Source: Helicobacteraceae bacterium (GTDB lineage Bacteria > Campylobacterota > Campylobacteria > Campylobacterales > SZUA-545). Taken from it: a stretch of DNA of 49,123 bases. The stretch spans positions 1 through 49,123 of the forward strand of contig JAIRKM010000002.1 in assembly GCA_031260125.1 (NCBI GenBank), read 5' to 3'. The translations under genes were made by a program, and so were the position numbers. The notes under the pieces were generated by a model. It did not search any database, was not told the DNA's origin, and was given only the letters and a program-made list of their open reading frames with translations. Of the stretch, positions 1 to 49,123 are shown in pieces. How positions within the stretch are numbered: position 1 is the first letter of the stretch; each line of letters starts with the position of its first letter.

Positions 1-187
1 TATTTACTCACCCCACCACCCCCGCCAAACAACGCGCAAACCTTAACCAAAAAAACCTCCCCCCAACAAAACCCCCCCCCCCCCCCCCGCTGGCTAGTTT
101 CTTGTCGGAAAGGGCAAAGCAAAGAACAAGCGCAAATCCCATCGCTCTGGAAATCCTTGTCCGGTAGCGGGATACAAGTTTCATCAT
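1..187 (-). CDS. 5' end of an exported protein with poly-G tract (partial, probably phase-variable)
   Basis: A leftward reading frame begins at ATG 187-185 (Met-Met-Lys), seven bases after an AAAGGA ribosome site at 200-195. The first ~30 residues are basic and then hydrophobic (MGFALVLCFAL), as in a signal peptide. Directly after it comes a run of 17 G on the coding strand (72-88), read here as a polyglycine stretch. In the present register the frame stops at a TGA at 10-8. With one extra G the frame stays open to the window edge; with one fewer it stops at a TAA near position 26. This fits a contingency gene switched by slipped-strand mispairing, whose body lies outside the window. The protein family cannot be identified. 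A longer start at 286 lacks a ribosome site. Confidence 0.5.
72..88. repeat. Poly-C/G homopolymer tract, 17 bp
   Basis: Seventeen consecutive C on the + strand (G on the coding strand) lie just inside the start of an exported-protein gene. Tracts of this length in Campylobacter and Helicobacter change length by slipped-strand mispairing and switch reading frames. The exact length in an assembly is prone to sequencing error. Confidence 0.85.
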
Positions 188-318
188 TTGGCAGTCCTTT
201 GTAAAAATGCGGCAAGTATAACACAGCGCCGCCTTGCGGCGACAGCGGCGCGCCCACTTTCCTCCCGCCCGTGTTTTGGCTATCATTAAGCCACTTATTT
301 CACAAAAAGGCGCGCTTG

Positions 319-1023
319 ATGATCATACTTCCCGCGATCGATCTGAAGGACAATCAGGCGGTACGGCTCAAAAGAGGAGCGATGAATACGGCGAAGGTTT
401 ACTCTGCCGATCCGCTCTCGATCGCCAAGGAGTTTGAGGAAAACGGCGCGGAGTGGCTGCACATCGTCGATCTTGACGGCGCGTTCGCGGGCGCCCCTAA
501 AAACCGTGCGAGCATTGAGGCGATCGCGAAGGGAAGCGCTCTCAAAATTGAGCTAGGCGGCGGTGTAAGGGACGAAAAGACGATAAGAGCCTATCTCGAT
601 CTGGGCGTTAAGCGCGTTATACTGGGGAGCGCCGCGGCGAAAAACCCCGATTTCGCGCTTTTGATGGCCGAGAAATACCCGATCGCCATCGGTATCGACG
701 CGCTTGACGGAATGGTCGCGGTCGAGGGGTGGGCGGAGATCTCCGCGATCAGAGCCGTTGATTTCGCCGCGTTGTTTAGGGAGAGCAAAGCAGAGGCGAT
801 CATTGCCACCGATATCTCCAGAGACGGCATGCTAGAAGGGGTAAACGCCATCTTCGCGTGCGAAATCAAGAGAGCTTTCGGCGGCGCGGTGATCGCCAGC
901 GGCGGGGTTAAAGACGTAGACGATCTAAAAAAACTCAAAGAGAGTAGAATCGACGGCGTGATCATAGGTAAGGCGATCTACGAGAGCGCTATCGACATTA
1001 AGCAGCTTTTTTATATAGTTTAG
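319..1023 (+). CDS. hisA: HisA, ProFAR isomerase
   Basis: 234 residues, close to the usual 235-245 of HisA, the TIM-barrel isomerase that converts ProFAR to PRFAR in histidine synthesis. The start at ATG 319 gives the family N-terminus IILPAIDLKDNQAVRL, where the Asp is the general base; an AAAAGG ribosome site sits 8 bases upstream, and the longer GTG start at 271 only adds unrelated residues. The second catalytic Asp lies in IATDISRDGMLEG and the C-terminal phosphate-binding loop SGGVKD is present. No other his gene is adjacent. It lies divergent from the poly-G gene at the window edge and upstream of cheY. Confidence 0.93.
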   Translation: MIILPAIDLKDNQAVRLKRGAMNTAKVYSADPLSIAKEFEENGAEWLHIVDLDGAFAGAPKNRASIEAIAKGSALKIELGGGVRDEKTIRAYLDLGVKRVILGSAAAKNPDFALLMAEKYPIAIGIDALDGMVAVEGWAEISAIRAVDFAALFRESKAEAIIATDISRDGMLEGVNAIFACEIKRAFGGAVIASGGVKDVDDLKKLKESRIDGVIIGKAIYESAIDIKQLFYIV

Positions 1024-1057
1024 GAAACGTTGCGGTTATATGTAAAAAGGAGCGATA

Positions 1058-1432
1058 TTGAAAATCCTTGTTGTAGACGACAGCTCTACGATGCGCCGGA
1101 TCATCAAATACACGCTGGACCGTCTTGGTTTCAAAGATCTGCTTGAGAGTGAAAACGGCGCTCAAGCGTGGGAAGTGCTGAACCAAAATAGTGATATTGG
1201 CGTTTTGATTACTGATTGGAATATGCCGGAGATGAACGGTCTGGAGCTGGTAAAAAAAGTAAGAGCGGAGCCGAAGTGCGCCGATCTGCCTATCATTATG
1301 GTAACGACAGAGGGCGGAAAAGCGGAGGTTATTACGGCGCTGAAAGCGGGGGTGAACAACTATATCGTAAAGCCATTTACCCCTGATGTGCTGAGAGATA
1401 AACTTGAAGCGGTGTTGGGAACAGGCACCTGA
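1058..1432 (+). CDS. cheY: CheY chemotaxis response regulator
   Basis: 124-residue stand-alone receiver domain. The acidic pair DD near residues 7-8, the phospho-acceptor Asp in LITDWNMPEMNG (~53), the switch Thr in VTTEGG and the Lys in VKPFTP are all present, so it should be phosphorylated by CheA and bind the flagellar switch. It starts at TTG 1058 behind AAGGAG (1047-1052). The order cheY-prmA-ftsH is the arrangement known from Helicobacter pylori, and the stop codon overlaps the likely prmA start, so the genes are probably cotranscribed. Confidence 0.93.
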   Translation: MKILVVDDSSTMRRIIKYTLDRLGFKDLLESENGAQAWEVLNQNSDIGVLITDWNMPEMNGLELVKKVRAEPKCADLPIIMVTTEGGKAEVITALKAGVNNYIVKPFTPDVLRDKLEAVLGTGT

Positions 1433-2259
1433 ACAGATATTTTGAGCTTACGGTAACGCCTACGGTTTTTGACGAGGATGCCGCCTTTGCGCTTGCGGGT
1501 GAGGTGGGCGCTCCCGCGGTGGTGGAGAATGGCACGATCGTTTTTGCCTTTGAGGGCAGGACGGAAGCGGTTGAAAGGCGCGTACGCACGCTTTTGCCGA
1601 ATGCCGCTCTTCTCTGGCGTGAAAAAGAGAACAGAGAGTGGATAAGGGAGTATCAAAAGAGCTTCAAGCCAGTCCGATGCGGACGGTTCAGAGTACGCAC
1701 GAGCTGGCACAAGAGTTTGAGTCGGCGCGGGGAGATTACGATCGATCCGGCGCTGGTGTTTGGCAGCGGACATCACGGCTCTACCAGAGGATGTATTGAG
1801 GCGCTGGAAAAATTTGACATGAATGGGAAAAAAGTTTTGGACGTGGGAACGGGTAGCGGCATTCTGGCGATTGCGGCGGCAAAAATGGGCGCGATCGTCG
1901 ATCTGTGCGACACGGACGAGAAGGCGTTAAGCGCCGCCGTGAAAAATTGCGAGCAAAACGAGGTCGCGCCGCGGAAATTTTGGGTTGGCTCTATTGCGGG
2001 GGCTGAGGAAAGTTACGATGTGATCGTTGCTAATATAGTTTCGGACGTACTGATCGCGATCAGAGACGATCTGATCCGCGCTTTAGAGGCGGGAGGCGCG
2101 CTGATCCTTTCTGGCATTCTGGAGCGCTTTGGATGCAGAGTAAGAGAGGCGTTTTCTCTACGAGAGATTTTCGCCTTAAAAAGAGACGGGTGGCTGACGA
2201 TAGCATACGGGCTGCCCCTAAAACGCGCTCTAAACACAGTCAAGGATGCAAACCTATGA
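1429..2259 (+). CDS. prmA: PrmA, ribosomal protein L11 methyltransferase
   Basis: SAM-dependent methyltransferase that trimethylates ribosomal protein L11. Motifs: GSGHHGSTRG before the SAM site, motif I VLDVGTGSGILAIAA, and the VANIV catalytic loop. The annotated-style start at GTG 1504 would cut off a conserved-looking N-terminal strand (NRYFELTVTPTVF). The only start-like codon upstream of it and downstream of an in-frame TGA (1405-1407) is CTG at 1429, which overlaps the cheY stop as CTGA. That gives about 276 residues, and a coupled, non-canonical CTG start is my inference. The 3' end overlaps ftsH by ATGA. Confidence 0.85.
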   Translation: MNRYFELTVTPTVFDEDAAFALAGEVGAPAVVENGTIVFAFEGRTEAVERRVRTLLPNAALLWREKENREWIREYQKSFKPVRCGRFRVRTSWHKSLSRRGEITIDPALVFGSGHHGSTRGCIEALEKFDMNGKKVLDVGTGSGILAIAAAKMGAIVDLCDTDEKALSAAVKNCEQNEVAPRKFWVGSIAGAEESYDVIVANIVSDVLIAIRDDLIRALEAGGALILSGILERFGCRVREAFSLREIFALKRDGWLTIAYGLPLKRALNTVKDANL

Positions 2260-4178
2260 AAGAGATGCCGCCAAACCAGCCAAAAAAAGATAATTTTTTC
2301 AACAACAACCCGTTGCTGCTTTTTACGCTGATCGCCATCGGAGCGATCGTTTTGTTTCGCTATGTTTCCTCAAGCACGGAGATTATCGACAGCTCTATGG
2401 CTCCCGCCGCGAGAACGGTAAGTAAGACGATTGGCTACTCTGAATTTAAGGAGATGCTCAAAAAGGGGGCGATTGAGTCGGTTTCAATCGGTAAAACCAC
2501 ATTGCAGGCAAGTACGCTGGAAAACACGATCCGCACAAACTATATGATTAAGCGGGTTGTACCGGACGAAACGCTGCTGCCGCTTATGGAAGAAAAGGGC
2601 GTAACGTATAGCGGCATAAACGAGGATAACTGGCTTTTAGATTTGCTTTTTAGCTGGGTGCTTCCGCTGTTTATTCTCTTTGGAATTTGGATGCTTCTGA
2701 CGAACAGAATGCAGAAAAATCTCGGTAGCAGCGTTCTGGGAATGGGTAGCGCCAAACGGATGATCAGCGGCGAGAAGCCGAACGTAAAATTTGAGGATAT
2801 GGCGGGCAACGACGAGGCGAAAGAGGAGGTCAAGGAGATCGTTGACTTTTTGAAAAACCCCGATCGCTATATAAGGCTGGGCGCGAAGATACCAAAGGGG
2901 ATTTTGCTCGTGGGTCCTCCGGGCACCGGCAAGACGCTACTGGCGAAAGCGGTCGCGGGAGAGGCAAGCGTGCCGTTTTTCTCCGTTTCCGCCTCCAGCT
3001 TTATCGAGATGTTTGTGGGTGTTGGCGCGGCGCGGGTGCGCGACCTCTTTGAGCAGGCAAAAAGACAGGCGCCCGCGATTATTTTTATTGACGAGCTTGA
3101 CGCGCTGGGCAAAAACCGATCCGCCTCCGGCTTTGGCGGCAATGACGAAAGGGAGCAGACGCTCAATCAGCTTTTAGCGGAGATGGACGGTTTTGCCTCA
3201 AGCGAACCGATCATCATTTTAGCGGCGACAAACCGCCCCGAAATTCTCGATCCGGCGCTTCTGCGGCCGGGGCGCTTCGATCGTCAGGTGCTGGTGGATA
3301 AACCCGACTTCAAGGGGCGGCTGGAGATTTTGCAGGTACACATAAAGGCGGTGAAGCTCGCGGATAACATCGATCTTGGGGTGATCGCCAAGATGACAGC
3401 GGGGCTTGCCGGAGCGGATTTAGCCAACATCGTCAACGAGGCGACGCTGCTGGCGGGGCGCAAAAGCAAAGATAAGGTGGAAGCGGACGATCTGCGCGAG
3501 GCTGTAGAGCGCTCGATCGCCGGTCTCGAAAAGAAGTCGCGCCGCATAAGCCCCAAAGAGAAGCGGATCGTCGCCTTCCACGAAAGCGGGCATGCCTTGA
3601 TCGCGCAGACGACAGATGGGGCGAAGCAGGTCAATAAGGTATCAATTATCCCTCGCGGGCTGGCGGCTCTTGGATATACGCTTCATACGCCCGAAGAGAA
3701 CAAATATATGATGCAGAAGTATGAGCTGATCGCGGAGGTGGACGTGCTTCTAGGCGGCAGGGCGGCGGAAGAGATATTTCTCGGCGAGATATCCACAGGC
3801 GCGGCAAACGATCTTGAGCGGGCGACCGACACGATTAGGGCGATGGTGATGAACTACGGAATGAGCGACATAGCGGGGCTGATGGTGATGGAAAAGCACA
3901 CGACCGGCTTTCTTGGATCGCCGTACGGGTTTGGCAAAACCAAAGAGTACAGCGAAAAGCTCGGCGAAGAGGTAGATTATTTTGTCAAAGCAATGTTAGA
4001 GGAGCGCTACGCGGCGGTTAAGGAGAAATTGCGTGTTTACAGCGGCGCGATCGATGTGATGAGCGACAGGCTGTTGACAGACGAGGTTATCGAAGGCAGC
4101 GAGGTAAAGGAGATTATCGCGGCGTATGAAGAGTCAAACGGCTTGCCGCCTACCGATCGCGAGGAAAAAGAAGAATGA
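2256..4178 (+). CDS. ftsH: FtsH, membrane AAA+ zinc metalloprotease
   Basis: 640 residues, normal for FtsH, the hexameric inner-membrane protease that degrades misfolded membrane proteins and unstable regulators. Two membrane segments (about residues 18-36 and 128-147) flank a short periplasmic domain. The AAA module has Walker A GPPGTGKT (~220-227), Walker [12 protein letters not shown] and the second region of homology [19 protein letters not shown]. The protease domain has the zinc motif HESGH (~442-446) and the third ligand Asp in the LERATD helix. ATG 2256 overlaps the prmA stop and has AAGGA 9 bases upstream; an in-frame extension to 2133 lies inside prmA and is not credible. Confidence 0.96.
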
Positions 4179-4777
4179 AGACGACCACACAGATAATTGC
4201 CAAAGAGGGATTCGGCGGCGTTTTGCTGTGCGGCGCTCTCGCAATCGTCTTCTACGCGCTCTGTCTCTATGCCGCCGCGACGATCGCCTTGTTGCTTACC
4301 GCGATCTCGATCGCGTTTTTCCGAAACGCCGAGCGCATACCCGACGAGCGGGACAGCGGCGTGTTTATAGCCCCCATCGACGGGGAAGTTTCATCGATTC
4401 TGCGTACAGAAAACAGCGTTGTGGTGGAGGTGAAAAACTCCTTTTTTGATCCGCATCTGATCCGATCGCCCGTTCAAAGCAAGAAGATATCGCTGACAAA
4501 GCGCGGCGGGCTGTTCGGTAGCTTCAAAGAGAACCTTTCATATCTGGCGCAAAAGGAGACGCTTAAAATCGGGAAAGTTCAGCTCACGCTTCTTCCATCT
4601 TTGAAGCCAAGCCGTATCTATACCGAGCGCAGCGCCGTTTTTCTGGGCGAGAGGATCGGCTTCTTCTACGGCGGCAGGGCGCAGCTTGAGCTGCCCTTAA
4701 AAACAGAGCTTCGTATAGGTCTGGGCAGCCGCGTGTACGCGGGAGAGAGTATCATCGCTTTCGCAAGGAGCGCATAG
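4175..4777 (+). CDS. Phosphatidylserine decarboxylase-related membrane protein
   Basis: 200 residues, the size of the psd-related family found between ftsH and pssA in Campylobacter. A hydrophobic hairpin (about residues 12-52) is followed by FFRNAERIP, a SPADGEV-like APIDGEV, and a DPHLIRSPV segment matching the HVNRSPV region of decarboxylases. True members self-cleave at a Gly-Ser in FGSRVD to make the pyruvoyl group; here the aligned stretch reads FFYGGRAQLEL, with Gly in place of Ser. A downstream GLGSRVYAGE is at the usual C-terminal KVGDKVKAGE position and is probably not the cleavage site. It overlaps ftsH and pssA. The role is likely in phospholipid metabolism, but decarboxylase activity is doubtful. 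Confidence 0.75.
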   Translation: MKTTTQIIAKEGFGGVLLCGALAIVFYALCLYAAATIALLLTAISIAFFRNAERIPDERDSGVFIAPIDGEVSSILRTENSVVVEVKNSFFDPHLIRSPVQSKKISLTKRGGLFGSFKENLSYLAQKETLKIGKVQLTLLPSLKPSRIYTERSAVFLGERIGFFYGGRAQLELPLKTELRIGLGSRVYAGESIIAFARSA

Positions 4778-5505
4778 TGGAGATTAGAAACACAAAGATC
4801 GCCTACTTGCTGCCAAACCTCTTTACCGCCGGCAGTATGTTTCTGGCGATCTTGGCAATCGTTTCCGCCTCGAACGGCAATTTTGAAAAGGCGTTTTGGT
4901 TTGTCGTCGTCTCCTCGATCTTTGACGCGCTTGACGGGCGCGTAGCGCGGCTGACCAACACCTCCAGCCTGTTTGGAAAGGAGTTTGACTCTCTTGCCGA
5001 CGAGGTGGCTTTCGGCGTGGCGCCGGCATTTATCTTCTACTTCGCGATCGGAAAGGATTTTGGACGGTTCGGCGTGCTGATCGCGGCGATCTTCGCAATC
5101 TTCGGCGCGGTACGGCTGGCGCGGTTCAACATCATCAGCTCTTCCACCGAACCGAACGTCTTTATCGGGCTTCCAATTCCCGCCGCCGCCCTCAGCCTCG
5201 TGTGCGCGGTTCTGCTCTGCAAACAGTACGACATCTTTGCGCAGATCGTTCTTGCGCTAGGCGCGGCGATTGCCGTTTTGATGGTAAGCAACATACGCTA
5301 TCCAAGTTTCAAGCAGATCGACTTCAAAAAGCCGTATTTTTTACGCGTTCTGATCGCGCTGATCGCCCTGCTTGCGTTTTTCTACCTCTATCCGCTGGAG
5401 GTTTTGACGATTATAACGTTCTCGTATCTGATCGCGGGTCCGGCGCGCGTCTTCTGGACTATTTACCGACGAAAGGCACACAATGAAACTCATAAGGATA
5501 TTTGA
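4777..5505 (+). CDS. pssA: PssA, CDP-diacylglycerol-serine O-phosphatidyltransferase
   Basis: 242-residue polytopic enzyme that makes phosphatidylserine from CDP-diacylglycerol and serine. The CDP-alcohol phosphatidyltransferase signature is complete: DALDGRVAR followed by [14 protein letters not shown], giving the four metal-binding Asp residues. About seven hydrophobic segments follow. The GTG start at 4777 overlaps the previous stop and sits behind AAGGAG (4765-4770). Position next to the psd-related gene fits the phosphatidylethanolamine pathway. Confidence 0.93.
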
Positions 5506-7024
5506 CACGACTCTGCGAGACGGCGAACAATCTCCGGGCGCCTCTATGACCACGCCCGAAAAGGTGCGCATAGCCAAACAGCTTGAAAAACTTGGTGTTG
5601 ACGTGATCGAAGCGGGGTTTGCCATATCCAGCCCCGGCGACTTTGACGCAATCTCTCAAATCGCCCAAAGCGTTACGCAAAGTTTTGTCTGCTCCCTTGC
5701 CCGAGCCACCGAAAAAGACATTCAAAGGGCGGGCGAAGCGCTCAAATACGCCGCAAAGCCGTACATTCACACCTTTATCGCCTCAAGCCCCATTCACATG
5801 GAATACAAACTGAAGATGAAGCCAGAAGAGGTTCTTCGCCGCGCACACGAGGCCGTTAAACTCGCCCGATCGTTCGTCAAAGACGTGGAGTTTAGCTGTG
5901 AAGATGCCACGAGAAGCGATATGCCGTTCTTAAAGGAGCTTTTAAGCGCGGCAATCGAAGCCGGCGCGGGGACGCTGAACATTCCCGACACCGTCGGCTA
6001 CTCCATACCGCAGATATTTCAGCCGTTTATCGGCGAAATTGTGGAGTTTGTGGGCAATAGAGCCATCGTTAGCGTTCATTGCCACAACGATCTAGGGCTT
6101 GCCACCGCAAACTCCCTCGCCGCTATTTTGGCAGGCGCTGGGCAGGTGGAATGCACCGTCAACGGGCTTGGCGAACGGGCGGGCAACGCCTCGCTAGAAG
6201 AAATTGCGATGACGCTCAAAACGCGAAAAGACCTCTTCGGCGGAGCGGACACGAGGATCAACACCAAAGAGATATACGCCAGCAGCCGCTTGCTTGCAGA
6301 AACCTGCGGAATCGAGCCGCAGCCAAACAAGGCGATCGTCGGCAAAAACGCCTTTTCGCACGAGAGCGGCATACATCAGGACGGGATGCTGAAAAATCCG
6401 CTTACGTACGAGATTATGCGAGCGGAGGATATCGGGCTGGAAACAAGCAAGCTGACGCTGGGGAAACTTTCCGGCAGCCACGCGTTCCGCGAAAAACTCA
6501 AGGAGATGGGCTTTACGCTGGACGAAGAGAGTTTCAAGCGGGCGTTTGGTCAATTTAAGGAGCTTGCCGACAAGAAAAAAAGCGTCTATGACGAGGATAT
6601 CCGCTCGATCGTTACAAGCGAAAGCGCAAATGTTCCCGCCGTTTTTGAGCTGGTAAATCTACAGGTTTGCGGCGGGACGATGCCGTTCTGCGCCGTTACG
6701 ATCCGCAAGGAGGGCGGCGAGGAGAAGATCGACGCGGCGATCGGAAATGGAACGATTGATGCTGTTTTCAAGGCGATCGACCGTATCAGCGGCTTCTCCG
6801 GCAAACTCTTGGACTACAAGGTTGACGCGGTAAGCGAGGGCAAAGACGCGCTGGCAAAGGTGGTGGTGAAGGTGGTGTTTGACGATTCCAAACCCGCCGT
6901 GATCGGACATGGGCTAAATCTGGATACCGTTACCGCTTCCGCGCAGGCGTATGTAGGATCGCTTAACAGCTACATCGCCATGAAAGACGGCATGCGAAAG
7001 AGGGGCGATCTGACGCAGCTATAA
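5483..7024 (+). CDS. leuA: LeuA, 2-isopropylmalate synthase
   Basis: 513 residues. It condenses acetyl-CoA and 2-oxoisovalerate, the first step of leucine synthesis. The N-terminal DRE-TIM barrel has [16 protein letters not shown] and the metal-binding [14 protein letters not shown] (~195-208); the [10 protein letters not shown] and [11 protein letters not shown] elements follow. The C-terminal ~120 residues look like the LeuA dimer domain that binds feedback leucine, for example [16 protein letters not shown] 5483 lies within the end of pssA, an overlap of 23 bp, so translation is probably coupled. Confidence 0.95.
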
Positions 7025-7037
7025 TAAGGGGGATTTG

Positions 7038-7379
7038 GTGCGACGAGCTTTTGTTATCTGCCTGATCTTTGCCGCCCTGCTCTCGGGCGCGGAGATGAAT
7101 CTCCATAACGCCAATGGCAAAATGGATTGGGAACGCGCCGTAGAGTACTGCCGATCGCTGAATGCCCATGTGCCGGATATCAACACGATGGAGCGGGCGT
7201 TCGTCGATCGATATCAATCTTTAAGCGGCACCTCGCCATACGCGATGGATACCTATTGGACGGCGGACGAGTTCGATCTTGAGGGAGCGTACGCCTATGA
7301 CTTTGAAAATGGGCTTCATGTCGTCGATTTCAAAAATGTGCGCCACCGCGTTATGTGTATTCAGCCCAAGCGGAATTAG
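7038..7379 (+). CDS. Small secreted DUF1566-like protein
   Basis: About 113 residues beginning with a signal peptide (RRAFVICLIFAALLSGA). The mature part has WERAVEYCRSLN near its start, YWTADEF in the middle and VRHRVMCIQ at the end. These match the outline of the DUF1566 (Lcl C-terminal) fold: a Trp/Cys helix, a YWSS-type motif and a final R-x-V-x-C strand, with two Cys that could form a disulfide. GTG 7038 fits the AAGGGGGA ribosome site better than TTG 7035. It follows leuA by 13 bp but has no obvious link to leucine synthesis. Function unknown. Confidence 0.6.
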   Translation: MRRAFVICLIFAALLSGAEMNLHNANGKMDWERAVEYCRSLNAHVPDINTMERAFVDRYQSLSGTSPYAMDTYWTADEFDLEGAYAYDFENGLHVVDFKNVRHRVMCIQPKRN

Positions 7380-7448
7380 AACTCCGCCGCTTCTCAAGGC
7401 ATATAGTTTCTTTCTGGAAGCATAAAGCGCTGGGCTTCTTGAGCGGTT

Positions 7449-8588
7449 TCAAAATTGACTTGATGTTGCTCGCTTTGGCGTCCTCAAAGCCCTTCTTTTC
7501 CTTCGCATTCTCCCATAAAACATCATCGCGCCGCTGACGCTAAATAGCGCCATAGCAAGAGATGAGAGGCACATCGCCGCCTTGCCAAACTCGCCAAAAA
7601 ACTGCCCGCTGTGCAGGGTGTACATATTTTGTATCAGCTTCTGTCCCGTAGTTTTCTCTGCGTATGGCTCTTGAGAAACTATTACGCCCTCTTGAACGTC
7701 GATCTTTAAGAGATTGTAAGCGCCGTATCTGTCATTTGAGTACGATAACTCATAAGGATCGTCCTTAAAAGGAACGCGAATATAGTACATTTTAACGCCA
7801 TCGATAGCCTCTGAAGCTGTGTCCACCACCCTTTGCAACTCTTTCGGGCTTGCTATTTGCATCTCCCGCCGTTCGCCTCTTGGAAAACCCATATTTTCAA
7901 CCCCCGCTAGGGAGCTTAGCAGACCTCTATACCACCCGTAAGACCACCACAACCCCGTAAAACACATTATCAAAACAAAGATCAGCGTAAAAACTCCCAA
8001 AACGCAGTGAAGCTGATACAAAAACTTATATCCCTTGGATTTGAAATCGATCGTGAGATTTCTCAAGAAGTTACGCCTCAACAGCGGCAGATACAAGAGA
8101 ATTCCCGCAATCGATATAACGATAATAGCGATCGTCGTCGCGGCGACTATTTGTTTACCGACAACGCTCATTCCGTCAAAGTTCAAAAACCTGTGAAATA
8201 TCATTGCTCCGGCGAAAAACTTGTCGCTTTTTAAGCCGTCCGTTATGATTTCGCCCGAGTACGGGTTTAGCTCATAATAACCGAACGCGCCATTTTGCGC
8301 CGCCGACACGCCTATACTCTTCAGATCGTCTTTCAGTCTCCTTACGCTGAAAAAGCGTATCGACGCGTCTGGCTTCTGCTCTAAAAACCGCGCGCTTATC
8401 TCCTCTACGCTTAGCGGCTTAGCCGTTTTGCGGGAGCTTATATACGCGGCTCTTTCGTAATCCCTTATGTCATCGGCGTAGGAGTATAAAGCTCCCGTAA
8501 CGCCGACGATCGCTATGGTTACGCAAAACGCAAGTCCCAATATCAGATGAACGTTGCGCAAAATCTTTTTAAGACGCAGGCTTTTCAA
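7449..8588 (-). CDS. PepSY-associated transmembrane protein (iron-uptake associated)
   Basis: 379 residues with four main membrane segments: about residues 13-33, 140-165, 190-215 and 345-365. This is the architecture of the PepSY_TM (PiuB/FsrB-like) family, whose members sit beside siderophore receptors and are proposed to act in reduction or release of ferric siderophores at the inner membrane. Conserved-looking elements include LILGLAFCVTIAIVGVTGALYSY, an FHRFLNF stretch and LHSGQFFGEFGK. The TTG start at 8588 lies 12 bp after the TonB receptor stop, so both are probably one Fur-controlled transcript. Substrate unknown. Confidence 0.8.
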   Translation of the reverse strand: MKSLRLKKILRNVHLILGLAFCVTIAIVGVTGALYSYADDIRDYERAAYISSRKTAKPLSVEEISARFLEQKPDASIRFFSVRRLKDDLKSIGVSAAQNGAFGYYELNPYSGEIITDGLKSDKFFAGAMIFHRFLNFDGMSVVGKQIVAATTIAIIVISIAGILLYLPLLRRNFLRNLTIDFKSKGYKFLYQLHCVLGVFTLIFVLIMCFTGLWWSYGWYRGLLSSLAGVENMGFPRGERREMQIASPKELQRVVDTASEAIDGVKMYYIRVPFKDDPYELSYSNDRYGAYNLLKIDVQEGVIVSQEPYAEKTTGQKLIQNMYTLHSGQFFGEFGKAAMCLSSLAMALFSVSGAMMFYGRMRRKRRALRTPKRATSSQF

Positions 8589-8600
8589 ACGCCCGCGCCT

Positions 8601-11164
8601 TTAATACTCATACCTAAGGCTGGCATAAAACTGCCTGCCCATCGAATACTCTTCGGTAAGCGGCGTACCAAACGATCCCGAGTTGCCCGTCATACTTGCG
8701 TCGTTTTTACGATTTAATAGGTTCAATATCTCCACGCCTAATGTCATCGTATTTTCGCCGAATTTAAGATCGTAATGCATCGACAGATCGACGTTAAATA
8801 CGTCTCTGTAGTTTTTGACTTCAAAGATTCGCGTCGGTAAACCGGCAGGATCGAGATCGCCTCCTGTGCCGCTAAACAGCCGCAGTCCTTTCCCGCCCTT
8901 TTGATACCACGCAACGCCGCTTACGCGCAAGGCGTTGGCTATACGCGCCATATGCGTATATGTTACGACCCATGGGGAGTTAAACTGCGCGGCGGGGAGA
9001 TCGTCAAGCAGCGTCAGTTTGCCGTTATATGTTACGTGGGTGGGGGATACGGGAGTGCCATGCTCACGGACGTGTGAGTCGAATCCTCTAAATCCTATAA
9101 TGTTGCTCTTTGTATCCGATCGCGTCGCGGATAGTTCTGATATATGTTTCGATCCGGCTATATCGTAACTTTTCGACGCGCTGAACGTAACGCCCCAGTA
9201 ATCCGTTTTGCCGTCGTTCGTATTATAGTAATTAAACGTATTCGCCGGCGTACCAAAGGTATATCTTGACTTGATCTGATCCCTATATTGTCTTTTCGCG
9301 TACTCTATCTTTAGGAGCGTATCGGCGAAATTTACGGAAGTTCCGGCGGCAAACTCGTCCGAATAGGGCGTTTTTAGATGCTCGTACTCGTAGAGTGAAG
9401 GATAGCCGGTTCCAAGAACCCACGGTTGATCCCAATTGGTGCGGCTATAACTATCCGCCTGATATGCATAAACCGCGTAGGCTAGTATTTGCGTTCCGTA
9501 GTATCTGTTGTATCCGCCGTATAGATTCAAAAACCCGTCATTAAAAATATCGGCGTTGGCAAACAGCCTAGGGGCGGTATCTACATTGTCGGTCAAGCTG
9601 TCGGTGGAAACTCTTACCCCCGGACGCAGAGTAAAACGATCGATCTCTATCTCGTCTTCGACAAATAGCGCCGCCGTATAGTAATCTTTCGATCGGCTGA
9701 CAGCGCCGTATTCGTACTTGCTTTTTGCGTATTGTTCGCCTGCGATTATGCCGTCCTCTTTAGAGCCGACCGCGCTGGCGTTTAATTCGGGACTGCTAAA
9801 GGTGATACCGCCGTCAAAGTCGAGTTTTGCTTTGGTATATTCGGCTTCTGCGCCTACTTTGATCGCGTGCGTCGCTATGCCCGCTGTTATATCGTCGAGG
9901 TGCAACGCGCTTTTTAATCCAATATCTGACTTTGTAATATCGGAGTTGCCTCTGGATCCCTCTTGGGCGTCAGCTCCGCTGCTGTTCCAGTTTATAGCGC
10001 CGGTTGGAGTCGTGCGCCATGTATATGCGTAGTACTCGGCGTTGTCTATGCCCGTATGCGTCTCCTTGTAGCTTAGCGTGTTTTTAAGCGTTCCAAAGCT
10101 AAGCAAGTTTTGTATATTGCCGATAACGCTCAAACCGCCGTTTTCTACGTCATAATCCGAGTTTTTGACGTTCGGCCTGAAGAGCTTCTGCGTATAGGGC
10201 GCGTAGATCGCCGTTAGATCGGCTTCAAAACCGTCTGAGGGGAGCGCGTTTAGCTTGATCAGATAGTTCTCGTTTTCGCGGTACTGGGTGCGCCTTTCTT
10301 TGTACGTACTAGTGTCGGGATTGACCAGATTGTATCCCGAATAGAGCGGGATTTTTGAGTACTGCCGCCCGTAGCTGACCATAAGACCCAGATATTCGTT
10401 TATAGGTCCGTCCAAAGAGAGCGCGCCGTCGTATTTGCTAAACTCCGGCTGATAGCTCTCGCTCGTGGGATAATCCATATCTTTCTGCGCGTCTGTCAGG
10501 TGAAACTTCGCCCAGCCCTCATCCGTATATCTAAAGTTCGCCATAACGTGCCATCGATCCATTCGGGCGTCTTTAAGTTTGGCGTCTATCACGCCTCCGG
10601 TAAAGCCGCCGTATTCGGCGGAGATGTTTTCGGTGTAGGCCTTGACACTCTCAACAAGGCTGGTATCGACAAAGATCGACTGCGCCTCGCCGGAGGCAAA
10701 ACCCGTAGGATCGTTGCTTTCCATGCCGCCCGGCGCGATGTTGTTGTTGTTGCCCACGCCGTTGATCATAAAGTTGTTCTCGTAGTGCTGAGAGCCGCGA
10801 ATGGAGATTTTTGGTGGCGCAATCTCGCCGCCTCGCGCCGCGCTTCTGGCGTTCTGTGTGAATTGGATTTTGGAGTCAGACCGAAGCGCATCGGTTATAG
10901 AGCGTGTTGAGGCGGCAAAGCCCCCCCCCCCCCCGTCTGGTCGGTTACCACGATCTCGTTAAGTACCTCCGCTTCGCCATAGGTTTGCGTTCTATTTGCG
11001 TCGCTTGCTTTCGCTTGATCCGCAGTAGCTTCGCTTGCGCCGTTTGCCACCGGTATGTCGGATCGATCGCTAGGAGCGAGTACCGCGGATTCGCTTTGCG
11101 CCATTATAGGCGGGACTAAAGCCATAGAAAGAGCTAAGGCTTTGAACGTGAATGAAACTGCCAT
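8601..11164 (-). CDS. TonB-dependent outer-membrane receptor, phase-off by G-tract frameshift
   Basis: Two reading frames are pieces of one gene. The N-terminal piece (11164 to ~10895) starts at ATG 11164 behind AGGAG, has a signal peptide ending near MAQ, and a TonB-box-like stretch (EVLNEIVVT). It then enters a 14-G run and stops 30 bases later. The other frame, read from the tract with one extra G, continues without a stop as GFAASTRSITDAL...PPKISIRGSQHYENNF, a plug domain, into the 722-codon barrel ending at 8601 with the aromatic C-terminus FYASLRYEY. With 15 G the protein would be about 854 residues, normal for TonB receptors. Substrate unknown; the Fur-like box and PepSY neighbour suggest a ferric siderophore. 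Confidence 0.85.
10921..10934. repeat. Poly-C/G homopolymer tract, 14 bp, inside TonB receptor gene
   Basis: Fourteen C on the + strand, that is 14 G in the receptor coding strand, placed between the TonB box and the plug domain. With 14 G the receptor is out of frame; 15 G (or 12) would restore it. This is the structure of a contingency locus. A base-calling error in the tract would give the same picture. Confidence 0.88.
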
Positions 11165-11190
11165 TGAATACTCCTTTTGCGCATTAGTTT

Positions 11191-11207
11191 ATGATAACTA
11201 TTATCAT
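11191..11207. promoter_or_regulatory. Fur-box-like palindrome upstream of TonB receptor
   Basis: ATGATAA-CTA-TTATCAT is a perfect 7-bp inverted repeat with a 3-base spacer and strongly resembles the 19-bp Fur consensus. It lies 27 bp upstream of the receptor start, where Fur binding would block transcription when iron is plentiful. Confidence 0.7.
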
Positions 11208-11314
11208 AACAACTACTATATAGTTTCTTGCCTTAATGATGTCGCTGAGCCTACCTTAGACATAATCTTTTGATAGATTTGGCTGTTTCGACTTGACAAA
11301 AAAGAGGAGATCGT

Positions 11315-11440
11315 ATGAGGTTAGAAGGCGCGCGGGCGGCGATCAAAGGTATGCGAGCGTCTGCCGCGGCGAATCGATCTATTGACCTCTCGATGATCGC
11401 CGACCTTGCGTGTGCAGTCGCTTGCAGCCATCGGCTTTGA
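11315..11440 (+). CDS. Possible small protein, 41 aa
   Basis: ATG 11315 is preceded by AGAGGAG (good spacing), and the frame runs 41 codons to TGA 11438-11440. The peptide (MRLEGARAAIKGMRASAAAN...) is Ala- and Arg-rich, has two Cys near its end and no recognisable domain. It is the only rightward frame between leftward genes. Could be chance. Confidence 0.2.
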   Translation: MRLEGARAAIKGMRASAAANRSIDLSMIADLACAVACSHRL

Positions 11441-11473
11441 TCGCCTTAACCCACGAGTAGTTTGCGAACCACT

Positions 11474-13411
11474 TTAGTCCGCGCCAAGCGCCACGGAAGG
11501 GTTTAAGCCCGCGGCGTTACGCGCCGGAATATACCCAAACAATACGCCGATCAGCGACGAGAAGGCAAACGCCGCGACGATCGCGCCCGCTGTCAGCGTC
11601 ATCTTAAAATCCTCGACGATGCTGTTGAAAACAAACGCCAGCGCCAGAGTGAGAAGGACGCCTATCGCGCCTCCGACTAGCGAGAGCATAACCGACTCGG
11701 TCAAAAATTGCGAGAGGATATTGCCGCGCTTGGCGCCGATAGCCATTCTGATGCCGATCTCCTTCGTCCTTTGTGTTACGGAAACCAGCATTATATTCAT
11801 CACGCCCACGCCGCCCACGACAAGAGCTATAAACGATATAGACGATATAAGAAGCGTGAAGATGTCCATCATATCCTCCACTAACTTCCTAACGCTGTCG
11901 CTGTTGAGGGTCAAAAAATCCTTTCTGCCATGCAGCGCGGTTACAACTTTTATCAGATGATCTTCAGCTAAATGCGAGTCGATCTCATCGGAAATTTTTA
12001 TCGTTATGGCTGATATCTCCTGATTCCCCGTTATCTTGTACATCGCGGTGGAATACGGAACCAACACCTCCAAAGCGGAAGTGGGCGGACCAAAAACGTC
12101 CTCTTGAGCCGCAACGCCTATGATTTTCAACGCCCGTTTGTTGAAGATGATGATCTCGCCGATCGGATCGCGCCCATCAAACAGCGCCTTTTTCGTGTTG
12201 GCGTCTATGATCACGACGCTTGCCGCGTTTTTAACCTCCAAAGCGTCAAAGCGCCTGCCCGATTGCAGCTTTTTCCCGCTAAGCTCCAGATACTCGGCGC
12301 TGACGCCTTGTAGCGAAGAACGGAGCGAAACGCCCTTGTAGGTTATCAATCCGTCAGCCGAGACGATGGGGCTTGCGCTCTCGACATAGCCTAATTTCGC
12401 CAGCACATCCGCGTCGCTGGGTTTAAGCGTCTTGATCTTGTCCGCGTCTTTATCGCCAATGCTCTTGCCCGGAAATATCGTAACGGTATTCGTTCCTACC
12501 GCCTTTACCCTCTCCATAATCTTCTCTTTCGATCCGCTGCCGACAGCCATGACGGAAACGATGGAAACGATGCCGATAATGATGCTCAAAATTGTTAGAA
12601 GGGATCGTATTTTACTGCCCATTACGGCTTTGACGGACGATCTGAAACACTCTGACAGCCCGCGGGTAAAATAACCCGTATTGTTCTTAGCGCATGAAGC
12701 GGCGTTTGTGTTTTGATCGTATATATTCGGCTCTCGCCTTACGTCCGACACGACGCAGCCGTCTTTAATCTCTATGATTCTATTGGCGCAGGAAGCTATT
12801 TTCTGATCGTGCGTTACTAAAATGATCGTACGTCCGCTTTTGTGCAGGTCTTTAATAATATCCATAACGCTTTCGCCGCTTTTGCTATCCAGCGCTCCCG
12901 TCGGCTCGTCCGCTAGTACCACATCTGCGCCGTTCATAAGGGCGCGGGCAATGCTAACTCTCTGCTGCTGTCCGCCTGAAAGCTGGCTTGGCTTGTTGTC
13001 GGCGCGATCGATAAGCCCCAGATCGCCTAAGAGCTTTGTGGATTTTTTTTCTCTTGTTTTTCTATCCAGTCCATAATAGATCGACGGCAGGGCTATATTT
13101 TCCTTTGCGCTCAAATCCGGCAAAAGGTTATATCGCTGAAAAACAAATCCAAACGTCCTGCACCTAAGCTCCGCAAGCCTGTCCCCGCTCATATTGGCAG
13201 TCTCCTCGCCGCTTATCTTATACGAGCCTTGGGACGGAACGTCTAAACAGCCTATAATGTTCATCAGCGTCGATTTTCCCGATCCTGACTGCCCTACAAT
13301 CGCCACAAAATCGCCTCTGTCGATCGTTAGGCTTATATCTTTCAATACGCAGATGCTATTCTCTTTGTTTCCGTAAAGTTTTTTTACGCCGTTTAGCTCC
13401 AACATTTTCAT
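11474..13411 (-). CDS. macB: MacB-type ABC exporter (ATPase-permease)
   Basis: 645 residues, the usual MacB length. The N-terminal ATPase has Walker A GQSGSGKS, signature [15 protein letters not shown] and Walker [14 protein letters not shown]. After ~250 residues come the first membrane segment ([20 protein letters not shown]), a large periplasmic MacB_PCD domain and three C-terminal FtsX-type segments. With MacA and an outer-membrane channel such proteins export macrolides, peptides or siderophore-like compounds. ATG 13411 follows the macA stop by 5 bp; ATG 13405 is an alternative. No TolC-like gene is next to it. The true substrate is unknown. Confidence 0.92.
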
Positions 13412-13416
13412 AATTC

Positions 13417-14577
13417 TTACAGCGCGTCCACGCCTTCGGGAACTTCGTCGGCTTTTGCCTCAATCTCTTTAACTGTCATCTGGCTTATAATTACCTCATC
13501 GCCCTCGCTAAGTCCGCTTTTTACCTCTATATACGCGCCGTCTGATAAACCTGTTGTTATTTCTTTTTCAACGCTATTTTTACCGTCGATTATTTTTACG
13601 AGTTTTCGCCCTCCTCTTTCGCTGATCGCGCTTGCGGGAATCATCAAAACGTTTTGTGCGCTCTCTATCTCTATCGTATTTTGCGTCGTCATACCTATGC
13701 GAAACTTTCCACCCTCATTGGGATGCTCGATCCTCGCGTAATAATAGATCGCCTGATTGGAATCGGCGGCTGCGTTATATTGATTGTTTGTCAGCGAAGT
13801 CAGCGCGGGATCGACCGATTTGATCGTCGCCTCGTACACGCGCTCTTCCGAAAGAATGGAAAACGCCGCCTTCTGTCCCTCTTTGATATGCAGTATGTCG
13901 CCTTCAGATACCTCTATAAGTATCTCCACCGCGCTCAGATCGGCAATCTGCGCGATCACGGGGGTGTCCAGCGACGCGTTGAGCGTCTGTCCGATCTTTA
14001 CGGGCAGAGATACGATCGTCCCGTCAAGCGGCGCGGTAATCGTCGCGTAGGCTAGATTTTTTTTCGCGCTTTCCAGCGATATTTCTGTCTGCTTCACCAG
14101 CGAGGCATTTTCGGCAGCCTTGCTTTTGGCGGTTTCATACTCGTTTTGCGCCTCCTCGGCTTCCTGTCTGGATACGGCGTTCTTGCCAAAAAGCGCTTTC
14201 GTTCGCTCGTGTTTGCGCTCGGCGATCGTGAGGGCGATCTGTGAAGATTGCATCTGCGCCTTGCAGCTATCGAGCTTAGCCGCGATCACCGCGACCTCGT
14301 TTCGCTGCGCTGTCGAATCGATCGTGGCGATCACATCTCCCTTTTTTACCGCGTCTCCTATCTTTACCTCTATCGTCTCGATCTGCCCCGAAACCTGCGC
14401 CCCCACGCTGACTAGCTTTACCGCGCCGATCTCGCCGATAGCGTTGATCGTCTTTTTGACATCGCCTATGCGCGCCCTTTCGGTTACATAGCGCATGCCG
14501 CCGCGGCTGTCGGCAAGCGCGAAATAGGCGATCGGTACAGCGGCAAGGAGCGCGGCGAACAAGATTTTTTTCTTCAT
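13417..14577 (-). CDS. macA: MacA-type periplasmic adaptor protein
   Basis: 386 residues with an N-terminal membrane anchor (ILFAALLAAVPIAYFALA). Next come a biotinyl-lipoyl-like half domain (VSGQIETIEVKIGDAVKKGDVIATID), a ~100-residue coiled-coil hairpin, the second lipoyl half (APLDGTIVSLPVKIGQTL), and beta-barrel and membrane-proximal domains. This is the HlyD/MacA adaptor plan that links an inner-membrane pump to an outer-membrane channel. The start ATG overlaps the regulator stop by 4 bases, so regulator, adaptor and pump form one operon. Confidence 0.92.
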   Translation of the reverse strand: MKKKILFAALLAAVPIAYFALADSRGGMRYVTERARIGDVKKTINAIGEIGAVKLVSVGAQVSGQIETIEVKIGDAVKKGDVIATIDSTAQRNEVAVIAAKLDSCKAQMQSSQIALTIAERKHERTKALFGKNAVSRQEAEEAQNEYETAKSKAAENASLVKQTEISLESAKKNLAYATITAPLDGTIVSLPVKIGQTLNASLDTPVIAQIADLSAVEILIEVSEGDILHIKEGQKAAFSILSEERVYEATIKSVDPALTSLTNNQYNAAADSNQAIYYYARIEHPNEGGKFRIGMTTQNTIEIESAQNVLMIPASAISERGGRKLVKIIDGKNSVEKEITTGLSDGAYIEVKSGLSEGDEVIISQMTVKEIEAKADEVPEGVDAL

Positions 14578-15032
14578 TGCCCCTTTTCCTCCCGCCTTCT
14601 TTGCAGATGGAGTTCAAGAATCTTATTGACGGCGATAAACGCTTTGCCGATACCTTTAATCTCCTTCTCGCTGAACGGCTCGAAGAGTTTGAGCGTGTAC
14701 CGCCGCACGTTTTCGTGGATTGCATCCTTGACCGCGCGTCCGCTTGGGCTCAAGGAGTAGTAGGTGTTGCGCCTGTCTTTTTCGTCGATCTCCCTGATCA
14801 CCAGCCCCTCTTTTTCCATTCTAGCGAGCGCGACACACATGGAGGACGACGACGCCCCAAACCGCTTCGCAATGTCTTTGAGCCTCGCCCTGCCGCTTCT
14901 CTCAAGCGCTTCCAACAGCGGATAGCGCTTGATCTCCTTCTCGTTGAAGAACAGCTCCATGTCTTCCACAAGCTCGTGCATAAGCTCGTGATTCGCGCCG
15001 AAAAGATCGACGACTTTTTCCGCGTAATTCAC
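14574..15032 (-). CDS. MarR-family transcriptional regulator
   Basis: 152 residues with a winged helix-turn-helix: RYPLLEALERSGRARLKDIAKRFG, recognition helix region SSSSMCVALARMEKEGLVIRE, wing DEKDRRNTYYSLSPSG. The wing motif DxRxxxxxLTxxG is the MarR hallmark. I place the start at GTG 15032 because a strong AGGAGG (15043-15038) sits 5 bases upstream; ATG 15056 has no ribosome site. As first gene of the macAB operon it probably represses it, through the palindrome at 15083-15102, and responds to a ligand exported by the pump (inference). Confidence 0.85.
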   Translation of the reverse strand: MNYAEKVVDLFGANHELMHELVEDMELFFNEKEIKRYPLLEALERSGRARLKDIAKRFGASSSSMCVALARMEKEGLVIREIDEKDRRNTYYSLSPSGRAVKDAIHENVRRYTLKLFEPFSEKEIKGIGKAFIAVNKILELHLQRRREEKGQ

Positions 15033-15082
15033 ACTCTCCTCCTCTCTCCCAATCATTTTTGAAAAAAATAGTTTAGCACAAA

Positions 15083-15102
15083 AATTATTTTTGTAAATAA
15101 TT
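15083..15102. promoter_or_regulatory. Palindromic operator candidate for the MarR-macAB operon
   Basis: AATTATTT-TTGT-AAATAATT is a perfect 8-bp inverted repeat with a 4-base spacer, in an AT-rich stretch about 50 bp upstream of the regulator start. MarR dimers commonly bind such 16-20 bp palindromes over their own promoters. Confidence 0.55.
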
Positions 15103-15167
15103 ATTTTTTAGAAAAATGAATATCGGCGCTAAGGCGGGGCGTTTTTGCGGACAGGGACTAGTTGACG

Positions 15168-16271
15168 CTATCGGCGAAGAGTTGCCGGAGGAAAGAGAAG
15201 CGCGTCTTTAAGAAGCAGCAAATACGAAGCGGCAAGCAGAGCGCCGCCTAGTCTGGCAGTCTGAGGGCATATAGGAGCGATGGCGATAAGAAGCGCGCCC
15301 AGCGCGAAGCCGATCGCCCTAATCCGTACCGCGCCGCTTGATAAAGGATATACCTTTTGAAGCGAGCCGTAAAAAAATACGTTTATAAATGAGAGCGCAA
15401 AAGCCCCAAAAAGAACGATAAAAATCTTCGGAGAAACTTCCGATTCAATAAATGCGAATGGAAGAGAAGTGAGTAAAAATAGAACGGATATAGTCGGATA
15501 CCATATCGGTGGAGAATCCGATGTTTTTTCGCGAGAGAGCATTAAGAAGATCGTAAGAAGCGAAAAAGTAAAAGCGCCCAATGCAACGCATATCTTAGTC
15601 GGTAAAAAAATCTCATAGGCGGCGAGAGGAAAGGCGGCGAGCAGCGCGAAATAGATCGTGGGAAGCGCGATTTTACAGCAGATGTGAGGGTAGGGTTTTG
15701 CGCCGTACAAAGAGGGCAGAAATTCCCGCGCTCCGCCGATGATCGCAAGTAGCGTCCAACCCGCAATCCCCCACAAGGCGTGAAGGTAGGCAAAAACGCC
15801 GCCATCTTCTCCCCGGTTTATCCCAAGCAGGGCGGCGATCAAGAGTCCAAAGAGCGAAAACCGCGCAAACAACGCATGCGTCCTTGCCTCCCTTATATAA
15901 AAAAGCCTGCATATCATCACGACGGCAAACCCCGAGAGAGACAAAAACAGAACTATCCGAGAGCTTGCGAAAAAACCGCCTATCATCAGCAGCGATCCGA
16001 TCGTGAGAGAAAGATATACGATCGCGTAAAAAAAAGTCTCCCGCGTAGCATTTATGAATGGAGGTAAAACGATATAAAAAAAGCCGATCAGCGCCATTGC
16101 GGCGACAGCGATAAATATAGTATAAGAGAGCGCAAAAAATCTGCCCTCAAGAAAAACGTCAGAGCCAAACCACACAGCCATCAAGGAGGCGGCGGCGCCA
16201 AACGCGGCTGAGCTGAGGATAAAGGGCGCGGCGGCTATGCCGCGCCGCAAAAACAGATCGCCTTCAGACAA
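15168..16271 (-). CDS. Polytopic inner-membrane protein, function unknown
   Basis: 367 residues, nearly all hydrophobic, with about 12 membrane segments arranged in close pairs. A stretch LHALWGIAGWTLLAIIGGAREFLPSLY carries His, Trp, Glu and Pro in membrane helices. That is loosely like the NnrS or heme-copper oxidase-like membrane families, but the NnrS WHAHEM motif is absent, so I do not assign it. The TTG start at 16271 lies two bases after the desulforubrerythrin stop, implying coupled translation and possibly a shared role in oxidative or nitrosative stress (inference). Confidence 0.6.
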   Translation of the reverse strand: MSEGDLFLRRGIAAAPFILSSAAFGAAASLMAVWFGSDVFLEGRFFALSYTIFIAVAAMALIGFFYIVLPPFINATRETFFYAIVYLSLTIGSLLMIGGFFASSRIVLFLSLSGFAVVMICRLFYIREARTHALFARFSLFGLLIAALLGINRGEDGGVFAYLHALWGIAGWTLLAIIGGAREFLPSLYGAKPYPHICCKIALPTIYFALLAAFPLAAYEIFLPTKICVALGAFTFSLLTIFLMLSREKTSDSPPIWYPTISVLFLLTSLPFAFIESEVSPKIFIVLFGAFALSFINVFFYGSLQKVYPLSSGAVRIRAIGFALGALLIAIAPICPQTARLGGALLAASYLLLLKDALLFPPATLRR

Positions 16272-16273
16272 GC

Positions 16274-16918
16274 CTATAATCCGATCTGCTTAAAGTGCGC
16301 CTGCGGAGCCTTGCAGACAGGACAGGCGCCCGGAGCCCTGCTACCGCGATGGACATGCCCGCACACATCGCACACCCACACCTCCTCTTTGTCGCTGGCA
16401 AAAAAACCTTGCTCTCTTAACTTTTGTTCCAGTTCAAGGTACTTTCTTTCGTGTTCCGCCTCGACCTTTCCAATCGCGCTAAAGAGCCTGCTAATCTCGC
16501 CATAGCCTTCATCTCTGGCGATCTGCGCAAACTCCGGATACATCGTCGCGTGTTCGTATCTCTCGCCGCTGGCGGCTTTGAAGAGATTTGCCGCCGTATT
16601 CTCCCACTCGTTTCCGCTCGCTATTTTGTTGTACGCCGCAAACTCCATTCTCGCATGGCTATGTTCGTTCATGGCGAATTCGTTGAAAAACTCGGCGATC
16701 TGGTTGTAGCCCTCCCTGCGGGCGATATCCGCGAAGAAGTTGTACTTATTTCGCGCCTGCGATTCGCCCGCGAACGCCTTGAGCAGATTTACGGGCGTTA
16801 CATTTTCGTTCACTACCTCCATCTCCTTGCCACAGCAGACGAGCGTTCCGCCGCCTACGACCTGCACCTCAACCTCGTTGCCGCACTCCAAGCATCGATA
16901 TAGCTGATATTGCTTCAT
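16274..16918 (-). CDS. rrc: Desulforubrerythrin (Rrc-type three-domain rubrerythrin)
   Basis: 214 residues in three iron domains. The N-terminal desulforedoxin-like module has Cys9, Cys12, Cys28 and Cys29. The central ferritin-like diiron domain has E-x-QARNKY, EFAMNEHSHA and KVEAEHERKY. The C-terminal rubredoxin has CDVCG...CPVCKA. This layout is the one described for Campylobacter jejuni Rrc, a peroxide-reducing enzyme of microaerophiles. ATG 16918 has AGGAG just upstream; the longer frame to 17005 has no ribosome site and would add a hydrophobic, unrelated leader. Confidence 0.9.
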   Translation of the reverse strand: MKQYQLYRCLECGNEVEVQVVGGGTLVCCGKEMEVVNENVTPVNLLKAFAGESQARNKYNFFADIARREGYNQIAEFFNEFAMNEHSHARMEFAAYNKIASGNEWENTAANLFKAASGERYEHATMYPEFAQIARDEGYGEISRLFSAIGKVEAEHERKYLELEQKLREQGFFASDKEEVWVCDVCGHVHRGSRAPGACPVCKAPQAHFKQIGL

Positions 16919-17036
16919 AAAGCTCCTTTTCTGTGTTAATGCCACAATGTAGCTTGCCCAAAAAATATGGAAAAAGCAACATCCTTTCAGCAACGATATG
17001 CACAATTGCGGTAGAGAGTTGACAAAGGATAAAACG

Positions 17037-18071
17037 ATGAAAGTTCTGGTAACAGGCGCGGCGGGCTTTATAGGCTACCATACCGCCAAGGCGCTGGCGC
17101 AAAGCGGCGCGGACGATGTAGTTGGGCTTGATAGTATCAACGACTACTATGATGTCGCCCTCAAATATGCCCGATTAGGAGACCTTGGCATAAAGGAGGG
17201 GGCGCTGATAAGCGCGAAATACCCCAACCTCAGCTTTATCAAGGCCGATCTGGCGGATTTTGAGACGCTCAATCATCTGTTTGAGCGGCACCATTTTGAG
17301 TGTGTGATCAATCTGGCGGCGCAGGCGGGTGTGCGCTACTCGCTCAAAAGCCCGCAGACCTACATAGACAGCAATATCACCGGTTTTTTGAACATTCTGG
17401 AGTGTTGCAGGCGACACACGGTCGATCATCTGATCTACGCCTCTTCCAGCTCCGTCTATGGGCTTAACAGCGAAATGCCGTTCAGCGAAGAGCAGCGGCT
17501 GGACTTCCCCGCGTCGCTGTACGCCTGCACCAAAAAATCCAACGAGCTGATGGCGCACGCCTACAGCCATCTGTTCGGCATTCCAGCCACCGGCGTCAGG
17601 TTTTTTACGGTGTACGGTCCGTGGGGCAGACCCGATATGGCGTGCTTTAAGTTCGCGGAGCAAATCTGCGCTGGAGAGCCGATCGAAATATACAATTTCG
17701 GCAAAATGAGGCGGGATTTTACATACATTGACGACGTGGTAAAGGCGATCACCGCGCTCATCGCCGTGCCGCCCGATCCGATAGACGAAAAGATAACGAC
17801 ATCAACGGCAAGAAGCCGCGTGTTCAACATAGGCAACAACGCCCCCGTCGATCTGCTGGAGTTCGTGCGGATACTAGAGGAGCTTTTGGGCAAAAGCGCT
17901 CAAAAAATCCTGCTGCCGATGCAGCCCGGAGACGTGCCGGAGACCTACGCGTCGATCGATAAACTTAAAGCCAAGGGGATATTCGCGCCCGACACCCCGC
18001 TGAAAGAGGGGCTGAAACGATTCGTGGAGTGGTATAAAACCGTCTATCAGGAGATTAAGCTGTCGAGATGA
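17037..18071 (+). CDS. NAD-dependent nucleotide-sugar epimerase (UDP-glucuronate 4-epimerase-like)
   Basis: 344-residue extended short-chain dehydrogenase. The Rossmann motif TGAAGFIGYHTAKAL is at the N-terminus, followed by the DSINDYYDVALKYARL segment typical of UDP-glucuronate/UDP-galacturonate epimerases (CapI/LspL type). Further on are SSSVYG, the catalytic Tyr-Lys pair in YACTKKSNE, and RFFTVYGPWGRPDM. ATG 17037 has AAAGGA 8 bases upstream. It overlaps the following glycosyltransferase by 4 bases, so it probably supplies a sugar nucleotide for lipopolysaccharide or capsule assembly. Confidence 0.85.
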   Translation: MKVLVTGAAGFIGYHTAKALAQSGADDVVGLDSINDYYDVALKYARLGDLGIKEGALISAKYPNLSFIKADLADFETLNHLFERHHFECVINLAAQAGVRYSLKSPQTYIDSNITGFLNILECCRRHTVDHLIYASSSSVYGLNSEMPFSEEQRLDFPASLYACTKKSNELMAHAYSHLFGIPATGVRFFTVYGPWGRPDMACFKFAEQICAGEPIEIYNFGKMRRDFTYIDDVVKAITALIAVPPDPIDEKITTSTARSRVFNIGNNAPVDLLEFVRILEELLGKSAQKILLPMQPGDVPETYASIDKLKAKGIFAPDTPLKEGLKRFVEWYKTVYQEIKLSR

Positions 18072-19189
18072 TAAGCGTTATGCATATCATCACCGGACTA
18101 AACGTGGGCGGCGCCGAAACCGCGCTCTGCAATCTTCTGGAAAATACGGATCGCGGCCGGTTTAAGAGCGCTGTGATCTCTTTATTGCCGGAAGGGGCGC
18201 TTGGGCAAAGGGCGCGGGAGGCTGGCGCGGCGCTCTATTCGCTGAATATGAAAAGGGGGCTACCCGATCCTTTTGCCCTTTTGCGGCTGCGCGGGTTGAT
18301 CAAAGAGCTGCGCCCCGATCTGATCCAGACGTGGATGTACCATGCCAACTTTATGGGCGCGATCGCGGCGCGAGGGCTGAACATACCGCTGTTGTGGAAT
18401 ATACGTCATTCCAATCTGGACAAAAAGGTGAACAAGCTGACGACGAGGATCGTTGTCAAGCTGTGCGCCCTGCTTCTGATGTCCGCTCCGCAAAAGATCA
18501 TCTATTGCGCCCACAGATCGGCGGAGGCTCACGCAAAGATCGGCTACGACAGCGCCCGCGCGGTGGTGATCCCAAACGGCTTTAACACCGATCTCTTCAA
18601 ACCCGATCAGAAGGCGGGCAGAGAGTTTAGGGAGGAGCTAGGCGTTACGGAAGAGTGTCTGCTTATAGGCGTGATCGGCAGATTTGATCCGCTCAAGGAT
18701 CACAACAACTTTTTCCGCGCTGTTGATCTGATCGCAAAAGAGCTGCCAAAAACGCGCTTTGTCCTCTGCGGCGATGGGATAACTCCGCAGAACGCCGCCC
18801 TAAGCGCGATGATAGGCGGCGAAGTAAAGCCGCTGGTCTATCTGCTGGGGCGAAGAATGGACATGCCCAAAATATACGCCGCGCTCGATCTGCTGGTTCT
18901 GCCCTCTTCCGGCGAAGCGTTTCCCAATGTGATCGGCGAGGCGATGTCCTGCGGCGTTCCCTGCGTGGCGACCGATGTGGGCGACTGCGCCCGAATCGTA
19001 GGTTCCGCCGGAGTAGTGGTAAAACCGGTCGACTGCGCCCTGCTTGCCCAAGCGATCGGCGCAATGGCGCTGCTTCCTAGAGAGAAGAGAGAAGAGCTTG
19101 GGAAAAAGGCGCGGGAGCGGATTGTGAAGCGCTACGACATACGCCTGATAGCAAACATGTACGAAGAACTATACCGATCGGCGGTGTAG
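18068..19189 (+). CDS. GT4-family glycosyltransferase
   Basis: 373 residues of GT-B fold. The acceptor domain begins VMHIITGLNVGGAETAL, as in many GT4 transferases, and the donor domain carries GVIGRFDPLKDHNNF and the E-x7-E region GEAFPNVIGEAMSCGVPCVATDVGD. It retains sugar configuration and uses a nucleotide-sugar donor, probably in surface polysaccharide synthesis given the epimerase next to it. Acceptor and donor cannot be read from sequence. Start ATG 18068 (ATGA overlap); ATG 18080 is also possible. Confidence 0.88.
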   Translation: MISVMHIITGLNVGGAETALCNLLENTDRGRFKSAVISLLPEGALGQRAREAGAALYSLNMKRGLPDPFALLRLRGLIKELRPDLIQTWMYHANFMGAIAARGLNIPLLWNIRHSNLDKKVNKLTTRIVVKLCALLLMSAPQKIIYCAHRSAEAHAKIGYDSARAVVIPNGFNTDLFKPDQKAGREFREELGVTEECLLIGVIGRFDPLKDHNNFFRAVDLIAKELPKTRFVLCGDGITPQNAALSAMIGGEVKPLVYLLGRRMDMPKIYAALDLLVLPSSGEAFPNVIGEAMSCGVPCVATDVGDCARIVGSAGVVVKPVDCALLAQAIGAMALLPREKREELGKKARERIVKRYDIRLIANMYEELYRSAV

Positions 19190-19251
19190 CCGCGGCAAAA
19201 CGCGGCGCTCCAAAAGGGCGCGGTTGAGATATGTGAGAAAAAAGCGTTTTG

Positions 19252-20241
19252 CTAATCCTCCGCCACCCTGTACGCCAGAAGCTCTCCGGCAAGCATCGGC
19301 ACTATGCCGCCGCATTCAATTTCTACCGTCTGCGGCACATCCTCGATCGTTACCTTTTTTTGAGGCAGGCTGAGGTTATAGACGCGCTGCGCATTTTGGC
19401 TGACAAAGCACTGTAGGCGCTCGACGCTTGAATGCTCCACAAACAGCCTTGTGAGTTCCGGCAGCAGCACCGGTGCGGAGAAGATGCCCGCCGCCGCGCT
19501 TGCGCACTCTTTGTCGCCTCTGTAATGCGGAGCGCTGTCGCTGCCGAACATCACCTTTTCGTGCGCCGAAAACGCCAGCCTGCGCAGCGCCGCGCGATCG
19601 GCGGCGGTTTTCACGATAGGCTTGCAAAAAAGGTGCGGATTAAGCCTGCCGCCTAGCAGATCGTCTAGCGTAAAGAGCAGGTGATGAAGCGTGATCGTGG
19701 CGTAGAGGTTTTTGCGCTTATCCAATAGATTCGCCAAAACCTCCGTGCTGATATGCTCCATTACGATCTTCAGCTTGGGGTATGTTTTTGCCAGCCGTTC
19801 GTAGATTGGGGCAAACTCTTCCTCACGCACCAGCGCTTCGCCGTTCGTTTCGCCATGCACTAGCAGCATGTCGCCTCTCTCCTCCATCAAGCCAAAGAGC
19901 GCGCCATATTCATCAAGCGAAACAACGCCGCCGAATGCGTTGGTCGTAACTCCACTGGGATAGAGCTTCACGACAAAGGCGCGATCGGCGTGTTTTTTGA
20001 TCTCGCCCTCGGTCTTTTCGTTGAGAAACAGCGCGACGATCGGCTCAAAGTCGCGGCTTAACGCCTGTATCTGCGTGCGGTAGCGCTCCATCGCCTCAAA
20101 GGTGTCGATCGGCGCGGAGAGGTTGGGCATTACCACCGCCCCCGCAAACATCTGCGCGGCAAGCCGCGTCGTCGTTTTAAGCATATCGCCCTCTCTAAGG
20201 TGGAGATGGGCGTCAAACGGAGAGACGATCGTCAGACGCAT
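19252..20241 (-). CDS. pyrC: PyrC, dihydroorotase
   Basis: 329 residues. It closes carbamoyl-aspartate to dihydroorotate in pyrimidine synthesis. Zinc-site elements: DAHLHLREG at the N-terminus, the carboxylated Lys in VVKLYPSGVTTN, HGE and MEHIST, and the Asp in MFGSDSAPHYRGDKE. This is the PyrC (class II, E. coli-like) type. The family N-terminus begins at ATG 20241, inside the 3' end of galU (29-bp overlap); the in-frame extension to 20331 has no family similarity. Confidence 0.92.
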   Translation of the reverse strand: MRLTIVSPFDAHLHLREGDMLKTTTRLAAQMFAGAVVMPNLSAPIDTFEAMERYRTQIQALSRDFEPIVALFLNEKTEGEIKKHADRAFVVKLYPSGVTTNAFGGVVSLDEYGALFGLMEERGDMLLVHGETNGEALVREEEFAPIYERLAKTYPKLKIVMEHISTEVLANLLDKRKNLYATITLHHLLFTLDDLLGGRLNPHLFCKPIVKTAADRAALRRLAFSAHEKVMFGSDSAPHYRGDKECASAAAGIFSAPVLLPELTRLFVEHSSVERLQCFVSQNAQRVYNLSLPQKKVTIEDVPQTVEIECGGIVPMLAGELLAYRVAED

Positions 20242-21058
20242 GTGAGAGCATTTTGTAAACGGCGTTTGTCGCCTCAACAAAGCCGCGCAACGAACCGCAG
20301 TCGTAGCGCGTGCCTTTGAAACGATAGGCAAGTACGCCGCCGCCTTCTGCCTGAGCGTTCAACGCGTCGGTAAGCTGTATCTCGCCGCCTTTGCCGGGCT
20401 TTACGCGCTTTAAGATGGCAAAAATATCCTCCGTTAGAATGTAGCGCCCAATCACGGCTAAGGTTGAATCCGTGCTTCCGGCGACGGGTTTTTCTATCAT
20501 CTTGTTTACGCGCACCAGATTGTCGCCGATCTCCTCTCCCAGCACGATCCCGTAAGAGGAAATTTCGCTTGGCGGCACGTCCATAACCGCCACGATCGAT
20601 TGGCGTCTTCTGTTGAAAATAGCCTTCATCTGCGATAAAACGCCGCTCCCGTCGCCAAAGCAGAGATCGTCCGCGAGTACAACGGCGAAAGGCTCGGCTC
20701 CAATAAGGCTTTCGCCCGTCAGCACCGCATGCCCTAGACCTTTCATCTCACGCTGGCGGACATAGGTAAACTCACAGCGATCGATGATTCGCCGTATGTC
20801 CGCAAGCCGCTTCTCCTTGATCGTGCCTTTGATTTGATGCTCCAATTCGTAGCTGATGTCAAAGTGGTTCTCAAGCGTGTATTTTCCGCGCCCCGTTACA
20901 ATGGCGATCGCATAGATCGACGCGTCCATAGCCTCCTCCACGCCGTATTGAATGAGAGGCTTCGTGCATATAGGCAGCATCTCCTTGGGTAGCACTTTCG
21001 TCGCCGGCAAAAAGCGCGTCCCGTAGCCGGCGGCAGGAAATAGGCATTTTCTGATCAC
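20213..21058 (-). CDS. galU: GalU, UTP-glucose-1-phosphate uridylyltransferase
   Basis: 281 residues. It makes UDP-glucose for cell-surface glycans. The nucleotide-binding N-terminus [26 protein letters not shown] is intact, with [19 protein letters not shown] and the [14 protein letters not shown] region. GTG 21058 is chosen because it overlaps the argF stop as GTGA and puts the family N-terminus second; the longer frame to 21091 is inside argF. It could serve the epimerase/glycosyltransferase pair nearby. Confidence 0.92.
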
Positions 21059-21978
21059 GAGGCGCGCTCCGCCGCGTGGCGATCGAGCCACGCCATAATG
21101 CCTTTTTGCGCGTGAAGGCGATTTTCCGCCTCCAGAAAAATCGTACCGCTGTGCGCCTCAAAGAGCCTTTCGCTCACCTCTTCGCCTCTGTGCGCCGGCA
21201 AGCAGTGCAGCAGCGCGGCGTTCTTGTCGGCGAGGGAAAACAGCTCGTCGTCAAGCCCAAATCCTTTGAAATCCCTGATCCTTTTCTCGTTCTGCGCTTC
21301 CTGTCCCATGCTCGTCCAAACGTCGGTAAAAACGGCGTTCGCGCCCTTTATCATCTCTTTTGGATCGTTGCTAAAGCGCAGTTTCGCGCCGCTTTCCTTC
21401 GCAAACCCCCATGCGGTTTCGATCCATCGGGAGGCGATCTCATACCCCTTTGGAGTGGCGATCCTAAGCTCAAAACCCAGCTTGGAGGCAAGTATCAACA
21501 GGCTGTTTGCCATGTTGTTTCCATCGCCGATCCACGTAACGATCGGGTTTTTATCCAGCCCCAGCTCCTGAAGCGTCATAAAGTCCGCCATCAACTGCAC
21601 GGGGTGAAAGTCGTCGCTAAGCCCGTTGATCACCGGAACTTGGCTGTATGCGGCAAACTCCTCCAGACGCGAATGGGCAAATGTGCGGATCATAACCATA
21701 TCGACCATTCTGCTGATCACCCGCGCCGTGTCTTTCATAGGCTCGCCGCGCCCAAGCTGAATATCCCTTGAGGAGAGAAAGAGCGGGTGCATTCCAAGCT
21801 GCACCGCGCCCATTTCAAAGCTCACTCTGGTACGGGTGGAGCTTTTTTCAAAGATCATCGCTAGACTTTTCGCGCGCATTTTTGGGCGCAGAGTGCCGTT
21901 TTTTATCCCGCGGGCAACGGCTAAAATCTCCAGTATCTCATCTTTTGTTATATCTTTGAGACTTAAAAAATGGCGCAC
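21055..21978 (-). CDS. argF: ArgF, ornithine carbamoyltransferase
   Basis: 307 residues. It forms citrulline from ornithine and carbamoyl phosphate. The carbamoyl-phosphate site [22 protein letters not shown], the ornithine-side DVWTSMGQE and [11 protein letters not shown] are all present. GTG 21978 gives the expected [10 protein letters not shown] start, with GAGGGG 5 bases upstream and a 16-bp overlap with hemB. Third gene-to-gene overlap of the hemB-argF-galU-pyrC operon. Confidence 0.94.
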
Positions 21979-22949
21979 GCATACCCCTCGTCGATCAGCC
22001 TGCACACCTCTCGCGCATGATAGGTGATAATTATGTCCGCTCCTGCGCGCTTAAAGCCAACCATGACCTCCGCCAACACGCGCTTGTAATCCATAAACGC
22101 CGCCGCATTTTTTAGCATAGAGTACTCTCCGCTGACATTATATACCGCGATCGGCGACGACGCGCTCTCGCGCAGCGCGCGCACGACATCAAGGTAGGCA
22201 AGCGCCGGCTTGACCATCAGGATATCCGCGCCTTGCGCCTCGTCTTCCAGACTCTCCGCGATCGCCTCCCTCGCGTTTGCGGGACTCATCTGATAGCTCC
22301 TCCTATCGCCGAACTCCGGCGCGCTCCCAGCCGCGTCCCTGAACGGGCCGTAAAAGCCGCTGGCAAACTTCGTGGAGTAGCTCATGATCGGCATATTGAC
22401 AAATCCCGCGCCGTCCAGCGCCGCACGCAGATGAGCGACAACGCCGTCCATCATTCCCGATGGCGCTATGCAGTCGGCGCCGGCTTCGGCGTGAATAAGC
22501 GCCTGTCTCGACAGCAGCTCAAGTGTCGCGTCGTTGTCCACACTCCCCGTTTTCGGATCGACGATCCCGCAATGCCCGTGATCGGTGTATTCGCAGAAGC
22601 AGAGATCGGTAAAGATCAGCATATCGGACACTTCCGCCTTGAGAGCGCGAACCGCCTCGGCGATGATCCCGTGCGCGCTCAAAGCGTCGCTGCCAACGCT
22701 GTCCTTAACCTCCGGAATGCCAAAGAGCAGAACCGCCCGAATGCCCTCGGCGTACGCCGCCCTCGCCTCAAGGATCATCTCGTCGATCGAAAGCTGAAAA
22801 ACATCCGGCATGGAGGCTATCTCGCGGCGGACGCCGCTGCCATAAGTTACAAACAGCGGATAGATCAGGTCGTCCTTTGAAAACGCGCTCTCCCGTACCA
22901 GAGATCGCATATTTCCGTTTAACCGCAACCGCCTAAAACGTCTAAACAT
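21963..22949 (-). CDS. hemB: HemB, delta-aminolevulinate dehydratase
   Basis: 328 residues. It condenses two 5-aminolevulinate molecules to porphobilinogen for heme. The metal-binding Cys cluster [12 protein letters not shown], the Schiff-base Lys in MVKPALAY and the second active-site Lys near SYSTKFAS are present. First gene of the leftward operon, divergent from ribA over 52 bp, so their promoters share that gap. Confidence 0.95.
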
Positions 22950-22989
22950 CGCTTGTCCTTTGAAAAGAGGTGATTCTACCGCCTCCTGC

Positions 22990-22995
22990 TAAAAT
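22990..22995 (+). promoter_or_regulatory. -10 box candidate for ribA
   Basis: TGCTAAAAT: an extended -10 (TAAAAT) with no evident -35, as is usual in Campylobacterota. It is only 6 bases from the ribA ATG, so if it is used the mRNA would be leaderless or nearly so. Confidence 0.35.
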
Positions 22996-23001
22996 TTCTT
23001 T

Positions 23002-23571
23002 ATGAACGTTGAAATTTCCGAGTCGGCTACTCTGCCAACCAAACACGGCATATTCAGCGCGCAGGCGTTTAGAGAGGCGGATAAAGACCATCTGCTTATC
23101 AGAACGAAGCGGCTGGACTGCGCCGCGCCGCTTGTGCGCATACACAGCGAATGCCTTACGGGCGACGCGCTTTTCAGCCGTAAGTGCGACTGCGGCGAGC
23201 AGCTTCGTATGGCGATGAAGATGATCGCCCAAGAGGGGTGCGGCGCAATCTTATATCTGCGTCAGGAGGGGCGGAGCATTGGGCTGTTCAACAAGATCAA
23301 CGCCTACGCCCTGCAAGATCGGGGATTCGACACGATCGAGGCGAACCACCAACTTGGCTTCAAGGCGGACGAGCGCACATACGAGATCGCCGAGTATATG
23401 CTGGAACATCTGGGGGTTAAAGCGATCAGGCTATTGACCAACAATCCCGCGAAGATCGAGAGCTTCACAAAGGTGGAGATCGTAGAGCGGGTGCCGCTGA
23501 TCGTCAAGCCGAATAGGTACAACAAGGGTTATCTAAAGGTGAAAAAAGACAAGGGCGGACATCTGCTATGA
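23002..23571 (+). CDS. ribA: RibA, GTP cyclohydrolase II
   Basis: 189 residues, stand-alone form. It opens GTP at the first step of riboflavin synthesis. The zinc ligands lie in CLTGDALFSRKCDCGEQL (C-x10-C-x-C), followed by the catalytic region LRQEGRSIGLFNKINAYALQD and the NNPAKIE motif. No RibB domain is fused. Overlaps rsmG by 4 bases (ATGA). Confidence 0.95.
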   Translation: MNVEISESATLPTKHGIFSAQAFREADKDHLLIRTKRLDCAAPLVRIHSECLTGDALFSRKCDCGEQLRMAMKMIAQEGCGAILYLRQEGRSIGLFNKINAYALQDRGFDTIEANHQLGFKADERTYEIAEYMLEHLGVKAIRLLTNNPAKIESFTKVEIVERVPLIVKPNRYNKGYLKVKKDKGGHLL

Positions 23572-24161
23572 ACCGCCTCAAAGAAAGGGTGCTGGCAAAC
23601 CGCCTGATTTTGAGCGGGGATTTCTACGATCGAGCGGAGCAGTTTGCCCGCATGCTGCTAGGGTGGGGGCGCATACACAACATCACGGGAGCAAAAAACG
23701 ACAAAGAGATAGCCTGCCACATCTTCGACTCTCTCTTTCCGCTGACCTTTCTGGAGGACTTTCAAAGCGCTCTGGATATCGGTAGCGGCGCGGGATTTCC
23801 CGCGCTGATACTCTCTATGGCAAAGCCGCGCGCTCATTTCACGCTTGTCGAGCCGCTGGCGAAAAGAGCCTCTTTTTTGCAGTTTGCGGCGAATACGCTG
23901 CGGTTGGAAAACGTGATCGTGCTGGATCGAAGAGTCGAGCAGACGCCTCCCGCCGCGTACGATCTGATCACCTCCCGCGCCATGGGAAGCGCAAAAGATG
24001 TGCGCGATCTGGCAAAACCGTTTATGGGAGAGCATTCAACGCTTTTGCTGTATAAAGGCAAAAAAACCGCACGGGAAGCGCGGGAGATCGGCGCGAAAAC
24101 CATCACCGCGCCGCACGCGTCATATCTGCTGTATGGAGCGGGTGTAAAGGAGACGTATTGA
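23568..24161 (+). CDS. rsmG: RsmG, 16S rRNA (guanine-527-N7)-methyltransferase
   Basis: 197 residues. It methylates G527 of 16S rRNA, and its loss gives low-level streptomycin resistance. Motifs: NITGAKNDKEIACHIFDSLFPL, SAM site ALDIGSGAGFPALILSMAKP, VEPLAKRASFL and the TSRAMGSAKD loop. Starts inside the ribA end and overlaps the next small gene as TGATG. Confidence 0.94.
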   Translation: MNRLKERVLANRLILSGDFYDRAEQFARMLLGWGRIHNITGAKNDKEIACHIFDSLFPLTFLEDFQSALDIGSGAGFPALILSMAKPRAHFTLVEPLAKRASFLQFAANTLRLENVIVLDRRVEQTPPAAYDLITSRAMGSAKDVRDLAKPFMGEHSTLLLYKGKKTAREAREIGAKTITAPHASYLLYGAGVKETY

Positions 24162-24367
24162 TGGCGAAATTTTTACTGCTGCTCGCCGTGTCTTTCGCGT
24201 TTTTTTACTGGTTTTTCAGCAAGATAGGCGTAAAAAAGAGGGGCAACAAAGAGGTGGTTGACACGATCAAATGCGAACGCTGCGGCGTTTACGCGGCGCG
24301 AAGCGAGGCGATCGTCAAGGGAGGAAGATACTACTGCTCCAAAGAGTGCGCGGAGATGAAGGGGTGA
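24161..24367 (+). CDS. Small membrane-anchored zinc-ribbon protein (PP0621-like)
   Basis: 68 residues: an N-terminal membrane segment (FLLLLAVSFAFFYWFF) followed by a basic linker and two Cys pairs, CERCG and YYCSKEC, that could bind one metal ion. This matches the short PP0621-type family. ATG 24161 overlaps the rsmG stop and lies 8 bases after AAAGGAG; TTG 24158 is the alternative. Function unknown; the operon position next to ribA-rsmG gives no clear hint. Confidence 0.7.
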   Translation: MAKFLLLLAVSFAFFYWFFSKIGVKKRGNKEVVDTIKCERCGVYAARSEAIVKGGRYYCSKECAEMKG

Positions 24368-24732
24368 TCTTTATAGGGATAAATCCCGCGATCGACGCGG
24401 AGAAGGATGTCGTTTTCTGCAAAAACAAAGAGGACGCGGCAAGCGCGAGGGCTGGATCGCTCGCGGTGCTGAAATTTGACGAAAGCGATCTGGAGTTCTA
24501 CGTCAAGTCAGGAATTCCCATAGCCGTTGAAGTGGCTTGCGCGCGGGATTTTCTGCTTCTAGCGGCTACTAGCGCAAAATACGCGATAGCGGAATTTGAG
24601 CTGGCAAAAGCGCTCCAGCAGATTGCCGATCGCTACGTTATGGACATCAAGGTGCTAGTGGCATCGAACGACATAGCGGCGGCGGCGCAGGCGGGTATCG
24701 ACGGGATTTTCGGCGCGGCGCGGCGATGGTAA
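24364..24732 (+). CDS. Conserved-looking hypothetical protein, 122 aa
   Basis: Starts at GTG 24364, overlapping the previous stop as GTGA; the longer frame to 24271 lies inside the previous gene. The residues FIGINPAIDAEKDVVFCKN and AKYAIAEFELAKALQQIADRYVMDIKVLVASND suggest a compact alpha/beta protein: strand, acidic loop, then an amphipathic helix and strand. No family recognised. It is the last gene of the ribA operon and converges on the YrbL-like gene. Confidence 0.6.
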   Translation: MIFIGINPAIDAEKDVVFCKNKEDAASARAGSLAVLKFDESDLEFYVKSGIPIAVEVACARDFLLLAATSAKYAIAEFELAKALQQIADRYVMDIKVLVASNDIAAAAQAGIDGIFGAARRW

Positions 24733-24769
24733 AACGCGGTAGCCAAACGGATCGGGGCGTCGGCGACAT

Positions 24770-25420
24770 TTATGAAGAGGATCGCGGCGCTAGACAAAAC
24801 TGCCGTTGCCACCACCAGTTAAAACGCGACAAGAAGGCAAATCGTCCTTGTCTGTAGTAGCGCCGTTGAAGATCGCGGCGTACCGTCTGCCAGCGGCGTA
24901 TCTGAACCTCCCACGCCAGAATCACAAAACGTAGGCGCAGATAGAACTTCCAACTGCTGCGTATTGTGCCAAGCCCGTCGATAATTAAGAGACGGTACGC
25001 GCCGTCTGAATCGCGCTTTATAAAGAGATTTTCGTAAATATAGTCGCTGAGAATAATCCCATATTTGAGCAGATATTTCCTGTGGAGGTCTTCTAGCATC
25101 CGATATATGGTTTCAAACGGCAGGAGATTTTCCTCAATTGCCTTGCCGAGCATGATCGCGGGCGTGCCATCGCTGTTGAGCGCCCTTTCAAACACAAAGC
25201 CGCGGCGCTCTTTTCCATCGCTGTCGAGCACCGTCTCTTCGCCGTAAAAGCGCACGACATGATCAAACGGCACGCGGCGTTTTTCCAGAAGTTTGTAATA
25301 CGCCGACTCAACCGCGTCCTGCTCAATGACGCTTGTCGATTTTGTTATTTTGATAACCTTCGCTGGGTCGTTCGGATGAACGAAACATTCGCGGTTCGCG
25401 CCTGCGCCTATAAATTCCAT
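24770..25420 (-). CDS. YrbL-like protein (PhoP-network kinase-like fold)
   Basis: 216 residues. The start FIGAGANRECFVHPNDPAKVIKI looks like a glycine loop with the kinase-type Lys. ILSDYIYENLFIKRD resembles the catalytic loop D-x4-N of protein or sugar kinases, and LLIIDGLGTI the DFG Asp. This is the pattern of the YrbL/PhoP_reg family, named from E. coli and of unknown biochemical role. The last ~50 residues are basic and Trp/Arg-rich. Ends 37 bp from the convergent ribA operon. Confidence 0.7.
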   Translation of the reverse strand: MEFIGAGANRECFVHPNDPAKVIKITKSTSVIEQDAVESAYYKLLEKRRVPFDHVVRFYGEETVLDSDGKERRGFVFERALNSDGTPAIMLGKAIEENLLPFETIYRMLEDLHRKYLLKYGIILSDYIYENLFIKRDSDGAYRLLIIDGLGTIRSSWKFYLRLRFVILAWEVQIRRWQTVRRDLQRRYYRQGRFAFLSRFNWWWQRQFCLAPRSSS

Positions 25421-25482
25421 ATTATATGCCCTGTGCGTAAAGTAACTGCGGGGTTTTTATCATAGCCGTACTTAAAACGCGC

Positions 25483-26109
25483 TCAATTAGGCGCGGTTCC
25501 GCTTAGAAGCGGCACAAACGCACGCTCTTCGATATCTTCTTCCCTAAAACCCAGCGAGCGCTTTGTGAAACGCCTGATAACGCCGCCGACCGGAGCCACG
25601 AGAATGCCGCCGATCGCAAGCTGATCGAGCAGTCCTTTTGGCACTTCGCCGCCAATGGAGCAACTGATCAGCACCCGATCAAACGGCGCGTATTGCGGCC
25701 AGCCGTCACTGCCATCGCCAAAGCGCGTGTTGATGTTGTGCAGATCGAGCGCCTTAAACCGAGTCCTCGCCTCTCTCAGCAGCCTCTCTATGCGCTCAAC
25801 AGTAAAAACCCGCCGCACCAACTTTGAGAGGATCGCCGCCTGATAACCGCTTCCGCAGCCAATCTCAAGAACGCTATCGGCGCTTTCAACCCTCAGCAGC
25901 GAGGTCATTTTAGCGACGGTCAGCGGAGAGGAGATCCACTGACCAGCGCCGATGGGCAGAGCGTCGAGCGAGTAGGTCAAGCGCTCCAATCCGGACGGAA
26001 TAAAAAGAGATCGATCGATTGTCTCAAAGGCGTTTTGCGCCTCCCGCGAAAGCGGCGTTTTTTCGGCGATCTTTTGGGCAAAAGCCGTGAGCGCTTGATT
26101 TTGCGCCAT
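25483..26109 (-). CDS. pcm: Pcm, protein-L-isoaspartate O-methyltransferase
   Basis: 208 residues, the usual length. It methylates isoaspartyl residues in aged proteins to start their repair. Family motifs: the substrate loop GAGQWISSPLTVAKM, SAM motif VLEIGCGSGYQAAILSKLV, VERIERLL and the RVLISCS segment. ATG 26109 has AAGGA 8 bases upstream. Single gene, divergent from the CapA-like gene. Confidence 0.93.
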   Translation of the reverse strand: MAQNQALTAFAQKIAEKTPLSREAQNAFETIDRSLFIPSGLERLTYSLDALPIGAGQWISSPLTVAKMTSLLRVESADSVLEIGCGSGYQAAILSKLVRRVFTVERIERLLREARTRFKALDLHNINTRFGDGSDGWPQYAPFDRVLISCSIGGEVPKGLLDQLAIGGILVAPVGGVIRRFTKRSLGFREEDIEERAFVPLLSGTAPN

Positions 26110-26186
26110 ATTAAAAGTTCCTTAACGTTCGTTTCCGCCGCGTAGTTTATCAGGTGGACGCAAAGCTGTCCTAAGCCGCGCCGCGC

Positions 26187-26192
26187 TACAAT
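26187..26192 (+). promoter_or_regulatory. -10 box candidate upstream of the CapA-like gene
   Basis: GCTACAATCG gives TACAAT 43 bp upstream of the ATG at 26235, on the coding strand of the CapA-like gene. No clear -35 is visible. Confidence 0.35.
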
Positions 26193-26234
26193 CGCCGCCA
26201 AAACGAGGCTTATAGTCTCTGCGGAGCTTATGTA

Positions 26235-27389
26235 ATGATCCCCGCCGGAATGCCCGATCTTTCCGCCATCTCTTTGAGAAAGAGCGCCGCGCTTGCCTTT
26301 TTCGCGCTGATCGCCGCGGCGTTTTTAGGTTGCAGCGTCCAGCAAGCCGCCCCTCCCAAAGAGGTCGAAATCGTTTTGATCGCCGCGGGCGACAATCTAA
26401 TACACTCACGGCTGATAGCGGACGCGAAAAATAAAGACGGCTACGATTTCACGCCTATCTACGAAAAGATAAAACCGCTTGTAAAGAGCGCCGATCTGGC
26501 GTTTATCAATCAGGAAACCCCGATCGCGGGCGAAAGTTTCGGATACAGCGGATACCCCGCGTTCAACGCGCCCACGGCGGTTGGCGACGCTATTTACGAA
26601 ACGGGCTTTAGAGTGATCAACCACGCCTCGAATCACGCTATGGACAAGGGCAAGAGGGCGGTTCTTGCGATGATCAATTTTTGGGAAAAACGTCCCGACG
26701 CGATTGTGCTTGGCATTCACGCCTCGAAAGAAGATCGCGCCAAAAAACGTATCGTCTCGATCAAAGGGGTCAAAATTGGGTTTTTGGCCTATACCTACGG
26801 ATTAAACGGCATAAGGCTGCCAAAGGACTCCCCGTATCTCGTTTCGATGATCGATCTGGGCGTTATGGCGGAAGAAATTGACGCCCTGCGCCCGCTGTGC
26901 GACTTTTTGCTCGTCTCTATGCATTGGGGAACGGAGTACGCGCACGTTCCAGACAAACAGCAAGAGAGGCTCGCCGCTTTTCTGGCGGAACACAAGGTCG
27001 ATCTGATCATAGGACACCACCCGCATGTTCTACAGCCGGTCAGATGGGTGCAGAGGCAAGACGGCGCAAAGACGCTGGTCTATTTTTCGCTTGGCAACTT
27101 TGTGTCGGCGCAGAGTAAAAAGCCGCGTATGCTAGGAGGAATAGCCCGCGTCGTTCTTGGCGCAAAAGGCGGAAGCGTCGGCATAAAAAGCGCCGCGCTT
27201 TTGGGATCGGTTACCCACTTTGAAAGGGGATTTCGCGGCTTTAAGGTATATGCGCTGGAGAGCTATACGGAAGAGATCGCGCGCCTCCACGCTCTTGCCG
27301 CCGCGCCCGAAAGAATGGATTTAAGCTATCTGCGAAAACTCTACCTGTCGATCGTAGCGGAGGAGTTCAGAGCGCCTTTAGACAAATAA
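26235..27389 (+). CDS. CapA-family (PGA_cap) lipoprotein
   Basis: 384 residues. The N-terminus has a hydrophobic segment ending in the lipobox FLGC (Cys33), so the protein is probably lipid-anchored. The calcineurin-like metallophosphoesterase fold of the CapA family shows as AAGDNLIH, INQETP, NHASNHAMD, SMHWGTEY and GHHPHVLQP, which carry the Asp, Asn and His metal ligands. Relatives act in polyglutamate capsule anchoring or in unknown envelope roles. No capBC genes are nearby, so poly-glutamate synthesis is not implied. Confidence 0.85.
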   Translation: MIPAGMPDLSAISLRKSAALAFFALIAAAFLGCSVQQAAPPKEVEIVLIAAGDNLIHSRLIADAKNKDGYDFTPIYEKIKPLVKSADLAFINQETPIAGESFGYSGYPAFNAPTAVGDAIYETGFRVINHASNHAMDKGKRAVLAMINFWEKRPDAIVLGIHASKEDRAKKRIVSIKGVKIGFLAYTYGLNGIRLPKDSPYLVSMIDLGVMAEEIDALRPLCDFLLVSMHWGTEYAHVPDKQQERLAAFLAEHKVDLIIGHHPHVLQPVRWVQRQDGAKTLVYFSLGNFVSAQSKKPRMLGGIARVVLGAKGGSVGIKSAALLGSVTHFERGFRGFKVYALESYTEEIARLHALAAAPERMDLSYLRKLYLSIVAEEFRAPLDK

Positions 27390-27534
27390 AACCGGCGGGA
27401 AACAAAAAACGCGGCACTTTTATATCAACTGGCATTCTTTTCGCGTCCACTTTGGCATTTCAAAATCTGCCTTGCGTACATTTAATTTGGCGGCTTTGCC
27501 GCGCCTCTAGCGAATACGCCAAAGGGGTGATTTT

Positions 27535-28548
27535 CTAAACCACCACCCTTGGAATGCTGCCGCTAAGGCGTACCAACGCCTCGTAGCTGATCGTCCCTCG
27601 CAGGTCGGCGAGTTTTTTCGCGTCGTCCATAAGGCAGATTTGCTCCCGATCGCTACGTACGATAACGCTGTCCATGCTGACGCGCCCTAGCAGTTTCTCT
27701 CCGTCGGGCGTCTCGTAGCCCTCGCCGCCGTTTAGACGCAAAAAACCGTCTCCGTAGCCCACGTCATACGCTCCGGCGTTAAAATCGCCTTCGGCGCGAA
27801 ACGCTCCGGCGTATCCCGCCCGATCCCCCTTCTCAAAGCGCCGTCTCGAAACGCGATCCGCCCAAAGCGACAAGACGGGCTTCAGTTCCGGCAGCGTAAA
27901 TGGTGCGTCCAGATCGCAATAGCCGTACGCCGCGATTCCGACACGCACAGAGTCGTACTTCGCGCCGTCTTTCGCCCTAAAAAGCCCCGCGCTGTTGTAG
28001 AGGTGAAACTTAAAAGGCTCAAGCCGGAGGCGATCTGCGGCTTTAAGCGCTATATCGCGCGCGCGGCTGAAGTTTTTCTCCTGCCAGAAGAATTCGCTCG
28101 ACAAAACATCAGCCGATCGCAAATGCGAAAAGATAGCGCGGATGAGGACTCCATTCGCCGACAGGCGCTCGATTGCGCCCTCCAAATCGCGCAGCGCGAT
28201 ACCGTTTCTATGCATTCCGGTGTCTACTTTTATGTGTACTTTTGACCCCTCCGGCGCAAGAGGTTCAATGTCGTTTACGGCAAAGCTGATATGCGGCGGC
28301 GCTTTTTGCGCCCGATCGGAAAGCACCAGCACTTCGTCAAAAAGAGGCGCGATCTTTTCGGCTTCCGCAAGATTGCGCACGATGGCAAACCTTACGCCGT
28401 AGTCCGCGCACAGCGGAGCTATTTGCGCTAGTCCGTGTCCATACGCGTTATCTTTCAGTACAACGCCGATCTTCTCAATGCCGCAGCGATCTCCTATCTG
28501 TGAAAGATTGTGAAAAAGCGCCGATCGGCTCAATTTAATCAACGACAT
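27535..28548 (-). CDS. alr: Alr, alanine racemase
   Basis: 337 residues. It makes D-alanine for peptidoglycan. The PLP Lys is in VVLKDNAYGHGL; HIKVDTGMHRNG, YDSVRVGIAAYG, the second catalytic Tyr in GYAGAF, and VSMDSVIV follow. ATG 28548 has GAGGA 7 bases upstream and gives the family start; the frame to 28590 adds nothing useful. Divergent from thrC with overlapping -10 boxes at 28571-28583. Confidence 0.93.
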   Translation of the reverse strand: MSLIKLSRSALFHNLSQIGDRCGIEKIGVVLKDNAYGHGLAQIAPLCADYGVRFAIVRNLAEAEKIAPLFDEVLVLSDRAQKAPPHISFAVNDIEPLAPEGSKVHIKVDTGMHRNGIALRDLEGAIERLSANGVLIRAIFSHLRSADVLSSEFFWQEKNFSRARDIALKAADRLRLEPFKFHLYNSAGLFRAKDGAKYDSVRVGIAAYGYCDLDAPFTLPELKPVLSLWADRVSRRRFEKGDRAGYAGAFRAEGDFNAGAYDVGYGDGFLRLNGGEGYETPDGEKLLGRVSMDSVIVRSDREQICLMDDAKKLADLRGTISYEALVRLSGSIPRVVV

Positions 28549-28570
28549 CTTTGTATCCTCAAAAACGCGC

Positions 28571-28583
28571 ATTGTAGTAAAAT
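28571..28583. promoter_or_regulatory. Overlapping divergent -10 boxes for alr and thrC
   Basis: The 13 bases ATTGTAGTAAAAT read TAAAAT on the + strand (28578-28583, 32 bp before the thrC ATG) and TACAAT on the - strand (28576-28571, 23 bp before the alr ATG). The two promoters would be back to back. Confidence 0.5.
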
Positions 28584-28614
28584 CGCGCAAAAAAATAATT
28601 CATTAAGGATCGCC

Positions 28615-30054
28615 ATGCGTCTTTTCCCCACCCGCCTAAACGATCGTGAAGCCACCTTCTCGCAGGCTGTGCTGGAACCTATGTCTGCTCGCGGAGGACT
28701 TTACGCGCCAAAAGAACTGCCCGTCTTTTCAAGGGAGGAGCAGCGGGATATGTCCGCGCTTTCATACGCGCATCTGGCCAAACGGGTGATCAAAAAACTG
28801 GAGATCGATATTGACGATGCCGTTATAGAACTAGCGCTTGAAAGCTACGCGCTCTTCGACGATCCAAACGATCCGGCGCCGCTTAAAGAGATTGGAAACG
28901 ATCTTTTTGTATGCGAGCTGTGGCACGGACCGACGCGATCGTTTAAGGATATGGCGCTCTGCCCATTTGGAAGGCTTCTAGGAGAGATTGCGGCAAAGAG
29001 GGACGAAAGGCTGCTGATCTTAACCGCCACCAGCGGCGATACGGGGCCGGCGGCGCTGAAAAGCTTCTCTGGCGCGGACAATATCGATGTCGTATGCCTC
29101 TACCCACACGGCAAGACAAGCAGGGTTCAGGAGTTGCAGATGATAAGCCAGAAAGCGCCGAATTTGAAAGTAATCGCGATCGAGGGTGATTTTGACGACG
29201 CGCAGAACGCGCTTAAAAAGCTGCTTTCCAGTGAGAGATTCAAGGGTGCGCTCAAGCGGCGGAAGATAAGGGTAAGCGCGGCAAATTCGATAAATTTCGG
29301 GCGGATTCTATTTCAGATCATCTACCACGTCAGAAGCGCCCTCGCGCTGGGCGAGCCGATCGACATTATCATTCCCAGCGGAAATTTTGGCAATGCGCTA
29401 GGCGCGTTCTATGCCCGCAAGATGGGTTTTCCCATAGGCACGATCGTCGTGTCGAGCAACAGCAACAACGTCTTAACCGATCTCATTATGAGCGGTCGAT
29501 ACGATCTGCGCGAACGGCATTTGGTTAAAACCACCTCTCCCGCGATGGATATTCTCAAATCAAGCAATGTGGAAAGGGTGATCTTTGATCTCTTTGGGTG
29601 TGAGCGCGCAAACGAGATATTTACTTCGCTGGAAAACGAGCGGTTTTTTGCTTTAAGCGAGGAGGAGCTTAGCGTTATGCAGGGCATTTTTGAGGCGGCG
29701 TGGTCAAGTGAGGAGATGGTAGATAAGGCGCTTTTTGAGAGCGCGAAAAACGGATATATCATCGATCCCCACACCGCTACTTGCATACGTTCCGCGTGGC
29801 TTGGAAACTCCAAAAAGAAGGTGATATGCTCCACCGCTGAATGGACAAAGTTCGCTCCGACGCTGCAAAGGGCGCTCAATCTCGGCGCGGGCGGCGACGA
29901 AGATGCGCTAAAGAGAATAAGCGCCGAGTTTAACGCTCCCGTCAATGGGTCTATAACGGCGCTGTTTGAAAGAGAGTATGCGAATGTGCCGCCGATTCGC
30001 GCAGAGGAGATCGAAGAGAAGATAGTTGATTTTATTGCCTTGCGCGATCGTTAA
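28615..30054 (+). CDS. thrC: ThrC, threonine synthase
   Basis: 479 residues, the long bacterial form. It converts O-phosphohomoserine to threonine with PLP. The PLP Lys is in GPTRSFKDMAL, the substrate-binding TATSGDTGPAALKSF follows, and the cofactor loop is SGNFGNALGAFYARKMG. ATG 28615 has AAGGA 6 bases upstream; the in-frame extension to 28510 lies in the alr start. Immediately followed by the SRP RNA gene. Confidence 0.95.
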   Translation: MRLFPTRLNDREATFSQAVLEPMSARGGLYAPKELPVFSREEQRDMSALSYAHLAKRVIKKLEIDIDDAVIELALESYALFDDPNDPAPLKEIGNDLFVCELWHGPTRSFKDMALCPFGRLLGEIAAKRDERLLILTATSGDTGPAALKSFSGADNIDVVCLYPHGKTSRVQELQMISQKAPNLKVIAIEGDFDDAQNALKKLLSSERFKGALKRRKIRVSAANSINFGRILFQIIYHVRSALALGEPIDIIIPSGNFGNALGAFYARKMGFPIGTIVVSSNSNNVLTDLIMSGRYDLRERHLVKTTSPAMDILKSSNVERVIFDLFGCERANEIFTSLENERFFALSEEELSVMQGIFEAAWSSEEMVDKALFESAKNGYIIDPHTATCIRSAWLGNSKKKVICSTAEWTKFAPTLQRALNLGAGGDEDALKRISAEFNAPVNGSITALFEREYANVPPIRAEEIEEKIVDFIALRDR

Positions 30055-30066
30055 AGCCGTTTTGCA

Positions 30067-30072
30067 TATAAT
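30067..30072 (+). promoter_or_regulatory. -10 box of the SRP RNA gene
   Basis: Perfect TATAAT six bases before the predicted 5' end of the SRP RNA at 30078. Confidence 0.6.
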
Positions 30073-30077
30073 TGACC

Positions 30078-30182
30078 GCTTCTTTTCAGACCTGTGCAAC
30101 GATTTTGCCAGTCACCGGGTCAGGCGGGGAACCGAGCAGCCCAGCTTTCAGTGTTGTGTGCCGCAGCCATCTGGAAAGAAGC
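30078..30182 (+). ncRNA. ffs: Signal recognition particle RNA (4.5S type)
   Basis: About 105 nt with a terminal helix: 30078-30090 (GCTTCTTTTCAGA) pairs with 30170-30182 (TCTGGAAAGAAGC) apart from one G-U. The core has the conserved SRP domain-IV pattern: GGTCAGG, a GGGA-type tetraloop in CGGGGAACCG, and AGCAGCC (about 30118-30142). This is the Ffh-binding hairpin of the short bacterial SRP RNA that targets nascent membrane proteins. A TATAAT lies 6 bases upstream of the helix. No U-rich terminator is obvious after it. Confidence 0.88.
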
Positions 30183-30203
30183 CTTTGGCTTGATCTGTAT
30201 CAC

Positions 30204-34785
<4,582 letters not shown>

Positions 34786-34910
34786 GCTTGCTCCTTTAAT
34801 TCTTTATAGTAACCGTAGTAGACGGCGTGAAAACGTGAAAAAGCCTCTTGCGGCGCGTTCGCTTCGGCGATTTTTGGTTTTTGAGATTTTACAATTATTC
34901 ACATTATGGA
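34786..34910. other. oriC2: dnaN-dnaA intergenic region, likely oriC part 2
   Basis: 125 bp with TTATTCACA at 34895-34903, next to the dnaA stop, and two close CGTGAAAA repeats at about 34827-34840 (reverse strand TTTTCACG), which resemble weak DnaA boxes. In Helicobacter and relatives the origin is split around dnaA. Confidence 0.55.
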
Positions 34911-36230
34911 TCAGTGCGCGGAGGTGATTTTGCTGGAGAGCTTGTCGATTTGCAGCTTGAAATCGGCGTCGTTGGCGATGATTTGTGAGATTGTCCTTAA
35001 AGCGTGGCTTACAGCTGAATGATCCTTCATTTCAAAGTACTCCGCTATGACCCTCATTGAGTTTTGTGTGAGCTTGTGGGCGAGGAAGATCACCATTCTG
35101 CGGGCGTTTACGATCTGCTTTGTCCTCACCTTGCTGCGAATTTCGCTTGGTCTGCAGTTGAGCTCTTTTGCGACTGTGGTGATGATCTCCTCCATTGTGA
35201 TGTTTTCGCGTTTTTCTTTGATGTAGTCTTTGAGGGTATCCTTGACAAAATCGATTGTAACCGCCTGATTGAGCATGTTGGCGTAGGCTCTGATCCTGAT
35301 CAGCGCTCCTTCGATCTCGCGGACATTCTCCTCGAGAATGGTTGCTATATAGTTGACGATCTCCTCGCCGATCTTGATCTGGTCGATCTCACACTTCTTT
35401 TTGATGATTGCGATTTTCGTTTCAAGATCGGGGCGTTGAATGTCCGCTATCATTCCCCACATAAAGCGGCTTTTAAGCCTTTCTTCCAGCCCCGCGATCA
35501 GCTTGGGATTTTTGTCAGCGGTTAGCACGATCTGCTTCTTGTCGTTGTGAAGATCGTTGAAAGTGTTGAAAAACTCCTCCTGCGTGGATTCGCGGGTACT
35601 TAAAAACTGGACGTCATCGATCAGAAAAAAGTCGCAATAGCGGTACTTTTCCCTAAAACGTTCCATCGAGTGGTTGTTTATGTGAAAGATGAATTCGTTG
35701 GTAAATTGATCGCAGGTGCTGTAGATGACATGCTTGTTGTTTTTCACAGCCGCGTTGCCAATAGCCTGTAAAAGGTGTGTTTTTCCCAGCCCGACGCCTC
35801 CATAGATGAAAACGGGGTTATAGAGAATGTCGGGATTTTCACACACCGCCTTAGCGACGGAAAAAGCGAGATCGTTGGATCGCCCGATCACAAAACTTTC
35901 AAAGGTGTAGGAAGGGTTGAGGAGCGTACTTTTGGCGGTCTTTATCTCTTTTTGAAGCACCTCATCAACGCTGATAACGGTTCTTGCCTGCGGATATTTT
36001 ATTTTGATGACCACCTGCGGGACGGTGCCGTTTATCTCTTGAAACGCTCCGGCTATCTTTGAAGAATACTTCGTTTGCACCCATGTAGCAACGTAGGGAT
36101 TGGGCGCGTTCAGGCAGACGCAGTCGGGATATGACTCCTCTTCGGAGTAGGTCAATTGACCGATGTAACGGGAAAATTCGTCGTCTGGAATGCTCTTTTT
36201 TAATTCGTTTTTTACTAGATCAAAAATCAC
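34911..36230 (-). CDS. dnaA: DnaA, chromosomal replication initiator
   Basis: 439 residues, the size of Campylobacter DnaA. Domain I begins IFDLVKNELKKSIPDDEFSRYI; the AAA+ domain has Walker A GGVGLGKTHLLQAIGN, Walker B FFLIDDVQFLS and the arginine-finger region ERLKSRFMWG; the DNA-binding domain IV ends with MKDHSAVSHALRTI. GTG 36230 is chosen because AAGGAG sits 7 bases upstream and because it matches the family N-terminus; the frame to 36338 would overrun the ruvC start. Confidence 0.96.
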   Translation of the reverse strand: MIFDLVKNELKKSIPDDEFSRYIGQLTYSEEESYPDCVCLNAPNPYVATWVQTKYSSKIAGAFQEINGTVPQVVIKIKYPQARTVISVDEVLQKEIKTAKSTLLNPSYTFESFVIGRSNDLAFSVAKAVCENPDILYNPVFIYGGVGLGKTHLLQAIGNAAVKNNKHVIYSTCDQFTNEFIFHINNHSMERFREKYRYCDFFLIDDVQFLSTRESTQEEFFNTFNDLHNDKKQIVLTADKNPKLIAGLEERLKSRFMWGMIADIQRPDLETKIAIIKKKCEIDQIKIGEEIVNYIATILEENVREIEGALIRIRAYANMLNQAVTIDFVKDTLKDYIKEKRENITMEEIITTVAKELNCRPSEIRSKVRTKQIVNARRMVIFLAHKLTQNSMRVIAEYFEMKDHSAVSHALRTISQIIANDADFKLQIDKLSSKITSAH

Positions 36231-36321
36231 CCTCTCTCCTTTTTCAAGTATAAAAATCATAACATATGACTTATTCACATAGTGAAAGCGGCGTGAAAAA
36301 AATTTGTTTAAGGAGACATCT
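36231..36321. other. oriC1: dnaA-ruvC intergenic region, likely oriC part 1
   Basis: AT-rich 91 bp with a TTATTCACA DnaA box at 36271-36279 and a GCGTGAAAA at about 36291-36299 like those on the other side of dnaA. It holds both the dnaA and ruvC ribosome sites and must contain their divergent promoters. The AT-rich stretch could serve as unwinding element. Confidence 0.55.
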
Positions 36322-36798
36322 GTGCTGATTTTGGGCATCGATCCGGGTACCGCAAAATGCGGTTACGCTCTTTTAGAGCTTTTGCAAAAACAGATGAAAC
36401 TGGTTGAGGCCGGCTTCATAAAAATCTCGTCAAATTGCCTTCAGGAACAGATTTGTGAACTTATCGAAGGACTCGATCTCGTTATGAAAAAAGTTAAAAT
36501 TGACGAGGTGGCGGTTGAAGATATTTTCTTCGCCTATAATCCCAAAACTGTGATTAAGCTTGCGCAGTTCCGAGGAGCGCTGGCGCTAAAAATTATTCAG
36601 GAATTCGGCGGTTTTCACGAATATACACCCCTACAGGTGAAAAGATCGGTAACAGGCAAGGGAAAGGCGGCTAAGGAACAGGTGGCATATATGGTTAAAA
36701 TTCTCTTATCGATCAAGCAGGAGATTAAACCGCTTGATATCACCGATGCGATCGCCGTAGCCATTACGCACGCGCAGCGGATTGCGATAGGAAGGTAG
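36322..36798 (+). CDS. ruvC: RuvC, Holliday junction endonuclease
   Basis: 158 residues. It cuts Holliday junctions as a dimer. The acidic active site is visible: Asp in [13 protein letters not shown], Glu in [14 protein letters not shown], and the C-terminal [13 protein letters not shown] with the two last Asp. GTG 36322 follows AAGGAG (36310-36315) by 6 bases; TTG 36304 lies upstream of that site and is rejected. First gene on the rightward side of the origin; the queD ATG follows its stop directly. Confidence 0.94.
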
Positions 36799-37338
36799 AT
36801 GATCATACGAAAACTTTTCCGGTTTGAAAGCGCGCACATCTTGAGAGGCGCGCAGGACGTGCGGTGCAGAGAGAGTATTCACGGGCATAGCTACAAGGTG
36901 GAATTGCTGCTTGCGTCGAACCGCTTCAAGGAGGGGCAGCTTGTCCTTGATTTTACGCACGTAAAGGAGATGATCGAGCTTTTTATCGACGCTTTTGATC
37001 ACTCGATCGCCCTCTGGAAGGACGATCGCGCCGAATTTATTGAGGCGATGAAAAAATTCAGCAGCCGGTGGGTGATCTTGGGCGTCAATCCCAGCGCCGA
37101 GCAGTTTGCGCGGGTGATCTTCTGGTTTGCCCGCCGCGCCTTGGCGCAAGAGCGGGAGATCTCTGTTTACAGCGTGATCGTTCATGAGACCGAAAGCGGT
37201 TACGCTCAGGCGTTTTTGGAAGATGTAAACAATGAGAGCATGGGGGCGATTCGCGCCGAGGATTTTGCCTTTTCAAGAGAGATTCTGGACAATAACGACA
37301 GCATAAGGCGTTTCGCCGACATATCAGGGGCAGCATGA
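36799..37338 (+). CDS. queD: QueD-like 6-carboxytetrahydropterin synthase
   Basis: 179 residues, longer than the ~120 of E. coli QueD. It belongs to the PTPS/QueD family of queuosine precursor synthesis. Zinc His ligands are in FESAHIL and SIHGHSYKVE, the catalytic Cys is in DVRCRES just before, LDFTHVKEMI and FDHSIAL follow, then NPSAEQFARVIFWFA and the Glu of VHETESGYA. The extra ~25 residues at the C-terminus are acidic. Overlaps the next gene by 4 bases. Confidence 0.85.
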   Translation: MIIRKLFRFESAHILRGAQDVRCRESIHGHSYKVELLLASNRFKEGQLVLDFTHVKEMIELFIDAFDHSIALWKDDRAEFIEAMKKFSSRWVILGVNPSAEQFARVIFWFARRALAQEREISVYSVIVHETESGYAQAFLEDVNNESMGAIRAEDFAFSREILDNNDSIRRFADISGAA

Positions 37339-38462
37339 AACAGGACACAAAGCTCATTCACGGCGGTTTTGACCGCGACGCGGTAACGGGCGCGATCAAC
37401 GCTTCAATCTCCGTCTCCTCCACCTTTGATCAGAGGGACGTTACGCAGGAGCAGGAGTACGACTACGCGAGAAGCTCAAACCCGACTAGAAAAGCATTGG
37501 AAGAGACGATCGCGTTTTTAGAAGGAGGATCGAAGGGATATGCCTTTTCCAGCGGCATGGCGGCTGTCGCCAGCGTGCTTGGCATATTCGCCGCGGGCGA
37601 TCATATTGTAACGGCGGAAGATATTTACGGCGGAAGCTACCGCATATTAAACACCTTTTACAAGCGGTGGGGTCTGGATCATACCGCTGTAAACGCCTCC
37701 GACGCGGAGGCGATCAGACGCGCGATTAAACCCGCCACCAAGGCGCTGTTTTTGGAGACGCCTTCCAATCCGCTGCTGAAAATAACCGATCTGAGAGAGG
37801 CGGTTGCGATTGCGAAGGAAAGGGGGCTTTTAACCATTGTGGATAATACCTTTATGACGCCTTTGCTACAGCGCCCGATCGAGCTTGGCGCGGACATCGT
37901 AATACATTCGGCGACCAAATTCCTAGGAGGGCACAGCGACGTGGTTTTTGGGCTGGCGGTAACCGCGTCGGAGAAGATCGGCAAGCTGGTCTATGCCGTT
38001 CAGAACGGCTTTGGCGCGGTACCCTCCCCTTTTGACTGCTTTCTCGTACTGCGTGGGATCAAGACTTTGAAGGCGAGACTTTCTATCGAGGAGCAAAACG
38101 CCCGAAGGCTTGCGCTCTTTTTGCAATCTCACAAAGAGATCGATCGCGTCTTTTACCCGGAGCTTGGCGATGAAAAAGAGCTTCACCTGTCGCAGGCGGA
38201 AGGATACGGCGCGGTGTTTTCGTTTGAGACAAAGAGGCTCGATCGCGCGCTTGGTTTCCTGAAAAAAACCAGATTATGCGCACGCGCTGTCAGCTTGGGC
38301 GGTGTGGAGACGATAGCCAGCTATCCCGTCCGCATGAGCCACGCGGCGATGCCTTCCGCTCAAAGGGAGAAGTTGGGCATCAGCGAAAGATTGATTAGAA
38401 TATCGGCTGGATTAGAAAATATCGACGATCTGCTGGAAGATTTTGAAAGGGCATTACGATGA
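37335..38462 (+). CDS. Cys/Met-metabolism PLP enzyme (cystathionine gamma-synthase/lyase-like), copy 1
   Basis: 375 residues. Fold-type I PLP enzyme of transsulfuration: DYARSSNPTRKALEETIAFLEGG, FSSGMAAVASVL, the cofactor Tyr in AEDIYGGSYR, Asp in TIVDNTFMTP, and the Schiff-base Lys in IHSATKFLGGHSDVV. SLGGVETIASYP near the end contacts substrate. Family members make or cleave cystathionine or use O-acylhomoserine; the exact reaction cannot be fixed by eye. Cotranscribed with copy 2, so one may act as synthase and the other as lyase (inference). The name metB would be plausible. Confidence 0.85.
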   Translation: MKQDTKLIHGGFDRDAVTGAINASISVSSTFDQRDVTQEQEYDYARSSNPTRKALEETIAFLEGGSKGYAFSSGMAAVASVLGIFAAGDHIVTAEDIYGGSYRILNTFYKRWGLDHTAVNASDAEAIRRAIKPATKALFLETPSNPLLKITDLREAVAIAKERGLLTIVDNTFMTPLLQRPIELGADIVIHSATKFLGGHSDVVFGLAVTASEKIGKLVYAVQNGFGAVPSPFDCFLVLRGIKTLKARLSIEEQNARRLALFLQSHKEIDRVFYPELGDEKELHLSQAEGYGAVFSFETKRLDRALGFLKKTRLCARAVSLGGVETIASYPVRMSHAAMPSAQREKLGISERLIRISAGLENIDDLLEDFERALR

Positions 38463-39565
38463 AAAAAGACTCTCTGTGCGTTCACGGCGCTTACTATTTT
38501 GACGAAAAGACGGGAGCTGTGAGCGCGCCGATCTATCAAAGCGCGCCGTTTCGCCACCCAAAGCTGGGCGTCTCGACGGGGTTTGACTACTCACGCTCCA
38601 TAAATCCCACGAGAACCACGCTGGAAATGACCATAGCGAAGCTGGAGGGAGCGGAATATGGATTGGCGTTTGCGAGCGGGATGGGCGCAATCAGCGCGAT
38701 CGCCAAACTCTTTGCCCCTAAGGATCACGTCGTTGTCAGCAGCGATCTCTATGGCGGCACATACCGCCTTTTTCACGAGTACTACGAAAAGTACGGCATC
38801 GAATTCAGCTTTGTTGATACCAGCGATCCAGAGATGCTAAGAAGCGCGATCAGGCGCGACACAAAGGCGTTTTTTATAGAGACTCCGTCGAATCCGATGA
38901 TGAAGATCAGCGATATTCAGGAGTGCGCGAACTTGATCCACCACTTGGGCGGGATTTTGATCGTGGACAATACCTTTTTAACCCCCTATTTCCAAAACCC
39001 GCTGGAATTTGGCGCGGATATCGTCGTTCACTCCGCCAGCAAATATCTAAGCGGCCACAATGACACGCTCGCGGGGCTGATCGCGCTTTGCGATGAAGGT
39101 TTGGAGGCGCAGTTGAGAGAGGCGCAAAAAAGCGAGGGGGCGAGCCTCTCTCCCTTTGACGCGTGGCTTGTTATGCGCGGCATCAAGACATTGGCGCTTC
39201 GCATGGAAAAGCACCATCAAAACGGCGTTGCCGTCAGCGAGTTTCTGCTTGGGCACAAAGAGGTGGAAAAGGTTTTTTACGCGGCGAGGCACAAGCAGTC
39301 GCGTGGCGGCAACGGAATGGTCTCCTTTTACGTGAAGGATCGGGCAAAAGCTGAAAGCGTTTTGGAGAGGGTGGAGATGATCCTTTTTGCGGAAAGTTTG
39401 GGCGGGGTAGAGTCGCTGATCACCTATCCGCTCGTTCAAACACACGGCGCGATTCCGGAGGAGATGCGAAACGCCGTCGGCGTAAACGATCGGCTGCTTC
39501 GCCTGTCGTGCGGCATAGAAAACGCGGAAGATATTATCCGCGATCTTGATCGGGCGCTGTCGTAA
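38459..39565 (+). CDS. Cys/Met-metabolism PLP enzyme (cystathionine lyase-like), copy 2
   Basis: 368 residues, same family as the gene before it but clearly diverged: DYSRSINPTRTTLEMTIAKLEGA, FASGMGAISAI, SSDLYGGTYRLF, LIVDNTFLTPYF and the Lys in VHSASKYLSGHNDTLAGL. SLGGVESLITYPLVQTH is also conserved. The GHND in place of GHSD and the SASKYLSG variant separate it from copy 1. The ATGA overlap with copy 1 shows tight coupling. Probably cystathionine or homocysteine metabolism; the name metC would be plausible but unproven. Confidence 0.82.
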   Translation: MKKDSLCVHGAYYFDEKTGAVSAPIYQSAPFRHPKLGVSTGFDYSRSINPTRTTLEMTIAKLEGAEYGLAFASGMGAISAIAKLFAPKDHVVVSSDLYGGTYRLFHEYYEKYGIEFSFVDTSDPEMLRSAIRRDTKAFFIETPSNPMMKISDIQECANLIHHLGGILIVDNTFLTPYFQNPLEFGADIVVHSASKYLSGHNDTLAGLIALCDEGLEAQLREAQKSEGASLSPFDAWLVMRGIKTLALRMEKHHQNGVAVSEFLLGHKEVEKVFYAARHKQSRGGNGMVSFYVKDRAKAESVLERVEMILFAESLGGVESLITYPLVQTHGAIPEEMRNAVGVNDRLLRLSCGIENAEDIIRDLDRALS

Positions 39566-39576
39566 AAACGCTGCTG

Positions 39577-39582
39577 TAAAAT
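39577..39582 (+). promoter_or_regulatory. -10 box candidate for ilvD
   Basis: TGCTGTAAAATACG gives TAAAAT 36 bp before the ilvD ATG. It resembles the -10 sites upstream of thrC and ribA; no -35 is evident. Confidence 0.4.
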
Positions 39583-39618
39583 ACGCGAAGATTTTTTATC
39601 CGGCGCCGAGGAGGGTTT

Positions 39619-41295
39619 ATGCGAAGCGACATCATCAAAAGAGGCTACGAGAGGACGCCGCACCGCGCGCTGCTGAGAGCGACGGGTTTGACGGACGAGG
39701 ATTTTGACAAGCCGTTTATCGGCATCGCAAACAGCGTTGTCGATATTATCCCCGGACACTTTTTCCTGCGCGAATACTCTCGCATTGTAAAAGAGGAGAT
39801 CAAAAAAGCGGGAGGCGTTGCGTTTGAATTTAACACGATCGGGGTGGACGATGGCATAGCGATGGGGCATAGCGGAATGCGCTATTCGCTTCCAAGTCGC
39901 GAGTTGATCGCCGATTCGGTGGAAACGATGGCGAACGCGCACCAGCTTGACGCGCTGATCTGTATTCCAAACTGCGACAAGATCGTGCCGGGAATGGTGA
40001 TGGGCGCGCTGAGGGTAAACGTTCCGACGGTCTTTGTTTCAGGCGGGCCTATGAGGGCGGGGCGGCTCAAAAACGGGACGATCGTCGATTTAACCTCCGC
40101 GTTTGAGGCGGTGGGCAAGAAGGCGCTGGGGCAGATCGGCGACGACGACCTTAAAGAGATCGAGTGCGCGGCCTGTCCGGATGGCGGCAGTTGCAGCGGA
40201 ATGTTCACCGCCAACAGCATGAATGCGCTGTGTGAGGCGATGGGGATCGCTTTGGAGGGCAACGGCACGATACTGGCGCTGACAGAAGAGCGCGAGGAGC
40301 TTTTGCGCAAAGCGGCGCGGAGGATCGTGCAGATGGCCAAAGACAACGCGCCGAAAATTCGGGATATCGTCAATGAAAAGGCGATTCATAACGCCTTTGT
40401 CGTCGATATGGCTATGGGCGGCAGCACCAACACCGTCTTGCACATGCTGGCGATCGCACGGGAGGCGGGCGCCAATTTCGATCTGCGGAAGATTAACGAG
40501 ATCGGAAGGAGGGTCGCGCATATCGCCAAAATAGCGCCCGCGCTTAGCAGCGTGCATATTGAGGATATCCACCGCGCGGGCGGGCTTAGCGCGATCATGA
40601 ACGAAATATCCAAACTAGGAACGCTCCACCTTGAGGCGATCACAGTTGAGGGCGGAACGCTCGGAGATCGGATTAAGAACAAAGCCATCAAGGATACACA
40701 GATCATTCATACGCTGGAGAATCCCTATTCGCAAGGCGGCGGGCTGGCGATCTTGTTTGGCAACCTCGCCGAACAGGGCGCGGTGGTCAAAACGGCGGCA
40801 ATCGATCCGAGAATGCGCGAATTTACCGGCAGGGCGATCTGCTTTAATTCCGAGGCGGAGGCAAGCGCGGCGATCATAAGCGGCGAAATTCACGCTGGAA
40901 ATGTCGTTGTGATCCGCTACGAAGGACCAAAGGGCGGACCGGGAATGCGGGAGATGCTGTCCCCAACAAGCCTGATCATGGGAATGGGGCTGGGCGATAA
41001 GGTAGCGCTGATCACCGACGGCAGATTTTCGGGCGCGACACGCGGCGGCGCAATCGGGCACATCTCGCCGGAAGCTGCGGAAGGCGGGTTGATCGCTCTG
41101 CTGCAAGATGGCGACGAAATCTATATCAACATCGACGCGAATCTGATCGAAGCGCGCTTGAGCGGCGAAGAGATCGCCGCACGCCGCGCACACTTTACGC
41201 CGGTTGCCAAGCCGATCGACTCAAGCTGGCTCAAGCGCTACAGTCTGCTTGTGAGCAACGCCAGCTGCGGCGCGGTCTTGAAAACGGAGATTTGA
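39619..41295 (+). CDS. ilvD: IlvD, dihydroxy-acid dehydratase
   Basis: 558 residues, standard length. Iron-sulfur dehydratase of isoleucine/valine synthesis. The cluster Cys lie in [11 protein letters not shown] and [20 protein letters not shown]; the C-terminal [11 protein letters not shown] and [11 protein letters not shown] segments are typical. ATG 39619 has GAGGAGGG just upstream. A promoter-like TAAAAT precedes it, so it may be its own unit after the met genes. Confidence 0.96.
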
Positions 41296-41603
41296 AGGTG
41301 TTTGGGTCGCCGATCTCTGCGCCGCGCGTTTACGCGATCTAGCCTTGTCGCCGCGGCACTACGGCCGGCGGCAAGAACTAAACAGCGCCATCGCATTAAG
41401 TAATCTCAAAAATCGATCAAAACGTTTTTTGCGAAGGCGCACGAAAATGGTTTTTTGGTTGATTGCGCACGGCGATCTCGGATATACCAATGCGGGGTAC
41501 TAAACCGCCGCGGCAAAAACACAGAAAAATCGGGCGCGAAACCGCGAAGAATTTTGAGGGGGTGTTGGCTAGAATTATAGTATCCGCATTGTGAAAGGCA
41601 TAT
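41296..41603. other. Intergenic region between ilvD and the type II secretion operon
   Basis: About 308 bp. It has the imperfect hairpin at 41344-41375 and promoter-like AT stretches near the end (TAGAAT at 41570-41575, then TTATAGTAT). No RNA gene or credible ORF was found in it. Confidence 0.5.
41344..41375 (+). terminator. Hairpin downstream of ilvD, possible terminator
   Basis: An imperfect GC-rich stem of about 10-11 bp (CTTGTCGCCG paired with CGGCGGCAAG, with a G-T pair) and a short loop, 48 bp after the ilvD stop. There is no run of T after it, so terminator function is uncertain. Confidence 0.3.
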
Positions 41604-43292
41604 TTGGTCGCCCTGAGATATTTTGCTTTTTTCTCGATCGTATTGCTTTTAGCGGCGGCGGTTGCGCACTCTCTGACGCTGGGCGTTTTAGAGATCGCGC
41701 AGAGCGATCTCTTCTGGGGAGTTTGCGCTTCATTCGGAGCGTTGTTGCTCTTTTCGCTCGGAGGCAAAAGGGCGAATTTCCTCTGCGCGGCGCTGTTGAT
41801 GGCGCTCTTTTTGCCACTTTTGACCAATCCATACATTACCTCCGCGCTTGGGGCGGATATGACGCTGCTGTGCGCCTTATGCGCGCAGGTGATCATGCCC
41901 TTTAACCTCATGGTGTTCGCGGTGTTGCCGCCCAAGCCGCTTTTTTCAATCGGCGGCGCGTACTCGATTCTCTTTGTCCTGCTGGAGCTTTTGGCGGCGG
42001 TGCTTCTGCCCGCGGCGTCTATCTATTTCGGGTTTGAGATTCAGGCCGCTCAAGCCTCTCTGGCTATGCTGATTAGCTCCGTTTTTTCGGCGGCTGTTTT
42101 GGCGATCGTCGCAATGAGAAACGCGCACGAGAGCGAATCGGTTTCGTTTTGCGCGGCGTTTGTCGCTTTTTTTGTGTCGCTCTACCTCTTTCCCAAAAGC
42201 GCCCCGATGTTTGTCTTTGCCGCCGCCGGCGCCCTTATCCTGCTGTTAGGAACGCTACTGGAACAACGCCCGATCGCGCCTGCGAGAATCAAGCCGCTCG
42301 CGATCAGAGAGAGGATCAAACGCCCAAGCCGCCCCTTTCGTTTTACCCTGCCCTCCCTGTCGTTTGGCGCAGGCGCCTTTGATACGATCATCGTGCATAG
42401 CGCGGAGCGGTACGACTTTCTCGATCACAAGGTCAATATCGTGCTTTCACCCGCCTACTACTGGTACAAGCGCTCCACTATCGCGTTTAAAAGCCTTTTT
42501 TCGGCGAAAAAGTTTGCGCCCTCTATCTTCTTTTCGTGGGTTCCTGAGGGCAAATACCGCTACTACGTCTTCAAAGAGACGGAAGGATACGGCTTTATCG
42601 CCTGCGATCCAGACGCCGTTAAAAACAGCTTGATTGCGCAGGGGTTCGATCTGGACATGATCGGGCGCATATACTTTGCCCAGCGCACGATCGATGCGGA
42701 ACTTTCGCCGGTCAAAGCGGGGGCGTCCTCTGTTCTGGCGATCGTCAACGGCGCGTGGGTCGCGCTGCCATCTTCAACGGTGGAGAGCGCAAACGAGTTT
42801 TTCGCGCCGACTGACATAGGAAAACAGCCGTCTCTGCGCATTTCCCGATCTCTGTCTGAGCCAAGCGGCGCTGTGGAGGATATGGAGCAGCGAAGTTTTA
42901 TCTACGCGGCGGCGCTTTTGATCCTGCTCTTTTCCGCCCTGCTTGTCGACATCTTCCGCATCAAAGCGCAAGACTCCCGCCTTCAAGCCGCGCAGGAGGA
43001 GATGCTTGCAAGCGCCAAGCTGCCATCGACGCTTTTGCAGCTTGAGAGCATAGAAAAGAGGCTCAGCGCCACCGCTTCCGGGCAGTACGCGATCAGAGAA
43101 AAGCTTTCCAAGCTGTTGGGGTCGATTCAAAATGCCCGCATTGAGTCTATTGAGGTCAAGGACGGCACGATCGAGGCGGTGGTGCGTCCCAACTTTCCAG
43201 ACAACAGCGAGGCGCTTGCCGGTCAGCTTAGGGCTGCGCTTAACGGTGCAAAGACGGAAGTTCTCAACCAGATGGCGGTCGTGAGATGGTGA
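41604..43292 (+). CDS. GspL-like type II secretion protein with N-terminal polytopic membrane domain
   Basis: 562 residues. Residues ~1-215 hold about eight hydrophobic segments; a basic linker follows (~220-250). Next is a soluble domain (~255-425, FDTIIVHSAERYDFLDH...), a single membrane helix (~431-451), a coiled coil (~455-500) and a small C-terminal domain ending in QLRAALNGAKTEVLNQMAVVRW. The last 130 residues match the GspL layout of helix, coil and ferredoxin-like periplasmic domain. The N-terminal half does not match GspL, which is cytoplasmic there. TTG 41604 has AAAGG 5 bases upstream. It is read as GspL-like from shape and from overlap with M-, N-, C-like genes. Confidence 0.55.
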   Translation: MVALRYFAFFSIVLLLAAAVAHSLTLGVLEIAQSDLFWGVCASFGALLLFSLGGKRANFLCAALLMALFLPLLTNPYITSALGADMTLLCALCAQVIMPFNLMVFAVLPPKPLFSIGGAYSILFVLLELLAAVLLPAASIYFGFEIQAAQASLAMLISSVFSAAVLAIVAMRNAHESESVSFCAAFVAFFVSLYLFPKSAPMFVFAAAGALILLLGTLLEQRPIAPARIKPLAIRERIKRPSRPFRFTLPSLSFGAGAFDTIIVHSAERYDFLDHKVNIVLSPAYYWYKRSTIAFKSLFSAKKFAPSIFFSWVPEGKYRYYVFKETEGYGFIACDPDAVKNSLIAQGFDLDMIGRIYFAQRTIDAELSPVKAGASSVLAIVNGAWVALPSSTVESANEFFAPTDIGKQPSLRISRSLSEPSGAVEDMEQRSFIYAAALLILLFSALLVDIFRIKAQDSRLQAAQEEMLASAKLPSTLLQLESIEKRLSATASGQYAIREKLSKLLGSIQNARIESIEVKDGTIEAVVRPNFPDNSEALAGQLRAALNGAKTEVLNQMAVVRW

Positions 43293-43690
43293 TAGGAAAG
43301 TTTACGAAGATACTGATCGCTCTGTTGCTGCTCCTATGCGCGCTCTTTATCGTGCGCGCCTCAATGCAAAGCTCTTTAGACGAGACCGCCGAACGCTTTC
43401 AGGCGGTAGAGGCGGCTGTGCGGTCGATTACGCGGCTCAGGCTTGAGTGGGAAGGCGGCGGCGCCTCCCGATCGAGCGTCTCCAACCTGTTTGCCTCCGA
43501 ATCCTACAAAAAACTGGGCGTTTTCGTGCAGACACCGCAGGGGATCAAGGCGGAGTTCAAGGGCATGAACGCGCAGACGTTCGCCTATCTTATGCGGCAG
43601 ATATTTGAATCGCGGACGATCGTAAAGGCGATGCGCGTCGATCGAAGAGGCGACGAGGCGGTTGATCTCACGCTGGAGATCGTCTGGTGA
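43286..43690 (+). CDS. GspM-like protein
   Basis: 134 residues: an N-terminal membrane helix (FTKILIALLLLLCALFIVRA), a coiled coil (DETAERFQAVEAAVRSITRLRLEW) and a C-terminal alpha/beta domain with the GspM-like pattern FKGMNAQTFAYLMRQIFESRTIVKAMRVDR. GspM is a bitopic inner-membrane partner of GspL. Overlaps the upstream gene by 7 bp and the next by 4. Assigned by size, topology and position rather than strong motifs. Confidence 0.5.
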   Translation: MVIGKFTKILIALLLLLCALFIVRASMQSSLDETAERFQAVEAAVRSITRLRLEWEGGGASRSSVSNLFASESYKKLGVFVQTPQGIKAEFKGMNAQTFAYLMRQIFESRTIVKAMRVDRRGDEAVDLTLEIVW

Positions 43691-44211
43691 AAAGGATATT
43701 TATCTTTTTTGTATGGCTGATCATTTTTATCCATACCGCGATCTTCTTTCTGCCAAAACGGGAAATTTACTTTTTGGCGGAGCGGATTTTGCAGGAGTGG
43801 AAGATCGCGGTCAACTACGAGGTTCCAAAAGATTACGGGCTACTCTTTTCGCTGAAAAATCCCGAATTTATCTACGACAAAATTCCGATCGCCACCGTGG
43901 AGAGCGCCGATCTGTTTGTGTCGCTCTTTTACAGCTCGCTGAGCGTTTCGCCGTTTACGCTCTCAAGTAGCCTCTCCTTTCTGCCGCCGCGTGTCGATTC
44001 GCTTCGCGTCCGCCATACGATCTTCGCGCCGCACGTGGTTTACATAGACGGAGCGGGGGCGTTTGGGGAGTTCAGCGGCACTATCAATCTGCTCGATCGC
44101 AGAGCCAGCATCCTGCTTCAGTCGCCAAGCGAGATACAGGGGCGCTATCCGCTGCTGTTTAGGGAGATGAATAAAACACAAGAGGGGTTCGTCTATGAAC
44201 GTGCGTTTTGA
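43687..44211 (+). CDS. GspN-like protein
   Basis: 174 residues with an N-terminal membrane anchor (RIFIFFVWLIIFIHTAIFFLP) and a beta-rich remainder (for example LLFSLKNPEFIYDKIPIATVESADLFVSLFY and FSGTINLLDRRASILLQSP). This resembles the bitopic, periplasmic GspN subunit found in some type II systems. GTG 43687 overlaps the previous stop; its end overlaps the next gene by 17 bp. Weak sequence-level support. Confidence 0.45.
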   Translation: MKRIFIFFVWLIIFIHTAIFFLPKREIYFLAERILQEWKIAVNYEVPKDYGLLFSLKNPEFIYDKIPIATVESADLFVSLFYSSLSVSPFTLSSSLSFLPPRVDSLRVRHTIFAPHVVYIDGAGAFGEFSGTINLLDRRASILLQSPSEIQGRYPLLFREMNKTQEGFVYERAF

Positions 44212-45007
44212 CAGAATAGCGCCTCAGTGGAGAACCCGCTTTTTACTCTTTGGATATATGGCGGCGGCAATGGCGCTTTGCTCCTCAATAGCGCGGGTAT
44301 TTCTGCCGGCGGATTCGATTGAAACCGCGAATGCCGAGTCGTTTAACTTTTTTAGGGCGTATCCCGTCGATCGCGCCTTTGGCATTAGAAACGCGGCGGG
44401 CGCGGCGGCACCCGTTGCAAGCGGCGCTCAAACGGGCGCGGCGACACTCACGGGGCTTACGATCAAGGCAATTTACGCCGAAAAGGACAAGAGCGGCTTT
44501 ATCGTGCTAAACGACGGCGGATCGCTCATTTTCGTTTCCGTGGGCGAGTCGATACGCGGTTATACCCTGACGGAGGTGGAGGCGCGCCGCGCTATTTTTT
44601 CGCTAGGCGGCATCATCTACGAACTGCGGATGGAAGAGAAGGCGCTGGAGGTCAGAACGACGCAGGTGGGAGAGGCGCAAGCGCCGCAGACGAAGCGGGT
44701 CGTTACTAGAGACGAGATCAGGCGGTATATGGAAGAACCGTCGATGATCTGGAACAACATCGGGATCACTCCGGTAAGCGAGAACGGCAAATTCAAGGAG
44801 TTTCTCGTAACCTTTGTGGCGCCGAACTCCGTTTTCAGCGAACTCGGTCTACGGGCGGGCGACACGCTCAAATCGGTAAACGGCGTCGAGCTAGACAGCT
44901 ACGCCGCCGCAATGAAGCTTTATAGCGACATTGGTACAATAGAGTTTTTAAGGCTGATAATTGTACGAAACAGCCAGACAAGAGAGCTTAGCTATGAGAT
45001 TCGTTAG
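44195..45007 (+). CDS. GspC-like inner-membrane protein with PDZ domain
   Basis: 270 residues. A membrane helix at ~17-38 (FLLFGYMAAAMALCSSIARVFL) is followed by a linker rich in Ala and Gly. The homology region is ~86-150, with LTGLTIKAIYAEKDKSGFIVLNDGGSLIFVSVGESIRGYTLTEV. A C-terminal PDZ-like domain (~190-268) has VAPNSVFSELGLRAGDTLKSVNGVELDSY. This is the plan of GspC, which links the inner-membrane platform to the secretin. ATG 44195 lies within the N-like gene. Overlaps the secretin gene start. Confidence 0.75.
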   Translation: MNVRFDRIAPQWRTRFLLFGYMAAAMALCSSIARVFLPADSIETANAESFNFFRAYPVDRAFGIRNAAGAAAPVASGAQTGAATLTGLTIKAIYAEKDKSGFIVLNDGGSLIFVSVGESIRGYTLTEVEARRAIFSLGGIIYELRMEEKALEVRTTQVGEAQAPQTKRVVTRDEIRRYMEEPSMIWNNIGITPVSENGKFKEFLVTFVAPNSVFSELGLRAGDTLKSVNGVELDSYAAAMKLYSDIGTIEFLRLIIVRNSQTRELSYEIR

Positions 45008-46808
45008 CCTGTTTTTGGCGCTGTTTTTAATTCTTTTGCCGGCTGAGGAGACGGTGGAGATCAACTTCAGCGATCTGCCGATCGAGGAGTTTCTCAAAAT
45101 GACCTCCAAGATTATGGGCAAAAATCTGCTACTCACGCAGCGGGTGCAGGGCAACGTGGATTTTATAAGCTCAAAACCCGTTTACAAAGAAGAGATTTTA
45201 AAGCTGGCGTTGAGCGTGCTTGCCACACGGGGGTTGACTCTGGTCGAGGAGGGAAGCTACTACAAACTGGTGCGGCTCGCGGAGGCGGCGCAGGAGAACA
45301 TTCCCGTCGTAAAAGGAAGAGACGCCGAGGGGGCGCTGATGGTAACGCAGACGATCCGCATAGAAGAAGAAAATGTCGATATTGTCGTTCAGAAGATACG
45401 CCACCTTCTCTCTCCCGCGGCAAAACTCGTTACGATGAGGGAGTCCAACTCTATGGTGGTGTCGGATTACCCCAGCAACATCAACACGGTGCGTACGGTC
45501 ATTGACAATCTTGTCGATAAACGCGCCTTAACGGTAGAGTTTTTACAGCTAAAGTATGTGAAAGCCGCCTCAATTGTCGTTCCGCTTCAGCAGATCGTCA
45601 AGGGCGTGCTTAACCCGCGGGTAGTGGACAACGAGGTGCAGATATTGAAGGACGACGCGTCCAACTCCATCATCGTAACGGGGCGGCCGGAGCATATCCG
45701 CATGATCAGAACGATGGTTAAAAGGCTGGACGTGGAGGACAACCAAGCCGCGACTACGGCGGAGGTGATCCTCTTGCAGAACTCCGAAGCGGCATCGCTG
45801 GTAAAAATTATCGGCGCGATTCTGGACAAGACGACGACCGCCGATCCGAAGCTACGCCCGACGCTGAGCGCCGACGAGGAGATGAACGTGCTGATCGTAG
45901 CGGGAATGCCGGAGGATATCGCCAAAATCTCCGCGCTGGTTCACTCCCTTGACGTTCCGCGCCAGCAGGTTTACGTGCAAGCGGCGATCGTTGAGATCAG
46001 CGATAATTTGGCAGATCAGATTGGCTTAACATACGGCGTTGAAGGCGCGTCCGTAGGCGGTAACGGCATATACACGATCGGCGCGCAGCTCACGGGTAGC
46101 GTCCCCGCCTCCATCACCTCCGCAATTTTAAGCCAGCTACAGACGACCGACGCGAACGGCAACATCAAGGTGGAGAGCGCAACGGCGCTGGCGGTTGGCG
46201 TGGGGCTGAATCTGCTGACTAGCTCCAGCGCCGCCGAAGTGCTTAGCGAGCCATCGGTGCTGTGTGTAAACAATAAGGAATCGACCATCTATGTGGGCGA
46301 AACGAGATCGATCTTAACCAGCGAAACCACGACGACAGCGGGCATTCCCACCAGAAACTACACTCGTCAGGATATCGGCTTGACGCTCAAGGTTAAGCCG
46401 CGTCTATCCACCAACAACAAGGTCGCCCTCACGATAGAGGCACAGCTAGAGGGCATAGTGGGCGTTGATGGCAGCGCGCAGCCGACGACGACAAAGCGCA
46501 AGGTTACCACCAGCGCGATCGTAAGCGATGGCGAGCCGGTGATCTTGGGCGGTTTGATCAAAAACGAGGAGATCGTTACAGAGACGAAGGTGCCGTTCGT
46601 ATCCGCAATCCCCTTCTTTGGGCAGCTTTTCAAAAACACGCAGGAAGGCACAAACAAAACCAGCCTTGTGGTGATAGTAACGCCCTACATCGTGGAAAAG
46701 AGCGAAGATTTAGCGGCGCTGAGAAGCAGGCTGAGCAGGCTGGAAACGCTCCGCCAGCATTACGCCAAAGAGATCATCAAGGCGGCGGGTGAGCCGAAGC
46801 GCAATTGA
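44994..46808 (+). CDS. gspD: GspD secretin
   Basis: 604 residues. A signal peptide (RFVSLFLALFLILLP) precedes an N0 domain (VEINFSDLPIEEFLKMTSKIMGKNLL) and several N-domain repeats. The secretin domain then has VGETRSILTSETTT, DIGLTLKVKPRL and the signature VPFVSAIPFFGQLFKNT near residue 540. It forms the outer-membrane gate of type II secretion. ATG 44994 starts the signal peptide; an in-frame extension to 44961 lies in the GspC-like gene and is disfavoured. No pilotin gene seen. Confidence 0.93.
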   Translation: MRFVSLFLALFLILLPAEETVEINFSDLPIEEFLKMTSKIMGKNLLLTQRVQGNVDFISSKPVYKEEILKLALSVLATRGLTLVEEGSYYKLVRLAEAAQENIPVVKGRDAEGALMVTQTIRIEEENVDIVVQKIRHLLSPAAKLVTMRESNSMVVSDYPSNINTVRTVIDNLVDKRALTVEFLQLKYVKAASIVVPLQQIVKGVLNPRVVDNEVQILKDDASNSIIVTGRPEHIRMIRTMVKRLDVEDNQAATTAEVILLQNSEAASLVKIIGAILDKTTTADPKLRPTLSADEEMNVLIVAGMPEDIAKISALVHSLDVPRQQVYVQAAIVEISDNLADQIGLTYGVEGASVGGNGIYTIGAQLTGSVPASITSAILSQLQTTDANGNIKVESATALAVGVGLNLLTSSSAAEVLSEPSVLCVNNKESTIYVGETRSILTSETTTTAGIPTRNYTRQDIGLTLKVKPRLSTNNKVALTIEAQLEGIVGVDGSAQPTTTKRKVTTSAIVSDGEPVILGGLIKNEEIVTETKVPFVSAIPFFGQLFKNTQEGTNKTSLVVIVTPYIVEKSEDLAALRSRLSRLETLRQHYAKEIIKAAGEPKRN

Positions 46809-48333
46809 ACGATTTCCCAGACTAAACGGGGCGAGCCTTGAGCCGACGCTGTGCGAAGGGATCGATCGCGCGCTCTCTTTGAAGTATTTCGTGCTTTTCG
46901 CGGCGGTCAACGGGAAAACCGCCATCTGCCTCTCAGAGGCGTATCTTGCCGATTCGCTTGGCTTTTTGAGCAAATACTCCCTCGATCTGCCCATATATCT
47001 ACTCGATCAGGATTCGTTTGATCGTCTCTACAACCGTTTCCTAGAGCAGAGGACGGACGATGAGCTTAGCAAACTTGGCGGCGCCGATGATCCCATGGCG
47101 GAAGTTGCCGAAGAGGAGGAGGGCTTCTCTCTCGCCGAGTTTCTGCGCAACAAAGCCGATCTCCTAAGCAGCGAGGAGTCCGCGCCGATCATACGCTTTG
47201 TCAACGCGCTTTTCTATCAGGCGATCAAAAAGGGAGCGAGCGATATTCACATTGAGCCGCACGAACACAAGGGCGAAGTGCGCTTTCGGATCGATGGAGC
47301 GCTGGTGCGTTACGTTGATCTTGATCTGAGGATCATTAACCTTGTCATTAGCCGCATCAAAGTTATATCCAATCTCGACATCGCCGAAAAACGCAAGACG
47401 CAGGACGGGCGTACGCAGGTCAACATTGCCCGCCGTACGCTGGATATCCGCGTCTCCATACTCCCCACATACTACGGTGAGCGCGTAGTGATGCGGATTT
47501 TGATGGAATCAGAGACAATTCCGCATCTAAAAGAGCTGGGATTTAGCGGCGCGTTGATAACTAAGTTAGAGGGGTTGCTTGAACACAGCCATGGCATTAT
47601 TTTGGTAACGGGGCCTACGGGAAGCGGCAAATCCACCACGCTGCACAGCTTTTTACAGCAGGTTGCCGAACCGCACAAGAACATCATCACGGTTGAAGAC
47701 CCCGTCGAATATAAGGCGGATAATATCAATCAGGTGCAGGCGCGCGCCGACATTGGCTTTACTTTTGCCTCCGCATTGCGATCGATATTGAGGCAAGACC
47801 CTGATGTGATTATGATTGGCGAAATCAGAGATAACGAAACTGCCTCGATCGCCATTCGCGCGGCGCTTACAGGGCATCTGGTTTTTTCTACGCTGCACAC
47901 CAATACGTCCACCGGCGCCGTTACCCGCCTTGTCGATATGGGAGTGGAGCGGTTTCTGGTCAGCTCGTCTTTGCTTGGCGTGCTGGCACAGCGGCTTGTG
48001 CGCAAGCTGTGCGAGCGGTGCAGAACGGAGGACGAGCTTGCGGAAACCTATGAAACTGAATTTGGCATACGGCGGGGTACCAAGATATATAAGGCGGTGG
48101 GCTGCCCGGAGTGCAACCACACCGGTTACAAGGGGCGGCGGGCGATCGGCGAGTTGTTTATACCGGATGATGAGATGCTCGCCCTTTTTAAGGAGACGAT
48201 AGAGGAGCATATGATCAGAGAGCTTGCGATTCGCAAAGGGATGCAGACGCTCCAGCAGCAGCTAAAGGAGCTGGTAATCGCGGGCGTAACCAGCATGGAC
48301 GAAGCGGTAAGAATAGGGATTAGAAGCGAGTAG
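46789..48333 (+). CDS. gspE: GspE/PulE type II secretion ATPase
   Basis: 514 residues. The N-terminal domain is followed by the bilobed ATPase: Walker A GPTGSGKSTTLHSF (~275), Asp box VEDPVEYKADNINQVQ, Walker B DPDVIMIGEIRDNETA and His box LTGHLVFSTLHTNTS. A four-Cys zinc element (CERC...CPEC) and GRRAIGELF complete it. It powers pseudopilus assembly. The GTG start at 46789 overlaps the end of gspD by 20 bp. GspF and the pseudopilins do not follow; the operon appears to end here. Confidence 0.94.
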   Translation: MSRSAIERFPRLNGASLEPTLCEGIDRALSLKYFVLFAAVNGKTAICLSEAYLADSLGFLSKYSLDLPIYLLDQDSFDRLYNRFLEQRTDDELSKLGGADDPMAEVAEEEEGFSLAEFLRNKADLLSSEESAPIIRFVNALFYQAIKKGASDIHIEPHEHKGEVRFRIDGALVRYVDLDLRIINLVISRIKVISNLDIAEKRKTQDGRTQVNIARRTLDIRVSILPTYYGERVVMRILMESETIPHLKELGFSGALITKLEGLLEHSHGIILVTGPTGSGKSTTLHSFLQQVAEPHKNIITVEDPVEYKADNINQVQARADIGFTFASALRSILRQDPDVIMIGEIRDNETASIAIRAALTGHLVFSTLHTNTSTGAVTRLVDMGVERFLVSSSLLGVLAQRLVRKLCERCRTEDELAETYETEFGIRRGTKIYKAVGCPECNHTGYKGRRAIGELFIPDDEMLALFKETIEEHMIRELAIRKGMQTLQQQLKELVIAGVTSMDEAVRIGIRSE

Positions 48334-48824
48334 GCGCCTGCCGCAGAAGGGGCAAAACGCGCTTTTAAGTGCGCTGCTCATAGACCTCACGATAGAACGC
48401 AAAAATAGAAAATATCCTTACGGTGGAAGTTGAGAAGTTCACATTTTGGTTCTTTGAATACCAAACCGGCGCGCCGCCGCCCAATGCCGCAAAAGCCACG
48501 CTAGCTTAACGGTTTGCTTGGCGTCTCTTTGGCGTTTTGCGCGCCGCGTGGATTTTTTGGGCGGATCGCCTTCGTTTGAGCCTGTACGCGCAAAAACTGC
48601 ATCTTCCTTACGCGCCCGCATGAAATGTGGGATTTTACGCAAAAAACTCCGATTTTTCACGGATTTTATTGTTCTTTAAGGAAGAATAGATAATGATTAT
48701 CATTGCAATTTTACCTCAAGGTCAAAAAGGTCAAATTCGTTCGAGCGTTAAAGTTGCAACATTTCAGGAAAGGATGTGGTATCATTCAAATGTTGATTAA
48801 ATCTATCTGGATTAAGGATTTAAG
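48334..48824. other. Intergenic region upstream of the DUF2325 gene
   Basis: About 490 bp. The first ~330 bp are GC-rich with no credible gene: a leftward 73-codon frame (48439-48660) is basic, has no domain and no clear ribosome site. From ~48660 it becomes AT-rich and contains a Fur-like palindrome (48692-48704) and the ribosome site of the next gene. Confidence 0.45.
48692..48704. promoter_or_regulatory. Fur-box-like palindrome upstream of the DUF2325 gene
   Basis: AATGAT-T-ATCATT is a perfect 6-1-6 inverted repeat, and TAATGATTATCATTGC around it fits the classical Fur consensus (GATAATGATAATCATTATC) well. It lies about 120 bp upstream of the start at 48825. Confidence 0.65.
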
Positions 48825-49109
48825 ATGTCGGTGTTGGTGATCGGCGGGGATCGCGTCGACTGCGTCAAAGAGGTGCTTATTTCCCGCGGCGTTGATCGCG
48901 TGATGCACTGGGATATGCGCAAGGCAAGAGATTGCGATCGTAAGCTTCCAGAGTGCGCGGAGTGCGTCGTGATGATGATAGACTACCTTAGCCACAACGC
49001 TATGAATCGCTTCAAGAAAGAGGCAAAGAAAAACGGCGTAAAGGTGATATGCTCAAAACGCGGGAAAGCCTCCGTAACTTGCGCGCTCGACGAGGCGGGC
49101 TTTTGCTAA
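48825..49109 (+). CDS. DUF2325-family protein
   Basis: 94 residues in the small Rossmann-like fold of DUF2325: SVLVIGGDRVDCVKEVLISRGVDRVMHWDMRKARD, then VVMMIDYLSHNAMNRFKKEAKKNGVKVICSKRG. Three Cys in and near PECAEC, a Cys in ICSKRG and two more at the end could bind metal. ATG 48825 has AAGGA nine bases upstream. Function of the family is not known; the Fur-like box upstream suggests a link to iron. Complete at its 3' end 14 bp from the window edge. Confidence 0.8.
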   Translation: MSVLVIGGDRVDCVKEVLISRGVDRVMHWDMRKARDCDRKLPECAECVVMMIDYLSHNAMNRFKKEAKKNGVKVICSKRGKASVTCALDEAGFC

Positions 49110-49123
49110 GACCGAACATTGAT

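Follow-up and report, generated by a model that had tools for sequence, protein, structure and literature searches.

The window, as we call the whole stretch of 49,123 nucleotides analyzed here, is contig C56 of a genome of 1.64 Mb in 87 contigs (G000) and carries on its minus strand a receptor gene whose two halves lie in different frames (Table 1). Frame 1 encodes the signal peptide and TonB box and frame 2 the plug and barrel, and the junction falls inside a tract of 14 G (G14), exactly where the original prediction had placed it. The plug/barrel frame is open from upstream of the tract, with 777 codons from the tract start and 722 from the first in-frame ATG, and continues to the stop codon without another lesion, as had also been claimed. 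The earlier figure of about 854 residues for an in-frame tract length is arithmetically correct, and the 722 codons agree. The same was true of the position of the tract between TonB box and plug and of the short OFF product, here 89 residues that include the signal peptide. Signal peptide, TonB box, plug (Pfam Plug, PF07715, in the second half of the receptor, E 8.5e-7) and barrel, the parts expected of a TonB-dependent receptor, are all present and are joined in natural in-frame alleles such as that at locus L036, for which an AlphaFold model is of low confidence (mean pLDDT 52.8). Among solved structures the closest is that of the ferredoxin receptor FusA of Pectobacterium (PDB 4zgv), which has an E. 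coli homolog, YddB (PMC5095587); the sequence match to FusA takes in almost all of plug and barrel (E 1.7e-77), and this relationship, which spans both domains, makes the receptor FusA-type.

Table 1. Features of the receptor locus and related sites in the window.
Feature	Position	Strand	Basis or remark
Receptor gene	11164 (start codon) to 8601 (stop)	-	
Receptor 5' part: signal peptide, variable linker, TonB box	10935..11164	-	TonB box conserved in the upstream frames of orthologs
Signal peptide MAVSFTFKALALSMALVPPIMA	receptor N-terminus	-	judged by eye
TonB box NEIVVTD	10960-10940	-	judged by eye
G14 tract, the proposed switch; Gly linker from TonB box to plug	10921..10934	-	
Assembled (OFF) open frame of 89 aa: covers signal peptide and TonB box and reaches an out-of-frame stop 23 nt past the tract	10895..11164	-	
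Plug and barrel, FusA-like TonB-dependent receptor, no other lesion	8601..10920	-	PF07715, FusA 4zgv match, dN/dS
Shine-Dalgarno AAAAGGAG	11171..11178	-	sequence
PepSY_TM membrane protein (FoxB-like)	7449..8588	-	Pfam; 12 bp past receptor stop; co-transcription probable
Fur-box-like palindrome TGATAACTATTATCA	11192..11206	.	1 mismatch to 7-1-7 consensus
Second Fur-box-like site AGATAATGATTATCA	48688-48702		1 mismatch to consensus

The downstream PepSY_TM protein, putatively FoxB-like, matches along its length, at a weak level (E 1.8e-5), the PepSY protein of PDB 7abw, a FoxB-type protein. A PepSY_TM homolog is also the next gene after the receptor in the orthologs and in several paralogs. Iron uptake is likely because the FusA match, the PepSY_TM partner and the Fur-box-like palindrome all point to it, in line with the metal or siderophore-type uptake originally proposed, and iron would be the probable cargo. 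The Fur-box-like site was not conserved in most orthologs, being clear only in the window copy and at L031. FusA homologs are widespread and have so far received limited study; the fus operon contains fusB, the M16 protease gene fusC and fusD (PMC5095587), whereas the neighbor at the receptor locus is the PepSY_TM gene instead. A ferredoxin (Fus) system was considered as well, and the two M16 proteins of the genome, both on other contigs, lend it no support; the locus is not classed as a Fus system.

The G14 tract is not an accident of composition, since the next-longest run of G or C in the window is only 6 bases when the contig-end run is set aside, and there are no runs of 7-13. Overlapping G9 matches number 15 in the window versus 0.15 expected in shuffles, 9 of the 15 coming from the contig-end run, a C17. 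The C17 occupies positions 72-88, within a minus-strand frame that has a signal-peptide-like beginning, and the sequence past it is C-rich and may be of low quality.

Relatives of the receptor comprise a paralog on contig C52 of the same genome (52% identity) and members in five sister-genus genomes. Neither of the other two genomes of its genus has one, and plasmid records contain distant ones only, all below 60% identity (26-29% for the eight listed). When these orthologs and paralogs were compared, as the original prediction had proposed for orthologs, the tract position proved to be conserved: a tract of 8-16 G stands at the same place in nine subfamily members from five genomes (14 in both the window copy and C52, 12 and 14 in G007, 15, 8 and 11 in G010, 14 in G011 and 16 in G013), a range that reflects differences between species and paralogs, with one genome per species compared. 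The gene is in frame in three of the nine (the 15- and 11-G copies of G010 and the G011 copy) and out of frame in six, which is about what random lengths would be expected to give. Because each gene has its own register, a given length may be ON in one gene and OFF in another. Two other members are in frame with no such tract, namely the G012 ortholog, which has the same five glycines in mixed codons, and L034, in which the Gly linker is absent. A close relative, L031, has the Gly linker in mixed codons but is frameshifted further on, outside the linker, which means that decay or misassembly affects at least one copy. Overall, a long homopolymer within the coding sequence sets the frame and differs in length between related copies, as in poly-G phase-variable genes.

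Barrel codons were compared between the window copy and its G010, G007 and G012 orthologs, which gave dN/dS values of 0.096-0.176 (0.096-0.131 for pairs that include the OFF window copy and 0.135-0.176 for the remaining pairs), ratios that are approximate because dS approaches or exceeds 1 in most pairs. The barrel is thus under strong purifying selection, and the OFF copy shows no sign of relaxation. The original view of an intact barrel under recent selection is upheld in that the values for the window copy are no higher than those of the other orthologs.

The genome encodes TonB and five plug proteins, and four of the five have a G/C tract of 12-14 in the 5' coding part, all four being out of frame. 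The C26 receptor has a G12 in its signal peptide and is out of frame; the C48 receptor has a C12 directly after its first start codon and is likewise out of frame, unless translation begins at a later ATG. The gene for the fifth plug protein, on C8, has no tract of its own, but a G14 is situated upstream of it. Tracts are enriched in the plug genes of this genome (hypergeometric P ~1e-7, assuming 20-24 tracts and 1500-1700 genes). Among nine genomes of relatives, 15 of 26 plug loci have a G/C run of at least 8 within 900 bases upstream of the plug, and 2 of the other 11 are truncated by contig ends. In G007 two leaders from another class of receptor match on both sides of the tract, with 2 substitutions over some 220 bases, and so differ almost only in tract length (14 vs. 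8); these lengths need caution because both leaders lie at contig ends. The two other genomes of the genus, G001 and G002 (completeness 91% and 71%), have many G tracts, and yet a plug-domain receptor was not found in either. That G14 on C8 of G000 (C8:3591-3604, L052) lies in a short leader ORF that precedes the gene of a periplasmic-binding-like protein; the end of one of the leader frames overlaps the start codon of that gene, suggesting a switched translational coupling.

Across the genome, 24 G/C runs of at least 10 were counted versus 0.6 expected, a few of them contig-end artefacts. Each of the two genus relatives and all seven sister-genus genomes have 21-52 such runs, no such runs occur in five further genera of the family, and other families of the order mostly have few or no tracts, with a few rich exceptions. 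MutL was found above the cut-off in none of six family genomes tested (G000, three sister-genus relatives and two tract-less relatives), and since it is below the cut-off in the two tract-less relatives as well, its absence alone does not account for the tracts. Lipoprotein-like genes that contain RCC1 repeats, or in other members GLUG motifs, form a family whose common leader has a poly-C of 13-16 directly before the signal peptide (C1:1012, C8:4016, C14:290, C17:79937, C69:22600, C76:33208, C84:322 and C84:12377 in G000; loci L051, L053, L054, L055, L069, L070, L072 and L073), and their products are likely phase-variable surface proteins. Tracts of G000 also occur in or near genes for a glycosyltransferase, a sugar epimerase, a methyltransferase, a TPP enzyme and an outer-membrane-like protein (C22:28547, C86:6938, C27:10256, C40:4254 and C46:33087).

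We consider it highly probable that this is a contingency gene, encoding a TonB-dependent receptor of the FusA type whose translation is switched at random by slipped-strand changes in the G tract. The anatomy of the gene, its frame states, the conserved tract position with varying length and the purifying selection are observed; these, together with the independent tracts elsewhere, support the phase-variable locus that the original prediction had envisaged. Slippage in vivo would alter the number of G within the Gly linker, reversibly, and the length of the tract would set the exit frame. The plug/barrel frame would give the full receptor (ON), and either other frame a short peptide ending soon past the tract (OFF), a state that presumably carries some benefit; the assembled genome has an OFF length. 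Changes by multiples of three should vary only the length of the linker, because the tract encodes glycine in a flexible segment. The Fur-box-like site suggests iron regulation atop the switch, and the PepSY_TM protein probably assists in processing the iron compound after import.

The first alternative is that the tract was miscounted through an assembly or PCR-stutter error and that the real length is in frame, the gene being simply on. This is a short-read-type metagenome assembly in which several contigs end at or near G runs, and one contig-end run of 64 G is clearly artefactual. Because a short-read MAG may misstate the exact number of G in a tract, the OFF state of the window copy is not certain. 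However, a miscount cannot abolish a tract seen at the same place, with 8-16 G, in nine genes from five independent assemblies, and tracts are also present in other receptor classes, so that the tracts themselves are biological; a miscount would alter the called state and not the switch, and we regard error as an improbable explanation. Slippage of RNA polymerase or of the ribosome at the G run would yield some full receptor at any length and make the tract a setter of expression level and not of a strict on/off state. Long G runs are plausible slippage sites, and such slippage could operate alongside that of DNA. However, tract length is not conserved among the orthologs and G012 keeps its frame without a run, which makes this account somewhat less probable still. 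The run might also consist of accidental glycine codons in a linker, with no selection for switching, and G012 and L031 do keep a Gly linker in mixed codons. However, GGG makes up 18% of the Gly codons in the window, so that four in succession would have a probability of about 0.001, and yet nine members have such a tract; in other receptor classes the G or C runs fall at unrelated sites and in some cases encode Pro, and chance codon choice is very improbable. A plain pseudogene, lost through a frameshift and decaying, is scarcely credible: the gene was assembled out of frame and L031 is frameshifted elsewhere, but the 777 codons have no further lesion, dN/dS to the orthologs is 0.10-0.13, and four receptors of one genome out of frame at their tracts would be improbable under random decay. 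The runs at the same spot in relatives, of other lengths and in some cases in frame, therefore make the locus look like an on/off switch of a known type and not a dead gene, and neither decay nor a one-off assembly error can be the whole story given nine tracts at the same place and purifying selection on the barrel.

The nearest named loci are in MAGs that carry the label Campylobacteraceae or Helicobacteraceae. Two sample codes, Kf353 and Nm470, stand for termites, Kalotermes flavicollis and Neotermes meruensis respectively (PMC11707648), and from these codes of its relatives we infer a termite origin for the genome of the window. A search of openly licensed literature gave no account of phase variation in Campylobacterota from termite guts. 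In Neisseria, HmbR and HpuA are switched by a poly-G in the reading frame, and the HmbR and HpuAB systems of Neisseria meningitidis resemble the locus described here in that TonB-dependent iron receptors, or a lipoprotein partner, have a poly-G within the frame (PMC3786947). However, they belong to another receptor family and another phylum, whereas here most receptors of one genome have tracts and one subfamily has its tract in the linker between TonB box and plug. The phasome of Campylobacter, analyzed with PhasomeIt, shares with G000 the phylum Campylobacterota and the large number of poly-G/C contingency genes (PMC6321876). In that work the ON share across a larger set of C. jejuni and C. 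coli is near neutral drift, the passage on the core phasome names a hemerythrin-like protein and HxuB and no TonB receptor, and the tracts are mostly of 9-10 bases with 13-15 rare, whereas those described here are mostly of 11-16. The proposed mechanism is that of HmbR and HpuA; what is new is the lineage, the receptor family and the spread over most of a receptor repertoire.

The best-known cases of phase variation in iron receptors come from human pathogens, and host immunity is the usual explanation. Insect hosts have no antibodies, and so phages, bacteriocins or competition for iron can be asked about as the cause. The placement of the tract in a glycine hinge is a neat design, in that three-base changes should be nearly silent. 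In our estimate the chances are evenly balanced that this is an insect-gut lineage in which most TonB receptors are switched independently, so that clonal cells would differ in their receptors, possibly as an insurance against phages or bacteriocins.
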